A stretch of DNA of 64,000 bases from an uncultured SAR116 cluster alpha proteobacterium (GTDB lineage: Bacteria > Pseudomonadota > Alphaproteobacteria > Puniceispirillales > Marisalimonadaceae). The notes under the pieces are model-generated. The model was given only the letters and a program-made list of their open reading frames with translations, had not been told where the DNA came from and ran no database searches. Made by a program: the position numbers and the translations under genes. The stretch lies in NCBI GenBank assembly GCA_902543145.1, contig CACBXG010000001.1, positions 124,001 to 188,000 of the forward strand, in the 5' to 3' direction. Below are positions 1-64,000 of the stretch, piece after piece. Within the stretch, counting starts at the first letter, position 1. Every line of letters starts with the position of its first letter.

Positions 1-2859
1 AAGAAAAATTTTGGAGTACTCTTTGTTTTGATATTTTTCAAGGATACCAGAAAAATTATCTACATATTTATCTATTGATATATTTTTGGATTTTTTTGAG
101 TTTAAGCCTGCTGCAGTAAATACTGATTGAGGTTGTTCGCACAATAATCGTCCCCAATTGAAAGCCCTTAGGTTTTGTTCAATAGCCACTCCATTCAGCT
201 CTATGGCTTTTTGTAGAGAAGCAACTTCTATTGGAAGAAGTCCTTTTTGAGCCGCTATTCCTAACATCATTATATTTGCAGAAACTGTGTCGCCAACTAA
301 TGCTTCAGATAAGTTTGATATATCAATAAAGTCTATATTTTCAGTTTGAAGATGATTTTCTAAATGTTTTTTTAATAAGCTATCATCTACAACTGTACCT
401 ATATGAACGCCAGCAACTCCAACTGGCTCTACTCTTCCATTAATTATGGCATTTGTTCTTAAAGGATTCAATGTTCTGGTAATAGAAGGAGAAACTGACA
501 CAACAGCATCACATCCAAGAAGCACGTCGGCTGTTTCGTTTGGAAGTCTTGCAGATCTATCATAAAGTGATTTTTCTTTTCCAATTCTAATTTGACTTGT
601 TACGGCTCCATTTTTTTGAGCTAATCCAGTAAAATTCATTGATTGTGCAAACAGCTTATCAATTCGAGCAGCCATAACTATTATGGCAGCGACAGTAGAG
701 ACGCCTGTGCCACCTATGCCTGCCATTATTATATTTTGAATATTACTTAATTTTTTCTTAGGTTTTTTTAAGTCATTTATTATCTCTGGAATATCTGGGA
801 ACTTCTTTTTTTCTTTGATTGAAATACTACCAGCTTGCACACCTATGAAACTTGGACAAAATCCTTTTTTACAAGAATAATCCTTATTACAAACACTTTG
901 ATCAATTTGTCTTTTAATTCCTTCTAAATGTTCAAAAGGTTTTACAGCTACGCAATTTGATTTTTCAGCACAGTCTCCACATCCCTCACAAACATCAGGA
1001 TTAATATACATTTTGATTTCTCTATCTTTAACATATCCTCTTTTTCTTCTTCTTCGAAGTTCTGTTGCACAAGTTTGCACATAAATTATTGCTGTAACTC
1101 CTGAGATATCTCTTACTTCTTTTTGAATGTTTATAAGTTCATCTCTATGAAATATTCCAACTTTGTCTGCAAATAACTTTATTTCTTTGAACTGTTCTGG
1201 TTCATCTGATACAACATAAATTTTCTTAACACCTTCTGCTGCAAGTTGTTTAGAAATTGCCCATGGAGTTGCTCCACCAATGGCCTTTTGACCACCAGTC
1301 ATTGCTACTGCATCATTGTAAAGAATTTTAAATGTTATGTTTACATTTGCTGAAACGGCTGCTCTTATTGCTAGAGAACCAGAGTGAGCATATGTTCCGT
1401 CTCCAATATTTTGAAATGTATGTTTATGATTTGAAAATGGAGCTCTTCCTATCCAATGACCACCTTCACCACCCATTTGACTGAAATTAGTTAATTTTTC
1501 AGGATGGAGAAAATATCCAATAGAGTGGCATCCAATGCCAATACCGACAACTTCTTGATCTGGTGTCTTTGTTCCTGAGTTGTGGGGACATCCTGCACAA
1601 TACCAAGGTGTTCTTGAAACAACTGGTGGTAAATTTCCACCAATTGCTTCTGATTTTGTTTTGGGAATATCAATGATTATGGAAGAATGGGGGACTTTTT
1701 TTAGCAAACAATCTGCGATAATATCACTTGATAATTCTGATATCTTCGGAACTAATTCCTCTTTAGAGGAAGCATCTAACTTTCCAGATAATCGAGGTCT
1801 TGATTTGGAATTAAAAAGAATATGAGCAACTTGTTCTTCTACAATACTAGCTTTTTCTTCTATAACTAAAATTTCTTCAAAGTTTTTACAAAAATTAATT
1901 ACTTCTTGGTCTATTAATGGCCAAGGAATTTTGCATGCAAATAGACCAATACTACTCCTTTCAGGATCTTTAATGCCAATTTTATCTAAAGCATCTATAG
2001 TTTCTGTAGTAGCTTTTCCAACAGAAATTATACCCAATGTTTTTTTTGTTGGATTAAATATCACATTATTAATTTTGTTTTGTTTAATAAAATCCTTAGA
2101 TGCAGGTATTCTTCTTTTAATAAGTGCTGCTTCTCTATCTAAAGCTGGGTCATGTCTATTGACATGAACATTAATTGGATTTTCCAACTTGGATGAAATA
2201 GGTCTTAATTTCCCGAGGTCAATCACAGAATTTGAATCAGCTGTATCACTTGTAATTTTGAGTGCAACACATACTCCTGCATAACGTGACAAGGCAAAAG
2301 CTTGCAGACCCATTGGTATAACTTCATCTACATTTGCTGGATAAAAAACTGGAATACCTGCAGAAATTAGAGATTGCTCTGATTGATATGCAATAGTAGA
2401 ACTTTTTCCAATTGGATCATCTGCAACTGCTAATACCATGCCACCTTTTTTTGAAACACCACCCATGTTTGCGTGTCTTAAAGCATCCATAGATCTATCT
2501 AAACCTGGCCCTTTCCCATACCACATTGAAAAAACACCATCTATTTGGGGTCTGTCGTATAAACCGAGCATTTGGGTTCCCCAAGCTGCAGTAGCAGCTA
2601 ATTCCTCATTCACTGCTGGTTGAAAAATTATATTATGTTTTTCTAGATGTTTTTTTGATCTTCCAAGTTCTAAATCAAGTGTCCCAAGTGGTGATCCCGG
2701 GTATCCACTGACATAACCATGTGTTACTAATCCATTATCTTTGTCGAGTTTTGCTTGTTCGATTAAAAGACGTACTAGTGCTTGAACACCATTCATCAGT
2801 GCTAAATCATTGTCCTTAGTAAAACAATCGTCTAATCTAATATTATCAATGTAATTCAA
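1..2859 (-). CDS. Fused indolepyruvate ferredoxin oxidoreductase (3' end beyond window)
   Basis: This enzyme would oxidatively decarboxylate aryl-pyruvates (or related 2-oxoacids) to acyl-CoA using thiamine diphosphate and Fe-S clusters. My own translation of the minus strand gives 953 codons with no stop, running off base 1; the family is about 1150-1190 residues. The N-terminus has the family stretch GYVSGYPGSPLG, the middle has CAGCPHNSG, and a ferredoxin-like segment begins near Cys624 (CEGCGDCAEKSNC, then CNKDYSCKKGFC). A gamma-type domain with GIGGTGV follows. An in-frame stop lies five codons upstream, so TTG at 2859 is the best start; there is no convincing ribosome site. It is divergent from the acyl-CoA ligase at 2956. 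Confidence 0.9.
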   Translation of the reverse strand, partial: MNYIDNIRLDDCFTKDNDLALMNGVQALVRLLIEQAKLDKDNGLVTHGYVSGYPGSPLGTLDLELGRSKKHLEKHNIIFQPAVNEELAATAAWGTQMLGLYDRPQIDGVFSMWYGKGPGLDRSMDALRHANMGGVSKKGGMVLAVADDPIGKSSTIAYQSEQSLISAGIPVFYPANVDEVIPMGLQAFALSRYAGVCVALKITSDTADSNSVIDLGKLRPISSKLENPINVHVNRHDPALDREAALIKRRIPASKDFIKQNKINNVIFNPTKKTLGIISVGKATTETIDALDKIGIKDPERSSIGLFACKIPWPLIDQEVINFCKNFEEILVIEEKASIVEEQVAHILFNSKSRPRLSGKLDASSKEELVPKISELSSDIIADCLLKKVPHSSIIIDIPKTKSEAIGGNLPPVVSRTPWYCAGCPHNSGTKTPDQEVVGIGIGCHSIGYFLHPEKLTNFSQMGGEGGHWIGRAPFSNHKHTFQNIGDGTYAHSGSLAIRAAVSANVNITFKILYNDAVAMTGGQKAIGGATPWAISKQLAAEGVKKIYVVSDEPEQFKEIKLFADKVGIFHRDELINIQKEVRDISGVTAIIYVQTCATELRRRRKRGYVKDREIKMYINPDVCEGCGDCAEKSNCVAVKPFEHLEGIKRQIDQSVCNKDYSCKKGFCPSFIGVQAGSISIKEKKKFPDIPEIINDLKKPKKKLSNIQNIIMAGIGGTGVSTVAAIIVMAARIDKLFAQSMNFTGLAQKNGAVTSQIRIGKEKSLYDRSARLPNETADVLLGCDAVVSVSPSITRTLNPLRTNAIINGRVEPVGVAGVHIGTVVDDSLLKKHLENHLQTENIDFIDISNLSEALVGDTVSANIMMLGIAAQKGLLPIEVASLQKAIELNGVAIEQNLRAFNWGRLLCEQPQSVFTAAGLNSKKSKNISIDKYVDNFSGILEKYQNKEYSKIFL

Positions 2860-2955
2860 AGCTGACCCGATTTAATTTTGTTTGTAATTAATTTAAATAA
2901 TTAAAATGATTTTAACAAGTAGTAAGAATAATTTAAGGAAAGGTGATTATTTTTT

Positions 2956-4593
2956 ATGCTTCAAAAATTGAATAATTTTGAAGAGCTATGTCTCTCATTT
3001 AAATGGAATATTCCAGAATTTTACAATATAGCGTCTGATACTGTTGACCAGGATATTTATCAAAATAGGATTGCATTAATTAATTTTTTACAAGACGGCA
3101 AGATAGAGGAATGGTCTTTTATTGATATAAAAAGATATGCAAACAAACTTGCTAATGTTTTTGATCATTTTCATCTTGAGGCCAACGCAAGGGTTGGTAT
3201 TATTTTAGGTCAATGTCCTGAAACTGCAATTGCACATATGGCTTGCTTCAAGTCTGGAAAAATTTCAATACCTTTGTTTAATTTATTTGGAACAGATGCA
3301 TTACATTATCGTTTGTTGAATTCTAGGGCATCCTTGGTGATTTGCGATAATATTGGCTTAAATAAAATTTTTGAAATTAAAGATAGATTACCAGATTTAA
3401 AAAAAATAATTTGTATAGATAGTAATGACGAAAAAAATAATGTTTTTAATTTTAAAAAATTACAAGAACAGGCCTCAGACAGTTATTCTACAAAAAAAAC
3501 AAAAGCATCAGATCCCGCATTAATAATTTATACCTCTGGAACAACAGGTGGACCTAAAGGTGCTTTACTCCCTCATAGATCATTGTTAGGACATATACCA
3601 GGAGTAGAAATTCCTCATGAGTTTTTATCTTCATCTGAACCAGTTACAGATTTGTTTTGGACACCAGCTGACTGGGCATGGATAGGTGGGTTGTTTGATG
3701 TACTCCTTCCAGCATGGCATTTTGGTATTCCTGTAGTAAGTTACAGATCTCAAAAATTCGATCCTGAAGTTACTTTTGATTTAATATCAAAGCTAGAGAT
3801 AAAAAATACTTTCTTGCCACCCACTGCACTTAAAATGATGAAATCATTTAATCCCTCTAGAACAGTAAAAAACTTGAAATTAAGAACTGTTGGCTCAGGT
3901 GGTGAAGCTCTTGGAGAAGATCTGCTAGAGTGGGGCAAAAAAATTTTAGGGGTTGGCATTAATGAATTTTATGGTCAAACAGAATGTAATTTAACAGTCT
4001 CGAATTGTGGAGCAATTATGCCAACTAGACAAGGTTCAATTGGTAAACCCGTTCCCGGTCATGAAGTTAGAATAATTAACGAAAATGGAGAATTTATCAA
4101 AGAACCTGGATTAGATGGAGAAATAATAGTCAAATCTGATACCCCTGTATCTTTTTTAAAATACTGGGAAAATGATAAAGCAACAAAACAAAAAGTTATG
4201 GATGGTTGGCTCTACACTGGCGATTTTGCCTATAAGGATGAGGAGGGTTATTTTTATTTCAAAGGTAGAAAAGATGATATTATCAATACCTCAGGTTATA
4301 GGGTTGGACCAAGTGAAGTAGAAGATGCTGTGCTTTCTCATCCCAAAGTTAGTATGGTTGCAGTGATTGGCATTCCAGATAAATTAAGAGGTCATATCAT
4401 AAAAGCTTATGTTGTTCCTAGGGATCATAATAATGTTTTAGCTGAAAATGAAATATTAAAACAATCCATCCAAAATCATGTAAAATTTAAGTTGGCTGCT
4501 CATGAATATCCTCGACTTATAGAGTTTGTTCACGAATTACCTTTAACAACTACAGGAAAAATTATCCGTAAAGATTTAAGAGAAAATAATTAA
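2956..4593 (+). CDS. AMP-forming acyl-CoA synthetase (medium-chain/AcsM-like)
   Basis: The gene encodes a 545-residue adenylate-forming enzyme that would activate a carboxylic acid to its CoA thioester with ATP. The AMP/phosphate loop YTSGTTGGPKG starts at residue 192. The adenine motif YGQTE, the hinge region YTGDFAYKDEEG/GRKDDIINTSGYR (near 437-449) and the C-terminal lysine of TTTGKI (K535) are all present, so it looks fully active. Length and the WTPADWAWIGG segment fit the acetyl/medium-chain ACSM branch. The acid itself cannot be read from sequence. An AAGGAAAGG ribosome site lies upstream. It is followed 128 bp later by metY, which has its own candidate promoter. Confidence 0.85.
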   Translation: MLQKLNNFEELCLSFKWNIPEFYNIASDTVDQDIYQNRIALINFLQDGKIEEWSFIDIKRYANKLANVFDHFHLEANARVGIILGQCPETAIAHMACFKSGKISIPLFNLFGTDALHYRLLNSRASLVICDNIGLNKIFEIKDRLPDLKKIICIDSNDEKNNVFNFKKLQEQASDSYSTKKTKASDPALIIYTSGTTGGPKGALLPHRSLLGHIPGVEIPHEFLSSSEPVTDLFWTPADWAWIGGLFDVLLPAWHFGIPVVSYRSQKFDPEVTFDLISKLEIKNTFLPPTALKMMKSFNPSRTVKNLKLRTVGSGGEALGEDLLEWGKKILGVGINEFYGQTECNLTVSNCGAIMPTRQGSIGKPVPGHEVRIINENGEFIKEPGLDGEIIVKSDTPVSFLKYWENDKATKQKVMDGWLYTGDFAYKDEEGYFYFKGRKDDIINTSGYRVGPSEVEDAVLSHPKVSMVAVIGIPDKLRGHIIKAYVVPRDHNNVLAENEILKQSIQNHVKFKLAAHEYPRLIEFVHELPLTTTGKIIRKDLRENN

Positions 4594-4689
4594 TATATTT
4601 ATGATTAATTTTGACTGACTTTCAAATGAGTTTTTATCTTATTCTTTTTTATTAGGTAAATTTATATTTTTTAGGTTTAAGAAATAAGC

Positions 4690-4695
4690 TATAAT
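4690..4695 (+). promoter_or_regulatory. Candidate -10 box of metY
   Basis: A perfect TATAAT lies 26 bp before the metY start, and an AAGGAA ribosome site lies between them. No good -35 hexamer is visible at the usual distance. The assignment is therefore tentative in DNA this AT-rich. Confidence 0.35.
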
Positions 4696-4721
4696 ATTTA
4701 AAATTATTTTAAGGAATTTCA

Positions 4722-6017
4722 ATGAGTGAAAATTACAAATTCGATACCCTCTCTTTACATGCTGGTCATATTCCTGACAAGGAGACAGGTTCTCGTGCTG
4801 TACCCATTTATCAGACAACATCTTACGTTTTCAATAGTACAGAAGAAGCAGCGTCTTTGTATAATATGGAAGTTGGTGGACATTTATATACTAGAATATC
4901 AAATCCTACAGTTGCAGCACTCGAGCAGAGGTTAGCTGCTCTCGAGGGGGGAGCAAGTGCACTTGCATGTTCAAGTGGAATGGCTGCAATGCATCTTGTG
5001 GTTTCAGCAATTTGTAGTAGTGGGGATCATATTGTTGCATCAAGTAAAATGTATGGAGCTAATATTAATTTACTTCAGCATACTATGCCTCGTTTTGGTG
5101 TTAATACCGACTTTGTTAATCCCAATGATCCAGAAGCAATTAAGAGCGCAATAAAACCAAATACAAAATTAGTCTTTGGAGAAGTTATTGGTAACCCAGG
5201 ATTAGATATTATGGATGTTCCAGAAATCGCTAAAATATGTAATTCAAAAAATATCCCTCTAGTACTAGACGCTACTTTTAATACTCCATATTTAATGCAA
5301 CCATTTAAGCACGGAGCTAATATTATTGTTCATTCACTTACTAAATGGTTAGGTGGTCATGGTATCGCGATAGGAGGTGCTATTGTTAATGGCGGTAACT
5401 TTGATTGGGGAGATAAAGACAAGTTTCCTACAATTTCAGGACCACATTTTGCTCTAGGTGGTATAAGTTTTTGGGAAGAATTTGGTCCATCTGCTTTAAT
5501 AGCAAAAATAAGAGCAGAAGGTATGTATAATTTTGGACCCTCTTTATCACCTACTAATGCATTCCATTTAATGCAAGGAATTGAAACGCTACCTTTGAGG
5601 ATGAAAAAACATATTGAAAATACTCACACTATATTAGATTTTTTAGTAAATCACGAAATGGTAGAATGGGTAAAACATCCAGATTTAGATACACATCCTG
5701 ACCATGAAGTAGCTAAAAGAATATTACCCAAAGGATCTGGGTCAATAGTTGCTTTTGGTATTAAAGGTGGACGTGAAGCAGGGAAGGCATTTATTGAATC
5801 TGTAAAATTAGCTTCACATTTAGCAAATGTTGGTGATGCTAAAACATTACTTATCCATCCAGGGAGTACAACTCACTCTCATTTGAGTTCTGAAGCAATG
5901 AAAGAGGGTGGATTAACGGATGATATGATAAGACTTTCAGTTGGATTAGAAGATATTAATGACATCACAAAAGACTTTGAAAGAGGTTTCAAGGCAGTAA
6001 AAAAGCTTAATAAGTAG
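4722..6017 (+). CDS. metY: O-acetylhomoserine aminocarboxypropyltransferase (sulfhydrylase)
   Basis: This PLP enzyme of the Cys/Met-metabolism family joins O-acetylhomoserine to sulfide, or to methanethiol, giving homocysteine or methionine. The 431-residue length fits MetY. Family hallmarks are the N-terminal TLSLHAG, PIYQTTSYVF, YTRISNPT and CSSGMAA, and the PLP lysine K208 in HSLTKWLGGHG. An AAGGAA ribosome site precedes the ATG. It pairs logically with the MetA at 61718, which carries the residue linked to acetyl-CoA specificity. The alpha/beta hydrolase starts 8 bp downstream, so the two are probably co-transcribed. Confidence 0.93.
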   Translation: MSENYKFDTLSLHAGHIPDKETGSRAVPIYQTTSYVFNSTEEAASLYNMEVGGHLYTRISNPTVAALEQRLAALEGGASALACSSGMAAMHLVVSAICSSGDHIVASSKMYGANINLLQHTMPRFGVNTDFVNPNDPEAIKSAIKPNTKLVFGEVIGNPGLDIMDVPEIAKICNSKNIPLVLDATFNTPYLMQPFKHGANIIVHSLTKWLGGHGIAIGGAIVNGGNFDWGDKDKFPTISGPHFALGGISFWEEFGPSALIAKIRAEGMYNFGPSLSPTNAFHLMQGIETLPLRMKKHIENTHTILDFLVNHEMVEWVKHPDLDTHPDHEVAKRILPKGSGSIVAFGIKGGREAGKAFIESVKLASHLANVGDAKTLLIHPGSTTHSHLSSEAMKEGGLTDDMIRLSVGLEDINDITKDFERGFKAVKKLNK

Positions 6018-6024
6018 GAATATC

Positions 6025-6822
6025 ATGATCATTAATTTTAAAGGTGCTGAGACTTATTTAGGTACAGGTGGTAAAAGTTTAGATATTAATAAAAGGACTT
6101 TATGTTTTTTACACGGGTCGGGTCAAAATCATTTGAGCTTTATTCAACAGGCTCGTTTTTTTGCTTATAAAGGGTATTCTGTAATTGTTCCTGATATGCC
6201 AGCTCATGGATTTTCTGATGGTAATCCTTGCAAATCAATAAAAGAAAATGCTGAATGGATAAATGACTTATTAGTTAAACTAAATCTTAAAGACGTGGTT
6301 ATTATCGGACATTCTCAAGGATGCTTAGTAGCCCTAGAATTGAATAGGATTTTAAAAAATTCTTTAAAAGCACTAATATTTGTTGCGGGTTCGAATGAAA
6401 TTCCAGTTAATCAATTTTTATTAGATCTTTCAAAAGAAAATCCACAAAAAGCCTCTCAAATGATGGTTACTTGGGGACATGGAATTGATGGTGACATGTC
6501 AATTAATAAATGGCCAGGACATTCCCATTATGGAGAAGGTAATAATATAATGTGCATGAACAAACCAACAGCTTTAAAGTATGATTTACACTCTTGTAAT
6601 GATTACTCAAACGGAATAGATGCTGCAAAAAATATCAAAGTCCCAGCATTGGCTGTTTTAGCAAAAAATGATCAAATGACACCATTAAAATCTGGCTTGA
6701 AATTTGTAGAACTTATAAAAAATTGTGAAACTCACATTCTTGATTGCGGTCATTTTCTTCCATCTGAAAGGCCTATGGAATTAAACTCAATAATAAATTC
6801 TTTTCTTTCAAAATTAAAATAA
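6025..6822 (+). CDS. Alpha/beta hydrolase of unknown substrate
   Basis: This is a 265-residue soluble alpha/beta hydrolase. The oxyanion segment FLHGSGQ is near residue 30, and the nucleophile elbow GHSQG has Ser97. A likely acid lies in the AKNDQMTP segment and the catalytic His in CGHFLP near the C-terminus, so the triad looks complete. It could be an esterase, thioesterase or C-C hydrolase; nothing in the sequence decides. It sits 8 bp behind metY and 28 bp before a second acyl-CoA ligase, so an operon role in releasing or modifying an acyl or thioester compound is plausible but is inference. Confidence 0.75.
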   Translation: MIINFKGAETYLGTGGKSLDINKRTLCFLHGSGQNHLSFIQQARFFAYKGYSVIVPDMPAHGFSDGNPCKSIKENAEWINDLLVKLNLKDVVIIGHSQGCLVALELNRILKNSLKALIFVAGSNEIPVNQFLLDLSKENPQKASQMMVTWGHGIDGDMSINKWPGHSHYGEGNNIMCMNKPTALKYDLHSCNDYSNGIDAAKNIKVPALAVLAKNDQMTPLKSGLKFVELIKNCETHILDCGHFLPSERPMELNSIINSFLSKLK

Positions 6823-6849
6823 TTTTCAAATAGGGATTTTGTAAATTAA

Positions 6850-8430
6850 ATGAACGAAAAAAATTACTTCTTATTTAATAATTCTGAAAATCCAGATCAT
6901 TGGAAAATTTCTAAAATTATCCTAGATCAATGCAAGAAATATCCAAAAAGAGAAATTATCGAATTTATAAATGGTCCAAAATGGACTTTCCATGACCTAA
7001 AAATTAAATCTTTAAAAAAAGCTCAAATTTTAAAAGAATTGAGTTTAAATCAGGGTGACAATTTAACAGTGTTAATAGAAGACCCAAAAGAATTCATCCT
7101 ATATTGGATAGCATGCAGCTTTATAGGAGTTATGTTTGTAGCTATCAATACTGCTATAAAAGGAAATGTATTATTACATCAAATTAAGACATCTAAATCA
7201 AAAAATGTTCTTGTTGAAGATCAATTTTTTCACGAAGTAAAAAGCTTGGTTAATCTTCATAAATTAGAAGTTGAAATTTTAAATTGTAAAGATTTAAATG
7301 ACAAAGATCTTTTGAATGAAGACGAGATTATTTCAGGAAAATTAAGTGACAACGTTTGTACAATGTTTACAAGCGGAACATCAGGGCCTTCTAAAGGAGT
7401 TATGATGCCCAATGCACATTGTGTTTTGTTTGCTATAGGAACAATTGAAAATTACAACTTAAGAAATAATCACATTTTTTACATCTCTTTACCCTTATTC
7501 CATGCAAATGGATTATTTATGCAACTTTTAGCATGCATTATGACTGGTGCAAAAGCAGTTATAAGAACTAGATTCTCAGCCTCAAATTGGCTTAAAGATA
7601 TCAGAAAGTATAATATAACTCATACTAATATGTTAGGTGCTATAGCTGCGTTTATTGTTGCACAACCTCCTACTAAATACGATAAAGATCATAATTTAGA
7701 AGTTATTGGTTCAGCGCCGTTGCCAAGTGAACCTGAAAAAATTTTTAGAAATAGATTTGGTGTAAAATATGTATTACCGCTTTATGGCATGACAGAAGTT
7801 AATATTCCAATATATGGTTTAAAAAGTGAAATAGGTAATGGCAGGTGCGGAAAATTATATGATAAATATTTTGAGGTTGAAATTAGAGACCCTGAGAAAG
7901 ATACACCTGTTAATGATGGCTTGGTTGGTGAAATAGTTGTAAGACCAAAACAACCCTTTGGTTTTATGTCTGGTTATTTAGGAATGCCAGAGAAAACTGT
8001 AGAAAGTTGGAGAAATTTCTGGTTTCATACTGGTGATGCAGGGATTAGAGAAAAGTCAGGTCACTTTGTTTTTGTAGACAGAATTAAGGATTGTATTAGA
8101 AAAAGAGGTGAAAATATTTCCTCATACGAAGTTGAACAAGCTTTTTTAGAAATACCATTTATTACTGAAGCAGCTGCATATGCAATTTCAGCTGATGGAG
8201 GCGATGGAATGGAAGATGAAGTTATGGTAGCCTTGATGACTGATAATAAAACTAATATAGATTTTGATGAATTACTTGAAAAAATAAAAATAAATTTAGC
8301 TAAGTTTGCCATACCCAAATATATAAGGGTAATGAGAGAGTTTCCAAAAACACAAACAGGTAAAATTCAAAAAAACAAGCTACGAGAAGAAGGGGTTACT
8401 ATAGATACTTGGCAAAATAAAAATATTTAA
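6850..8430 (+). CDS. AMP-dependent acyl-CoA ligase (CaiC-like)
   Basis: The gene encodes a 526-residue class I adenylate-forming ligase. The nucleotide loop TSGTSGPSKG begins at residue 174. It has YGMTE, the hinge FHTGDAG, and KDCIRKRGENISSYEVE, which is the form seen in crotonobetaine/carnitine-CoA ligases. A C-terminal TQTGKIQKNKLR carries the catalytic lysine. It would form a CoA thioester of a small organic acid with AMP release. It is only distantly like the first ligase at 2956, so the operon holds two different acid-activating enzymes. No carnitine genes are in view, so the substrate stays open. Confidence 0.8.
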   Translation: MNEKNYFLFNNSENPDHWKISKIILDQCKKYPKREIIEFINGPKWTFHDLKIKSLKKAQILKELSLNQGDNLTVLIEDPKEFILYWIACSFIGVMFVAINTAIKGNVLLHQIKTSKSKNVLVEDQFFHEVKSLVNLHKLEVEILNCKDLNDKDLLNEDEIISGKLSDNVCTMFTSGTSGPSKGVMMPNAHCVLFAIGTIENYNLRNNHIFYISLPLFHANGLFMQLLACIMTGAKAVIRTRFSASNWLKDIRKYNITHTNMLGAIAAFIVAQPPTKYDKDHNLEVIGSAPLPSEPEKIFRNRFGVKYVLPLYGMTEVNIPIYGLKSEIGNGRCGKLYDKYFEVEIRDPEKDTPVNDGLVGEIVVRPKQPFGFMSGYLGMPEKTVESWRNFWFHTGDAGIREKSGHFVFVDRIKDCIRKRGENISSYEVEQAFLEIPFITEAAAYAISADGGDGMEDEVMVALMTDNKTNIDFDELLEKIKINLAKFAIPKYIRVMREFPKTQTGKIQKNKLREEGVTIDTWQNKNI

Positions 8431-8466
8431 TTATCATAAATAAAATAAATATATAAAGGGGTCAAA

Positions 8467-9384
8467 ATGGCAAATAATGAATATCAAGGTTGCTGGCCAG
8501 TGGCTCCAACACCGTTCAAAGAAAATGGTGAGATTGACATAGAAGGTATGAAAAGAGTTCTAGATTGCATGGTGGATCAAAATGTTGATGGAATTTGTAT
8601 ATTAGCGAATTACTCAGAGCAGTTTTTGTTGTCAGATAATGAAAGAGAGATTTTAACTAGACTATGTATTGAACACGTATCTGGTAGAGTTCCCGTAATT
8701 ACAACAGTTAGTCATTTTTCAACAGACATAGCACTTTCACGAGCTAAATTAGTGAAAGAACTTGGTGGAGAAATGCTTATGATGATGCCCCCATATCATG
8801 GCGCTTTAATGAGAGGAACATCCCAACAAACATTTGAACAATTTGCAAAAGTTGGTGAGGTAGGAGTAACCATTATGGTCCAAGATGCACCATTATCAGG
8901 AGTTGATTTGCCTGTTCCCCTTTTAATTAAAATGGCTAGAGAAATAGAAACAGTAAAATGTTTTAAAATTGAGTGTGCTCAGGCGGCTTCTAAATTACGA
9001 AAACTTGTTGTTGAAGGTGGCGATGATATTGAAGGACCATTTGATGGTGAAGAAGGAATAACATTGTTTGCTGATTTAAAAGCTGGTGCAACTGGTAATA
9101 TGAGTTCTGCAATGATACCAGACTTAATTAAACCAGTTGTTTTAGATTATTTGGCTGGAGAATTTGATAAATCTGAAGATAAATATAATGATATTTTACC
9201 TGTAATTAATTATGAAAATAGGCAATGTGGGTTTAGAGCAACTAAAGTAATTATGAAAGAGGGTGGCGTTATTAACTCAGATTTTTGTAGGCATCCAATT
9301 CCGCCTTTAGAAGAACAAACAAAAGAAGAATTAATAAAATTAATCAAAAAATATGATCCAATAGCCTTAAGCTGGGGAAAATGA
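8467..9384 (+). CDS. DapA-superfamily lyase, resembles L-2-keto-3-deoxyarabonate dehydratase
   Basis: This 305-residue TIM-barrel enzyme would form a Schiff base between Lys167 (in CFKIE) and a 2-oxo acid. It is not ordinary DapA: the usual tyrosine motif YNVP is replaced by IMVQDAP. The segments CILANYSEQF, MMPPYHGA, IEGPFDGEE and NYENRQ, and the RHPIPP end, closely match what I recall of the Azospirillum L-KDA dehydratase, which turns 2-keto-3-deoxyarabonate into 2-oxoglutarate semialdehyde. No other arabinose-oxidation genes are nearby, so the real substrate may be another deoxy-keto acid. An AAAGGGG ribosome site precedes the ATG. Confidence 0.7.
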   Translation: MANNEYQGCWPVAPTPFKENGEIDIEGMKRVLDCMVDQNVDGICILANYSEQFLLSDNEREILTRLCIEHVSGRVPVITTVSHFSTDIALSRAKLVKELGGEMLMMMPPYHGALMRGTSQQTFEQFAKVGEVGVTIMVQDAPLSGVDLPVPLLIKMAREIETVKCFKIECAQAASKLRKLVVEGGDDIEGPFDGEEGITLFADLKAGATGNMSSAMIPDLIKPVVLDYLAGEFDKSEDKYNDILPVINYENRQCGFRATKVIMKEGGVINSDFCRHPIPPLEEQTKEELIKLIKKYDPIALSWGK

Positions 9385-9421
9385 AATTTAAAATACTTAT
9401 AAAATAATATTGGAGGAACTA

Positions 9422-9934
9422 TTGCCTTACACTTTAGATGATTTAGTTCAAGATATTAAAGAAATAATTAATATCGAAAGTATGCCAGATGGCTCAGATA
9501 AAATTTGTTATTTTGTTTCGAAAGCCTTGATGGACCAAAATTTTATAACTGACAATCTTCCTGATAGAGCAAATGGTGAATTACCTAGGCAAATACTTTA
9601 TGAAGATAAAGACACAGGTTTTTGTGTTTGTGGTCATGTCCATGATAATGGAGCCATAGGAAGCCCTCATGACCATGGAACAAGCTGGGCCATTTATGGA
9701 CAAGCCTCTGGTGAAACAGAAATGACTGATTGGGAAATTGTTGAAAAAAATAATTCAGATAATGTCGTAAATGTTAAACTAAAAAAAACATATATTATGA
9801 AAGCTGGTGATGTGCATTTTTATGATGTAGGACATGTCCATTCACCAGTTAGAAAGCATCCAGTTAGATTATTAAGGATTGAAGGGGCCAACTTGGATAA
9901 TATAAAAAGATCTAATATTAGAGTAATTAACTAA
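9422..9934 (+). CDS. Cupin protein, cysteine-dioxygenase-like
   Basis: This is a small single-cupin protein of about 170 residues. The metal motif PHDHGTSW, followed by IYGQASGETEMTDWE, and a later His in YDVGHVHSP resemble the three-histidine iron site of thiol dioxygenases (cysteine or mercaptopropionate dioxygenase), which make sulfinates. I chose the TTG at 9422 because a strong GGAGG lies five bases before it; the earlier TTG at 9410 overlaps that site. Its 3' end overlaps the convergent rhodanese gene by 8 bp. The sulfur-themed neighbours favour a thiol substrate, but this is inference. Confidence 0.65.
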   Translation: MPYTLDDLVQDIKEIINIESMPDGSDKICYFVSKALMDQNFITDNLPDRANGELPRQILYEDKDTGFCVCGHVHDNGAIGSPHDHGTSWAIYGQASGETEMTDWEIVEKNNSDNVVNVKLKKTYIMKAGDVHFYDVGHVHSPVRKHPVRLLRIEGANLDNIKRSNIRVIN

Positions 9935-11486
9935 AAAATTCCCTTTCTTCTTCATCCATGTTTTCTATTAAATCTTTTTCCCATTTTAAGTAATTTTTTG
10001 CGTGTTCTTTATTTCCTTGATGACGAAGGTGTGTATGAAAATTAAAATCAATAAATTTTTCATCTAATTCAACTTCTTTTGTATCAATATAATCTAAATA
10101 ATGTTCAACGTCTGTTTCATTCCAATGATATACTTGAACCACATACTTTGGATCTTTTTCTTGAAGATCACTTACAATTAGACTTGCTTTGGGTAAATCA
10201 TTGCTTACTAGAATGATAGATTTGACATTGTGCGGCATCTCGTTTGTTATTATTAATCTATTAGTCCAAACTGACTTCTTTATTCTTTTTTTGCAATAAT
10301 CAACGCTGTTTCGAATGTCAAATATAGGAATATTTTTTAAAGTTTTTAAATTCTCTAATTTAATTAAATTTATGGGGCCAGTTTTAAAGTTTATATTATG
10401 TGTAAGATTTAAATTTTTAATTTTTTTAAAGCTTTCATTTATAACATAACAATGATAGTTCATTTTCTCTAACCATAATGCTGTCATACCTGCTCTTACT
10501 AGATCACCATCATCAAACAAAATTACATGTGATTTTAATACACCAATATATTTATCAGTGGCTTGTACTAATTGACCACCAGGTACATTTCTTAATTTAG
10601 ATAATTTATTTTTTTGATTTGAGTTTGTTCTTACATCAAAAACATATGAAGTTATGTTTTTATCATTAATTAGTTTTTGGACTTGATTAAAATCGACGAT
10701 TTCAACTTTATTTTCTAATAAGTTTACTATCTTTTCTCTAAGCTCATCAATTTTTTCATTCTTTGGTGTTTTGTCCAAAAATTTTGTTTTTTTATGATCT
10801 AGTTTTAAATTAGCTAAAAACCATCCTTGTGTCCCATTCTCTAATGCAAAAACTTTATTTTTGATACCAAAATTTATAAGTGTTTGAGCGCCAATTATTG
10901 ATCTCGTTCTACCCGCGCAATTAATTATTATTTCAGTATTTGAACTTTTTATTATTTCAGAAATTCTAAAGGGTATTTCAGCATTTGGACAACAGACACT
11001 TCCAGGTATACTCATCTTGTTATATTCATCAAACGGTCTACCATCTAATATAATAATATCTTTCTTTTCTTTTTGTTTCTTAGATAATTGAGATGCAGTT
11101 ATGGATGGTGTATTAAATTTTTGTTCAACTAATTCCCCGAAACTTTTACTAGGCACGTTAATTCCGTCAAACAGATGAAAGTTAGACTTTTCCCAACCAT
11201 CAACCCCATTTTTTAAAATAAAAATATTTATATATCTTAAATTTTTCGCTAGTTTATAAACTATTTCTGAAATTCCGTCATTATTATCAAACAACACTAT
11301 TCGAACATTTTTGTTAGGTAATAGCTTTTCCACATTTATCTCAAATTCACTAAATGGAATTGAGATAGAAAACAATGGATGACCTGCAGTGTGTTGAGCT
11401 GTCTCTCTAACGTCAATAAAAGCTAATTCTTTTTCATCTGAAATCCAACTTTTTACTGTTTTGGCTTCTACAAAATTTTTCATCAT
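9927..11486 (-). CDS. Four-domain rhodanese-like sulfurtransferase
   Basis: This protein of about 519 residues is built from four tandem rhodanese-like domains, each recognised by a DVR/DGR/DIR strand and a later loop. Only the second domain keeps a catalytic cysteine (Cys190 in NCAGRTRS). In domains 1, 3 and 4 the loop reads LFDNNDG, LFDDGDL and VSNDLP, so these are probably non-catalytic. It would move sulfane sulfur from a persulfide or thiosulfate to an acceptor. ATG at 11486 is preferred to an upstream TTG at 11495. It is convergent with the cupin and divergent from the thiamine-diphosphate enzyme. Confidence 0.8.
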   Translation of the reverse strand: MMKNFVEAKTVKSWISDEKELAFIDVRETAQHTAGHPLFSISIPFSEFEINVEKLLPNKNVRIVLFDNNDGISEIVYKLAKNLRYINIFILKNGVDGWEKSNFHLFDGINVPSKSFGELVEQKFNTPSITASQLSKKQKEKKDIIILDGRPFDEYNKMSIPGSVCCPNAEIPFRISEIIKSSNTEIIINCAGRTRSIIGAQTLINFGIKNKVFALENGTQGWFLANLKLDHKKTKFLDKTPKNEKIDELREKIVNLLENKVEIVDFNQVQKLINDKNITSYVFDVRTNSNQKNKLSKLRNVPGGQLVQATDKYIGVLKSHVILFDDGDLVRAGMTALWLEKMNYHCYVINESFKKIKNLNLTHNINFKTGPINLIKLENLKTLKNIPIFDIRNSVDYCKKRIKKSVWTNRLIITNEMPHNVKSIILVSNDLPKASLIVSDLQEKDPKYVVQVYHWNETDVEHYLDYIDTKEVELDEKFIDFNFHTHLRHQGNKEHAKNYLKWEKDLIENMDEEEREFFS

Positions 11487-11557
11487 ATAATACAATAATT
11501 GATTTAAATTTAATAATTTAAAAAATTAATATATGTTTTTTGATAAGGATAGTCAAA

Positions 11558-13222
11558 ATGGGGGATATCATGAAAGACTACAATGTGGGAGATTTGGTTT
11601 CGGAGTTTTTGCATCAAATAGATGTTAAGGACGTTTTTGGTGTGGTCTCTGTGCATAATATACCAATGCTAGATGCAATTGGTAGAAGGAATCATATTAG
11701 AATGATCCCTGCAAGAGGTGAAATGGGAGCTGGCCATATGGCTGATGGTTATGCTAGAGCACATAATGGACTTGGTGTTGTATTTACAAGTACTGGCCCT
11801 GGTGCAGCTAATGTTGCGGGTGCAATTGTTGAATCTCGTTTTGCAGGTTCGTCTGTTTTGCACTTTACAGGCCAAACTGCAACAGAAAATTTAGATAAAA
11901 ATCAAGGTACAGTCCATGACGTCCCTAATCAATTAGGCATGCTTAGTTCAATTTCTAAAGAGGCCATTAGAATTGATGATGAAGATGAGGCTTTAGAAAA
12001 ATTAATCTATGCATGTAAGATTGCACTTACATCTCCAAAAGGACCAGTTTCAATTGAGATACCTATAGATATTCAAAGAAAAAAAATCAAAAGACCTGCT
12101 TTGTTAGACACTATTAGTTTACCTCATATAAATGGTGAATTAGGTGATACAAAATCTCTAGATAGAATAGAAAATTATATAAAATCTTCTAAGAGAAAAA
12201 TTATATGGGTAGGAAATGGAGCTAAGTTCGCAACTGAAGAAGTTAATCTTTTCATTAAAATGGGCTTTGCAGTAGTAACAAGTACTCAAGGTAGAGGAGT
12301 GGTTTCAGAAACAAATAAAATGTGTTTGGGAGCTTTTAATGCAGTCCCTTTAATAGAGGAGTTTTATAAAACATTAGATCTAATGCTTGTAGTAGGGAGT
12401 AGATTAAGAGGTCATGAGACTAGAGATATGTCATTAGAGTTACCAAAGAATTTAGTACAAATTGATATAGATCCAAGCGCTAAAAATAGAACGTACAAAA
12501 CAAATCAGTTTCATTGTGGAGATGCTAAAAAGGTTCTGGCTGAATTAGCTAAAAGATTAGACGGTAAGATTTCTGTAAATAATGAGTGGATAGATGAGGT
12601 TAGTGATTTAAAAAATCGAATTTATTTTGATTATAAAAACATGTTAGGTGCGTATAAAGATTTTCCAGAAATAATAAGAAATATTCTCCCAAAAGATGGA
12701 AAGTGGGTTAGAGACGTCACTATTTCAAACAGTATGTGGGGCAACCGAATGATGTATATAAATGATCCTACTGAAAATATTTATCCTGTTGGAGCGGCAA
12801 TTGGGCCTGGGATGGCTTTGGCTATTGGAGCCTCAATTGCTAGTGAGGGGAAAAAAACAATAGCAATGTGTGGAGATGGAGGGTTTATGCTTAATGTTCC
12901 AGATTTGTGGACTGCTTCTGAAACCAATTGTGATGTTGTATTTTTAGTGATGAATGACAACGGTTATGGTGTCATAAAACACATACAAGATAGTATGTAT
13001 GCTGGAAGAAAATTTTTTGCAGATTTAATGGTACCAAATTTTGAAGATTTAGCAAAAGCAGCCAAAATGAAATATAAGAAAATAGACTATGCAAAAGATT
13101 TAGAAAAGGTACTTAAGGAGGCTGTAAATTTTGATGGTCCGGTATTAGTAGAGGTAAATGTAGCATCAGTTGGAGAAATGCCTCGTTACTTTGCTCCTCC
13201 TCCTCACGCTCTTAAAAAATAA
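11558..13222 (+). CDS. Thiamine-diphosphate enzyme, acetolactate-synthase-like
   Basis: This is a three-domain thiamine-diphosphate enzyme of about 554 residues. The N-terminal pyrimidine domain has the cofactor-activating Glu in ARGEMGAGHMADGYAR and the STGPGAAN turn. The C-terminal domain has GDGGFMLN followed by NDNGYG, the magnesium/diphosphate motif. It would decarboxylate or cleave a 2-oxo acid or carboligate the product. No regulatory small subunit is adjacent, so true acetolactate synthase is unlikely. A GATAAGGATAG stretch 8 bp before ATG 11558 supports that start over TTG 11540; ATG 11570 is possible. The TauE-like gene follows at 1 bp, so both are co-expressed. Confidence 0.8.
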   Translation: MGDIMKDYNVGDLVSEFLHQIDVKDVFGVVSVHNIPMLDAIGRRNHIRMIPARGEMGAGHMADGYARAHNGLGVVFTSTGPGAANVAGAIVESRFAGSSVLHFTGQTATENLDKNQGTVHDVPNQLGMLSSISKEAIRIDDEDEALEKLIYACKIALTSPKGPVSIEIPIDIQRKKIKRPALLDTISLPHINGELGDTKSLDRIENYIKSSKRKIIWVGNGAKFATEEVNLFIKMGFAVVTSTQGRGVVSETNKMCLGAFNAVPLIEEFYKTLDLMLVVGSRLRGHETRDMSLELPKNLVQIDIDPSAKNRTYKTNQFHCGDAKKVLAELAKRLDGKISVNNEWIDEVSDLKNRIYFDYKNMLGAYKDFPEIIRNILPKDGKWVRDVTISNSMWGNRMMYINDPTENIYPVGAAIGPGMALAIGASIASEGKKTIAMCGDGGFMLNVPDLWTASETNCDVVFLVMNDNGYGVIKHIQDSMYAGRKFFADLMVPNFEDLAKAAKMKYKKIDYAKDLEKVLKEAVNFDGPVLVEVNVASVGEMPRYFAPPPHALKK

Positions 13223-13223
13223 A

Positions 13224-13976
13224 ATGTTTGAGTTTCCTGAATCAATCTCAAACTTAACAGCATATTTTTTAATTTTTGCCAGTATGGCTACGTCATTTAT
13301 TACTTCAGCCTTTGGAATTGGAGGAGGAGCAATTTTATTAGGATTATTAGCAGTCAAACTTCCACCCGTAGCATTATTGCCAATACATGGAATTGTTCAA
13401 GTAGGTTCTAACCTTGGAAGAACAATAATTTTTTTCAAAGACATTAAAAAGGAAACTTTAATTCCATTTACTATTGGGACTATTATTGGTTCTATAATTG
13501 GAGGTTCCATTTTTATTCAAATAAATGCGTGGTTGCTTCAGTTATCAATATCTTTATTTATATTATGGTCAGTATACGGCAAAATTCCAATTATAGGGTC
13601 AAAACAAATAACAATTGGTGGTGTGTTCTCAGGTTTTATGACAATGTTTTTTGGAGCATCGGGAACCTTGGTAGCAGGAATGGTGAAAACACTGAATCTC
13701 GAACCAGTAAGACATCTAGCAACACATTCAGCATTAATGTCTATACAACATTTAATTAAGGCAGTGGTATTTGGATTTGTTGGTTTTGCTTACTCAGAAT
13801 ATTTTTTACTTATTTTTTTAATGATAATAAGTGGATTTGCAGGAACTATTTTAGGAAAAAAAATTTTAGTAAAATATGGAAGTAAATATTTTAAAATTAT
13901 TTTAAATGCAACTCTTACAATTATTGCAATATACCTCCTTTGGAATGCAATTATTATGAGTAAAATTTTAGATTAA
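13224..13976 (+). CDS. TauE/SafE-family membrane permease
   Basis: This is an integral membrane protein of about 250 residues with seven or eight hydrophobic segments. The repeated family motif appears as FGIGGGAIL (near residue 30) and again as FFGASGTLVAGM in the second half. Members are proposed to export sulfite, sulfoacetate or other organosulfur anions. The ATG at 13224 lies one base after the stop of the thiamine enzyme; a start at 13170 inside that gene is unlikely. Co-transcription with the thiamine enzyme, and the rhodanese and dioxygenase-like cupin nearby, suggest it removes a sulfur anion made by this cluster, which is inference. Confidence 0.8.
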   Translation: MFEFPESISNLTAYFLIFASMATSFITSAFGIGGGAILLGLLAVKLPPVALLPIHGIVQVGSNLGRTIIFFKDIKKETLIPFTIGTIIGSIIGGSIFIQINAWLLQLSISLFILWSVYGKIPIIGSKQITIGGVFSGFMTMFFGASGTLVAGMVKTLNLEPVRHLATHSALMSIQHLIKAVVFGFVGFAYSEYFLLIFLMIISGFAGTILGKKILVKYGSKYFKIILNATLTIIAIYLLWNAIIMSKILD

Positions 13977-13977
13977 T

Positions 13978-15462
13978 TTAATCTTTTTGCTTAGTTATCC
14001 AAGAAAAAATCATAGGTCCACATAAACCTAAAAAGGCAAATACTAAAAACATAAGTGCAAGTGGTTGAGTAAGTATCATCCACCACGCTCCATCAAACAT
14101 TTTAAGAGAATGTTGTAAATTTGTTTCTACCATCTCTCCTAAAATAAGACCGACAGCAATTGGAGCAACTGAAAAACCATGTCTTCTTGCAAAAAAACCA
14201 ATAACTCCAAAAATCAATGCTAACCAAACATCTAAAAGTTGTCCTTGAAAAGCATATGCACCAATCACTGATAAAGCAAAAACAATAGGCCACAAAATCT
14301 GTGTTGGAACTAGTGATACTCTAGCAAATAACTTAGCGGCATAAAGGCCCATCAACATAAACATTACATTTGCAACAAACATTGAACCGAAGATTTGATA
14401 AACTTTTTCTACTTGCTCAGTAAACAAGTAAACACCAGGTCTCAACCCATGAACCATAAGTCCAACAAGTATTATTGCAGTTGTCCCACTACCAGGTATA
14501 CCAAGAACCATTGTAGGAACCATAGCTCCACCAGTTGCTGCATTGTTTGCAGCCTCCGCGCCAGCAATGCCTTCAATAGAACCTTTACCAAATTCTTTCT
14601 TATTTTTTGACCATCTTCTTGCTTCTGAATAACCTATCATTGATGCAACAGTTGCACCTTCAGCTGGCAAGACACCTATAAATGTTCCAATACCACAAGA
14701 TCTAAGTATTGTTTTCCAAATCTTTTTATAATCCTCTAAGGTTGGAAGTTTTACAGCTTTCATACTAACAGTATTTACAATTTTATTAACTGTTTTGGAT
14801 TGAACTAAAAGCTCTGATATTGCAAAAAGACCAATAAATATTGGAACAAAGTGCAAACCTTCGTACAATTCATAATTACCAAACATAAATCTTTCTATGC
14901 CGGTAACACGTTCAGCACCTATAGTTGAAAGCCAAACTCCAAATATTCCGCCAATAAGATTTTTCACAGCACCACCCGCACTAATACTTGCTAGCATTGA
15001 TAATCCAAAAACTGTTAAAGCAAAATATTCTGGTGATCTAAACTCGTAAGCAACCCTTGCCAATAATGGAGCAGCAAAACATAAAATTAGAACAGAAAAT
15101 ATACCTCCTACTGTACTTGAAATTACAGCAATACCAAGAGCCCTACCTGCTTCACCTTTTTGTGCTAATGGATATCCATCAAAAGTAGTAGCTGCTGCTG
15201 CAGAAGTACCAGGAGTATTGATCAAAATTGCCGTAATTGATCCTGCGAATGTGGCAGAAACATAAATAGTAGCTAGAACGGCAATAGCATGAACGGGATC
15301 CATAGTTAATGTAAATGGAAGAAGTAATGCAGCGCCAGTTGTTGCACCTAATCCTGGGAGGACACCAATTATAACCCCTAATATTGTAGTTGCAAAGATC
15401 AATCCTAATAAATATGGATCAACTACAACTGATGCCATTGCAGAAATTGCTTGCTCAAACAT
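13978..15462 (-). CDS. tctA: Tripartite tricarboxylate transporter, large permease TctA
   Basis: This 494-residue inner-membrane protein of about twelve segments is the large permease of a TTT carrier. Typical signatures are GVLPGLGATTGAALLLPFT near the N-terminus, FAGSITAILINTPGTSAA, the pseudo-repeat GVLPAEGATVASM, and VLGIPGSGTTA. With the small subunit it moves a carboxylate delivered by the periplasmic protein, driven by an ion gradient. It is the last gene of tctC-tctB-tctA, 11 bp after tctB, with an AGGAAAG ribosome site. Known substrates in the family include citrate, tartrate and terephthalate; the substrate here is not evident. Confidence 0.93.
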   Translation of the reverse strand: MFEQAISAMASVVVDPYLLGLIFATTILGVIIGVLPGLGATTGAALLLPFTLTMDPVHAIAVLATIYVSATFAGSITAILINTPGTSAAAATTFDGYPLAQKGEAGRALGIAVISSTVGGIFSVLILCFAAPLLARVAYEFRSPEYFALTVFGLSMLASISAGGAVKNLIGGIFGVWLSTIGAERVTGIERFMFGNYELYEGLHFVPIFIGLFAISELLVQSKTVNKIVNTVSMKAVKLPTLEDYKKIWKTILRSCGIGTFIGVLPAEGATVASMIGYSEARRWSKNKKEFGKGSIEGIAGAEAANNAATGGAMVPTMVLGIPGSGTTAIILVGLMVHGLRPGVYLFTEQVEKVYQIFGSMFVANVMFMLMGLYAAKLFARVSLVPTQILWPIVFALSVIGAYAFQGQLLDVWLALIFGVIGFFARRHGFSVAPIAVGLILGEMVETNLQHSLKMFDGAWWMILTQPLALMFLVFAFLGLCGPMIFSWITKQKD

Positions 15463-15473
15463 AAATATCTTTC

Positions 15474-15932
15474 CTAACCATAGTACAAATTCATTAATAT
15501 ACCTCTTGGAAATCTGATTTTTAAAACATAGTCAAATAATAAAAAAATCAACCCAGGAGTTATTGTGGCGGTCAAAAAAGCAACCCAAATCCTTCTCTCG
15601 CCCCATAAAATACTCATTAAAAAAATTACAACAAAAATTCCAATAAACATATCTGTATAAACAGTTAACAAATAAAATAGTAGAAATAAAAACATACTTC
15701 CCCAAGTATGATATTTCTCTAAAGCTATAGGCTTTGGATTGTTTTTATAAAATTGAAAACTCAAAATTCCGATTAAAATCAGTTTCAAAATCATCAAAAA
15801 TATCGGGAATGATCTAGCCTGCATGCTATCACCAACAATCATTTCAGGTGACGTATCAAGCTGTAAGGCAATTGCAATAACTGCAAGCGAAAAAATGGTT
15901 AATATTAATGGAACTAAATAGATATTTTTCAT
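15474..15932 (-). CDS. tctB: Tripartite tricarboxylate transporter, small permease TctB
   Basis: This is a 152-residue membrane protein with four hydrophobic segments (near residues 5-23, 42-60, 76-110 and 118-138). The sequence is poorly conserved, as is usual in the family, so the call rests on size, topology and its place between TctC and TctA. It forms the permease complex with TctA. A hairpin lies between the tctC stop and this start. Confidence 0.85.
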   Translation of the reverse strand: MKNIYLVPLILTIFSLAVIAIALQLDTSPEMIVGDSMQARSFPIFLMILKLILIGILSFQFYKNNPKPIALEKYHTWGSMFLFLLFYLLTVYTDMFIGIFVVIFLMSILWGERRIWVAFLTATITPGLIFLLFDYVLKIRFPRGILMNLYYG

Positions 15933-15942
15933 AATTTTTATT

Positions 15943-15970
15943 AAAGACCCCTCATATTTGAGAGGTCTTT
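15943..15970 (-). terminator. Hairpin between tctC and tctB (partial terminator)
   Basis: Read on the minus strand, AAAGACCTCTC, a six-base loop and GAGGGGTCTTT form an 11-pair stem with one G-U pair, followed by an A/T-rich stretch with a short U run. It lies just after the tctC stop and ends 11 bp before tctB. It would let the binding protein be made in excess and stabilise the tctC transcript. Confidence 0.75.
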
Positions 15971-15987
15971 ATCTTCTTTTTCTATTT

Positions 15988-16965
15988 TTATTTTAATAAG
16001 CCCATTTCTTTTAAGGCAGGACCAAACTCACCCACCATAAATGCAATTTGCTTACCCCATGGACCTGATGGCTGTGGTGATGTACTATCCAATCCTGAGT
16101 TAGCTAGGTAAGCCTGATACATTGAATGTTTCATAGCTTTTTGAATACCTTTTTCCATTTCAGCAACTCTAGCCTTATCTACACCAGCATGTGTTACAAA
16201 TCCTCTAGTTGTAGATAAAACAAGGTCAATGCCCAATTCTTTAGCTGTCTTAGCTTTTGGAATTGGAGCCATTCCGTTTTCTGCTAAAATAACAAGTGGA
16301 CAAATATCTCCAGCTTCAACAGGTGCTGCAGCTTCTGATAAGTTTAATGTTCCTACATCAACTTCCCCAGCAACTAGTCTTGTAGCTAATTCTCCACCAC
16401 CTTTGTAAGGGATGTATTTTGGCATTTTTTGGCCAAGTCTCTTAGCCCATAAAAAGACAGTTATATGGTCAATAGTACCAGTGTGTGTGCCACCAAAAGT
16501 AATTTTATCGCCTTTTTTCATACCAGCAACAAAATCTTCAGGTGTCTTATAAGGACTTTTCTTACAATTAACCATTAAAATTTGTGGATCATTAGTACCT
16601 CTTGAAATTGGTGCCATATCCTCAACTTTTAACTTTGTTTTACCCATTGCCATTGTGATTGCATGACCAACAGTAAATGTTAAAATAGTGTTGCCATCGG
16701 CAGGTCTTGTCATAAAGTAGTTCATTGCAGCTGCACCACCGCCACCTCTTTTATTAACAACAACCATATCTTGCTTAAGAGTTCTTCTTGAACGAAGCAT
16801 CATCATTCTTGAGTTGACGTCGGTTCCTCCGCCAGCTCCCGCATGAGTAACAACTTCAATCGCAGGCTTTTTTGAAGCCAGAGTAGGAGCAGTAGTGAAA
16901 GCAATAGCTGATACTATTGCAGCCAGACCAGTTCCAACTTTAAAAAGTGTTTTAGATTTTATCAT
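15988..16965 (-). CDS. tctC: Tripartite tricarboxylate transporter, periplasmic binding protein TctC
   Basis: The protein has 325 residues with a signal peptide of about 30 (KTLFKVGTGLAAIVSAIAF, then TLAS before the mature KKPAIEVV). The Bug-fold hallmarks are the early HAGAGGGTDVNSR loop, KRGGGGAAAMNYF, and IPYKGGGELATRLVAGEVDVG. It binds a carboxylate in the periplasm and hands it to TctAB. A clear GGAGG ribosome site precedes the ATG. The leader contains two dyads (16989-17002 and 17031-17050), which are candidate regulatory sites. The substrate cannot be predicted from the sequence. Confidence 0.92.
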   Translation of the reverse strand: MIKSKTLFKVGTGLAAIVSAIAFTTAPTLASKKPAIEVVTHAGAGGGTDVNSRMMMLRSRRTLKQDMVVVNKRGGGGAAAMNYFMTRPADGNTILTFTVGHAITMAMGKTKLKVEDMAPISRGTNDPQILMVNCKKSPYKTPEDFVAGMKKGDKITFGGTHTGTIDHITVFLWAKRLGQKMPKYIPYKGGGELATRLVAGEVDVGTLNLSEAAAPVEAGDICPLVILAENGMAPIPKAKTAKELGIDLVLSTTRGFVTHAGVDKARVAEMEKGIQKAMKHSMYQAYLANSGLDSTSPQPSGPWGKQIAFMVGEFGPALKEMGLLK

Positions 16966-16988
16966 TTATTTTCCTCCGTAATGATTAT

Positions 16989-17002
16989 CCAGCTAATGCT
17001 GG
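16989..17002 (-). promoter_or_regulatory. GC-richer dyad in tctC leader
   Basis: CCAGC, a TAAT spacer and GCTGG form a 5-bp stem about 24 bp before the tctC start. It stands out in an otherwise AT-rich leader. It could be an operator half or a small RNA hairpin; the function is unproven. Confidence 0.35.
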
Positions 17003-17030
17003 CTTGAAATACCATTAAAATAGTATTGTC

Positions 17031-17050
17031 TTGAGTAATTAAATACTCAA
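17031..17050 (-). promoter_or_regulatory. Candidate operator dyad upstream of tctC
   Basis: A 7-bp inverted repeat, TTGAGTA, six bases, TACTCAA, lies between a minus-strand TATAAT (17067-17062) and the tctC start. The size and spacing resemble a site for a dimeric repressor controlling the transporter. No regulator gene is adjacent. Confidence 0.4.
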
Positions 17051-17147
17051 CCCCATTCAACATTATAGCAACTTAGAAATTTCAAATTACTTACTAAATG
17101 AATAGTTTGATTATTACGAATTAAAATTACGAGTCAAGCACTACAAG

Positions 17148-17187
17148 AGTTAAATGATGAATTTGTTAATAGTTAAATAATGAATTT
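17148..17187. repeat. Pair of 17-bp direct repeats
   Basis: AGTTAAAT(G/A)ATGAATTT occurs at 17148-17164 and again at 17171-17187 with one mismatch, 23 bp apart. The second copy overlaps the stop codon of the small reverse-strand reading frame. It may be a tandem duplication or paired binding sites. Confidence 0.5.
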
Positions 17188-17353
17188 AATTATTAGGTTT
17201 ATCTTGAAAATTTGAACTCATATTAGATCTATAAAATTCAATAACTTGTGTTCTTGTAAGATCCGAGCTTTCTTCTTTCATAAAAACTTTAGAAATGTTT
17301 GGTGTAGCTGTAGCTAATTGAAAAATTACAGAAAATATTGATAACGGTTCCAA
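17186..17353 (-). CDS. Candidate 55-residue small protein
   Basis: A minus-strand frame begins with TTG at 17353, preceded by an AAGGAG ribosome site about seven bases upstream, and ends at TAA 17186. The product would have a mildly hydrophobic start (LSIFSVIFQLATATP), then a charged segment containing FMKEESSDLTRTQVIEFYRS. I do not recognise the family. The good ribosome site and coding-like composition in an otherwise empty 536-bp spacer support it, but it has no start at ATG and no known relative, so it remains tentative. Confidence 0.4.
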   Translation of the reverse strand: MEPLSIFSVIFQLATATPNISKVFMKEESSDLTRTQVIEFYRSNMSSNFQDKPNN

Positions 17354-17501
17354 ATTTAACTCCTTAGAATAAGATTAAACCTGCAATTGATATGCCATCC
17401 ATATTCTATGAGAAAATAAAAAATCAAAATAAAGCTTGTAATATATTGAAAATTTAAAAATTAATTTTAAATAAATATAACCAACATTTAGAATCGAAAT
17501 A

Positions 17502-18065
17502 ATGCCAGACTTTAGTATCATAAAAAAGTACAATGCTTCTAATATTAATGTTCCTAGCTCTATGGTAGATTGGATGAGATCCAATCATGCTGGAGAAACA
17601 GGCGCAGTTTGGATTTATATGGGTGCTAAATGTATATTTTGGAATAAAAAGATTCAGGATATGACCAAAGAACATTATGTAACTGAAAAGAATCACTTAA
17701 TTGTGATGGGTCATATCTTACCTAAAAGTAGTCATAGTAAACTCTTAATTTTGTGGAGAATATTAGGATTTGGTCTAGGATTTTTTTCTGCATTATTGGG
17801 CTATAGATTTTTTTGTGTAACAATTCAATCAGTGGAAACTTTTGTAGAAGAACATTACCAAGAACAAATTGATTTTTTATATAAAAACTCTACTTCTTTT
17901 AAATTACTTAGAGTGTTAGAAAAGTGTTGTGATGAAGAAGTAGAACATCAAGTGGATGCAAAACTCCAAAAGGGAAATGATAAGAATACTAGTTTTGAGA
18001 GATTTTGGTCAAATTTAATTGGATCTGGTTCTAGTCTTGCAGTAAATATTTCAAAACAATATTAG
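17502..18065 (+). CDS. coq7: Coq7-type 3-demethoxyubiquinol hydroxylase
   Basis: This 187-residue di-iron carboxylate protein hydroxylates demethoxyubiquinol in the late steps of ubiquinone synthesis, at the inner membrane. Iron ligands are visible as Glu32 in NHAGETGA, Glu62 and His65 in EKNH, then VEEHY and DEEVEH in the second half, matching the two-repeat Coq7 pattern. A hydrophobic stretch around residues 85-105 fits its membrane-facing surface. It heads a three-gene unit with a DCC protein and a small unknown protein. A COQ9 homologue, the usual partner of Coq7, is encoded at 60969. Confidence 0.92.
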   Translation: MPDFSIIKKYNASNINVPSSMVDWMRSNHAGETGAVWIYMGAKCIFWNKKIQDMTKEHYVTEKNHLIVMGHILPKSSHSKLLILWRILGFGLGFFSALLGYRFFCVTIQSVETFVEEHYQEQIDFLYKNSTSFKLLRVLEKCCDEEVEHQVDAKLQKGNDKNTSFERFWSNLIGSGSSLAVNISKQY

Positions 18066-18076
18066 GTTTAATAATT

Positions 18077-18454
18077 ATGAAATTAACTAAAGTTTTTTAT
18101 GATGGGAAATGTGGGCTGTGTAGTAAAGAAATTAATTATTACAAAAGAATAGCTCCAAAAAATATTTTTGAATGGCATGATATAGCTTCAAATCCAGAAA
18201 AATTGAAGGAGATTCACGTTTCCCAATATGATGCTTTAATGTATTTACATGCGACCGACCAAAAATCCAATTTAAAAATTGGTGTAGACGCTTTTATTTT
18301 AATATGGGCACAACTTAAGTATTGGAAAATTTTATCTATTTTAGTAAAAACTCCTGTCGTTTACTCAATTGCTAAAATCACGTATAAATTATTCGCAAAT
18401 TACAGATTTAAAAGACTTACACATTGTCAAATGGCAAGTCAGAAGGTTATATAG
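18077..18454 (+). CDS. DCC-family thiol-disulfide oxidoreductase-like protein (DUF393)
   Basis: This is a 125-residue protein beginning with the family signature FYDGKCGLC, with a CxxC redox pair at Cys12 and Cys15. It also has FEWHDIA and VGVDAFILIW-like segments typical of the family. It probably has a thioredoxin-like fold. Its biological substrate is unknown. It follows coq7 by 11 bp and precedes a small gene by 5 bp, so a role linked to quinone synthesis or redox state is possible. A second, distant member lies at 50814. Confidence 0.85.
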   Translation: MKLTKVFYDGKCGLCSKEINYYKRIAPKNIFEWHDIASNPEKLKEIHVSQYDALMYLHATDQKSNLKIGVDAFILIWAQLKYWKILSILVKTPVVYSIAKITYKLFANYRFKRLTHCQMASQKVI

Positions 18455-18459
18455 TAAAA

Positions 18460-18651
18460 ATGCTTAAATGGATTAAAAATTTCAAATCAAAAAAAAATAG
18501 TGTTTATGTAAAAAAAGAAACTCGATTAGAGCAGATGAAAAAAAATCCCTATAAAAGAGTTGATAGTGAAAATATGACAGATATTGAAAAAATGGACCAA
18601 GGGTTTAATGGAAAAACTTTTACCATTAATGGTATTGAAGTAGATTTTTAA
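18460..18651 (+). CDS. Small basic protein of unknown function
   Basis: This is a 63-residue protein, lysine-rich at the start (LKWIKNFKSKKN) and ending in GKTFTINGIEVDF, which looks like a short beta hairpin. I do not recognise a family. The ATG at 18460 lies 5 bp after the DCC stop. An in-frame start at 18424 would sit inside that gene and is less likely. The close spacing suggests it belongs to the coq7-DCC transcript. It is followed by the promoter region of the Liv-type operon. Confidence 0.6.
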   Translation: MLKWIKNFKSKKNSVYVKKETRLEQMKKNPYKRVDSENMTDIEKMDQGFNGKTFTINGIEVDF

Positions 18652-18740
18652 CCGTATCAACAAAAAAATTTATACTTTGCCTTTACGTAAATTGTTATAT
18701 ACTCCTGATTCTTATTTAAAGGATTATTAGGGGATTAGAT

Positions 18741-19877
18741 ATGAAAAAGTTTACTACAACATTGGCGGCTCTGATGATATTGGGGTCCACTTCGTCATTT
18801 GCAGACGGTCATAAGGTAAAAGTTGGTATGATAACCACATTATCAGGTGGTGGTTCAGGTTTAGGCATTGATGTCAGAGACGGCTTTATGCTGGCCGTAA
18901 AAGGTAATAAAAATATTTCCGTAATTACTAAAGATGATCAGCGCAAACCTGACATTGCAGTTCAATTAGCTGATAAAATGATACAATCTGACAAAGTAGA
19001 TGTGTTAACGGGTATAATTTGGTCAAATTTAGCAATGGCTGTTGTGCCTGCTACTGTAAATCAAGGTAAATTTTACTTGTCACCAAATGCTGGTCCATCA
19101 AAATTAGCTGGTAAAGGATGTCACAAGAATTATTTTAACGTTGCCTGGCAGAATGATAATTTACACGAAGCAGCAGGGGGTTACGCTAATTCTGCTGGAT
19201 TTAAAAATTCTTTTATACTTGCCCCTAATTACCCTGCAGGTAAGGATGCATTAACTGGTTATAAAAGATATTTTAAAGGAAGTTTAGCTGGTGAAATTTA
19301 CACAAAACTAGGTCAAAAAGATTATGCAGCAGAAATTGCACAAATAAGAGCATCAGGCGCTGATAGTGTATTCTTTTTTCTACCGGGTGGAATGGGCATT
19401 GGATTTATGAAACAATTCTCACAATCTGCAATAAAACTTCCAGTAGTTGGCCCAGCTTTTTCATTTGATCAAGGTATTCTTAAAGCTGTAGGTGATGCAG
19501 CACTTGGAGTTAAAAACACTTCTCAGTGGTCAAAAGATATTGTCAATGACGCAAATAAAAAATTTGTTAAAGATTTTCAATCTGAATACGGAAGACTACC
19601 ATCTTTATATGCATCTCAAGGTTATGATACTGGTAAGCTTTTAATTTCGGCAATGTCAAAAGCTAAAGTTAAAGATAAGGATAAATTTAGAGACGCTCTC
19701 AGAAAAGCTGATTTTGCATCAACAAGAGGTAAATTTAGTTTTGATAAAAATCATCATCCTATTCAGGATATTTATGTTCGTGAAGTAATTAAGGAAGGTA
19801 AAATCCTTACTAATAAGATTGTTTCAGTTGGGTTGAAGGATCATTCAAACGCTTATGTTTCTGAATGTAAAATGTAA
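18741..19877 (+). CDS. Branched-chain amino-acid-type ABC substrate-binding protein
   Basis: This 378-residue periplasmic protein has a signal peptide (residues 1-22, LAALMILGSTSSFA) and a type I bilobed Leu/Ile/Val-binding fold: VKVGMITTLSGGGSGLG at the mature start, SVFFFLPGGMGIGF in the middle and SQGYDTGKLL near the end. It captures a ligand for the LivHMGF importer encoded next. Related proteins bind branched-chain amino acids, aromatic acids, amides or urea; the ligand here is unknown. A GGGGATTAG ribosome site precedes the start, and a strong hairpin separates it from the permease genes. Confidence 0.9.
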   Translation: MKKFTTTLAALMILGSTSSFADGHKVKVGMITTLSGGGSGLGIDVRDGFMLAVKGNKNISVITKDDQRKPDIAVQLADKMIQSDKVDVLTGIIWSNLAMAVVPATVNQGKFYLSPNAGPSKLAGKGCHKNYFNVAWQNDNLHEAAGGYANSAGFKNSFILAPNYPAGKDALTGYKRYFKGSLAGEIYTKLGQKDYAAEIAQIRASGADSVFFFLPGGMGIGFMKQFSQSAIKLPVVGPAFSFDQGILKAVGDAALGVKNTSQWSKDIVNDANKKFVKDFQSEYGRLPSLYASQGYDTGKLLISAMSKAKVKDKDKFRDALRKADFASTRGKFSFDKNHHPIQDIYVREVIKEGKILTNKIVSVGLKDHSNAYVSECKM

Positions 19878-19885
19878 AAATTTAA

Positions 19886-19914
19886 TAGGTGATTTCTAAT
19901 TTAGAAATCACCTA
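19886..19914 (+). terminator. Hairpin between livK-like gene and livH
   Basis: TAGGTGATTTCTAA and its reverse complement are separated by one base, giving a stem of up to 14 pairs (fewer once the loop opens). A T-rich tail runs up to livH. It lies 9 bp after the binding-protein stop, so it probably works as a partial terminator and 3' stabiliser giving excess binding protein. Confidence 0.8.
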
Positions 19915-19930
19915 ATTTTAAATTTTTTAA

Positions 19931-20848
19931 ATGTCATCTATACTATTTTTTGAACAATTATTAAACGGCATACAATTTGGAACTATGTTGTTTCTTATGT
20001 CCGCTGGTCTAACTCTTATTTTTGGAGTTATGGGTCTTATTAATTTAGCTCATGGATCTTTTTATATGATTGGAGCTTTTAGTGCTGCTTTGATAGCAAG
20101 TCTTACGGGCTCTTTTTGGCTTGCATTATTGGCAAGTTTGTCAGGTGCGGCGATTGCAGGAGTATTGATTGAAATTTTTATTATTAGACGTCTATATAGA
20201 AGAGACCATTTAGATCAAGTTTTAGCAACTTTTGCATTAATATTGTTGTTATCTGAAGGTGTTAGATGGTGTTTTGGAGCTTTTCCTTTATATTTAGATA
20301 TTCCAGAAAATCTTAATGGTACTTTGCCAATTTTAGATGATATTATTTACTCTAAATATCGACTATTTATAATATTTATGGGTCTTTTGATAGCTGCTGG
20401 ACTATATATTCTCATAACAAAAACACGTTTAGGTGTTCGTATAAGAGCAGGTCAAAATGATCGTCAAATGATATCAGCACTTGGTATTGATATATCAAAA
20501 CTTTATACGATTGTATTTGCATTGGGTGCTTCTTTAGCTGGTTTGGCTGGAGCAATGATAGGAGCCATTCAATCAGTTGAAGTTGGAATGGGTGAGCCTA
20601 TTTTAATTTTAGCGTTTGTAGTAATAGTAATTGGAGGAATTGGTTCAATAAAAGGGGCATTAATTGGATCTATTTTAGTAGGTGTAACTGACACAATTGG
20701 TAGAATTTTTTTACCAGAATTTCTAAAGGTTTTTATGGAGCCAGCTAGTGCAACCTCTGTTGGTTCCTCAATAGGTTCAATGTTAATATATATATTAATG
20801 GCTTTAATACTTATAATAAAGCCATCTGGATTATTTGGAAAAACTTAA
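19931..20848 (+). CDS. livH: ABC transporter permease LivH
   Basis: This 305-residue inner-membrane permease has about eight segments. Family hallmarks include FGVMGLINLAHGSFYM near residue 35, RAGQNDRQMISALGI before the late segments, and FVVIVIGGIGSIKGALIGS. It pairs with LivM to form the channel of a branched-chain amino-acid-type importer. It is translated from the same transcript as livM, which begins one base after its stop codon. Confidence 0.92.
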   Translation: MSSILFFEQLLNGIQFGTMLFLMSAGLTLIFGVMGLINLAHGSFYMIGAFSAALIASLTGSFWLALLASLSGAAIAGVLIEIFIIRRLYRRDHLDQVLATFALILLLSEGVRWCFGAFPLYLDIPENLNGTLPILDDIIYSKYRLFIIFMGLLIAAGLYILITKTRLGVRIRAGQNDRQMISALGIDISKLYTIVFALGASLAGLAGAMIGAIQSVEVGMGEPILILAFVVIVIGGIGSIKGALIGSILVGVTDTIGRIFLPEFLKVFMEPASATSVGSSIGSMLIYILMALILIIKPSGLFGKT

Positions 20849-20849
20849 A

Positions 20850-21833
20850 ATGATTATTGAAAAAATTTTTAATAAGTGGATTTTGCTTTTTCTTTTTACA
20901 ATTCCAGTTTTTGGGTTTGTTTTTGAAGAGCCTTATTACATAACTTTAACAACAAAAGTTGTAATCCTTGGTATAGCCGGTATAGGATTAAATTTAGCAC
21001 TTGGTTATTGTGGATTAATTTCTTTTGGTCATGCCGCTTTTTTTGGAATAGGTGGTTATGTAACAGGAATACTATCTTTTCATGCTTTGAACTCAGAATT
21101 AATGTTTAGTTGGCCTTTTGTCTCTTCTGGTAGTTCTGATATGTTAGTAATTTGGCCAATAGTAATATTGTCAAGTGCATTTTTAGCTCTAATTATTGGT
21201 TTATTATCACTGAGAACTACAGGTGTTTACTTTATAATGATTACCCTTGCATTTGCTCAAATGTTATACTTTTTTGCAATTAGCTGGCCAAACTATGGAG
21301 GTGAAGATGGGTTATCTATATATATGAGAAATTCATTACCAATAATTAACACAATGGACCCATTGACCTTTTATTTTATATGTCTTTTTTGGTTGTTAGT
21401 AGTAATATTTATTTCTGCTAAACTAATAAATTCTTCTTTTGGTATGGCATTTCAGGCTATTAAGCAAAATGAAGAGAGAGTAAAATCTGTTGGTATTGAA
21501 ACTTTTAAAGTTAAGTTACTAGTTTTTGTTATTTCAGGAACAATTACTGGATTAGCGGGGTCCTTATATACTGACTTAAACAGGTTCATAAGTCCTTCTG
21601 TTCTTAATTGGCAGATGTCTGGAGAAATAATGATATTTGTAATTCTTGGAGGAATTGCAAGGCTCTATGGGCCTATTGTTGGCGCAGCTTTCTTTATTGT
21701 TTTAGAACAAACGTTAGGAGGTTATACAGAAAATTGGCAGTTTTGGTTGGGATTAATTCTTATTTTAGAAATATTATATGTACGCACAGGTATTTTAAGT
21801 TTGTTTGAAAAAAAATTTAAATATGAAAAATAA
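20850..21833 (+). CDS. livM: ABC transporter permease LivM
   Basis: This second permease has about 327 residues. Recognisable segments are GIGLNLALGYCGLISFGHAAFFGIG split across the first helices, LRTTGVYFIMITLAFAQM, and the conserved GTITGLAGSLY loop before FVILGGIARLYGP. ATG 20850 is chosen because it lies one base past the livH stop; TTG 20835 would begin inside livH. Its 3' end overlaps livG by 11 bp. Confidence 0.92.
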   Translation: MIIEKIFNKWILLFLFTIPVFGFVFEEPYYITLTTKVVILGIAGIGLNLALGYCGLISFGHAAFFGIGGYVTGILSFHALNSELMFSWPFVSSGSSDMLVIWPIVILSSAFLALIIGLLSLRTTGVYFIMITLAFAQMLYFFAISWPNYGGEDGLSIYMRNSLPIINTMDPLTFYFICLFWLLVVIFISAKLINSSFGMAFQAIKQNEERVKSVGIETFKVKLLVFVISGTITGLAGSLYTDLNRFISPSVLNWQMSGEIMIFVILGGIARLYGPIVGAAFFIVLEQTLGGYTENWQFWLGLILILEILYVRTGILSLFEKKFKYEK

Positions 21834-22572
21834 AATCTTAAATATTAAAAACTTATCAAAATCATATGGCGCTTTTAAAGTTACCGATGAAATTACAATA
21901 GACCTTCATTTTGACGAAATACATGCTTTAATTGGACCTAATGGAGCAGGAAAATCAACATTAATTAAGCAAATAGTTGGAAGCGTAAAACATGATATAG
22001 GTTCGATTATCTTGGATCAAGAAGACATAACTGATTTAACTGATGTTGAAAGAGCTAAAATTGGAATTTCAAGAACATTCCAAGTTTCTTCTATTATTCC
22101 TCAGTTTAGCGCAATAGATAACATAGTTTTATCTCTATTAGACAAATCAAGTAAAACATTTCAATTGTTCAAAAGTATAAGGAATAACAAAGATTTGTAT
22201 TCAAATGCCAAAAAAATTCTTAAAGAAATTGAACTATCTGAAAAAAGTGACATTTCAGCATCTGACTTAAGCCACGGTGATAGAAGAAAACTAGAAGTTG
22301 GTTTAGCTTTAGCTATGGATCCAAAAGTTTTTTTATTTGATGAGCCAATGGCTGGCTTGGATGAAAGTGGTACAAAGATGATGATTAATTTATTCAAAAA
22401 AATAAAGACTAACTCGCCAATTTTATTAATTGAACATGATATGGACGCTGTTTTTGCATTAGCTGATAGGGTTTCAGTAATAAATTATGGGAAGATAGTT
22501 GCTACAGGTACTGTAGATGAGATAAGAAAAAATGAATTAGTGAGAGATGTTTATTTAGGCTATGAGATCTAA
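21823..22572 (+). CDS. livG: ABC transporter ATPase LivG
   Basis: This ATP-binding subunit of the importer has about 249 residues. Walker A GPNGAGKST is at residues 38-46, the signature is LSHGDRRKLEVG (H in place of the usual second G), and Walker B is VFLFDEPMAGLD, with the switch histidine in IEHDMD. ATG 21823 overlaps the livM end by 11 bp; the in-frame TTG at 21805 is an alternative. Its stop codon shares one base with the livF start. Confidence 0.93.
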   Translation: MKNKILNIKNLSKSYGAFKVTDEITIDLHFDEIHALIGPNGAGKSTLIKQIVGSVKHDIGSIILDQEDITDLTDVERAKIGISRTFQVSSIIPQFSAIDNIVLSLLDKSSKTFQLFKSIRNNKDLYSNAKKILKEIELSEKSDISASDLSHGDRRKLEVGLALAMDPKVFLFDEPMAGLDESGTKMMINLFKKIKTNSPILLIEHDMDAVFALADRVSVINYGKIVATGTVDEIRKNELVRDVYLGYEI

Positions 22573-23261
22573 TGAAAAAACTTCTTGAAATAAATGGACT
22601 AAAGTCATGGTATGGCTTAAGTCAAGCTCTCTTTGATGTGAATCTAGAAATAAATGAGGGTGAAGTTGTCGCCCTTCTTGGTAGAAATGGCATGGGCAAA
22701 TCAACCACAATCAGATCAATTTGTGGTTTAATAAGTAGTTATGAGGGTGAGATAAAATTTAAAAATATTCCAATCATAAATCATCCAAGTTATAAAATTG
22801 CTCAATTGGGTATCGGCCTTGTGCCAGAGGGTAGAAGAGCATTTACAAACTTGACTGTATTGGAGAATCTTACAGCAACTGCAGTTGAAGGAGAATGGAC
22901 TCAAGAAATGGTTTTTCATTTATTTCCAAAATTATCAGAAAGAAAATATCAAAGTGCTTCTACTTTATCCGGTGGTGAACAACAAATGCTTGTAATTGGG
23001 AGGGCATTAATGACAAATCCAGACTTACTCATTTTAGATGAAGCTACTGAAGGTTTGTCCCCAACTATAAGGTCAGAAATATGGAGAGTTATAACAATTT
23101 TAAAAAATAAGGGTGTTTCAATTTTAATAATTGATAAATCACTTAAACAACTCCAGGATTTAGCTGATAAATTTTATATTTTAGAAAAAGGAAAAACAGT
23201 ATGGAATGGTTTTTCAAATGATTTAACAAGCAAAATTGCTCAGAGATATTTAGGTGTTTAG
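22572..23261 (+). CDS. livF: ABC transporter ATPase LivF
   Basis: This is a 229-residue ATPase. Walker A GRNGMGKST is at 37-45, the signature is LSGGEQQMLVIGRAL, and Walker B is LLILDEATEGLSP. The motif VPEGRRAFTNLTVLENL is characteristic of LivF. The switch position reads IIDKSL, so the usual histidine is replaced by lysine, as in some LivF proteins. It closes the livKHMGF operon and abuts a convergent small gene with no spacer. Confidence 0.92.
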   Translation: MKKLLEINGLKSWYGLSQALFDVNLEINEGEVVALLGRNGMGKSTTIRSICGLISSYEGEIKFKNIPIINHPSYKIAQLGIGLVPEGRRAFTNLTVLENLTATAVEGEWTQEMVFHLFPKLSERKYQSASTLSGGEQQMLVIGRALMTNPDLLILDEATEGLSPTIRSEIWRVITILKNKGVSILIIDKSLKQLQDLADKFYILEKGKTVWNGFSNDLTSKIAQRYLGV

Positions 23262-23564
23262 TTAGATATGATTATTGAAAGTATCTAGCATATTAATATC
23301 AGATTCACCTCCAACACCAGAAACAATTGCCCCCATTTCACTAAATTCTTGACTAACTTTTATCCAATTTTTTCTACCTTTTTCAAAGTGTGACTTTGAA
23401 ATCCAATATTTTACAGTAAGAAAATTTGTGTCAGAAATGTCAACAGTTGTTTGTTTTATAAGACCAACTTTCATTTGCTCATGTGCTACTTGATTACTAT
23501 GTAGCTTTATGGCTTTTTTTGCTGTTTGGTTTGGGCATTTAATAGTTACTACTCTTACATACAT
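23262..23564 (-). CDS. Small protein of unknown function, possible dimeric alpha/beta barrel
   Basis: This is a 100-residue protein that I do not assign to a named family. Alternating strands (MYVRVVTIKC, FLTVKYWIS) around a helix resemble the ferredoxin-like, dimeric alpha/beta-barrel small proteins. It lies 47 bp after the class III aminotransferase gene on the same strand. The gene upstream of the aminotransferase (24952) is another protein of almost equal length, so the two may be related partners. It ends base-to-base against livF. Confidence 0.55.
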   Translation of the reverse strand: MYVRVVTIKCPNQTAKKAIKLHSNQVAHEQMKVGLIKQTTVDISDTNFLTVKYWISKSHFEKGRKNWIKVSQEFSEMGAIVSGVGGESDINMLDTFNNHI

Positions 23565-23611
23565 GAAATTATTTTCTATTCAAAGTTAGGATTATATTTA
23601 AATCCATCAAA

Positions 23612-24943
23612 TCAAAAGTTACAAACAGAATCAATAGTGATTTTGAGTTTTTCAGAAATTTCATCAATCTCATTCTCATTAATTATAAACGGGGGTGCAA
23701 TTAGAATATGATCGCCAATTTCTCCGTTTATTGTTCCTTGCATTGGATAGCAAATTAATCCTTCGTCTAAAGCCTTCTTCTTAATTTTTCCTGCTACATT
23801 TAATTTTTTAGGAAAAGGCTCCTTTGTTGATCTGTCAGCTACAAGTTCTATAGCTCTGAATAAACCTCTACCTCTAATATCTCCAATAAATTGATTTTGG
23901 CCTAATGATCTTGTTAAGCTTTTTTGAAGTATGTTACCCTTTTCTCTTACTTTAGACGGATAATTATCATTTATTAATTTTCCTAAAACTGCATATGAAG
24001 CTGCACACGCTACAGGATGACCAAGATATGTGTGTCCATGTTGAAAAAATCCAGAACCACTTTCTATCGCTTCATAGATATGATTTTGACATATCATAGC
24101 TCCAATTGGTTGATATCCTGCTCCCAAACCTTTAGCAATAGTAATAATGTCAGGAATAACTGGTTCATCATCGCAAGCAAATAAAGATCCCGTTCTTCCC
24201 ATACCACACATAACTTCATCTAGAATTAATAAAACATCGTATTTATTACAAATTTCTCTTATAAGCTTGAAATATCCTGGTACAGCTGTAAGAGCACCTG
24301 CAGTTGCTCCAACAACTGTCTCTGCAATAAAAGCCATAACATTATCTTGGCCCAAATTTAAAATTTCATCTTCCAATTCTTTTGCAACTCTTTGTCCATA
24401 ATCCCATTCAGTTTCGTCTGATCTTTTATTTCTATATAGGTAACAAGGTGAAATTAAGCTGGTTTCAATTAGTAAATCTTCAAAAAAATTTCTTCTCCAA
24501 ATATTACCCCCAGATGCTAAAGCTCCAAGAGTGTTTCCATGATAACTTTGTCTTCTAGATATAACCTTGTGTTTTTTTGGTTTTCCTATTTCAATAAAAA
24601 ATTGTTTTGCAAGTTTTATTGAGGCCTCTACTGCCTCAGAACCACTCGAAACAAGATACACTTTATCTAGTCCAGATGGAGAAATATCAGCTAACAAATT
24701 TGCTAGTTTTTCAGCAGGTTCGTTAGTAAAAAATGATGTATGGGCATAAGCTAATTTTTCAGTTTGATTAATGATTGCGTCTTTTACAGTATTGTCAGAA
24801 TGACCTAAGCATGAAACTGCAGCACCACCTGACCCATCAATATATTTTTTTCCATTATTGTCTACTATATAACATCCATCACCTTTAATAGCTATGGGTA
24901 GATCATAATTTGAATGTCTTGGAAAAATATTACTGTGTCTCAT
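23612..24943 (-). CDS. Class III aminotransferase
   Basis: This is a 443-residue PLP enzyme that moves an amino group between an omega-amino or alpha-amino compound and a keto acid. Key segments are SSGSEAVEASIKLA, SYHGNTLGA, the PLP-binding aspartate in LILDEVMCGMGRTG, and Lys271 in IAKGLGAGYQPIGA. The protein looks complete and active. It could be an omega-amino-acid:pyruvate, taurine-type or polyamine-type transaminase; its specificity is not readable. It lies between two small genes of unknown function in one minus-strand unit, next to the Liv-type importer, so catabolism of an imported amino compound is a reasonable guess. Confidence 0.88.
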   Translation of the reverse strand: MRHSNIFPRHSNYDLPIAIKGDGCYIVDNNGKKYIDGSGGAAVSCLGHSDNTVKDAIINQTEKLAYAHTSFFTNEPAEKLANLLADISPSGLDKVYLVSSGSEAVEASIKLAKQFFIEIGKPKKHKVISRRQSYHGNTLGALASGGNIWRRNFFEDLLIETSLISPCYLYRNKRSDETEWDYGQRVAKELEDEILNLGQDNVMAFIAETVVGATAGALTAVPGYFKLIREICNKYDVLLILDEVMCGMGRTGSLFACDDEPVIPDIITIAKGLGAGYQPIGAMICQNHIYEAIESGSGFFQHGHTYLGHPVACAASYAVLGKLINDNYPSKVREKGNILQKSLTRSLGQNQFIGDIRGRGLFRAIELVADRSTKEPFPKKLNVAGKIKKKALDEGLICYPMQGTINGEIGDHILIAPPFIINENEIDEISEKLKITIDSVCNF

Positions 24944-24951
24944 CTTATTTT

Positions 24952-25257
24952 CTAAAATGATGTTTCTCCAAAATCTTGAGTAACTCCACCAACAAAGTGG
25001 ATTGTTTTAGGTGATAAGGTTTTGACATATTTAGCTATATTTTCGTCAATTAACTTATCAATTTTTTTCATTGCTTCAGCATCGGGAAACTCCCATAAAA
25101 CCACACTTACGTTGGGTGTTTGCGGATTTTTCATAGCTCTAAACCTAACTCCTTTTACTTGTTGAAGTAAATTAGGCCATCTAGTTTCAAGTATTGATTC
25201 GAATAATTCACAATCCTCAGTAGATGAGAAGGTTCTTACAAAAATTTTTATTAACAT
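24952..25257 (-). CDS. Small protein of unknown function, possible dimeric alpha/beta barrel
   Basis: This is a 101-residue protein with strand-helix-strand character (MLIKIFVRTF, then VSVVLWEFPDAEAMKKI), suggesting an ABM- or Dabb-like fold. I do not recognise a specific family. It is the first gene of the unit with the aminotransferase, which starts 8 bp after its stop. A short divergent promoter region of 100 bp separates it from the NrtS-like gene. Confidence 0.6.
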   Translation of the reverse strand: MLIKIFVRTFSSTEDCELFESILETRWPNLLQQVKGVRFRAMKNPQTPNVSVVLWEFPDAEAMKKIDKLIDENIAKYVKTLSPKTIHFVGGVTQDFGETSF

Positions 25258-25357
25258 TGTTTCTCCAGACTAAAATAAATTTTAAATTTATTATAATTTT
25301 AAGTTTTGTATATTATGTTAGCTTTTGCAAATAATATAAATTTTTGGTGGGAAATTG

Positions 25358-25582
25358 ATGTTTCATATAGCATTTAGAAAAGATGTTTTTCTTAGAGCTT
25401 TTAAAATGGCTTTGATAGTAGGAATCATTTTAGCAATAATTAATCATGGGGATCATATTTTTTTAGGAACGATGACAGTAACAAATTGGACTAAAATCTT
25501 AATTACTTTTTGTGTGCCCTTTTGTGTTTCAACTGTTTCCTCTGTACTTGCAATTAAAAAAGAGCAGTTAACAGTTAGATGA
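25358..25582 (+). CDS. NrtS-like small membrane protein
   Basis: This is a 74-residue protein with two transmembrane helices (near residues 16-33 and 47-66). The pattern ALIVGIILAIINHGDHIF followed by CVPFCVSTVSSV is that of the NrtS family, described as nitrate/nitrite transporters in marine cyanobacteria. ATG 25358 is preferred to TTG 25355. Transport of nitrite or nitrate is family knowledge, not shown here. Its neighbours are a DUF3108 gene 13 bp downstream and, divergently, the aminotransferase unit. Confidence 0.7.
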   Translation: MFHIAFRKDVFLRAFKMALIVGIILAIINHGDHIFLGTMTVTNWTKILITFCVPFCVSTVSSVLAIKKEQLTVR

Positions 25583-25595
25583 GATTAATTAAATA

Positions 25596-26378
25596 ATGAA
25601 TAAATTTTTAAATATTCTAATTTTTTTAATAATCTTTTCCTTACTTAATTTTTCAGCAAGTTCCAAACAAGAAAATTATTATTATGAGGTTCAGTTTGGA
25701 AATTTAATTGTTGGTAAAGCAGAAGTATTGTTTAGATCAACGTCTCAAAATTTAAATATTGATATTAAATCACAAACTGCTGGTATTTTAGACGTATTAT
25801 ATGAGTACAATGGCGTATTAAAATCGTCATCAATAAAAAATAAAGGTACTTGGTTACCAAATAAATTTTCAACTGGTGGAGTATTTAATAAAAAAAAGCG
25901 GAGTACAGAAATTACATGGGCCAATAATTATAAAACTGTAAGTTATGTAAACGTTCCTACTATAGATCTTAAAAAATACCATGAAGTTCAAAAGTCAAGT
26001 TTGACTAATGTAATTGATCCAATAACAGCCTTTATGAGAGTTATTGAAAAAATTAATGAAGAATATACTTGTGACCAAAACTTCAAAGTTTTCGACGGCA
26101 GAAGACGATATGATTTGGAAATTAAAACAATTGGTAATAGCACAATTGATAATGATAGACCTAAATCATATAAAGGCAATGTGCTGATATGTGGATTGAG
26201 AGTTTTCCCAATAGGTGGTCATAGACTTAAAACAAAATGGAAACCAAGTGAAGATAAGATTTCTGATATTAAAGTATTTTTTGGTAAATATCAGAATAAA
26301 GATTATGTGCCAGTTAGAGTTCAGATAGAGAGATGGTTTGGAACAGTTGTTATACGTCTTATCCAAAAGACCCTTTAG
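25596..26378 (+). CDS. Exported DUF3108-family protein
   Basis: This 260-residue protein starts with a signal peptide (FLNILIFLIIFSLLNFSAS). The mature part opens with YYYEVQFGNLIVGKAEVLF and has the LDVLYEYNGVLKSS and GGVFNKKKR segments typical of DUF3108, an envelope-associated beta-rich family of unknown function in proteobacteria. It sits between the NrtS-like gene and the shikimate-dehydrogenase-like frame (4 bp apart), so the three are likely co-transcribed. Confidence 0.75.
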   Translation: MNKFLNILIFLIIFSLLNFSASSKQENYYYEVQFGNLIVGKAEVLFRSTSQNLNIDIKSQTAGILDVLYEYNGVLKSSSIKNKGTWLPNKFSTGGVFNKKKRSTEITWANNYKTVSYVNVPTIDLKKYHEVQKSSLTNVIDPITAFMRVIEKINEEYTCDQNFKVFDGRRRYDLEIKTIGNSTIDNDRPKSYKGNVLICGLRVFPIGGHRLKTKWKPSEDKISDIKVFFGKYQNKDYVPVRVQIERWFGTVVIRLIQKTL

Positions 26379-26381
26379 ATT

Positions 26382-27234
26382 ATGAAAATTGGATTAATAG
26401 GTAACAATATTTCATCCTCAAATGCTCCCGATATTCATATCCGTCTTGCAAAAATATTTCAAACCCCTTTAGAATATTTATTGTTTGATTTGAAAAATAA
26501 AGAAGAAAATTATTTTGTAGTTTTGTTAGAAGAATTAAGAGTTGCAGGGTTCAAAGGAGTGAATATTACATTCCCTTTTAAAGAAAAAGTAATCAAGCAT
26601 GTAGATAATATATCTAAGAACTCAAGAAATGTTGGTTCAGCAAATACACTTATATTCAGAAAAAAAATTACAGCTCATAATACTGATTATACAGGTTTTT
26701 TGAAAACTTATAATTTTTCATTTTGGTAAAAATACTCCTGGAACAATTTTAGTTTTAGGTGCTGGTGGTGTAAGTAGAGCAATTTCTTTTAGTCTAGCTT
26801 CTCTAGGAGCAGAAAAGATTTTCTTAATTGATAAAGATGAAATAAAAGCGAACAGCTTATCTAAAGATTTAAGTATTTTGAATATAAATTGTGTTGTAAC
26901 AAAACCTGATCAAATAGAAAAAAATTTATCTAGTTTTGATGGTATTATTAACTGCACACCAGTTGGTCATTATGATTTTCCAGGATGTCCATTAGGTAAT
27001 CTAATGCCAAATAAGAAACAATGGATTTTTGATGCAGTGTACACTCCAGCTAAAACTAATTTTATTAAGAAGGGTGAACAAGTTGGAGCAAAAATTATTT
27101 CAGGCATTGATCTTTTTATTTTTCAAGCAATAGACTCTTTTTTATATTTTACTGAAAACAAAGAAAATAATCACGATCTTACAAATCATATACACAAGTT
27201 AAGAAAACATTATTTTGATAAGCTATTTATTTAA
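26382..27234 (+). pseudogene. Shikimate/quinate dehydrogenase-like gene with a one-base frameshift
   Basis: Two frames together make one protein of about 283 residues, the usual AroE length. The first (26382-26729) has NITFPFKE at 61-68 with catalytic Lys67, SANTLIF, and HNTDYTG with Asp102. It then stops early. After a shift of one base the sequence continues at once as GKNTPGTILVLGAGGVSRA, then INCTPVGH, FDAVYTPAKT and ISGIDLFIFQA. Removing one T from the TTTT run at 26721-26724 restores the frame. It resembles the plant/soil quinate-shikimate subgroup more than housekeeping AroE. It is either a recent pseudogene or a sequencing/assembly error. Confidence 0.85.
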
Positions 27235-27235
27235 A

Positions 27236-28444
27236 TTAATACTTGTTTTCAAAAATAATTTTATTTTCAAAAAGTTTATTAATTCCATCTTCTGTATAAC
27301 CATTTTCTCTCAAGACTTCTCTTGTATGTTCCCCAATAATAGGTGGTTTATGTTTAACGCCTACTGCTTTAGATCTACTAAACTTAATTGGTGAAGAAAC
27401 ACCTTTGTAATCCTCTTTTGAGATAGTCATCTCTCTTTCTTTTGTTTGCGGATGATTTAGAGCCTCCTCAATATTCCTTACGGGTCCTGCAGGAACGCCT
27501 GCTGACAATAGTTTTTCTGAAAATTCAACTCCATCTACTTTACTAAGAGCATCTTCTAAATATTTGGTTAGTTCTATTCTGTTTTTTACTCTATCACCAT
27601 TAGTTAAAAATCTTTCATCTTTTGCAAGATGATCTAAATCTAGAGCTTTACAGAGTCTTATAAAACCAGCATCATTTCCAATTCCCATAAAAATCTCATT
27701 AGTTGCTGTTTTGAATTTATCATATGGGGAAATATTTGGGTGTGCATTTCCAGTAGCTTTACCTGGTTTTTTTGATAAAAAATAGTTGCCAGTATGTGGA
27801 TGCATTAATGCAAGTGCTGAATCATAAAGAGACATATCCAAAAACTGACCTAAGCCAGATTTTTCTCTTTCTTGCAGAGCCATTAAAATTCCTATTGTTG
27901 AATAAAGTCCAGTTCCCATATCTACTACAGGAGCACCAATTCTTACATCGCCTCCGTCAGCATGACCATTTACTGACATCATACCAGTCATAGCTTGAAC
28001 TATTGCATCATAGCCTGGTGCGCCACCAAGTGGACCTTTAGCTCCAAATCCTGAAATTCTACAGTGAATTAATTTAGGAAATTGTTCTCTTAAAACTTCC
28101 TCATAACCCAAACCCCATTTTTCCATTGTACCAGTTTTGAAGTTTTCAATAACTATATCTGAGTTTTTTAAAAGTTCTAAAATTATTTCCTTACCTTCTT
28201 GTTTGGTAAGATCGATAGCTATAGATTTCTTATTCCTATTAACGTTTATAAAATATGAAGCCATATCGTTTATAAAAGGTGGTCCCCAAGCTCTAACTTC
28301 ATCACCAATTTTTGACTCTATCTTAATCACCTCAGCTCCATGATCTGCAAGTATTTGTGTAGCGTAAGGTCCACCAAGAACTCTAGTAAGGTCTAAAATC
28401 TTAATCCCATCTAATGCATAGTTATTTTTATTTTTTTCTATCAT
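27236..28444 (-). CDS. Class III CoA-transferase (CaiB/BaiF family)
   Basis: This 402-residue enzyme moves CoA between two carboxylic acids through aspartyl intermediates. The N-terminal ILDLTRVLGGPYATQILADHGAEV is split by family-conserved glycines; VNRNKKSIAIDL, GYDAIVQAMTGMM and the catalytic Asp208 in SLYDSALAL are present. It is the last gene of the leucine-degradation operon, 18 bp after an acyl-CoA dehydrogenase. It could activate an acid for that operon, but the acceptor is not evident. Confidence 0.88.
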   Translation of the reverse strand: MIEKNKNNYALDGIKILDLTRVLGGPYATQILADHGAEVIKIESKIGDEVRAWGPPFINDMASYFINVNRNKKSIAIDLTKQEGKEIILELLKNSDIVIENFKTGTMEKWGLGYEEVLREQFPKLIHCRISGFGAKGPLGGAPGYDAIVQAMTGMMSVNGHADGGDVRIGAPVVDMGTGLYSTIGILMALQEREKSGLGQFLDMSLYDSALALMHPHTGNYFLSKKPGKATGNAHPNISPYDKFKTATNEIFMGIGNDAGFIRLCKALDLDHLAKDERFLTNGDRVKNRIELTKYLEDALSKVDGVEFSEKLLSAGVPAGPVRNIEEALNHPQTKEREMTISKEDYKGVSSPIKFSRSKAVGVKHKPPIIGEHTREVLRENGYTEDGINKLFENKIIFENKY

Positions 28445-28462
28445 TATATTACTTTCTAAAAA

Positions 28463-29629
28463 TTAATAAGATTTTGGCAGTCCAAGAACACGTTCAGAAA
28501 TATAATTTAAGATCATTTGAGCGCTAACAGGAGCCAATTTTGGGATCAAAGATTCTCTCAATAATCTCTCAACATGATATTCTTTAGCATATCCCATACC
28601 ACCCAAAGTTACGACTGCTTGAGTGGCTGCTTTAAAGCCAGCTTCTGCTGCAAAATATTTGGCTGCGTTAGCTAATCCTCCTGCGTTTTCACCTTTATCG
28701 TATTGATAAGCTGCTTTTGCAATTAGTAGTTCCGCAGCTTCTAATTCAATCCAATTTTCTGCTAATGGGTGTTGAATACTTTGATTTTTCCCAATAGGTC
28801 TATTAAAAACCACTCTATCATTTGCGTACTTAACTGCCCTTGACAATGCATTTTTACCTATTCCTAAAGCTTCTGCGGCAATAAGTATTCTCTCAGGGTT
28901 AAGACTATCTAATATATATTTAAATCCCTCGCCTTCTTCACCAATTCTGTCAAATTCAGGAACTTCAAGATTATCTATAAACATTTGGTTGCTATCAACT
29001 GCTGCTCTGCCCATTTTGGAGATTTCTCTCACTTCTATTTTTTCCCTATCTAAATTTGTATAAAACAAAGTTAAACCGTCTGTATTTTTTTTACATTCTT
29101 CAATGGGACTTGTTCGGGCTAATAAAAGTATTTTATCAGCAATTTTAGCAGTTGACGTCCAAATTTTTTGACCATTAACTAAATACCCATTATTCATTTT
29201 TTTGGCAAAAGTTTTTAATCTACCAGTATCTAAACCAGCATCTGGTTCAGTGACACCAAAGCAAGTTTTTTCCTTTCCTAATATCAATGGTGGTAACCAC
29301 TTGTCTTTTTGTTCTTTTGTTCCATAAACTACAATTGGGTGTGGCCCAAAAATATTAATATGTATTGAAGATGCGGCAGCCATACCGCCACCTGTTTCTG
29401 AAATTTTTTGCATAAAAATTGATGCCTCACTCACACCTAAATCACTACCTCCAAATTCTTTAGGCATACAAATCCCTAACCAACCTCCATTTGCTACCTC
29501 TTCGTAAAACTTCTGGGGGAATTGACTTTCTTTATCGCATTGAAGCCAATACTCATCGTTGTAGTTATTCATAATATTATTCACGGAATCAATAATAGAT
29601 AACTGAGTTTGATTTAGATTGAATTCCAT
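28463..29629 (-). CDS. Acyl-CoA dehydrogenase
   Basis: This is a 388-residue FAD enzyme introducing a 2,3 double bond into an acyl-CoA. It has FGVTEPDAGLDTGRL, the VNGQKIWTS substrate/FAD stretch, NPERILIAAEALGIG, and GGMGYAKEYHVERLLRE near the C-terminus. It is clearly different from the isovaleryl-CoA dehydrogenase at the head of the operon, so a second acyl-CoA is oxidised. It lies 4 bp from the AhpD-like gene. Confidence 0.88.
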   Translation of the reverse strand: MEFNLNQTQLSIIDSVNNIMNNYNDEYWLQCDKESQFPQKFYEEVANGGWLGICMPKEFGGSDLGVSEASIFMQKISETGGGMAAASSIHINIFGPHPIVVYGTKEQKDKWLPPLILGKEKTCFGVTEPDAGLDTGRLKTFAKKMNNGYLVNGQKIWTSTAKIADKILLLARTSPIEECKKNTDGLTLFYTNLDREKIEVREISKMGRAAVDSNQMFIDNLEVPEFDRIGEEGEGFKYILDSLNPERILIAAEALGIGKNALSRAVKYANDRVVFNRPIGKNQSIQHPLAENWIELEAAELLIAKAAYQYDKGENAGGLANAAKYFAAEAGFKAATQAVVTLGGMGYAKEYHVERLLRESLIPKLAPVSAQMILNYISERVLGLPKSY

Positions 29630-29633
29630 AAAC

Positions 29634-30230
29634 TTATCTTGCTAAATTATGATAATTATTATTTGGTTCCATTTCGGTTGCCGAAGCTAGTCTGTTGGTC
29701 ATGTTAAACAAACCAACAATTGCGCTAATGTCCCAAATATCTCTATCTGTATATCCAACATCCCTTAATTTTTTTCTATCATTTTCACCAATTTCAGATG
29801 GGTCTTTTGTTAATTTTTTTGTAAACTTAAGTAATTCCTCTTGTTTTTTTGGCAATTCTGCAGACCTAAAGTTAGCAGCTATTCGTTCTCCTAATTGAGG
29901 GTCATTTGATAATTCTCTTACTGCAGATCCATGAGCTACTAAACAATAAAAGCAATGATTTTCTGAAGAAACTGTAACGGCAATCATTTCTCTTTCTAAT
30001 TTTGTTAAACCAGACTCACCTAACATCAAAGCATTATATAATTTGGTAAAACCTTCAAATTGTTTTGGAAATTTTGCAAAAGCAGCAAGAACATTTGGAA
30101 TAAAGCCAAGTTTTTGTTGAACAATTTCTAAGTAGTTCTTTACTTGATCTTCTCCATCTTTAGTGCCTTCATAATGTAGATCTAATTTAGTTAAATTACC
30201 CTTTTGGCCTTGTTTTGTAATCGTTGCCAT
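29634..30230 (-). CDS. AhpD/carboxymuconolactone-decarboxylase-family peroxidase-related protein
   Basis: This is a 198-residue protein with the AhpD active-site motif ENHCFYCLVAHG, with redox cysteines Cys93 and Cys96 and His100. It starts with a peroxidase-related N-terminal region (GFIPNVLAAFAKFP). Members reduce peroxides or act as alkylhydroperoxidase-like disulfide carriers. Here it lies between enoyl-CoA hydratase and acyl-CoA dehydrogenase genes with spacings of 0-4 bp, so it may protect against peroxide formed by acyl-CoA oxidation, which is inference. Confidence 0.82.
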   Translation of the reverse strand: MATITKQGQKGNLTKLDLHYEGTKDGEDQVKNYLEIVQQKLGFIPNVLAAFAKFPKQFEGFTKLYNALMLGESGLTKLEREMIAVTVSSENHCFYCLVAHGSAVRELSNDPQLGERIAANFRSAELPKKQEELLKFTKKLTKDPSEIGENDRKKLRDVGYTDRDIWDISAIVGLFNMTNRLASATEMEPNNNYHNLAR

Positions 30231-31028
30231 TTACTTCTCCATTAACCAATTTGGTTTTCTCTTTTCAAAAAAAGCATTAATTCCTTCTATTGCCTCAGGA
30301 TTTTCCCATACATCTGCGAGAGCTTCAACTGTAAATCGAATTGTATTTTCATCTATTTTTGCAGATAAATTTCTTACTAGTTTTTTTGAAGCAGATAAAG
30401 CAGCAGGCGCATTTTTTAAAAAGGGTAAAATTTCGTTTGTTATAGTGTCATCTATTTTGTCACTCGTAGTATACGATTTTATCAAACCAATTTTTTGTCC
30501 TTCTTGAGGAGAAAATGTGCGGGCACTGGTAAACATGTCTATGGCATTGTTCGATCCAACTTTCAAAATCACATATGGACTGATTGTTGCTGGAATTAAA
30601 CCAAGCTTTGTTTCTGTAAGTGCTAATTTTATATTATCTAAAGATACTGCTATATCACATACAGATATAATTCCAATGCCGCCTCCAAAAGCATTTCCTT
30701 CAACTTTTGCAATCAAAGGTTTTGGAAAATTATACATTTTAAAAAGAAGCATTGCTAACTTTTTAGCTTCTTTAATTCTAGTTGATCTATCAGAAAAAAT
30801 TTGTTTTTTCATCCAATCTAAATCTCCTCCAGCACAAAAAGATTTTCCATTTGCTGACAAAATTAACACTCGAGTATTCTCATCTTTTGATAGATTTTCA
30901 AAAGCATCACTTAATTCTTCAATCATTGTTGGTGATAAAGCATTATGTTTATCAGGTTGATTTAAAAAAATGTGAGATACTCCGCCCTTATTCTGCAATA
31001 TTATCGATTTTTTTTTAATTTCAGTCAT
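30231..31028 (-). CDS. liuC: Enoyl-CoA hydratase, probable methylglutaconyl-CoA hydratase
   Basis: This is a 265-residue crotonase-fold enzyme. The oxyanion-hole glycines appear in SANGKSFCAGGDLDWM and EGNAFGGGIGI, and a catalytic Glu in ALTETKLGLIPA. Its place between methylcrotonyl-CoA carboxylase, HMG-CoA lyase and isovaleryl-CoA dehydrogenase makes hydration of 3-methylglutaconyl-CoA to HMG-CoA the likely role. It starts 4 bp after the lyase gene. Confidence 0.85.
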   Translation of the reverse strand: MTEIKKKSIILQNKGGVSHIFLNQPDKHNALSPTMIEELSDAFENLSKDENTRVLILSANGKSFCAGGDLDWMKKQIFSDRSTRIKEAKKLAMLLFKMYNFPKPLIAKVEGNAFGGGIGIISVCDIAVSLDNIKLALTETKLGLIPATISPYVILKVGSNNAIDMFTSARTFSPQEGQKIGLIKSYTTSDKIDDTITNEILPFLKNAPAALSASKKLVRNLSAKIDENTIRFTVEALADVWENPEAIEGINAFFEKRKPNWLMEK

Positions 31029-31032
31029 GGTT

Positions 31033-31887
31033 TCAGTTTAAGATTAATTTCTGAGCAATTACACTACATTCTTTTAATTTATCTCTATCAAGGTTTGTTT
31101 CGTAACCTTTAGATAATAGTAATTTGTTAACTTTTTCGGTTGCTACATTTCCTTTCGCTCCTGGTGAATATGGACAGCCACCTAATCCTCCTACGGATGA
31201 GTCAAAGGTCTTAATACCATTTTCTAAGCAGACATTGATGTTATCAAGCGCATTTTGATAAGTATCATGAAAATGGCCAGCTAATTTATTTGCAGACAAA
31301 TATTTTAAGCATTCTTTTACTACCTCTAGAGTTTGCTCTGGTGTTCCTTTGCCTGTCGTATCTCCAAGTGAAATTTCGTAGCACCCCATTTTAAACAAAT
31401 CTTTTGCAATTTGACCTACTATTTTAGGATTGACAAAGTTCTCATAAGGGCAGTGAGTTACGCAACTAATGTAACCTCTTACAGGTATATTTAATTTTGA
31501 AGCTTTTTTAGTTATTGGAATAAATCGTTTGAGACTAGTTTCAATGTCGCAGTTAGTGTTTTTTTTGCAAAATGTCTCAGATGCTGCAGTAAAAATTGCT
31601 ACTTCATCTACATTAGCATTTAAGGCGTCATTAAACCCTCTTTCATTGGGTGTTAATGCAGTGTATTTAGTGTTTTTATTTCTATTAATTCTACCAAAAA
31701 CTTCTGCTGCATCAGCCAGTTGAGGAACCCATTTGTGACTTACAAAACTAGATGTCTCTATCTTGTTAAAACCACATTGAGATAATCGGTCAATTAAAAA
31801 AACTTTTTCATCAGTTGAAATAAATTTTTTCTCATTTTGAAGCCCGTCTCTTGGGCTCATTTCAAAAATATTTACTAAATTTCTCAA
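31033..31887 (-). CDS. liuE: Hydroxymethylglutaryl-CoA lyase
   Basis: This 284-residue TIM-barrel enzyme splits HMG-CoA into acetoacetate and acetyl-CoA, the last step of leucine degradation. It has the metal/substrate start EMSPRDGLQNE, the SFVSHKWVPQLAD segment, and the catalytic-cysteine signature GLGGCPYSPGAKGN. HMG-CoA lyase rather than another DRE-TIM enzyme is supported by the surrounding liu genes. It lies 11 bp after the biotin-carboxylase gene. Confidence 0.92.
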   Translation of the reverse strand: MRNLVNIFEMSPRDGLQNEKKFISTDEKVFLIDRLSQCGFNKIETSSFVSHKWVPQLADAAEVFGRINRNKNTKYTALTPNERGFNDALNANVDEVAIFTAASETFCKKNTNCDIETSLKRFIPITKKASKLNIPVRGYISCVTHCPYENFVNPKIVGQIAKDLFKMGCYEISLGDTTGKGTPEQTLEVVKECLKYLSANKLAGHFHDTYQNALDNINVCLENGIKTFDSSVGGLGGCPYSPGAKGNVATEKVNKLLLSKGYETNLDRDKLKECSVIAQKLILN

Positions 31888-31898
31888 ACAAGCACCTA

Positions 31899-33902
31899 TT
31901 ATTTTGTTTTTTCTAAATTTAAGAGTTTCGAATTTTCAGTGACCTGTTCACCATTTTTACAAAAAATTTCTTTGATGATTCCGTCTCGTGGGGCAATTAA
32001 TGAATATTCCATTTTCATAGCTTCTAATTTCAATAATACATCACCCTTTTTAACCCTATTTTTTATTTTTAAATTATTAATTTTTATTATTCCATGCATA
32101 GGAGCAAAAACACTATCTTCGAATTTACTATGTTCAACTAAATCTTGAGTTAAAGAATTTTTTAAGACAGCATCAAATGTATTTTCATCACTAAAAATGG
32201 TAAAATTTTTATTACCTGTTGATTTATCTTTTAAAACATAAAACTTTACTTCAAATTTTTTGTTTTTTGTCTTCGCTTTAAGAGTTGATTCGTGAAACGA
32301 AACAGAAGAAAAATTAAAATTTTGATTATTAAATGAAACTTCATAATTCTTATTACTAGTTTTAATAATGAAAAAAGTTATTACTTTCTTGCCTATAGTT
32401 ATATTTATTGGATAAGTAGTTGGTCTCCAATTATACCAATAATTTTGTTGTAAAGGTATCAGATTATTAAAAATTATTAATGATGCTAAAGCTTTAAATT
32501 GAGGTTCAATATCTTTATCCATAAATTGTTCAATGTTGTTTTCTACAAACTTTGTGGAAATATTTCCTTTTCTAAAGTGATTATTTTTTAATAATTTTTT
32601 TAATAAGTTTAAATTAGTAGTAATACCCGCTACTTCAATATCAAATAAACAGTTTCTGAGACGATTTATTGCCTCCTTTCTGTTTTTGCCATGTGAAATT
32701 ATTTTTGCAATCATTGGATCATAATAAGGGCTAATAAAATCTCCTTTTTTATTACCTGTATCTATAATGCAATTGGGATGGTCAGAATTTTTTGGAAATT
32801 TTAAATGATTCAAAAAACCACTTTGTGGAAGAAAGTTTTTATTTATGTCTTCAGCATAAAGTCTGGCTTCTAAAGACCAACCATTTAAATATATTTCATT
32901 TTGTGACCTAGGAAGTGTTAGGCCATTAGATATATGTAACTGCCATTCAATAAGATTAGTTGATGTAATTTTCTCTGTAACTGGATGTTCAACTTGAATT
33001 CTCGTATTCATTTCCATAAAGTAAATTTTATTTTTATTAAGGCCATCAGTAATGTCTGCAATAAATTCCATTGTTCCAGCGCCCTGATAGTCTAAAGACT
33101 TTATAGCATTTACAGCTAAGTCACCTAAAAATTTGCGAATATCCTCACTAAGTTTTGGTGAGGGTGCTTCTTCAATAATTTTTTGTTGCCTTCTTTGTAA
33201 TGTGCAATCTCTATCAAAAAAATGTACTACATTTCCGTGCTGATCAGAAAAAATTTGTACTTCAATATGACGAGCTTTAGTTATATATTTTTCAATTAAA
33301 ATATTTTTATCATTAAAATTTGATAGAGCTTCGCTTGAGGCCTCTTCTAAATTAGAAAAAAAATTCTCTTTATTTTGTACAACTCTCATGCCTCTTCCGC
33401 CACCACCAGATCTTGCTTTTATAAGAACTGGGTAACCAATTTCATCGGCTTTTTTTCTAAGAAAATTCTTATCTTGATTGTCACCATGATACCCTGGAAT
33501 TACTGGGACACCTGCTTTCTCCATTATAAGTTTTGCTTTATCTTTTTCTCCCATGTTTTTAATAATTGTGCTTTTAGGGCCTATAAAAATTAAATTGTTT
33601 TTTTCAACAATTTTAACAAATTTTGCATTTTCAGATAACAATCCATATCCTGGGTGAATTGCGTTAGCTTTATATTTTTTACATATACTAATTATCGCAG
33701 GCCCATTCATGTATGTTTCTGAGACTAAAGAACCAGGAATATTAACAGCTTCATCAGCAAGTTGGGTATGTAAACTATCAGCATCTTCATTTGAATATAT
33801 AGCAACTGTTGGTATATCAAGATTTTTTGCACATTTAATTATTTTACATGCAATTTCACCGCGGTTAGCAATTAATAATTTTTTTATCTTTTTTTTTATC
33901 AT
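31899..33902 (-). CDS. liuD: Methylcrotonyl-CoA carboxylase, biotin carboxylase/carrier subunit
   Basis: This 667-residue alpha subunit carboxylates its own biotin with ATP and bicarbonate. The N-terminal biotin-carboxylase domain (roughly 1-450) shows KKLLIANRGEIACKII, the glycine-rich ARSGGGGRGMRVV lid and FMEMNTRIQVEHPVTE. The C-terminal carrier domain has LEAMKMEYS, with biotinyl Lys630. The region between (about 450-580) is lysine- and asparagine-rich. It works with the carboxyltransferase at 33914, whose stop codon lies 11 bp upstream of this start. Confidence 0.93.
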   Translation of the reverse strand: MIKKKIKKLLIANRGEIACKIIKCAKNLDIPTVAIYSNEDADSLHTQLADEAVNIPGSLVSETYMNGPAIISICKKYKANAIHPGYGLLSENAKFVKIVEKNNLIFIGPKSTIIKNMGEKDKAKLIMEKAGVPVIPGYHGDNQDKNFLRKKADEIGYPVLIKARSGGGGRGMRVVQNKENFFSNLEEASSEALSNFNDKNILIEKYITKARHIEVQIFSDQHGNVVHFFDRDCTLQRRQQKIIEEAPSPKLSEDIRKFLGDLAVNAIKSLDYQGAGTMEFIADITDGLNKNKIYFMEMNTRIQVEHPVTEKITSTNLIEWQLHISNGLTLPRSQNEIYLNGWSLEARLYAEDINKNFLPQSGFLNHLKFPKNSDHPNCIIDTGNKKGDFISPYYDPMIAKIISHGKNRKEAINRLRNCLFDIEVAGITTNLNLLKKLLKNNHFRKGNISTKFVENNIEQFMDKDIEPQFKALASLIIFNNLIPLQQNYWYNWRPTTYPINITIGKKVITFFIIKTSNKNYEVSFNNQNFNFSSVSFHESTLKAKTKNKKFEVKFYVLKDKSTGNKNFTIFSDENTFDAVLKNSLTQDLVEHSKFEDSVFAPMHGIIKINNLKIKNRVKKGDVLLKLEAMKMEYSLIAPRDGIIKEIFCKNGEQVTENSKLLNLEKTK

Positions 33903-33913
33903 AATTGTGTTAC

Positions 33914-35521
33914 TTACATCCTAAAAATACCAAATTTAGTATCTTCAATTTCTTTGTTTAATGAAATTTTAAGACTGGCAGATAATATATCTCTTGATTT
34001 TTTTGGATCTATTATTCCATCATCCCATAATCTAGCAGAGGCATATAGAGGATGAGATTGATTTTGAAATTGTTCTAGAATAGGTTTTTTAAATGCACTT
34101 TCGATGCTTTTGTTCCATTTAGCTTTTTTGTTAAGAGTGTTTCTTTTTTTTAGAGAGGCTAAAACACTTGCTGCTTGTTCACCTCCCATTACCGAAATTC
34201 TTGAGCAAGGCCATGTCCATAGAAATCTCGGAGCAAAGGCCCTTCCACACATTCCATAGTTACCAGCGCCAAAACTACCACCAATTAACAATGTTATTTT
34301 TGGTACTTTTGTTGTTGCTACTGCGTTTACAAGTTTGGCGCCATTTTTTGCTATTCCTCCATGTTCAGCTTTTTCGCCTACCATAAAACCAGTTATATTT
34401 TGTAAAAAAATTAAAGGTATTTTTCTTTGACTGCATAGTTCTATAAAGTGTGTGCCTTTCAATGAGCTATCTGAAAATAGAACTCCGTTATTTGCAACAA
34501 TTCCACATAAATCACCTTTTAATTTTGCAAATCCAGTAACTAAAGTTGTACCAAAGTTTTTCTTAAATTCGTCAAACTCAGATCCATCTACTATCCTCAT
34601 AATAATTTCTCTGACGTCAAATGTCTCTTTTGGATCTGCTGGAACTATGCCAGTTAGTTCGTTTTGGTCATATAATGGTTCTTCAAAAGATAAAATATTG
34701 CTAGAGGTTTTATTTTTTTCATTTAAATTTTTAATACACTGTCTAGCTAAAGTTAGGGCATGCTCATCATTTTCAGCAAGATAGTCAGCAACACCCGATA
34801 TTTTTGTGTGAACTTCTCCTCCGCCAAGACTTTCAGAGTCAGTAATTTCTCCAGTTGCTGCTTTTACTAATGGTGGTCCAGCTAAAAATATTGTACCTTG
34901 ATTTTTTACAATTATTGTTTCATCAGACATAGCAGGAACATATGCACCACCTGCGGTGCAACTTCCTAAAACAACTGCTATTTGGGGTATCTTTTTAGAT
35001 GACATGTTTGCTTGATTGAAAAAAATTCTTCCAAAATGTTCTTTGTCCGCGAAAACTTCATCTTGATTTGGTAGATTTGCTCCACCAGAATCTACCAAAT
35101 AAATACAGGGTAAATTGTTCTCAAGAGCAATTTCTTGTGCTCGTAAATGCTTTTTTACTGTTATTGGATAATATGTACCTCCTTTAACAGTTGAATCATT
35201 GCAAATTACCATAACGTCACAGTTATGAACTTTTCCAATCCCTGTAATTATTCCAGCTGAAGGACACTCATTATTATACATGTTATAGCCAGCTGTTAAT
35301 CCTACCTCTAAAAAGGCACTTCCAGGATCTAAAAGCTTAGATACTCTATGCCTTGGTAGCATTTTGCCACGTTTTTGGTGACGGTCATTCAATTCTTTTC
35401 CACCACCATTCATGGCAATCTCAACTGCTTTATGTGTAAGTTTATAATCAACAGAAAGTTGTTTTTGGTTTTTTAAAAATTTAATATCTTTAGAGTTAAC
35501 TTTTGATTTTAATACTGTCAT
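33914..35521 (-). CDS. liuB: Methylcrotonyl-CoA carboxylase, carboxyltransferase subunit
   Basis: This is a 535-residue beta subunit with two crotonase-like lobes. Signatures are [20 protein letters not shown] near the N-terminus, [15 protein letters not shown], and [13 protein letters not shown] late in the chain, matching the MCC branch of acyl-CoA carboxylases. It transfers the carboxyl group from biotin to 3-methylcrotonyl-CoA. Its start shares a base with the isovaleryl-CoA dehydrogenase stop, implying coupled translation. Confidence 0.93.
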
Positions 35522-36687
35522 TATGATGTTTCCAAGAACAGCTCTCTACCAATCAACATTCTTCTTATTTCAGAAGTTCCAGCTCCAATTTCATATAATT
35601 TTGCATCTCTTAGAAGCCTAGCTACAGGAAAATCATTAGTATATCCATTACCACCTAATGCTTGTATTGCCTCTAAAGATAATTGAGTTGCTTTTTCTGC
35701 TGCATATAAAATACAACCAGCAGCATCTTTCCTAGTTGTTTCCCCTCTGTCACAAGCTTTTGCTACCTCGTATACATAAGACCTACATGCATTCATGGTG
35801 GTATACATGTCGGCTATTTTACCTTGCATGATCTGAAATTCACCAATTGATTTTCCAAACTGTTTTCTTTCGTGAATATAAGGGACTACGGTATCCATTG
35901 CAGCTGCCATTATACCCAAAGGGCCTGCTGCAAGAACAACCCTCTCGTAGTCCAGTCCACTCATTAAAACAGAAGCTCCTTTTCCTTCTTTACCTAAAAT
36001 ATTTTCTTCTGGAACAGGGCAGTTTTCAAAAATAAGCTCTGCCGTATTTGATCCCCTCATCCCTAATTTATCTATTTTTTTACCAGTAGAAAATCCTGTC
36101 ATTGTTTTTTCAATTATAAACGCTGTGATGCCCTTTGATCCTCCCTTAGGGTCAGTTTTAGCGTATACAATCAAAGTATCAGCATCGGGACCATTAGTAA
36201 TCCACATTTTTGAGCCATTTAATAAATAAGTATTATTTCCTTGTTTTTCAGCATGTAGCGTCATAGAGATAACGTCTGATCCAGATCCTGTTTCACTCAT
36301 TGCAAGAGCGCCAATTTTTTCACCCTTACACAAGCTTGGCAAATATTTTTCTTTTTGTTCTTCGCTACCATTTCTATTTATTTGGTTAACACATAAATTA
36401 GAAAAGGCTCCATAAGACAGGCCAACTGAAGCACTTGCTCTGCTTATTTCTTCCATAGCTATACAGTGAGCCAAGTAACTCATTTCACTCCCACCATATT
36501 TTGAATCAGCGGTAATGCCTAGAAGTCCTAATTCACCAAGTTTCTTCCACAGTTGATTTGGAAAGGAGTTTTCTTTATCTATTTTATCAGCAAGAGGAGC
36601 TATTTCTTTTTGTGCAAATTTAAAAACTGTTTCTCTTAAAGCTTCATTATCTTCGCCGATTGAAAAATTCATTGAATGAAAAAACAT
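35521..36687 (-). CDS. liuA: Isovaleryl-CoA dehydrogenase
   Basis: This is a 388-residue acyl-CoA dehydrogenase oxidising isovaleryl-CoA to 3-methylcrotonyl-CoA and passing electrons to ETF. It shows [53 protein letters not shown] and the C-terminal [16 protein letters not shown]. Identity as the isovaleryl enzyme rests on these segments and on the operon. An AAGGAC stretch precedes the ATG at 36687; ATG 36672 is an alternative. Confidence 0.9.
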
Positions 36688-36702
36688 ATAATTTTAGTCC
36701 TT

Positions 36703-37164
36703 TTAAATTGATTTAGCTTGATTTAATGCTCTTTGTTTTGCTAAAGCACTTTCTTCTCCAGACACATAAAGTAATCCATTCATTCTTCTCATTAAATTAG
36801 CTTCAAAGTCATCAACCACACCATCAGAAAGAATTACTCCCCACATCATTTCAATAACATCAATTCTTTCTTCGTGGTTCATTTCATTTAAAATAATTTT
36901 TATTTGTGAGAAAATTTCTATTCTCTCGTCACTTTTTTCTAGAGCTTCAATTAAATTCTTTTCAGCTTGATCTAAAGTGAAATTAAATTTATTAACTAAT
37001 AATTTCTTTATATATTCAAGCTCAACTTTGCCAGTATCTCCGTCAATTTGACATGCTTCTAATAGCAATATTATGACTGCTTGTATGTCCTCTCCTTCGT
37101 ATTCATCCTCATTCTTGTCTTTAGAAGTAATATTTTGAAAAGCAGTTTTGAGATTTGAAAACAT
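36703..37164 (-). CDS. TerB-family protein
   Basis: This is a 153-residue, mainly helical acidic protein. The DIQAVIILLLEACQIDGDTGKVE start and the later WGVILSDGVVDDFEANL repeat the acidic-helix pattern of TerB-like metal-binding domains. Family members are linked to stress and tellurite response, but the housekeeping role is unknown. It is 15 bp upstream of isovaleryl-CoA dehydrogenase on the same strand and could be transcribed with it. It is divergent from gdhA. Confidence 0.78.
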   Translation of the reverse strand: MFSNLKTAFQNITSKDKNEDEYEGEDIQAVIILLLEACQIDGDTGKVELEYIKKLLVNKFNFTLDQAEKNLIEALEKSDERIEIFSQIKIILNEMNHEERIDVIEMMWGVILSDGVVDDFEANLMRRMNGLLYVSGEESALAKQRALNQAKSI

Positions 37165-37335
37165 TTTTGACCTATTAAATTGAAATAACGAATTGTTTGT
37201 TTATTAGTGTTTAAGATGAATAAAATATAAATTTTTTCAAGTTTAAAATAGATATTATACACCTTTTCTATTTTTGGTTTTTGTGTAAATGTTATTTATT
37301 AAAAATTGTTAACAGTATGAAATTCTATAAGGGGG

Positions 37336-37351
37336 CAATCCTAAAGGGTTG
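37336..37351 (+). promoter_or_regulatory. Small hairpin in the gdhA leader
   Basis: CAATCC, loop TAAA, GGGTTG form a six-pair stem with one G-U pair, followed by GAAAGAAG and the gdhA start eight bases after the stem. It could hide or set off the ribosome site. No known riboswitch class is recognised. Confidence 0.35.
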
Positions 37352-37359
37352 AAAGAAGC

Positions 37360-38781
37360 ATGGCTAGTGACGCATTTCTAAATTCTATTGAAATCAATTT
37401 TAAAAAAGCGGCTCAATATATTCAAAAAATTGATGGAAGTGAAACACTCTCGGAAGATTTGTCAAATCAAATTATGATGGCAAATGCTACATATGTAGTT
37501 CGATTTGGAGTTAGACTTAGGGGTACAGTACATACATTTGTTGGTTATCGATCGGTTCACTCTGATCATTTTGAGCCGGTTAAAGGTGGTATAAGATATG
37601 ATTTAGCTGTAAACCAGGAAGAAATTGAAGCTTTAGCTGCTTTAATGACATATAAATGTGCTTTAGTAGAGGTTCCCTTTGGTGGATCAAAAGGTGGCCT
37701 TTTAATTGATATAAAAGAATGGAAACCAGAAGAATTAGAGAGAATTACAAGACGTTTCACTCAAGAATTAGCTAAAAGAGATTTAATACACCCATCTCAA
37801 AATGTTCCAGCACCAGATGTTGGAACCGGAGAACGTGAAATGGCATGGATGGCTGATGAATACCGTCGACTTAATCCAACTGACTTAAATGCTTGGGCTT
37901 GTGTTACTGGTAAACCAGTTAATAAAGGTGGAATTTCTGGAAGAACCGAAGCAACTGGAAGAGGTGTCAAACTAGCCCTTAAAGCATTTTTCCAAAATGA
38001 AAAAGATGTAAAAAAAACTGGTCTTACCCCAGGATTAAAAGGAAAAAGGATAATAGTCCAAGGTCTTGGAAATGTTGGCTATTACGCTGCTTATTTTTTA
38101 TCCATTGAAGATGGTGCTATAATTACACATGTTATAGAACGTGATGGTTCAGTTGTAGACAAGAATGGTATCGATATATCATCATTAAAAAATCACATAA
38201 TTGAAAAAGGTAGTGTAAAAGGTTTTAAAGGTTTTGTTGAGTCTGGGCCAGAAATTTTGGAAGAAGAAGCCGATATTTTAATTCCTGCAGCAATGGAACT
38301 AGTTATAGATGAAAAAAACGCTGATCGAATTAAAGCTAAACTCATTGTTGAAGCAGCCAATGGTCCAGTTTCGGCAAGTGCTGACGAAATACTTAACAGA
38401 AAAGGTATTGTAATTATTCCAGATCTATATGCAAATGCTGGTGGAGTTACAGTTAGTTATTTTGAATGGATTAAGAATTTAAGCAGAATTAGATTAGGAA
38501 GATTACAAAAAAGAGCTCAAGAAAATCAGGTCTCTAGTTTAATAGAAGGTATCGAAAATATGACAGGAAAAATTTTTCCAGCAGATTTTAAGTTAAAGTC
38601 TATTGAAGGATCCTCAGAAATAGACTTAGTTCGTTCTGGTTTAGAAGATACTATGCTAGAAACATATAAAGTTATTAGTGACGTTTGGAACAAACATAGT
38701 GAGATTCCTGATTTAAGGACAGCTGCTATGATTGTGGCAGTTAAAAGAATAGCTCAAAGTTATAATTCTCTTGGAATATAA
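37360..38781 (+). CDS. gdhA: Glutamate dehydrogenase (Glu/Leu/Phe/Val family)
   Basis: This 473-residue amino-acid dehydrogenase interconverts glutamate and 2-oxoglutarate plus ammonium. The substrate lysine lies in FGGSKGG, the catalytic region in NVPAPDVGTGEREMAWM, and a Rossmann fold follows at VQGLGNVGYYAAYFL. Coenzyme choice is not certain. It is transcribed away from TerB and toward amtB, with a shared terminator between. Together with amtB and the glnE-like gene it forms a nitrogen neighbourhood. Confidence 0.88.
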   Translation: MASDAFLNSIEINFKKAAQYIQKIDGSETLSEDLSNQIMMANATYVVRFGVRLRGTVHTFVGYRSVHSDHFEPVKGGIRYDLAVNQEEIEALAALMTYKCALVEVPFGGSKGGLLIDIKEWKPEELERITRRFTQELAKRDLIHPSQNVPAPDVGTGEREMAWMADEYRRLNPTDLNAWACVTGKPVNKGGISGRTEATGRGVKLALKAFFQNEKDVKKTGLTPGLKGKRIIVQGLGNVGYYAAYFLSIEDGAIITHVIERDGSVVDKNGIDISSLKNHIIEKGSVKGFKGFVESGPEILEEEADILIPAAMELVIDEKNADRIKAKLIVEAANGPVSASADEILNRKGIVIIPDLYANAGGVTVSYFEWIKNLSRIRLGRLQKRAQENQVSSLIEGIENMTGKIFPADFKLKSIEGSSEIDLVRSGLEDTMLETYKVISDVWNKHSEIPDLRTAAMIVAVKRIAQSYNSLGI

Positions 38782-38783
38782 AA

Positions 38784-38808
38784 AAAAGGGAGCACAAAAC
38801 TCCCTTTT
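38784..38808. terminator. Bidirectional terminator between gdhA and amtB
   Basis: AAAAGGGAG, loop CACAAAA, CTCCCTTTT form a nine-pair stem flanked by A-runs on one side and T-rich sequence on the other. It lies directly between two convergent genes and could end both transcripts. Confidence 0.88.
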
Positions 38809-38831
38809 ATAATTTAATTTTTTGATTAAGT

Positions 38832-40127
38832 TTACTTTTTAAAATCTGGATAAGCTTCCATTCCGATTTCGGCTAAGTCAACACCTTCAAGTTCTTCTTC
38901 AGCAGTGACTCTAATACCTATTGTAAACTTAATTATATACCAGACGACTGCTGATGCTATAATTGTAAATGCACCGATGGCAAATATTCCATAAAGTTGA
39001 GCGCCTATCGTAGCGTCTGAATTTGAGAAAATAACTGCTATTGTACCCCAAATTCCAGCAAATAAATGTACAGGTATAGCACCTACGACGTCATCAATTT
39101 TAAATTTATCGAGCATTGGTATAGTTAATACGACAATCAATCCACCGACGGCTCCTATGAAGATTGCAAGCATTGGAGATGGAGCAAGTGGTTCAGCTGT
39201 AATAGCAACTAGCCCACCAAGCGCACCATTTAATGCCATTGTCAAATCAGTTTTCTTGTAAAACATCATTGTTAATATGAGTGCAACTACTACACCACCT
39301 GCTGCGGCAAGATTAGTATTAATATATATGTTTGAAATTGCTGATACGTCAGCTCCAGATCCCATAGCTAATTGCGAACCACCATTAAATCCAAACCAGC
39401 CAAACCACAATATAAATGTACCTAATGTTGCTAAGGGTAAGTTTGAACCTGGCATTGGATTGACACTTCCGTCATCTGAATATTTACCTTTTCTTGCTCC
39501 TAGAATGATAGCACCAGTAAGAGCTGCCCATCCACCAACACCGTGAACAATTGATGAACCAGCAAAGTCAAGGAAGCCAGCTTCACTTAAGTAACCACCG
39601 CCCCATGACCATGATCCTTGGATTGGGTAAATGAAACCACACAATAAGACAACAAAAACAAAAAAGGCTTTTAATTTAATTCTTTCTGCAACCGCACCAC
39701 TAACAATTGATGCAGCAGTTGCACAGAAAACCATCTGAAACCACCAATCTGAACCAGAAGAATAAGTAGCATCATTTTCTCCACCAAAAGTTTCTCCATC
39801 TGATGGACTCCAAATTGAAAATGAACCTATATATCCAGAAACATCCATGTACATAAGGTTATAACCAACTACTGCAAACATGATGCCTGCAATTGAGTAT
39901 AAACCAATATTTTTAGCACACTGGACGACAGCGTTCTTAGCTCTCACTAAGCCGGTTTCTAACATACAAAAACCCGCAGCCATCAACATAACTAGAAAAC
40001 CGTGAACTAGGAAAGAGAAGGAATTAAATATATATGCTGTTTCTGCGTCTGGTGCTGCAGAAGCAACTCCCACAAAACCGAATATAATAGCAGGTATTAA
40101 CAAAAATAACCTAATAAGCTTAGACAT
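38832..40127 (-). CDS. amtB: Ammonium transporter
   Basis: This is a 431-residue Amt/MEP channel. It starts with a signal-like segment (LIRLFLLIPAIIFGFVGVASA), as in many Amt proteins, and then has eleven transmembrane segments. The pore histidines appear in SSIVHGVGG and GAIPVHLFAGIWG. The family stretch GFCMLETGLVRAKN is near residue 57. The leader has a CGGAGTG ribosome site. No PII (glnK) gene is adjacent, unlike the common glnK-amtB pairing. I see no sigma-54 promoter upstream. Confidence 0.94.
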   Translation of the reverse strand: MSKLIRLFLLIPAIIFGFVGVASAAPDAETAYIFNSFSFLVHGFLVMLMAAGFCMLETGLVRAKNAVVQCAKNIGLYSIAGIMFAVVGYNLMYMDVSGYIGSFSIWSPSDGETFGGENDATYSSGSDWWFQMVFCATAASIVSGAVAERIKLKAFFVFVVLLCGFIYPIQGSWSWGGGYLSEAGFLDFAGSSIVHGVGGWAALTGAIILGARKGKYSDDGSVNPMPGSNLPLATLGTFILWFGWFGFNGGSQLAMGSGADVSAISNIYINTNLAAAGGVVVALILTMMFYKKTDLTMALNGALGGLVAITAEPLAPSPMLAIFIGAVGGLIVVLTIPMLDKFKIDDVVGAIPVHLFAGIWGTIAVIFSNSDATIGAQLYGIFAIGAFTIIASAVVWYIIKFTIGIRVTAEEELEGVDLAEIGMEAYPDFKK

Positions 40128-40323
40128 TATAACACTCCGTTTAAATTTATACTATTTGAATATCTCTCGGAATAAGTGTTAATAAAAGATACAGTACATT
40201 AGCGACAATTAGATGTTTAAAATTGAATAAAAAATAACCAATAATTATCAAAAAATAATACTATGATTAAAAATTAAGCATTTTTTTGAACTAATTTTTT
40301 TGTTCAATTTTAATTTTTTATAT

Positions 40324-41814
40324 CTACAACTTAGATTCTATAATTTTATTCAAAGTATTAAAAATATCTATCTTTCCCTGACTTATTGAAGCTTTTAGCG
40401 AGCCAAGGTCTTTTTCATTTAATTCATTTATTAATAAATTGATTGCTGCATTGGGTAGATTATTTTGTTTTTCATTCATATAACAAATATTAACAACTTG
40501 GTCTAATTGGAAAAAAATACTGTCCAATTTTTTAAATAAAAGTAGTTTTTTGTCCATTTCATATTTATCAATAAAATTTGAGTCTTTTTCATAAAAAAAT
40601 TTAAGAAACTCAATATCTCTTTGCCCGCCAGCAACATATTTGGTTTCGAACCACTTGAATACAATTTTTTTATCTGATTTTTCATTTCTGTTTTTTAACT
40701 CATTAACATTTACTCTCATTTTTTTTATTTCTTCAATAACATCTACATCAGATATTGGAAGTAAATTTAATTTATTCAAAAGTTTTGAGACACTATCACT
40801 AAATTTATTTTCGGTTATAACTCGAGTTTTTTTTAGAGCTATTTTTTCCCAACAATATGACATATTCTTATGATAATTTTCAAAATTCTCAAAAGTGCAC
40901 GCAACTGGACCATGATTTCCAGAGGGTCTTAATTTTGTATCCACCTCGTACAAAATACCTTCGGATGTTTTAGTAGAAAGAATGTTTATAAGTTTTCGAA
41001 AAATGTTTACGTATATTTTTCTTTCAAATTTTTTACCGTAGACAAAGACTAAATCTAGATCAGAATTTGAAGTCATTGTAAAAGTACCAAATCTCCCATA
41101 GGCTATTATACAGAAATCCTCACAATTAATCTTATGAGTATTATAAGTTTCACGCTTAATAATTTGTAAAACATAATCAACTGTAGCTTGTGCTAAATAA
41201 GAAAATTCAGATGAAGCTCTTTCTAAACTTATTTCATTATTTATTAAAGCAAATAAAATTTGAAATTTAGTAAGCCTGTGGTGTTTTCTTAGAGCATTTA
41301 GCATACCTTCAGTTTCGTAATTTTGTAAATCTAACTTTTCGAAAGAATTTTTGTAATAGGAAATATTACCATTTAACCTAATTGCGTATTCTGGTTGAAT
41401 AACTTCTAGTAGTTTCATATCTTTTGATAGAATATCTGTTAAGATTCCTGAAAATAATAGAACCTTTGATAAATTCTCATAAACGAACGAACTGTTTTTG
41501 AGGATTTCTAAATAATCAAGGTTTGAGTTTAAAGAATTTACATATCTTAAAAGTTGATAAAGACCTTCTTCTTTATGTTTATTTCGAAAAATAATTGGAA
41601 TTATTTCTTTAAAAATCTTAGACAATTTTTCTCTTGTTGCTGATGATAGACTGTTTTCAAAAAAACTTTCAAATAGTCTTATGGTTGAATCTATGTTTAT
41701 ATTACTTAAATTTCGTAATTTAATAATGATATTATTTTCAACTTCATTTACCTCTATTTCTTCATCATTTGCTAATGGCAAATTAATTGGTAAATTTAGT
41801 TTTTTATAAAGCAT
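40324..41814 (-). CDS. Half-length GlnE-like nucleotidyltransferase
   Basis: This 496-residue protein matches one half of GlnE, the glutamine synthetase adenylyltransferase that normally has two such halves (about 950 residues). The active-site motif GRFGTFTMTSNSDLDLVF has Asp252 and Asp254. VDTKLRPSGNHGPVACTF and then WEKIALKKTRV follow, and VAGGQRDIEFL is like the adenylylating C-terminal half. The N-terminal 200 residues look helical. One catalytic unit therefore appears to be missing, presumably the de-adenylylating one, if the reading is right. It lies about 200 bp upstream of amtB on the same strand, which fits a nitrogen role. Confidence 0.72.
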   Translation of the reverse strand: MLYKKLNLPINLPLANDEEIEVNEVENNIIIKLRNLSNINIDSTIRLFESFFENSLSSATREKLSKIFKEIIPIIFRNKHKEEGLYQLLRYVNSLNSNLDYLEILKNSSFVYENLSKVLLFSGILTDILSKDMKLLEVIQPEYAIRLNGNISYYKNSFEKLDLQNYETEGMLNALRKHHRLTKFQILFALINNEISLERASSEFSYLAQATVDYVLQIIKRETYNTHKINCEDFCIIAYGRFGTFTMTSNSDLDLVFVYGKKFERKIYVNIFRKLINILSTKTSEGILYEVDTKLRPSGNHGPVACTFENFENYHKNMSYCWEKIALKKTRVITENKFSDSVSKLLNKLNLLPISDVDVIEEIKKMRVNVNELKNRNEKSDKKIVFKWFETKYVAGGQRDIEFLKFFYEKDSNFIDKYEMDKKLLLFKKLDSIFFQLDQVVNICYMNEKQNNLPNAAINLLINELNEKDLGSLKASISQGKIDIFNTLNKIIESKL

Positions 41815-41898
41815 TCACAAACCAAAAAAAATTTATTATCTTATGCAAACTTACATACGTTTCAATTTAGTTTCAATGTTGTATTAGTAGAATTAAAA

Positions 41899-42861
41899 AT
41901 GGATCTAGAAAATTATTTATTAAAAAACTCTAAAGAAGAAGAGATTTCTTCTATTATCAAATCATTAGGTGATGCTGCAATTAAAATATCTAATACCATA
42001 AGAAGTATCAAACCACAGGAAAGTATCTCAAATAATGACAGAAAATTAAATTCAGATGGAGATATTCAAAAACCATTAGATATAATTTCAGATGAAATTT
42101 TGATTAGCTTTTTAGAAAAATCACCTGCTGCAGGGTATGCCTCTGAAGAGCAAGAAGGGTGTATCGATTTCAAAAATAATAATAATTTTATTGTTTTTGC
42201 TGATCCGCTTGATGGGTCAAGTAACATTGACGTAAATGTTTCAATAGGTACCATATTTTCGATAATGTCTAAAAATAATTTACCTTTAGAAAAAGCATTT
42301 ATTCAAAATGGAAGTCATCAAAAAGCATCAGGTTTTTTCGTTTATGGACCACAAACAACCTTATTTATTACAGTTGGGGTTGGAACATCTTTGTTCTCAC
42401 TAGACGAAATAAAAGGTAAATTTATTCTAGTGAAAGATAAAATTACCATACCAGAAACAACTGCTGAATTTGCAATAAATGCTGCTTACAGAAGATTTTG
42501 GGACAGCGCAACATTAAAATATATTACTGAATGCCAGAATGGAGAAGATGGATCGAGAAAGAAAAATTTTGGAATGAGGTGGGTTGGATCATTAGTAGCA
42601 GATGCTAGTAGAATTTTTAATCGAGGAGGTATTTTTTTATATCCCTCGGATACCAGAGAAAAATATAAAAATGGAAGGTTACGTTTAACGTATGAAGCAA
42701 ATCCAATAGCTTATCTGGTAGAACAAGCTAATGGCCAAGCTACTGATGGACATAAAAATATTTTAAACCTAGAAGTCAACGAATTGCACCAAAGATCACC
42801 ATTAATTTTTGGATCAAAAGAGGAAGTTTTAGAATATAAAAAATCATATTCAAATTTGTAA
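41899..42861 (+). CDS. fbp: Fructose-1,6-bisphosphatase, class I
   Basis: This 320-residue enzyme removes the 1-phosphate of fructose 1,6-bisphosphate in gluconeogenesis or a pentose cycle. The metal site FADPLDGSSNIDVNVSIGT is near residue 100, the substrate arginine region RRFWDS is present, and YPSDTREKYKNGRLR follows. Length and motifs fit the class I family. It heads a run of six sugar-phosphate genes and is divergent from the glnE-like gene across an 84-bp region. Confidence 0.93.
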   Translation: MDLENYLLKNSKEEEISSIIKSLGDAAIKISNTIRSIKPQESISNNDRKLNSDGDIQKPLDIISDEILISFLEKSPAAGYASEEQEGCIDFKNNNNFIVFADPLDGSSNIDVNVSIGTIFSIMSKNNLPLEKAFIQNGSHQKASGFFVYGPQTTLFITVGVGTSLFSLDEIKGKFILVKDKITIPETTAEFAINAAYRRFWDSATLKYITECQNGEDGSRKKNFGMRWVGSLVADASRIFNRGGIFLYPSDTREKYKNGRLRLTYEANPIAYLVEQANGQATDGHKNILNLEVNELHQRSPLIFGSKEEVLEYKKSYSNL

Positions 42862-42950
42862 TTTTTTTTGAAAACTTCTATGTAATTTCTTTAACATAAA
42901 TGTTATTGATAAATCTAATCTCTTTACACTAATTTTTCAGGAGTGTTTTT

Positions 42951-44939
42951 ATGCAAGGACACATAAGATCAAATGATAAAATGTCCTCTAAAATGGCTGA
43001 TGCAATAAGATTTTTATCTATGGATGCAGTGCAGGCTGCCAATTCTGGTCATCCAGGAATGCCAATGGGTATGGCAGATGTTGCTACTGTTCTATTCAAA
43101 GATTTTATTAATATTTACCCAGATAAACCAGATTGGCCAGATAGAGATAGATTTGTTTTATCTGCTGGTCATGGATCAATGTTATTATATTCACTTCATT
43201 ATCTTTTAGGCTATAAAGATATGCCAATTGAAAACATAAAAAATTTCAGACAGTTAAATTATAACACTGCTGGGCACCCAGAATTTGGGCATGCTGATGG
43301 TATAGAGACTACAACTGGACCATTAGGACAAGGTCTCGCAACTGCAGTAGGAATGGCTTTAAGTGAAAAGTTAATGGCATCTAGGTTTGGTAATAATTTA
43401 GTTAATCATTTCACTTATGTTATTGCTGGTGATGGTTGTCTACAAGAAGGTATTAGTCACGAAGCAATTGAGTTTTCTGGACATCTTAAGTTAGCAAAGT
43501 TAATTATTTTTTGGGACGATAATAAAATTTCAATTGATGGATCTACTGATTTATCTAATTCGTCAAACCAAATCAATAGATTTAAGGCAGCAGGGTGGCA
43601 TACCCAAATCATAGACGGTCACAATCATCCTGATATTAGTACTGCTATTATGAATGCAAAAAACTCAAGAAAACCGTCACTTATTGCTTGTAAAACTAAG
43701 ATTGGATACGGTGCACCTAATTTAGCTGGAACAGCTAAAACTCACGGTGCTCCTCTTGGTGCTGATGAAATAGCCTCAACAAGAAAGGCGTTGGGGTGGT
43801 CAAATAATCCATTTGAGATACCCACAGAAATACTAAAAGAATGGAAAAAAACAACAGAAAGATCAAAAGAACTTTTTAAAGTTTGGGAAAAAAAATTAGA
43901 AGAAAGCCCTAAGCGCAAACGATTCCAGATGTTTATTGAAGGAAACATTCCTGGTTCTTATCAAAGAAAAATGAATTCATTAATTAAACAAATGAAAAAG
44001 GATTTGCCTAAACTTGCAACAAGGCAAGCAAGTCAAAAAGCTTTAGAAGTTATAAATAAAACTATTATAAACACGTTAGGTGGATCTGCAGATTTAACTG
44101 GATCAAATTTAACTAAAACAAGTAAAATGAAAACAATCACTTCAAGTAAGTTTTCAGGAAATTATATTCATTATGGAATAAGAGAGCACGCTATGGGCTC
44201 TATTATGAATGGTATTGCATTACATAAAGGTTTTATACCTTATGGAGGAACTTTTTTAGTTTTTAGTGATTACATGAGAGCTTCTATAAGACTGTCTGCA
44301 TTAATGTCTTTAAGAGTGATTTACGTATTAACTCATGATTCGATTGGTCTAGGTGAAGATGGTCCTACTCATCAACCAATTGAACATCTAGCAATTTTAA
44401 GAGCAACACCAAATTTAAATTTGATAAGGCCAGCAGATATTGTTGAAACCGCAGAAGCTTGGGATGTTGCACTCAAAACTAATGGACCGACAGTTTTGGC
44501 TTTATCAAGACAAGGTTTGAAAGCTTATAGATCTGAAAAAAATAATAAAAACATGGTTTCCTACGGTGGATATATTTTAAATAATATTTCAAAAGATAGA
44601 GATATTACTCTGATAGCTACTGGATCTGAAATAGAAATAGCTATGGAAGCTTCAGAAATAATGTATAACGAAGGTATTAAAGCTGCTGTTGTCTCACTTC
44701 CTTGCTGGGAATTATTTGATAAACAAAATGAAGCATATAAAAATCAAGTTTTAGGAAATTGCCCACGTATAGCTATTGAGGCTGCTTCTGAAATGGGGTG
44801 GAGTAAGTACATTGGTGAAAAGGGAGTCTTCATTGGCATGAAAAGTTTTGGAGCATCTGGACCGGCTTCGGACTTATACAATCATTTTAATATTACCAGT
44901 CAATCTATAATTGATTCTGCAAAATTATTGTTAAAATAA
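42951..44939 (+). CDS. tkt: Transketolase
   Basis: This is a 662-residue thiamine-diphosphate enzyme exchanging two-carbon units between sugar phosphates. [15 protein letters not shown] near the start, [13 protein letters not shown] (cofactor/metal motif), [20 protein letters not shown] and the late [14 protein letters not shown] segment all fit. The AGGAG ribosome site is strong. Only about 90 bp separate it from fbp and 28 bp from pgk. Confidence 0.95.
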
Positions 44940-44967
44940 ATTCAATTATAAAGAGTGAATTATTTAA

Positions 44968-46167
44968 ATGCCCAATAACATTAAATGTATAGTAAATGAA
45001 GATGTAAGTAATAAGGTTGTTATTTTAAGAGCGGACTTAAATATTCCAATTGTAAATGGTGTTGTACAAGATCATACCAGACTTATTAGGTTAAAACCTA
45101 CAATCAATTATTTGTTAGAAAATCAATCGAAACTAGTTATTTGTAGTCATTTAGGTAGACCAAAAGGAAATTTTAATGAAAAATTTTCTCTTAAGCCTCT
45201 AGTAAATGTTTTGTCTGAAATTACTAAAACAAAAGTTCATTTTAATTCATCTTGTATTGGTGATGAAGCTTTGAAGCAAAAGAATAAACTAGAACAAGGA
45301 GAAATTTTATTATTAGAAAATCTAAGATTTCATGAAAGTGAAGTTAAAAATGACTATGACTTTGCACACGAATTATCTAAGGGGTGTGATATATTTGTGA
45401 ATGACGCCTTTTCTTGTTCACATAGAGCTCATGCAAGTTTACACGCAATAACAAAATTTCTTCCATCTTTTTCTGGATTATTACTTGATGAGGAAGTAAA
45501 AGCACTTACTTCTGTTTTGAACTCTCCAATCAAACCAGTTGCAGCACTAGTCGGTGGCGCTAAAATATCTTCAAAAATTAATATAATAGAATATTTGTTA
45601 ACTAAAATGAATTATTTGGTTATTGGCGGAGCAATGGCTAATACTTTTCTTGTTGCTCAGGGTTTTAATATGGGAAAAAGCCTTTACGAAAAAGATTCTA
45701 TTGATATTGCAAAATCAATATTAAAAATAAGTGAGATAAATAACTGTCAAATAATTCTACCTTTAGACCTAGTTGTTTCAAAGAAATTTCAAACTAATGC
45801 AAAATTTGAAATTGTGTCCTCAAATGCTGTACCATCAGAAATGATGGCTTTAGATATTGGTCCTAAAACGATAAGTAAAATAAGTTCTGTGTTTCAAAAA
45901 GTTAATACTTTACTCTGGAATGGTCCAGTTGGTGCCTTTGAAATACCACCATTTGGAGAGGGAACTTTTAAGCTTGCTAAGGAGGCTGCTAAATTAACGG
46001 TAAATAAAAATTTAATTACTGTTGCTGGTGGAGGTGACACGACTTCTGCTTTAAACAATGCTAGTGTGGTGGATGATTTTACATATGTATCCTCAGCAGG
46101 TGGAGCTTTTCTAGAATGGCTTGAGGGTATAGAATTACCTGGAATATCAGTATTAAGTAGTAATTAA
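44968..46167 (+). CDS. pgk: Phosphoglycerate kinase
   Basis: This is a 399-residue two-lobed kinase interconverting 1,3-bisphosphoglycerate and 3-phosphoglycerate with ATP. It has LRADLNIPI, VICSHLGRPKG, VNDAFSCSHRAHAS, ALVGGAKIS and the nucleotide-side GGGDTTSAL. It is complete and lies 29 bp before gap, the enzyme that supplies its substrate. Confidence 0.95.
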   Translation: MPNNIKCIVNEDVSNKVVILRADLNIPIVNGVVQDHTRLIRLKPTINYLLENQSKLVICSHLGRPKGNFNEKFSLKPLVNVLSEITKTKVHFNSSCIGDEALKQKNKLEQGEILLLENLRFHESEVKNDYDFAHELSKGCDIFVNDAFSCSHRAHASLHAITKFLPSFSGLLLDEEVKALTSVLNSPIKPVAALVGGAKISSKINIIEYLLTKMNYLVIGGAMANTFLVAQGFNMGKSLYEKDSIDIAKSILKISEINNCQIILPLDLVVSKKFQTNAKFEIVSSNAVPSEMMALDIGPKTISKISSVFQKVNTLLWNGPVGAFEIPPFGEGTFKLAKEAAKLTVNKNLITVAGGGDTTSALNNASVVDDFTYVSSAGGAFLEWLEGIELPGISVLSSN

Positions 46168-46196
46168 GTAATGTATTAATTAAGAAAGGAAAAAAC

Positions 46197-47204
46197 ATGT
46201 CAGTAAGGGTTGCTATTAATGGTTTTGGAAGAATAGGAAGAAATATTTTAAGAGCAATTGTTGAATCAAATCGGGATGACATAATTGTTGTTGGTATAAA
46301 TGACTTAGGTTCTGTAGAAACAAATGCTCATTTATTAAGATACGATAGCGTTCACGGAAAGTTTCCAGCAGATGTGAAAGTTAGGGAGAATGATCTGGAT
46401 GTTGGACAAGGCCCTATCAAAGTTACTTCTATTAGAGATCCAAAAGACTTACCTTGGAAAGACCTTGATGTAGATATAGCTATGGAGTGCACAGGTATAT
46501 TTGCTAGCCAAGAAAAAGCTTCAATGCATTTAGATGCAGGAGCGAAGAGGGTACTTGTTTCTGCTCCTGCTAGTGGTGTGGATATTACTGTTGTTTATGG
46601 AGTAAATCATCAAAAAATATCTAAAGATCATCTTGTTATCTCAAACGCCTCTTGTACTACAAACTGTCTAGCACCTATTGCGATGGCCCTAAATAATGGA
46701 GTAGGTATAAATCAAGGTTTTATGACTACAATTCATTCTTATACAGGTGATCAACCAACATTGGATACAATGCATTCTGATCTTTATAGGTCGAGAGCTG
46801 CTGCTGGCAATATGATACCAACTTCTACTGGTGCAGCTAAAGCCGTTGGATTGGTTTTACCAGAATTAAATGGAAAATTAGATGGTGTTTCAGTAAGAGT
46901 TCCTACTCAAAATGTATCAGTTGTTGATTTTAAATTTAATGCTTCAAGAACAACTTCAGTTGACGAAATTAATAACATTATAAAAGAATCTGCGAATGGA
47001 GAGCTGAAAAATATTCTTGGCTTCACCGATGAACCTCTTGTATCAAGTGATTTTAATCATGACTCACGGTCTTCTATTTTTCACATGGATCAAACAAAAG
47101 TGATGGACAAGACATTCGTTAGAGTATTAAGCTGGTACGATAATGAGTGGGGTTTTTCTAATAGAATGTCAGATACCGCTGTAGCTATTGGTAAGACAAT
47201 TTAA
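46197..47204 (+). CDS. gap: Glyceraldehyde-3-phosphate dehydrogenase
   Basis: This is a 335-residue enzyme. VRVAINGFGRIGRNILRA begins the NAD fold, the catalytic cysteine is Cys153 in SNASCTTNCLAP, and SWYDNEWGFSNRM closes the chain. It oxidises glyceraldehyde 3-phosphate in glycolysis or reduces in the reverse direction. An AGAAAGGAAA ribosome site precedes the start. Whether NAD or NADP is preferred is not clear from the sequence. Confidence 0.95.
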   Translation: MSVRVAINGFGRIGRNILRAIVESNRDDIIVVGINDLGSVETNAHLLRYDSVHGKFPADVKVRENDLDVGQGPIKVTSIRDPKDLPWKDLDVDIAMECTGIFASQEKASMHLDAGAKRVLVSAPASGVDITVVYGVNHQKISKDHLVISNASCTTNCLAPIAMALNNGVGINQGFMTTIHSYTGDQPTLDTMHSDLYRSRAAAGNMIPTSTGAAKAVGLVLPELNGKLDGVSVRVPTQNVSVVDFKFNASRTTSVDEINNIIKESANGELKNILGFTDEPLVSSDFNHDSRSSIFHMDQTKVMDKTFVRVLSWYDNEWGFSNRMSDTAVAIGKTI

Positions 47205-47247
47205 AAAAACAATTTTAGACTTTATTGAGTAAAAAGGAAATATTTGT

Positions 47248-47907
47248 ATGACCGATGTGTTAATAGCACCGTCAATATTATCATCAAATTTTTCATGTTT
47301 AGCTGATGAAATTAAAGCTATTGATAAAGCAGGTGCAGATTGGATACATTTGGATGTAATGGACGGTCATTTCGTGCCAAATCTTACATTTGGTCCACCA
47401 ATTATCAAATCTATAAGAGATTATACAAAAAAACCTTTCGATGCACATTTAATGGTTTCTAATCCAGATGATCTTCTAGAAGAATATGTTAGTGCTGGAG
47501 TTAATATTATAACTGTACATAAAGAAGTTACTCCTCATTTAGATAGAACTTTGAATCGTATTCGTGAATTAGGATGTAAAGCTGGAATTTCTATTAATCC
47601 TGCCACGTCTATTTCAGGACTAGAGTTTTTATTAGAAAAATTAGATCTTATTCTTATAATGTCGGTTAATCCAGGTTTTGGTGGTCAAGTGTTTATAGAA
47701 TCATCTTTGAATAAAATTAGATCAGTTAGAGAATTAGTAAACGATAAACCTATCAAGATACAGGTTGATGGTGGGATTAATAGGATGGTAGCGCCTAGGG
47801 TAATTGATGCAGGTGCAAATGTAATTGTTGCAGGTTCAGCTGTCTTTAATGGCGATAGTGAAGAGAGTTATTCAAAGAATATTAAAGCTCTTCGTTATAA
47901 AATTTAA
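47248..47907 (+). CDS. rpe: Ribulose-phosphate 3-epimerase
   Basis: This is a 219-residue TIM barrel interconverting ribulose and xylulose 5-phosphate. APSILSSNF, HLDVMDGHFVPNLTFGP, MSVNPGFGGQ and VDGGIN carry the metal ligands and catalytic aspartates. It feeds the pentose branch with transketolase and precedes gph by 3 bp, a common bacterial pair. Confidence 0.95.
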   Translation: MTDVLIAPSILSSNFSCLADEIKAIDKAGADWIHLDVMDGHFVPNLTFGPPIIKSIRDYTKKPFDAHLMVSNPDDLLEEYVSAGVNIITVHKEVTPHLDRTLNRIRELGCKAGISINPATSISGLEFLLEKLDLILIMSVNPGFGGQVFIESSLNKIRSVRELVNDKPIKIQVDGGINRMVAPRVIDAGANVIVAGSAVFNGDSEESYSKNIKALRYKI

Positions 47908-47910
47908 AAT

Positions 47911-48573
47911 ATGAAAAAAATAAATTTTAATATTATTTTTGATCTAGATGGAACTTTAGTTCATTCAGTTCCTGATATGCACTATGCCATAAACAAAACT
48001 TTAAATAAATATAATTTAAAAAATATCTCTGAAGGAAAATTACAAACTTTTGTAGGCGAAGGTATGTTGTCTTTATCAAAAAAAGTAGTTGATTTTTGTG
48101 GAGGAGATCAAAGTTTATATGAAGTAATTTTTAATAGTTATAGGCAAAACTATTCAGAACAACCTTACAAATATAGCACTTTAATGCCTGGGGTAATGGA
48201 GACCCTAAATTTCTTTTATGAACAAAAAATTCCAATGGGTATTTGTACAAATAAAAGACAATTTGTAACTGAAAAATTAATTGAAGAAATGAGTTTAAAA
48301 AAATTTTTTACCATAGTTGTTGGGGCAAGAAATAATATTCCATTAAAACCAAAGCCTAATATGTTGTTATTAGCAATGGAAGGTTTTAAAACAAGAAACA
48401 AAGTGTTTTACATGGTTGGTGATACATCAAATGATATAGATGCAGCTAAAGCAGCTAATATAAAATCAATTGTGGTTGCAGGCGGTTACACTGATAAGGA
48501 TGTTAACAAACTTGGAGCAACTCATACCATTAAAAATATGAAAGATATAATCAAACTTTTAGACTTATCTTAA
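47911..48573 (+). CDS. gph: Phosphoglycolate phosphatase-type HAD hydrolase
   Basis: This is a 220-residue HAD phosphatase with the nucleophile in IIFDLDGTLVHSVPDM, CTNKRQF (motif II), KPKPNM (motif III) and VGDTSNDIDAAKAA (motif IV). The rpe-gph order is typical of phosphoglycolate phosphatase, although other small sugar phosphates are possible substrates. It ends convergently with the short-chain dehydrogenase, overlapping by 4 bp. Confidence 0.85.
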   Translation: MKKINFNIIFDLDGTLVHSVPDMHYAINKTLNKYNLKNISEGKLQTFVGEGMLSLSKKVVDFCGGDQSLYEVIFNSYRQNYSEQPYKYSTLMPGVMETLNFFYEQKIPMGICTNKRQFVTEKLIEEMSLKKFFTIVVGARNNIPLKPKPNMLLLAMEGFKTRNKVFYMVGDTSNDIDAAKAANIKSIVVAGGYTDKDVNKLGATHTIKNMKDIIKLLDLS

Positions 48574-49490
48574 ATTGGATCCCAGCTGAAAACATCGCCA
48601 CTTCTTTCATTAGGCGTCATTGAATTTTTAAATGAGGGAAGAGCTCTTTCAGCAATTTGTTGTGGTGTCCACCCTGTTTCTGAATGAACGCTTTTTATAG
48701 GTCTATTTTGATTATAAATAAATAATTCATTCAATCTTGCACTAAAGATTTGTCCACTTACATCTTTAGCGGCTTCAGATACTAAAAAAACAGCTAAAGG
48801 GGCGTTAGTTTCAGGGGTCATTTTCTTTAATCTTTCAACTCTTTCTTTTTCAGCTTCAGTATTTGAAGGTATAGAATTGGTCATTCTACTCCAGGCAAAA
48901 GGTGCAATACAATTTGATCTAACATTAAATCTACTCATATCTAAGGAAATGGATTTTGATAATCCAGCAATTCCTAATTTTGCAGCTGAGTAATTTGCTT
49001 GACCAAAATTTCCTATTAATCCCGATGTACTTGTCATATGTACATAAGCTCCTGAATTTTGTTCTCTAAAAAAAGGAGCAGCAGCCCTACTTACATAAAA
49101 GCTACCATTTAGATGAACATTTATTACATCATTCCAATCTGATGGTTCCATTTTATGGAAAATTGTGTCTCTTAAAATACCAGCGTTGTTTATAACAATA
49201 TCTAATCTACCATAAGTATCTAATGCTTTTTTTATTATTAGTTGTGCACTATCCCATGAAGAAACACTATCATTACTAATTATAGCTTTTCCACCTTTTT
49301 GAGTGATTAATCCTACTGTTTCTTGTGCTGGAGATTCAGATCCTCCCTCGCCAGTTAATGAAACACCTATATCATTTACAACAATTGAAACTCCTTCTTT
49401 TGCAAGAGCAAGAGCTATTTCACGTCCAATTCCGCCACCAGCTCCAGTTACAACGGCTACTTTATCTTTTAATCCTAAATCCATATCCAT
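48570..49490 (-). CDS. Short-chain dehydrogenase/reductase (hydroxyacyl-CoA-dehydrogenase-like)
   Basis: This 306-residue SDR has the nucleotide site VVTGAGGGIGREIALAL, the NNAG motif, and active-site Tyr and Lys in NYSAAKLG. The inserted NDIGVSLTGEGGSES and the long C-terminal part resemble the hydroxyacyl-CoA dehydrogenase domain of multifunctional beta-oxidation enzymes. An AAGGGA ribosome site lies eight bases before the ATG. It stands alone on the minus strand, so the substrate is open. Confidence 0.8.
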   Translation of the reverse strand: MDMDLGLKDKVAVVTGAGGGIGREIALALAKEGVSIVVNDIGVSLTGEGGSESPAQETVGLITQKGGKAIISNDSVSSWDSAQLIIKKALDTYGRLDIVINNAGILRDTIFHKMEPSDWNDVINVHLNGSFYVSRAAAPFFREQNSGAYVHMTSTSGLIGNFGQANYSAAKLGIAGLSKSISLDMSRFNVRSNCIAPFAWSRMTNSIPSNTEAEKERVERLKKMTPETNAPLAVFLVSEAAKDVSGQIFSARLNELFIYNQNRPIKSVHSETGWTPQQIAERALPSFKNSMTPNERSGDVFSWDPI

Positions 49491-49807
49491 TAAAGCATTC
49501 CCTTAATTAAATTATTTGTTATTATTAATAATTTTTTAGTAACTTTCCAGGATATAATTTTAAATTGATTACATTCATTGAATTAATGAAAATTAATCTT
49601 ATTATAATTTTAGATTAATCTAGTGGCTTCTAAGATCACTTACAAAGACTCTAAGATTGCCGACATATAGGTTTACTTTACTTTGTACTTATACTTAATT
49701 AAATCAACAAAGTATAAGTTAGATATATCTAAACTTTTGGTCCTAATACATTCTACTTCAATATTTGAAAGTTTTTAAAAATTAACTATAGTGTTTCCGT
49801 GTGATTT
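49491..49807. other. AT-rich spacer before tRNA-Arg
   Basis: This spacer holds no convincing gene. It contains a 10-bp inverted repeat (ACTTATACTT at 49687-49696 and AAGTATAAGT at 49710-49719, loop 13) directly followed by a 14-bp palindrome, TTAGATATATCTAA (49719-49732). These could be regulatory sites, or a processing or termination signal, but the AT content makes chance dyads common. Confidence 0.4.
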
Positions 49808-49884
49808 GAACTCGTAGCTCATCTGGATAGAGCACCAAATTCCTAATTTGGGGGTAGCAGGTTCGAGTCCTGCCGGGTTCACCA
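49808..49884 (+). tRNA. tRNA-Arg (anticodon CCU)
   Basis: This 77-nt gene folds into a full cloverleaf. The acceptor GAACTCG pairs with CGGGTTC, the D-arm is GCTC/GAGC, and the anticodon stem CCAAA/TTTGG encloses TTCCTAA with CCT at the anticodon positions. The T-arm is GCAGG, loop TTCGAGT, CCTGC, and the CCA end is encoded. It reads AGG codons. No integrase gene or duplicated 3' end is visible beside it. Confidence 0.95.
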
Positions 49885-50316
49885 CACAATTTGAGACATA
49901 AATAAATCATTAAATCAAGTCAAACTTAATTTTTTTATTTTTTATGAAATATACTGAGTTGAATATTTTTTTAGATTTCAAAGACAACATGTAAATATTT
50001 AAGCCATTATAGAATACATATAAAAAATAGATTTGATAGCAAATCAAACAACTTACTGAATGATATGTCTAAATGTCATTTTTGTTATAAATCACCAAGT
50101 TTCTAAAATTTTTTTTATTACTATCCTAAAGATTATCTTGGCATAAAACATAATGTTCATCTTTTCTTTTATCGGAATTGAATACACGATAAAAACTACT
50201 GTACTACTAATTCTTAATGCTCAGTTCATTGTCTAAATTTAGACTTTCTATTAATTAATAAATTAATTATTAAAAATTGAAATTTATACCAAATAGAAAA
50301 TTATTTTTCCCTACTT
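49885..50316. other. AT-rich spacer after tRNA-Arg
   Basis: I see no gene. Contents are a T-rich run soon after the tRNA, a weak hairpin (GATTTG, ATAG, CAAATC at 50030-50045) and a 14-bp palindrome GTCTAAATTTAGAC at 50231-50244. The stretch AAAAATTGAAATTTATA at 50272-50288 recurs with one change at 52882-52898, so the far end may be part of the same old duplication as repeats A and B. Confidence 0.4.
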
Positions 50317-50559
50317 CTAAGTAAGACAAAGGAGTAATTTTATAGATAATTTTTTTCTTTTGAGTGTTATTTTTGAATTATTTAAAATATTTTTAGAAAA
50401 ATTTTTGAAGCCATCACTACTGGAAGAAAAAATTGATTTTAAATAATTTGTAATTTTATCGTTATATCCATAATGATTAAATAACTTAGAAGCAAATTTT
50501 TTAATATCATCTGCAAATGCATTTTTTGGATTGTTAATTGTAGTAATTACAATTAACAT
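50317..50559 (-). CDS. Doubtful 80-residue reading frame
   Basis: This minus-strand frame starts at ATG 50559. The product begins LIVITTINNPKNAFA, which could be a weak export signal, then DDIKKFASKLFNHYGY and a serine/lysine-rich remainder. I recognise no family, and there is no clear ribosome site. It lies in the AT-rich spacer, where chance frames of this size are common, so it may not be a gene; a decayed gene fragment is equally possible. Confidence 0.25.
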   Translation of the reverse strand: MLIVITTINNPKNAFADDIKKFASKLFNHYGYNDKITNYLKSIFSSSSDGFKNFSKNILNNSKITLKRKKLSIKLLLCLT

Positions 50560-50578
50560 AAAAGAAGAATGATTTAAT

Positions 50579-50735
50579 ATAATATTTCAAATTTTCAATA
50601 TACTGAGTTAGATCCTTAAAATTAGAACTAAAAGTTTTTAAGAGTCAAAATTTGAAATAATAAATCTTTCAATTTATATTGCGTTATCTGATAATTATAT
50701 AATTTACTTAGATCAAGAAAAGATTTTCTTAATAA
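50579..50735 (+). repeat. Diverged direct repeat, copy A, upstream of DCC gene
   Basis: This segment of about 157 bp recurs at 53262-53405. The best-conserved core (50656-50702) matches 43 of 47 positions with copy B and contains the dyad TTATCTGATAA (50684-50694) followed by a TATAAT-like stretch. It lies about 80 bp before the DCC-HTTM genes, so it may act as a promoter/operator. Confidence 0.75.
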
Positions 50736-50813
50736 AGATTAAATTAATTTACACTTATTTATACTTTTTTTTAATATTGATTCTAATTTATTTATGCTTT
50801 ATAGGAATTATTA

Positions 50814-51221
50814 ATGAAAATTGAAGATGTAATTTTATATGATGGAGTTTGCATTCTTTGCAATAAATGGGTTTCATTTATTATCAGAAACGACAAAAAT
50901 AAAAGATTTAAGTTTGCTCCAATTCAATCAAAGTTTGCTTCTAAAATTATCAATGAATTTGGCGGTGATACAAAAAATATTGATACTATATTCCTGATTA
51001 AATCAAATGAAGTATATACAAAGTTTCAAGCTTCAACGTATGCTTTGTATTCTGTAAATAAAATTTTCATTTTTATTTATGCGCTTAATATGATTTTACC
51101 TAAAGCATTATTAGATTTTTTTTATGATTTTGTAGGCTCAAGAAGATATAAAATATTTGGTAAATTTAATTCATGTCCTCTACCAGATCCTAAAATAAAA
51201 GATAGATTTATAAATGATTGA
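50814..51221 (+). CDS. DCC-family thiol-disulfide oxidoreductase-like protein
   Basis: This is a 135-residue protein with the family start ILYDGVCILC, giving a CxxC pair at Cys13 and Cys16. FAPIQSKFA and VGSRRYKIFGKF follow, as usual for DUF393/DCC proteins. Its 3' end overlaps the HTTM gene by 8 bp, so the two are made together; DCC and HTTM genes or domains are often found paired. It is only distantly similar to the DCC protein at 18077. The redox substrate is unknown. Confidence 0.85.
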   Translation: MKIEDVILYDGVCILCNKWVSFIIRNDKNKRFKFAPIQSKFASKIINEFGGDTKNIDTIFLIKSNEVYTKFQASTYALYSVNKIFIFIYALNMILPKALLDFFYDFVGSRRYKIFGKFNSCPLPDPKIKDRFIND

Positions 51222-52677
51222 TGTTATCAACATTGAACAATTTAGTTCAATAGTTAGAATTTTATTTTGTATAATTTTTTTTAACAAAATTTATTTTTCA
51301 ATAAAGGGATTTGATTTTCACTGGGCTCATATAGAAAACATAAAAGAAAGAAAACTAATTTATTTTTTATTATGTCTTAGTTTATTTTTTTTAGTGTTAC
51401 TATTTGTTGGTTTTTTAACAAAATTTTCTTCTGTAATCATATTACTTATTTATTTTTACACTTTTATAAGGTCTTCTTTATTTAGCTTGGAAGATACTTA
51501 TCTAAGCTCTTTGTCAATTTATGTTGCTTTATCAAATAATTTTTATTTCTCGCTAGATAAGTTATTGGGACTTAATAATATGATTTTTAATAGTTATTTT
51601 TTTAATATTCAATTATTTCCTGAGATGATAGTTTCTATATTTTTTTCATTAATTTTCTTTTCTTCAGCATGTGAAAAACTTAGATCAAAAATGTGGAGAA
51701 GTGGATTAGCTGTTAAATATTTTTTTATACACCCAAAATTCCGAAAAGTTAATTTAGAGTTTTTAGGAAATAGAAAACTTTTTTCAACAATATCAGGAAT
51801 GATTGTGATGTCTTCTCAAGGTCTAATATTTTTTTGCTTATTTTTCCCTTCAAAATATGGTTTGATTGTTTTATTTTCATTATTAGTATTCAGTTTAATA
51901 CTGAGTATTTTTTTTCTATATGTTGGATTAGCAGAAGCTTGCATTTTACTTTTACTAACTCAAAGTTGTTTTTTTGTATTTTTGTGGGACATGAGTGTAC
52001 TTGAATATCTGCTGATTAATTTTAATAATTTTTCCGTATTAGAAGAATGTTTATTATTTTTTACTTTAATTTTAAGTTTTATCTTCTTCATAAATCAACT
52101 TTTCCCTCAAAAATATGAAACTATTGTTTTTAAAAATTCTTTTTTTAAATGGATCTTCAAATTACCTAGAATTTTTTTGGGTTTAGGTAGAGTAGGCGTC
52201 TACACTGAAGAACACTTATCTAATCCTATTGCCTTTAGAGTTTTTGCAACCTCAAAAAATAATAGAGTAAATGAGCTTTTTCAATTATATAATGATGATG
52301 GAACGCCGTACTTAAAAAAAGTTATATTACTTCCATGTGTTTTTATGTGTATTGCTTTTAAAATTCATGATATTTTAATAGAGCTTGATGAAAAAGGGAG
52401 ATTATCTCCGAGTAATTCAAAATTTTTTGATGGTTATATTCGTTTTCTTTTAAAAGAAGAAAATATTGATTTTACAAAAATAGAAAATATAACTTTCAAT
52501 ATTAATCAGTTAAACATTGATGAAGCGGTAAAAAAAAATATAGATTTGAATAAAAAAATGATTCCTCTACTAGAATTAAAAATTGTTTCTAATTTCAACA
52601 TCATTATACGTCCTTTAAAAAATAAATTACTTAATTACAGCTCTGTAAGAAAAAGATCAGAAAGATATAAAATGTAA
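51214..52677 (+). CDS. HTTM (vitamin-K-carboxylase-like) membrane protein
   Basis: This 487-residue protein has many hydrophobic segments in the first 310 residues and a soluble C-terminal part of about 180. HWAHIENIKERK near residue 30, the helix pattern LSLFFLVLLFVGFLTKFSS, and SACEKLRSKMWRSGLAVKYFF match the HTTM family, related to gamma-glutamyl carboxylase. Carboxylase activity is not shown for most bacterial members. Overlap with the DCC gene points to a membrane redox pair. Base composition is very AT-rich, like the flanks. Confidence 0.75.
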   Translation: MIDVINIEQFSSIVRILFCIIFFNKIYFSIKGFDFHWAHIENIKERKLIYFLLCLSLFFLVLLFVGFLTKFSSVIILLIYFYTFIRSSLFSLEDTYLSSLSIYVALSNNFYFSLDKLLGLNNMIFNSYFFNIQLFPEMIVSIFFSLIFFSSACEKLRSKMWRSGLAVKYFFIHPKFRKVNLEFLGNRKLFSTISGMIVMSSQGLIFFCLFFPSKYGLIVLFSLLVFSLILSIFFLYVGLAEACILLLLTQSCFFVFLWDMSVLEYLLINFNNFSVLEECLLFFTLILSFIFFINQLFPQKYETIVFKNSFFKWIFKLPRIFLGLGRVGVYTEEHLSNPIAFRVFATSKNNRVNELFQLYNDDGTPYLKKVILLPCVFMCIAFKIHDILIELDEKGRLSPSNSKFFDGYIRFLLKEENIDFTKIENITFNINQLNIDEAVKKNIDLNKKMIPLLELKIVSNFNIIIRPLKNKLLNYSSVRKRSERYKM

Positions 52678-53261
52678 ATATGATTTAAAGGTAATTGATT
52701 TCATTATGAATTAAAGTCAATATTAATTTCGCATATTAAAATATTCTATAAATTCATAAAATAATAAATTTTAGTACATGAAATCCTTTTGTTTGAGATC
52801 TAAGCATTAACTCAATATTTAAAAATTTTAAATATACTTCAATTTCACTGATACTAAGTTTATTTATAAATCAAGTTTTCCAAAAACTGAAATTTATATT
52901 GTTTTTCCCCATCAACATCAAAATCTTTTTAATATCAATAAATGTTAAGTTTCTTGTTTCCACAACTTTAACATCACTATTTATTAAAATATGGATCTTT
53001 TGTCGTCTGTATAATCTTATCCCTCTAAATTATAAATTAGTTCTCATATCCCTTTCCCCATTTTTTCAAAAGTATGTGAAAAAGTTTCCATTCATTTGAG
53101 TTGAAATCTAGTGTGAGAGTTTGTTTGAGTTTAGGTAATTGAATATTTATAATTTTTATAATATATCTTTTTAAAAAATTCAAAAATATAACTTATAAAT
53201 ATGTGACTTTAATTTGTAATTGTATTAATTAAAATTACATTAATAAAAAAATGAAACTTTT
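52678..53261. other. AT-rich spacer after HTTM gene
   Basis: I find no supported gene; a 66-codon plus-strand frame near 52899-53099 lacks a ribosome site and a recognisable product. The segment from about 52880 resembles the spacer near 50270, suggesting that it is part of a degraded duplication. Confidence 0.4.
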
Positions 53262-53405
53262 ATAATATTTCAACTTTTAAGAATACTTAATTTAAAACTT
53301 GAAATAAAAGCTTTATAGAGACAAATTTTTAAATAATAAATCTTTCAAGTTGTATTACATTATCTGATAATTATATAAACTTCGAGACAAAACAAAGGTT
53401 TTTAA
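53262..53405 (+). repeat. Diverged direct repeat, copy B, upstream of dehalogenase-like gene
   Basis: This is the second copy of the repeat at 50579-50735. Its core 53332-53378 includes the same dyad TTATCTGATAA (53360-53370) and ATTATATAA. It ends 20 bp before the next gene, consistent with a promoter or operator shared by two transcription units. Confidence 0.75.
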
Positions 53406-53425
53406 ATAAATTCTTAAGGGTCAAA

Positions 53426-54313
53426 ATGGCAATAAACTTTTTTATAGATTTTGAAATTTCCACACTTAAATTAAAAATTGGGTATATCAGATTTAGAAAA
53501 GCAGGTCATGGACCTGCTTTACTTATGTTGCATGGAAATCCACAAACACATGTAATGTGGCATAAAGTAGCTCCAGCTTTAACAAAGAAATTTACGATTA
53601 TTTGTCCAGACATTCCAGGTTATGGAAAATCCTATAAACCTAAAATATCTAAAGATCATGAAAACTACTCAAAAGTTAGCATGGCCTCTGATATGAATGA
53701 GTTAATGACTTTATTAGGACATAAAACATTTTACCTAGTTGGCCACGACCGAGGTGCAAGAATAGGTCATCGATTAGCCTTAAATTATCCTGACAAAGTT
53801 AAAAAAATAATGTTATTAGACATAATACCAACTATTGAACATTTTGAGAGAACTAACAAAGAATTTGCAATGGGTTACTATCATTGGTTTTGGTTGGCAC
53901 AGAAATATCCAATACTAGAGTCAGTAATTAACAAAGCACCTGAGGAGTGGTTTTTTGCGCATACTTCAAGAGAAAAAAAGGAGAAAGATTTTTTTGCACC
54001 AAGAGCATTAGCTGATTACTTGGAGTGTGTTAAAAATCCTGAAACTATTAGGTCTATTTGTGAGGATTATAGAGCGGCTGCATCTATTGATTTGAAAGAT
54101 GATGACATAAGTAGAAAACAAAATTTAAAAATTAAAATGCCAACACTAGTTTTGTGGGGTAAAAAAGGTAAGATAGATCAATGGTATGATCCCTTAACAA
54201 TCTGGCAAAAATATTGTGATCAAGAAGTTAGAGGTTATGGTGTTAATACAGGCCATTATTTAGCTGAAGAAAATCCTGATGAAATTATAAAAAGTATTAA
54301 AAACTTTTTTTAA
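53426..54313 (+). CDS. Alpha/beta hydrolase, fluoroacetate-dehalogenase-like
   Basis: This 295-residue hydrolase has LMLHGNPQTHVMWHKVAPAL, the nucleophile motif GHDRGARIGHRLAL with Asp108 followed by Arg109 and Arg112, LLDIIPT, and YHWFWLAQ with His153-Trp154. A catalytic His lies in GVNTGHYLAEENP. The Asp-Arg-x-x-Arg and His-Trp arrangement is that of fluoroacetate dehalogenases (hydrolysis of haloacetate to glycolate), and it separates this protein from serine esterases. An epoxide hydrolase or general haloacid role is still possible. An AAGGGTC ribosome site precedes the start. Confidence 0.8.
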   Translation: MAINFFIDFEISTLKLKIGYIRFRKAGHGPALLMLHGNPQTHVMWHKVAPALTKKFTIICPDIPGYGKSYKPKISKDHENYSKVSMASDMNELMTLLGHKTFYLVGHDRGARIGHRLALNYPDKVKKIMLLDIIPTIEHFERTNKEFAMGYYHWFWLAQKYPILESVINKAPEEWFFAHTSREKKEKDFFAPRALADYLECVKNPETIRSICEDYRAAASIDLKDDDISRKQNLKIKMPTLVLWGKKGKIDQWYDPLTIWQKYCDQEVRGYGVNTGHYLAEENPDEIIKSIKNFF

Positions 54314-54340
54314 ACAAAATAAATTGAGGTTGAAATTAAA

Positions 54341-56131
54341 ATGAATGAGATGCATCTGAAGAAAATGAATAACGATTTGCCAATATGGGATCTTTCAGAA
54401 ATATATAAAAACATTAAAGATCCTAAAATTAGTAGAGATATAAAGAATATTAGAGAGACAGCAAATAATTTTCTTAAAAAATGGAAAGGTAAGATAAATA
54501 ATTTAATTTCATCAGATTTTTTGTTTTGTATAAATGAATATCAAGAAATAAATGAAGCTATTTATAAGATCGCAACACATAGTAGTTTAACCTTTGCTAC
54601 AAATATGGAAGATCCTGAAATTTCTAAATATAACTCCTCTATATCAGACCAAATTACTGAAATTCTATCTACTCTCATTTTTGTTACATTAGAACTTTCA
54701 AAAGTTGATGATAATACAATTAAGAATTGGTTAAATGATAAAGAGGCAAAGAACTGGGAACCTTATCTCAATATATTAAGAAAAAGAAACCCTTATCTTC
54801 TTGATCCCCTTGTAGAAGAGATTTTAATAGAGAAATCTGCTACTGGTAGGTCAGCATGGATACGATTATTTGATGAGACATCTGCAGCATTGCGTTTTCC
54901 TTTCAAAAACAAATCGCTTACTGAAGCTGAAATTTTGAATTTGTTGTCTGATGCGGATCCAGAAACTAGAAAAATTGCAGGTAAATCACTTTCTGAAGTT
55001 TTAGAAAATAATAAACGTATTTTTGGAATGATACTTAATGTGATTTCTAGAGATAGATTTATCGAAGACAACAAAAGGGGGTTTAAAAGAATTATGTCCT
55101 CAAGAAATCTTGATAATGATGTTGAAGATGAAGTTGTAGATAAATTAGTAGATACAATTGATAAGGCTATGCCTAAACTTACCCATAGATATTATAAATG
55201 GAAAGCTAACCAATTTGGTCAGACCAGGTTAGATTGGTGGGATAGAAATGCACCATTGCCTCATTCTTCTGAAAATTTCATAAAATGGTCTGATGCTAAA
55301 GATATCATTTTAGATTCATTTTCTTCATTCCATCCAGAGATTTCTAATCTAGCAGAATTATTTTTTAAAAATAATTGGATAGATGCAAGCCTAAGAAAAG
55401 GTAAAGCATCAGGTGCTTTTGCTCATCCTTCAGTTCCGTCATTGCATCCATACATATTAGTAAATTATCAAGGTAAGATTAGAGATGTTATGACACTTGC
55501 ACATGAACTTGGTCATGGTGTCCACCAAATTCTTGCGGGTAAAAATGGATTATTAATGGCAGAAACACCTCTAACACTCGCTGAAACAGCATCAGTTTTC
55601 GGTGAAATGTTGGTGTTTAGAAAATTATTAGATGAGAGCTCAATTGCACAAAAAAAACAATTATTGTCTGGTAAAATAGAAGACATGTTAAATACTGTTG
55701 CTAGACAAATAGGGTTTCACCAATTTGAGGTCAAATTTCATGAGGCAAGAATAAAATCTGAATTAACACCTGATGAGATAAGTAATATTTGGATGGGGAC
55801 ACAGTCTCATGCTGTGGGTCCTCATATTAATCTTGGAGATGATTATAGATTTTTATGGGGATACATCCCTCACTTTGTTCATACCCCGTTTTATGTATAT
55901 GCTTATGCTTTTGGAGATAGTCTAGTAAATGCACTTTGGTATGCATATCAAAAAAGTGATAAAGATATTTTTTCTAATAAGTACATTGAAATGTTATCTT
56001 CAGGAGGGACAAAAAATCATAATGATCTACTTAAACCTTTTAATTTAAGTGCATATGATAATAGTTTTTGGGAAAAAGGTATTACAATGATAACTGAATT
56101 AATGGATGAGCTCGATGATTTGGGTAATTAA
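54341..56131 (+). CDS. pepF: Oligoendopeptidase F (M3 family)
   Basis: This is a 596-residue zinc peptidase with the HELGHG motif (His388, Glu389, His392), a downstream ETASVFGEML segment with the third zinc ligand, and GPHINLGDDYRFLWGYIPHFVHTPFY split over the C-terminal lobe. It cleaves oligopeptides in the cytoplasm. Length and motifs fit the M3B PepF group. It follows the dehalogenase-like gene by 27 bp and precedes the ABC1 kinase. Confidence 0.92.
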   Translation: MNEMHLKKMNNDLPIWDLSEIYKNIKDPKISRDIKNIRETANNFLKKWKGKINNLISSDFLFCINEYQEINEAIYKIATHSSLTFATNMEDPEISKYNSSISDQITEILSTLIFVTLELSKVDDNTIKNWLNDKEAKNWEPYLNILRKRNPYLLDPLVEEILIEKSATGRSAWIRLFDETSAALRFPFKNKSLTEAEILNLLSDADPETRKIAGKSLSEVLENNKRIFGMILNVISRDRFIEDNKRGFKRIMSSRNLDNDVEDEVVDKLVDTIDKAMPKLTHRYYKWKANQFGQTRLDWWDRNAPLPHSSENFIKWSDAKDIILDSFSSFHPEISNLAELFFKNNWIDASLRKGKASGAFAHPSVPSLHPYILVNYQGKIRDVMTLAHELGHGVHQILAGKNGLLMAETPLTLAETASVFGEMLVFRKLLDESSIAQKKQLLSGKIEDMLNTVARQIGFHQFEVKFHEARIKSELTPDEISNIWMGTQSHAVGPHINLGDDYRFLWGYIPHFVHTPFYVYAYAFGDSLVNALWYAYQKSDKDIFSNKYIEMLSSGGTKNHNDLLKPFNLSAYDNSFWEKGITMITELMDELDDLGN

Positions 56132-56157
56132 TCTAATTTTTGAGGGTTTCAATTATT

Positions 56158-57522
56158 ATGAGTGAAGATAGTAGAATTCAAGACGAACTGAGCTCATCTA
56201 TGACAGGTGGAAGACTAAGGCGTTATGCAAAGGTAACTTCCGCAATGGGTGCGCTTGCTGCAAGACTGGCTGGTGAAAGATATTTAGGAATTAAAATAAA
56301 CAGAGAACAGCATGCTTCTGATTTGAGAGCCGCCTTAGGAGGGCTAAAAGGTCCGCTTATGAAAGTCGCTCAAATTCTTGCCACTATTCCTGACGCTCTC
56401 CCTAAAGAGTATGTAAATGAATTATCTCATCTTCAAGCAGATGCCCCTTCAATGGGTTGGCTTTTTGTTAAAAGAAGGATGAAAGCTGAGTTAGGAGAAA
56501 ATTGGCTTACTTATTTTAATACCTTTGATAAACAAGCCTCTGCTGCAGCATCTCTAGGTCAAGTTCATTTTGCTGAAGACATCAACGGAAAAAAATTAGC
56601 CTGTAAGTTACAATATCCTGATATGGGTTCAGCAGTTCAGGCTGATCTTAAGCAACTTAAATTAATATTTTCATTATATGAAAAATATGATTCTGCCATT
56701 TCAACTGAAGCAATACATGAGGAGTTGTCAGATAGGCTAAAAGAAGAACTCAATTACTCCCATGAAGTTAAAAATTTAAAATTATATAGGTATATGTTAT
56801 CTGATTTAAATCAAATTACACTTCCTAATCCGATTGACGAATTATCTACAAACAGACTTTTAACGATGACAAGGATAGATGGCTCTAAAATCATGGATTT
56901 TATTGCAAAAAATAGTGACATCAAAATAAGAAATCAAGTCGCTATCAATATGTTTAAAGCTTGGTATATTCCATTTTATAAATATGGAATAATTCATGGG
57001 GATCCTCATCTTGGAAATTATACAATACGTCCTGATGGAGGAGTAAACCTAATGGACTTTGGATGTATTAGAATCTTTAGACCAGATTTTGTAACAGGCG
57101 TAATTGAACTTTATAAAGCTTTGAGAGATGGAGATGAAGAACAAGCAGTAAATGCTTACAAAAGTTGGGGTTTTGAAAATCCCTCAAAAGAATTAATTGG
57201 TGTTTTAAATATTTGGGCAAACTTTATCTATCAACCTTTACTAGAAGATAAAGTTAGATTGATCAATCCAAGTGAATCTGGACAATATGGAAGAGAAACG
57301 GCAGAAAAAGTTCATGAAGAATTAAAAAAAATTGGAGGTGTTAAACCACCAAGAGAATTTGTGTTGATGGATAGAGCGGCTGTAGGATTAGGATCAGTTT
57401 TCATGCATTTGAAAGCAGAGATTAACTGGTATAGAGTTTTTCACGATTTAGTTGGTGACTTTGATGAAAAGATTTTGTCTAAAAGGCAAAGTAAAGCTAT
57501 GAAGCAATCAGGTTTATTTTAG
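56158..57522 (+). CDS. ABC1/AarF-family kinase-like protein (UbiB-like)
   Basis: This is a protein of about 454 residues of the atypical-kinase ABC1 family, several members of which support ubiquinone synthesis. The ATP lysine region ACKLQYPDMGSAVQ, the alanine-rich loop ASAAASLGQVHFAED, the catalytic HGDPHLGNYTIRPDG and DFGCIRIF are intact. The usual KxGQ motif is replaced by KVAQ (in PLMKVAQILATIPD), a form I recall from alphaproteobacterial AarF. ATG 56158 with GAGGG upstream is preferred to TTG 56140. Confidence 0.88.
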   Translation: MSEDSRIQDELSSSMTGGRLRRYAKVTSAMGALAARLAGERYLGIKINREQHASDLRAALGGLKGPLMKVAQILATIPDALPKEYVNELSHLQADAPSMGWLFVKRRMKAELGENWLTYFNTFDKQASAAASLGQVHFAEDINGKKLACKLQYPDMGSAVQADLKQLKLIFSLYEKYDSAISTEAIHEELSDRLKEELNYSHEVKNLKLYRYMLSDLNQITLPNPIDELSTNRLLTMTRIDGSKIMDFIAKNSDIKIRNQVAINMFKAWYIPFYKYGIIHGDPHLGNYTIRPDGGVNLMDFGCIRIFRPDFVTGVIELYKALRDGDEEQAVNAYKSWGFENPSKELIGVLNIWANFIYQPLLEDKVRLINPSESGQYGRETAEKVHEELKKIGGVKPPREFVLMDRAAVGLGSVFMHLKAEINWYRVFHDLVGDFDEKILSKRQSKAMKQSGLF

Positions 57523-57532
57523 ACGAATATAA

Positions 57533-58915
57533 TTAATTTATACTCTGCAAGATTGTATCCAAAGATTTTTTTGCATCTCCATAAACCATTCTAGAATTTT
57601 CTCTAAAAAATAATGGATTTTCAATTCCAGAGTAACCTTTTCCTTGTCCTCTTTTTGAAATAAAAACCTGTTTAGCTTTCCAAACTTCCAGAACAGGCAT
57701 TCCCGCAATTGGGCTATTAGGATCGTCTTGAGCGGCTGGATTAACAATATCATTAGCTCCTAGTATCATGACTACATCTGTATCAGGAAAATCGTCATTT
57801 ATTTCGTCCATTTCAAGAACAATATCATAAGGAACTTTCGCTTCTGCTAGCAGAACATTCATGTGGCCTGGAAGCCTTCCCGCAACAGGATGAATTCCAA
57901 ATCTTACTTCTTTGTTTTTTGCTCTTAGTCTAGAGGTTAATTCAGAAACTGTGCTTTGCGCTTGTGCAACTGCCATACCATAACCAGGAACGATTATAAT
58001 TTTGTTTGCATCATTTAATGCAGCCGCTACGGAATCTATATCTATTGGTTTCATCTCACCTTCAATATCCATTGTAGGACCTGTAATATCACCCCAACCA
58101 CCTAAAATAACTGAAAGAAACCTTCGGTTCATAGCCTTACACATTATATATGACAGTATAGCACCAGAAGATCCAACCAAAGCACCTGTTACAATTAACA
58201 GGTCATTTCCAAGCATAAAGCCTGTTGCAGCTGCAGCCCATCCAGAATATGAGTTAAGCATTGAAACAACTACTGGCATATCTGCACCACCTATTGCTAA
58301 AACGAGATGAGCTCCTATTACAAATGCTATTATAGTCATTATAATTAATGTCCAATTACCCTCATCAATCAAAAACATGTATCCCAATGCTAAGCAAGAA
58401 AATAACATGACCAAATTTAACAAATGTCTTCCAGGTAAAATTAATGCCTTACCAGTTATCAATTCAGATAACTTTCCAAATGCAACTATAGAGCCAGTAA
58501 ATGTGATTGCTCCAATAAATACCCCAATAAAAACTTCAACGTTATGGATCATATACTGAGTAGAATTCATATCAGAGTGTGGTAACATGGCAGAGTTTAT
58601 GCCTATAAAAACAGCAGCTAAACCTACAAAAGAGTGCAGAGCAGCAACCAATTGAGGCATGCCTGTCATTTGTACTTTTTTAGCAACAATTGCTCCAATT
58701 ATAGAACCAACTAAAATTGCAGCTATAAGCCAATTGAGCCATTTAGTAAAAAAAACTTGTTTTCCATAAATTGTTGCAAAAACAGCAATTGCCATACCAA
58801 CAATACCATACCAAACGGCTCTTTTTGCCTTTTCTTGATTGCTTAGGCCACCTAATGCAAGAATGAAAAGCACACTGGATGTTATGTATGATGCAGTTAA
58901 TAATCCAATAGTCAT
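57533..58915 (-). CDS. pntB: NAD(P) transhydrogenase subunit beta
   Basis: This is a 460-residue subunit with nine or so membrane helices in the first 270 residues and an NADP-binding domain ([43 protein letters not shown]). It forms the proton channel and NADP site of the transhydrogenase and follows pntA by 14 bp. Confidence 0.95.
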
Positions 58916-58929
58916 CTAATAATCCTTTT

Positions 58930-60492
58930 TTAGCTTCTCTGAAACATTGATAACATTCTTTTTGTAACCATAAACCCTCCTACAATATTTATGGTGGCAA
59001 TAAAGATAGATATTAAGGCTAAAATACTTACTATATCGTTCTCAGTTCTCATTTGTAGTAAAGCACCAATTATAACTATGCTTGAGATAGCATTTGTAAC
59101 AGCCATCAAAGGTGTGTGAAGTGAATGAGATACGTTCCATATAACTTGATATCCTACGAAACATGATAAAATAAAAACAATAAAATGTTGCATAAAGTCT
59201 GAGGGTGCATAATAACCTATAAACCAAGTAAGAAGAGCACCAATTGCTAAAAGTAAGAACTGTAATTTACCAGCTTTTTTTTCTGCATTTATTTCATCCT
59301 GAGCTATCTCTTCTGGTGATTTTTCTTTTATTTTATTAGTCTCATGTTTGGCAATAGCTGCGATTTTTGGTTTTGGTGGAGGAAAAGTTATTTTACCGTC
59401 ATTAAGAACTGTAGCACCTCTTATGACATCATCTTCCATATTAGTGAATGGTATTCCGTCTTTTTTAGGAGTTAAGTCATCAACCATGTGACGTATATTT
59501 GTAGAATATAAACTGGAAGATTGTGTTGCCATTCTACTTGGTAAATCTGTAAATCCAATAACCTTTACTTTATTTTTTGTTTCTATAATTTTATTAGGAA
59601 CGGTAACTTCGCAGTTTCCTCCTTGTTCAGCAGCTAAATCTACAATTATGGAACCAGGTTTCATCAGCTCAACCATTTCTTTAGGCCATAACTTGGGCGC
59701 AGGCATTCCAGGAATGAGTGCGGTTGTAATCACAATATCAATCTCTGGCGCTTGTTTTCTAAATAATTCCATTTCTTTTTTTATGAATTCTTTAGAAGCA
59801 GGTTTTGCATACCCTCCTTCACCAGTGCTATCTGATTCAAAATCAAGCATTAAAAATTCTGCACCCATTGATTCAATTTGTTCAGCAACTTCTGGCCTTA
59901 CGTCAAAAGCTCTAACAATAGCACCCATAGATTGAGCAGTTCCAATGGCTGCAAGCCCAGCAACTCCTGCTCCTATTACAAGAACTTTTGCAGGGGGAAC
60001 TTTCCCAGCGGCTGTTATTTGACCAGTAAAAAACCTTCCAAATTGGTTTCCTGCCTCAATTATTGCTCTATAACCAGCTATGTTAGCCATAGAAGATAAC
60101 GCGTCCATTTTTTGAGCTCTACTAATTCTAGGGATCATATCCATAGCTTGAGCTGTAACTTTTTTCTTTTTCAAAGCTTCTAGAAGAGATTTATTTTGAT
60201 TAGGCCATATAAAACTTATAATATGATGATTTAATTTTATCTTTGATAATTCTGATTTTTCTGGGCCTCTTACTTTTAATATTATATTTGATTGCTTCCA
60301 AAGTTCACTTGAATTCTTAACAACTTTAACTCCAGCATTTTTATAATCTTTATCTGAAAAGTTAGCGTTAATACCAGCACCAGTTTCTAAAAGACATGTA
60401 TAGCCCAATTTTTGCAATTGCTTTGCACTTTCAGGTGTAAGAGCTACTCTGTTTTCACCTTTAAAAACTTCTTTAGGGCAACCAATAATCAT
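58930..60492 (-). CDS. pntA: NAD(P) transhydrogenase subunit alpha
   Basis: This is a 520-residue single-chain alpha subunit. The NAD domain starts IGCPKEVFKGENRVALTPE and has VIGAGVAGLAAIGTAQSMGA and DLAAEQGGNCE; four membrane helices follow after residue 400. With PntB it uses the proton gradient to reduce NADP with NADH. Fusion of the parts that are split in many alphaproteobacteria is the E. coli-like form. Confidence 0.94.
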   Translation of the reverse strand: MIIGCPKEVFKGENRVALTPESAKQLQKLGYTCLLETGAGINANFSDKDYKNAGVKVVKNSSELWKQSNIILKVRGPEKSELSKIKLNHHIISFIWPNQNKSLLEALKKKKVTAQAMDMIPRISRAQKMDALSSMANIAGYRAIIEAGNQFGRFFTGQITAAGKVPPAKVLVIGAGVAGLAAIGTAQSMGAIVRAFDVRPEVAEQIESMGAEFLMLDFESDSTGEGGYAKPASKEFIKKEMELFRKQAPEIDIVITTALIPGMPAPKLWPKEMVELMKPGSIIVDLAAEQGGNCEVTVPNKIIETKNKVKVIGFTDLPSRMATQSSSLYSTNIRHMVDDLTPKKDGIPFTNMEDDVIRGATVLNDGKITFPPPKPKIAAIAKHETNKIKEKSPEEIAQDEINAEKKAGKLQFLLLAIGALLTWFIGYYAPSDFMQHFIVFILSCFVGYQVIWNVSHSLHTPLMAVTNAISSIVIIGALLQMRTENDIVSILALISIFIATINIVGGFMVTKRMLSMFQRS

Positions 60493-60565
60493 TTAATTTA
60501 CTCCAAAAGATATTAAATAAATTTGACATTATTTAACTAATTCTTCTTTACTAGCTTAAAAAAAA

Positions 60566-60588
60566 AACCGCAATTAGAAAATGCGGTT
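60566..60588 (-). terminator. Terminator of rpsU
   Basis: On the minus strand AACCGCA, a nine-base loop and TGCGGTT form a seven-pair stem followed by a run of Ts. It lies about 27 bp after the rpsU stop and before pntA, so it ends the ribosomal-protein transcript. Confidence 0.9.
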
Positions 60589-60614
60589 CATGCTAAAAGT
60601 TTGAAAAGTTAGGC

Positions 60615-60818
60615 TTAGTAGCCTTCTCTTTCTAACCTTTTCCTCATAAGTTTTCTAACTCTTCTAGTACTTTCAGCCATTTCTCTTGCTTTTCTTTCTG
60701 AAGGTTTTTCATAAGCTCTTCTGTTTTTCATTTCTCTAAACATGCCTTCCCTCTGCATCTTCTTTTTTAAAACTCTAAGAGCTTGGTCGACATTATTGTC
60801 TCGAACGGACACGTACAT
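60615..60818 (-). CDS. rpsU: Ribosomal protein S21
   Basis: This is a 67-residue basic protein: [20 protein letters not shown] at the start, [10 protein letters not shown], and an arginine/lysine-rich tail. It binds the small ribosomal subunit and helps initiation. ATG 60818 gives the normal S21 N-terminus; an ATG five codons earlier (60833) is also open but adds residues not usual for S21. It has its own terminator. Confidence 0.93.
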
Positions 60819-60968
60819 ACTTAAAACCCACATTTGTTATTAATAAGGAGAGTCAATTAACACGATAAATGAGGTAATTGCAAGTTATTTAATGTTTTTA
60901 TTTATATTATATTGAATTTGTACATATTATAAATTAGGTATTAATCATACATTTTGACGGTAATAATA

Positions 60969-61697
60969 ATGAATACTAACACATTTGATAATAACCAAAT
61001 CAGAATCGATCTAATTATGGCAATGTTAACACATGTCCCCTTCGATGGATGGACTTGGGAAGCAATGGAACGAGGTGCTATAGATATTGGTTATGAAAAG
61101 AAAAAAACTTCTTCAGAAAGAAAAAAAATTTTCAAAGATTTATTTAAAAACGGTTCTATTGATTTTATTGATATTTTTTCCGAAATAATCGACTTAGAAG
61201 TAAAAAAAAATTATAATTCAATTGAAACAAAACCAGAAAGAGTGCCTGAAAAAATCAAAAAAATTATAATGATTAGATTAAATTTGTGTCAGAAATATAA
61301 AGAAGCAATAAGATCTTCAATTTCATTATCTGCAATTCCTGTAAATACAAAAATATCTTTAAATATACTTTATAGAACTTGTAATAGCATTTGGAGAATA
61401 GCAGGAGATAAGTCTACAGATTTTTCTTTCTACACAAGAAGAATATCCTTGGCTGCAGTTTACACATCCACATTGTTATTTTGGTTAAATGATAAGTCCA
61501 ATAATAGTATTGAAACTGAATTATTTTTAGATAGAAGATTAAAAGATATAAGTAAGATTTCCAATTTAAAAAGGCCACTTTCTGATTTGAGAAAATTCAC
61601 AAATAATTTTAATGGTTTAAAAAATACCATTAACATTAAATCTGCTTTTAGTTTTTTAAAAAAGATAAGTAAAATTAAAAATTCAAGCATTAGTTAA
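60969..61697 (+). CDS. COQ9-family ubiquinone biosynthesis protein
   Basis: This is a helical protein of about 242 residues with the COQ9 C-terminal signature IWRIAGDKSTDFSFYTRRIS followed by LAAVYTSTLLFWLNDKS and LDRRL. COQ9 binds lipid and works with Coq7, encoded here at 17502. The alternative TTG at 60954 is less likely than ATG 60969. The C-terminal 50 residues are basic and not conserved. It precedes metA by 20 bp. Confidence 0.88.
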   Translation: MNTNTFDNNQIRIDLIMAMLTHVPFDGWTWEAMERGAIDIGYEKKKTSSERKKIFKDLFKNGSIDFIDIFSEIIDLEVKKNYNSIETKPERVPEKIKKIIMIRLNLCQKYKEAIRSSISLSAIPVNTKISLNILYRTCNSIWRIAGDKSTDFSFYTRRISLAAVYTSTLLFWLNDKSNNSIETELFLDRRLKDISKISNLKRPLSDLRKFTNNFNGLKNTINIKSAFSFLKKISKIKNSSIS

Positions 61698-61717
61698 TTA
61701 ACTAAAAAGTTATAAAA

Positions 61718-62635
61718 ATGCCTATTAAAATACATGATAATTTGCCTGCCAGAAAACTTCTTGAAAATGAGATTGTAGACGTAATAGATAGTAGCACAGC
61801 AGAAAAGCAAGATATAAGACCATTAAAATTTCTATTATTAAATTTAATGCCAAAAAAACTTGAAACTGAGGTGCAATTTGCAAGGTTACTTGGTGCATCT
61901 CCTTTGCAAATAGAATTAACTTTAATGACTACTGAAACATATTCACCAAGAAATACTAAAAAAGAACATTTGATTGAATTTTATAAAACTTTAGACGACA
62001 TTAATAATAATTTCTACGATGTTCTCATAATCACTGGTGCACCCGTTGAAACTGTTCCTTTTCAAGAAGTAAAATACTGGAATGAATTGAAAGAAATTAT
62101 TTCATGGTCTTCTAGAAATATATTTAGAAGAATTGGAGTATGTTGGGGAGCTCAAGCTCTATTAAAAGTCCTTCATAATGTTGAGAAACACTCTATGGAG
62201 AAAAAATTATTCGGTGTTTTCGATCATAACTTAAATCAAGAAAAACAATATAGACTAATGCAAGGTTTTATTGATAGATTCCCAATGCCGGTCTCACGCT
62301 ATACACAAAATAAAAAGGACGAAATTATACAATCAGGTCTTGAGATACTAGCATTTTCTCCAAGTTCAGGTGTAGGAATGGTTAGATGTCCCAAAACAAA
62401 GGATTTGTTCATATTAAATCATTTAGAGTATGATGCTATTACTCTCAAGGATGAATTTTTAAGAGATAAGTCACAAAATACTCAAATTGATATTCCAGCT
62501 AATTATTTTCCAAATGACGATATTAGCCTTGAACCAATTAACAGATGGAGACCATACGCATTTTTACTATTTACTAATTTTATAAATGAGGTTTATCAAG
62601 ATGTTCCATTCAACTTCACAAAGGTAAGTAATTAA
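61718..62635 (+). CDS. metA: Homoserine O-acyltransferase MetA (predicted acetyl-type)
   Basis: This is a 305-residue class I amidotransferase-like enzyme acylating homoserine in methionine synthesis. The catalytic cysteine is Cys142 in VCWGAQALL. In TGAPVETV, residue 111 is Glu; in characterised MetA enzymes Glu at this place goes with acetyl-CoA and Gly with succinyl-CoA, so this should be an O-acetyltransferase. That agrees with the O-acetylhomoserine-using MetY at 4722. Its end overlaps the convergent purK by 4 bp. Confidence 0.92.
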   Translation: MPIKIHDNLPARKLLENEIVDVIDSSTAEKQDIRPLKFLLLNLMPKKLETEVQFARLLGASPLQIELTLMTTETYSPRNTKKEHLIEFYKTLDDINNNFYDVLIITGAPVETVPFQEVKYWNELKEIISWSSRNIFRRIGVCWGAQALLKVLHNVEKHSMEKKLFGVFDHNLNQEKQYRLMQGFIDRFPMPVSRYTQNKKDEIIQSGLEILAFSPSSGVGMVRCPKTKDLFILNHLEYDAITLKDEFLRDKSQNTQIDIPANYFPNDDISLEPINRWRPYAFLLFTNFINEVYQDVPFNFTKVSN

Positions 62636-63717
62636 AGAATTTTTTTATTATAATGTCCCATTTTTCTACCGGGCTTTACATTTTTTTTCCCATAGATATG
62701 TAATATATAATTTTGATCTTCATATATACTTACATTGTTTATGTCTTGGCCGATTAGATTTATCATTTCCCATCTACCATTGCATTCAACATCTTTAACT
62801 GGTAATCCACATATTGTTCTGACCAAAATATCAAATTGGCTCATATTACAACCATTTAATGTCCAATGAAAAGAATTGTGTGGTCTTGGCGCAATTTCGT
62901 TAAATACAATTCTTCCATCTAACAATTCAAATAATTCGAAAGCTAAAACACCATAAAAATTTAAATTTTGTGCTAAATTTTTTGCTTTTATTTTTATGTC
63001 TATTTCAATGTTCGAATCTAAGCAGGTGGGTGCAGTTGTTTTTTTTAATATACCATTTTCATGATAATTTTCAGATAGAGGGAAAAATCCTTCAGAGCCA
63101 TCAAGACTTTTGAAATACATTAAAGAAATTTCTCTTTTAAATTCTAATTTTTCTTCTAAAACACACTCTACCGACCCTAAATTTTCCCAAGCTTCAAAAA
63201 AATTTGAATTTTCATCGATTTTTATCTGTCCCTTTCCATCATACCCTAGAGAGTTAGTCTTAAGTATTCCTTCTTTACTTATTTTTTTAATTGAAGATAT
63301 TAAGTCATCAGTATTTTTAATTAAAAACCATTTTGGAGTGATAAAGCCAGACTTAAGCGCCATTTCTTTTTCTTTAGATCGAATTTGCGCACATCTAAAA
63401 ACTTGACTGCTTGGCACTACTTTTGTTTGGTTAGATAATAATTCAAGTGATTTAGATGGAATGTTTTCAAATTCAGAGGTTGCACAAAATACATCATTAG
63501 AAAATTCGACTAATTTAGCATAATCATTCCATTGACCATATGTAATTTTATCAACAACTGCCTCTGCCGGATTATCACCTTTGGGACAATAAAGATGTGT
63601 TTTATATCCTGCTCTTGAAGCTGATAAAGCTATCATTTTCCCAAGTTGACCTCCTCCAATAATACCGATTACATTTTCATCATTAGGTAAGATCGGAAAA
63701 TTATTTACTTTAGTCAT
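62632..63717 (-). CDS. purK: 5-(carboxyamino)imidazole ribonucleotide synthase
   Basis: This is a 361-residue ATP-grasp enzyme of purine synthesis. [21 protein letters not shown] begins the N-terminal fold, [15 protein letters not shown] is the grasp region, and [13 protein letters not shown] carries magnesium ligands. It makes N5-CAIR from AIR, ATP and bicarbonate for PurE, whose gene overlaps its start by 8 bp. Confidence 0.95.
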
Positions 63718-64000
63718 TTTTTAGTTTTGGTGTAAGTGGAACATTTTCTGTTTGGGAAGATAGCCAATTTGTTAGTTTTGTATTTATTGCTTTGTTAGAT
63801 AAACTTAAAATTTTAGCAGCATAAACAGCTGCATTAATAGCGCCAGCTTTCCCAATGGACATTGTTGCTACAGGAACCCCACCAGGCATTTGGACTATTG
63901 ATAAAAGACTGTCTAGGCCATTTAGTGAAGAACTTTGAATTGGCACACCTATAACTGGTAATTCAGTATGTGAGGCAACCATACCAGGAAGGTGAGCGGC
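63710..64000 (-). CDS. purE: 5-(carboxyamino)imidazole ribonucleotide mutase (5' end beyond window)
   Basis: Only the last 96 residues are in the window; the frame is open through base 64000. [38 protein letters not shown] and [10 protein letters not shown] are typical of the C-terminal part of PurE. It rearranges N5-CAIR to CAIR. It is translationally coupled to purK through an 8-bp overlap. Confidence 0.95.

Follow-up and report, generated by a model that had tools for sequence, protein, structure and literature searches.

The window, a stretch of DNA of 64,000 nucleotides, contains a variable interval whose left edge is a tRNA-Arg gene (CCT anticodon; 49808–49884, forward strand; ARAGORN and Rfam) that is syntenic in relatives. 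To its right lies the remnant of a small secreted-protein gene on the reverse strand (50236–50559), recognized by nhmmer and by open reading frames and protein alignment in relatives. A deletion of about 77 bp has disrupted the gene, leaving an open frame of 80 amino acids at 50317–50559 where relatives have about 138 amino acids, and its nhmmer match covers model positions 12–132 and 210–576, with 133–209 missing. The small secreted-looking protein is found genus-wide (relatives' loci L088–L099), has the conserved motif EKFA-KLFNHY-YDDK and reaches the threshold of no Pfam or PHROGs family; in one relative (G009) its gene has an in-frame stop. The genome of the window has a second, different small-gene start; the 4-kb contig that carries it (C46 of G000; L109, 3–203) also encodes a phage-type integrase (L109, 3046–4026). 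On the far side of the interval is the original neighbor, a forward-strand gene at 53426–54313. The sequence-only reading had called this gene dehalogenase-like; it encodes an alpha/beta-hydrolase by PF00561 (E 1.7e-34), and the haloalkane dehalogenase models of NCBIfam match it far below their cut-offs. A search of 22 same-genus relatives turned up orthologues of the hydrolase in 16, and in one further observation, the gene of G032 appeared to be frameshifted (L083, 6481–7366; two overlapping tblastn pieces).

Between the small gene and the hydrolase gene lie two forward-strand genes that had been described as a DCC-HTTM pair, a description that holds for its first half. The first open reading frame (50814–51221) encodes a DCC1-like thiol-disulfide oxidoreductase: it scores 86.9 bits against PF04134 (E 3e-24; cut-off 27.8) and has the DxxCxxC motif as DGVCILC. 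Among the genomes searched it has one relative (40%), at another place in G035. The second (51214–52677) encodes a polytopic membrane protein of 487 amino acids with about 9 hydrophobic segments and overlaps the DCC gene by 8 bases in an operon-like manner, so that one promoter would serve both. The HTTM label was not borne out, since PF05090 (27.7 bits being the cut-off) gave no match even at E 10 but did match control genomes. HTTM relatives were detected neither among the relatives, the order and the phylum sample nor in species genomes, plasmids, viral contigs or the PDB, and no HTTM gene is annotated beside DCC on six plasmids. The protein had no recognizable family, with no match in Pfam, NCBIfam, PADLOC, PHROGs or the PDB, and its gene was absent from 61 relatives, 136 genomes of the order and a 398-genome sample of the phylum. 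A structure prediction from the single sequence reached a pLDDT of 41 and was left unused. The membrane protein may be a very diverged HTTM-type protein. Neither a DCC-HTTM pair nor the tRNA-Arg-to-hydrolase locus turned up in the literature searched.

The two genes are flanked by a direct repeat that had been noticed upstream of the DCC gene and of the hydrolase gene, and this repeat is real. Copy 1 (50535–50736, forward) and copy 2 (53217–53410, forward) match over their length with gaps at about 75% identity (BLAST, E 1.2e-33), and 50616–50702 aligns with 53292–53378 without a gap at 85%. The local alignment score of the pair is 147, compared with a maximum of 41 among 500 dinucleotide shuffles, none of which reached it. 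The 47-bp cores differ at four positions (43/47 identical), as had been read, and both contain TTATCTGATAATTATATAA. A genome-wide search for the repeat found only these two copies in the 1.9-Mb draft, which is 76% complete. Copy 1, a putative duplicated divergent promoter region, comprises the first codons of the small gene, the promoter zone of that gene, a rightward promoter core and most of the hydrolase leader; copy 2 is the putative promoter region of the hydrolase gene itself. The homology may extend to about 50743 in copy 1 and to 53425 in copy 2. A continuation of copy 1 into hydrolase coding sequence gave no signal (91 of 500 shuffles did as well), and an assembly artefact is unlikely because about one position in four is different between the copies.

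A further short match (50272–50288 and 52882–52898, 16 of 17 bases) had been taken to mean that a longer segment was duplicated. The match exists, lies at the collinear place and can be extended to 38–40 bp at 80%, but as proof of a longer duplication it is suggestive only, because 6 of 500 shuffles reached it. Its right-hand segment falls in the non-coding right part of the insert (52678–53216), where a profile of the relatives' intergenic region missed it (nhmmer) and a looser alignment gave no signal. On these alignments, a remnant of a second small-gene copy around 52859–52898 is possible.

Comparison with relatives that lack the pair shows what the repeat is. Seven same-genus genomes (G011, G008, G020, G032, G009, G015 and G001) have an empty site with the gene order gph, SDR, tRNA-Arg(CCT), small leftward gene, hydrolase and pepF, in which the tRNA-to-hydrolase interval measures 600–671 bp. 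In the four closest of them (G011, G008, G020 and G032), the single intergenic region matches both window copies, on the left over 50338–50707 with the small gene included, and on the right over the promoter part, 53222–53377 or further. The repeat sequence is thus present once at the empty site, the genes of the pair are absent from these genomes, and the repeat is the ancestral target sequence, duplicated around the pair. The suggestion that the repeats mark the insertion of the pair is therefore supported.

We consider it probable that both repeats derive from a single ancestral divergent promoter region and now flank an inserted pair of DCC and membrane-protein genes. The ancestral state would have been a single such region between the small leftward gene and the rightward hydrolase gene. 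The pair would then have come to lie inside the region, which is now present on both sides of it, either because a tandem duplication was opened by the cassette or because DNA carrying a copy of the region was integrated by crossover. The end of copy 1 falls at the position matching the start codon of the hydrolase or just short of it, and this copy would drive the new pair; copy 2 still adjoins the hydrolase gene and would drive it. Promoter activity in either direction, expression of the pair from copy 1 and the insertion step itself are inferred, the first of these from the pattern of conservation.

A tree built from 14 promoter regions placed the two copies as sisters, separated from all relatives at a support of 99.9/100, with a longer branch for copy 1 (0.29) than for copy 2 (0.17). 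This sister relation assigns the duplication to this lineage, although gene conversion could have produced the same appearance. Over about 200 columns the copies are 74% identical to each other and 66–71% identical to the close relatives compared; the difference between them, about 26%, comes close to that separating either copy from the relatives (29–34%), so that both the event and the descent are poorly timed. The third-position identity of the flanking genes to close relatives places the duplication at about the age of the species splits, and judging from these sequences it is not recent. The same identity is 0.75–0.83 on the left and mostly 0.83–0.92 on the right. This step lies between 47248–49490 and 53426–56131 of the window and suggests a recombination boundary; recombination with relatives has probably affected the right flank. 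It also fits a special case of the insertion route, in which another species of the genus supplied, by crossover, both the pair and a promoter copy that had already diverged. The locus does recombine, as seen in the small protein of G016, a mosaic with a G008-like N-terminal half and a G015-like C-terminal half (L073, 67–501). The tree, however, makes the two copies each other's closest relatives, which would require a donor among close kin that have not been sampled, and we regard this special case as possible but doubtful.

The identity between the copies varies block by block, from 0.77 at the small-gene start through 0.67 and 0.78 to 0.90 in the rightward promoter core and 0.54 in the leader. 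The core (50653–50702 in copy 1, forward strand, with the −10-like GATAATTATATAA, seen also in the alignment with relatives) is thus the most conserved part, with 45 of 50 positions identical compared with 54–78% elsewhere (Fisher p 0.0008, for a core picked after being seen), and selection appears to maintain it in both copies. The suggested location of the repeats, at the place of a promoter, is supported, and the core of copy 1 would serve the DCC gene. The segment GATAATTATAT, which resembles a −10-like box, is kept in all close relatives (as GATAGTTATAT in G008), and 16 bases upstream of the box, TTGATG is present in four of six close relatives, forming a fair −35/−10 pair; the window copies read TTCAAT and TTCAAG at the −35 place. 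For the small gene, inspection of the sequence suggests AGAGTCAAA (leftward, TTTGACTCT) as a fitting −35; it is retained in G036 and in each of the five close relatives whose sequence spans the entire region. In its place copy 2, which has no adjoining small gene, has AGAGACAAA; the small gene that adjoins copy 1 is itself the broken one. Sigma-70-like matches as such were not commoner here than in shuffles.

Within the core, both copies also keep the 11-mer dyad TTATCTGATAA, which led to the proposal that one regulator binds it as an operator and co-controls both units. Besides its place inside the most conserved block, the proposal can draw on 13 matches with up to one mismatch in the window, compared with a shuffle mean of 4.7. 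Exact sites, however, number only two in the window, and about 5–6 are expected by chance genome-wide. The orthologous upstream regions do not conserve both half-sites: the relatives read TTTCTAGATAA, TTTTTAGATAA, TTTCCAGATAA and TTAAAAGATAA, in which the right half GATAATTATAT is conserved and the left half is not, so that the −10 region seems to contain the dyad only incidentally. What the cores were said to keep, a dyad and a TATAAT-like box, is indeed shared by the copies, but only the −10-like half is shared with relatives, and common control by one regulator is unsupported and, in our judgment, very improbable.

Across the genus, the tRNA-Arg-to-hydrolase interval serves as a hotspot of insertion that has received mainly sugar and cell-envelope genes. 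Other genomes carry there rmlBACD-type sugar genes (G005), NeuB with an epimerase (G017), a DegT aminotransferase with a formyltransferase (G012), a DUF7424 protein (G021) or a HAD-like gene (G013 and G006), and the insert of G006 also has long open reading frames that by inspection resemble glycosyltransferases. Fragments of the tRNA 3' end lie inside the inserts of G006 (L110, about 4162–4176) and G021 (L081, about 7330–7363) and are possible old attachment sites; because of them, some of the hotspot insertions were probably made by integrases. In G006 the regions upstream of the small gene and of the hydrolase share no extended similarity, so that a duplicated promoter is no general feature of the hotspot. 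The window insert does not show the combination of an integrase and att repeats at its ends that characterizes an integrase-borne genomic island. A mobile element that moves the pair, with the repeats as its attachment sites or termini, is very improbable: the repeats do bracket a sporadic insertion in a tRNA-adjacent hotspot where other inserts carry tRNA 3' fragments, but their sequence belongs to the target and is present at empty sites, no integrase or transposase lies between them, the genome has no other copy, and 49885–53425 contains no tRNA fragment.

Overall, the locus is an ordinary insertion with a duplicated promoter region, and it is well resolved. It offers an example of a new operon that would have been expressed at once by coming to lie downstream of a duplicated resident promoter, the old neighbor retaining its own, in an interval shown here to be a hotspot for variable genes in the genus. 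There is a slim chance that the case has a wider bearing, namely that hotspot insertion can duplicate the divergent promoter region already present, so that new genes receive a functional promoter and the neighbors are spared, and that the pair joins a redox protein with a membrane protein of an undescribed family.

Several known systems can be compared with this locus. The locus resembles DCC-HTTM gene pairs in the overlap of a DCC1-like gene with one that encodes a multi-pass membrane protein, but here this protein has no PF05090 match and no relative detected in the searches made. Insertions of the Campbell type or based on tandem duplication likewise leave direct repeats of the target flanking the new genes and both neighbors with their upstream sequence; the window repeats differ in being about 200 bp long and now only 75% identical, marking an old event. 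The tRNA-adjacent hotspots and flexible genomic islands of marine bacteria resemble the locus in having variable genes beside a tRNA between conserved flanks, whereas the window insert lies beyond the small gene, beside the hydrolase promoter, and is flanked by a duplicated target rather than by tRNA fragments.
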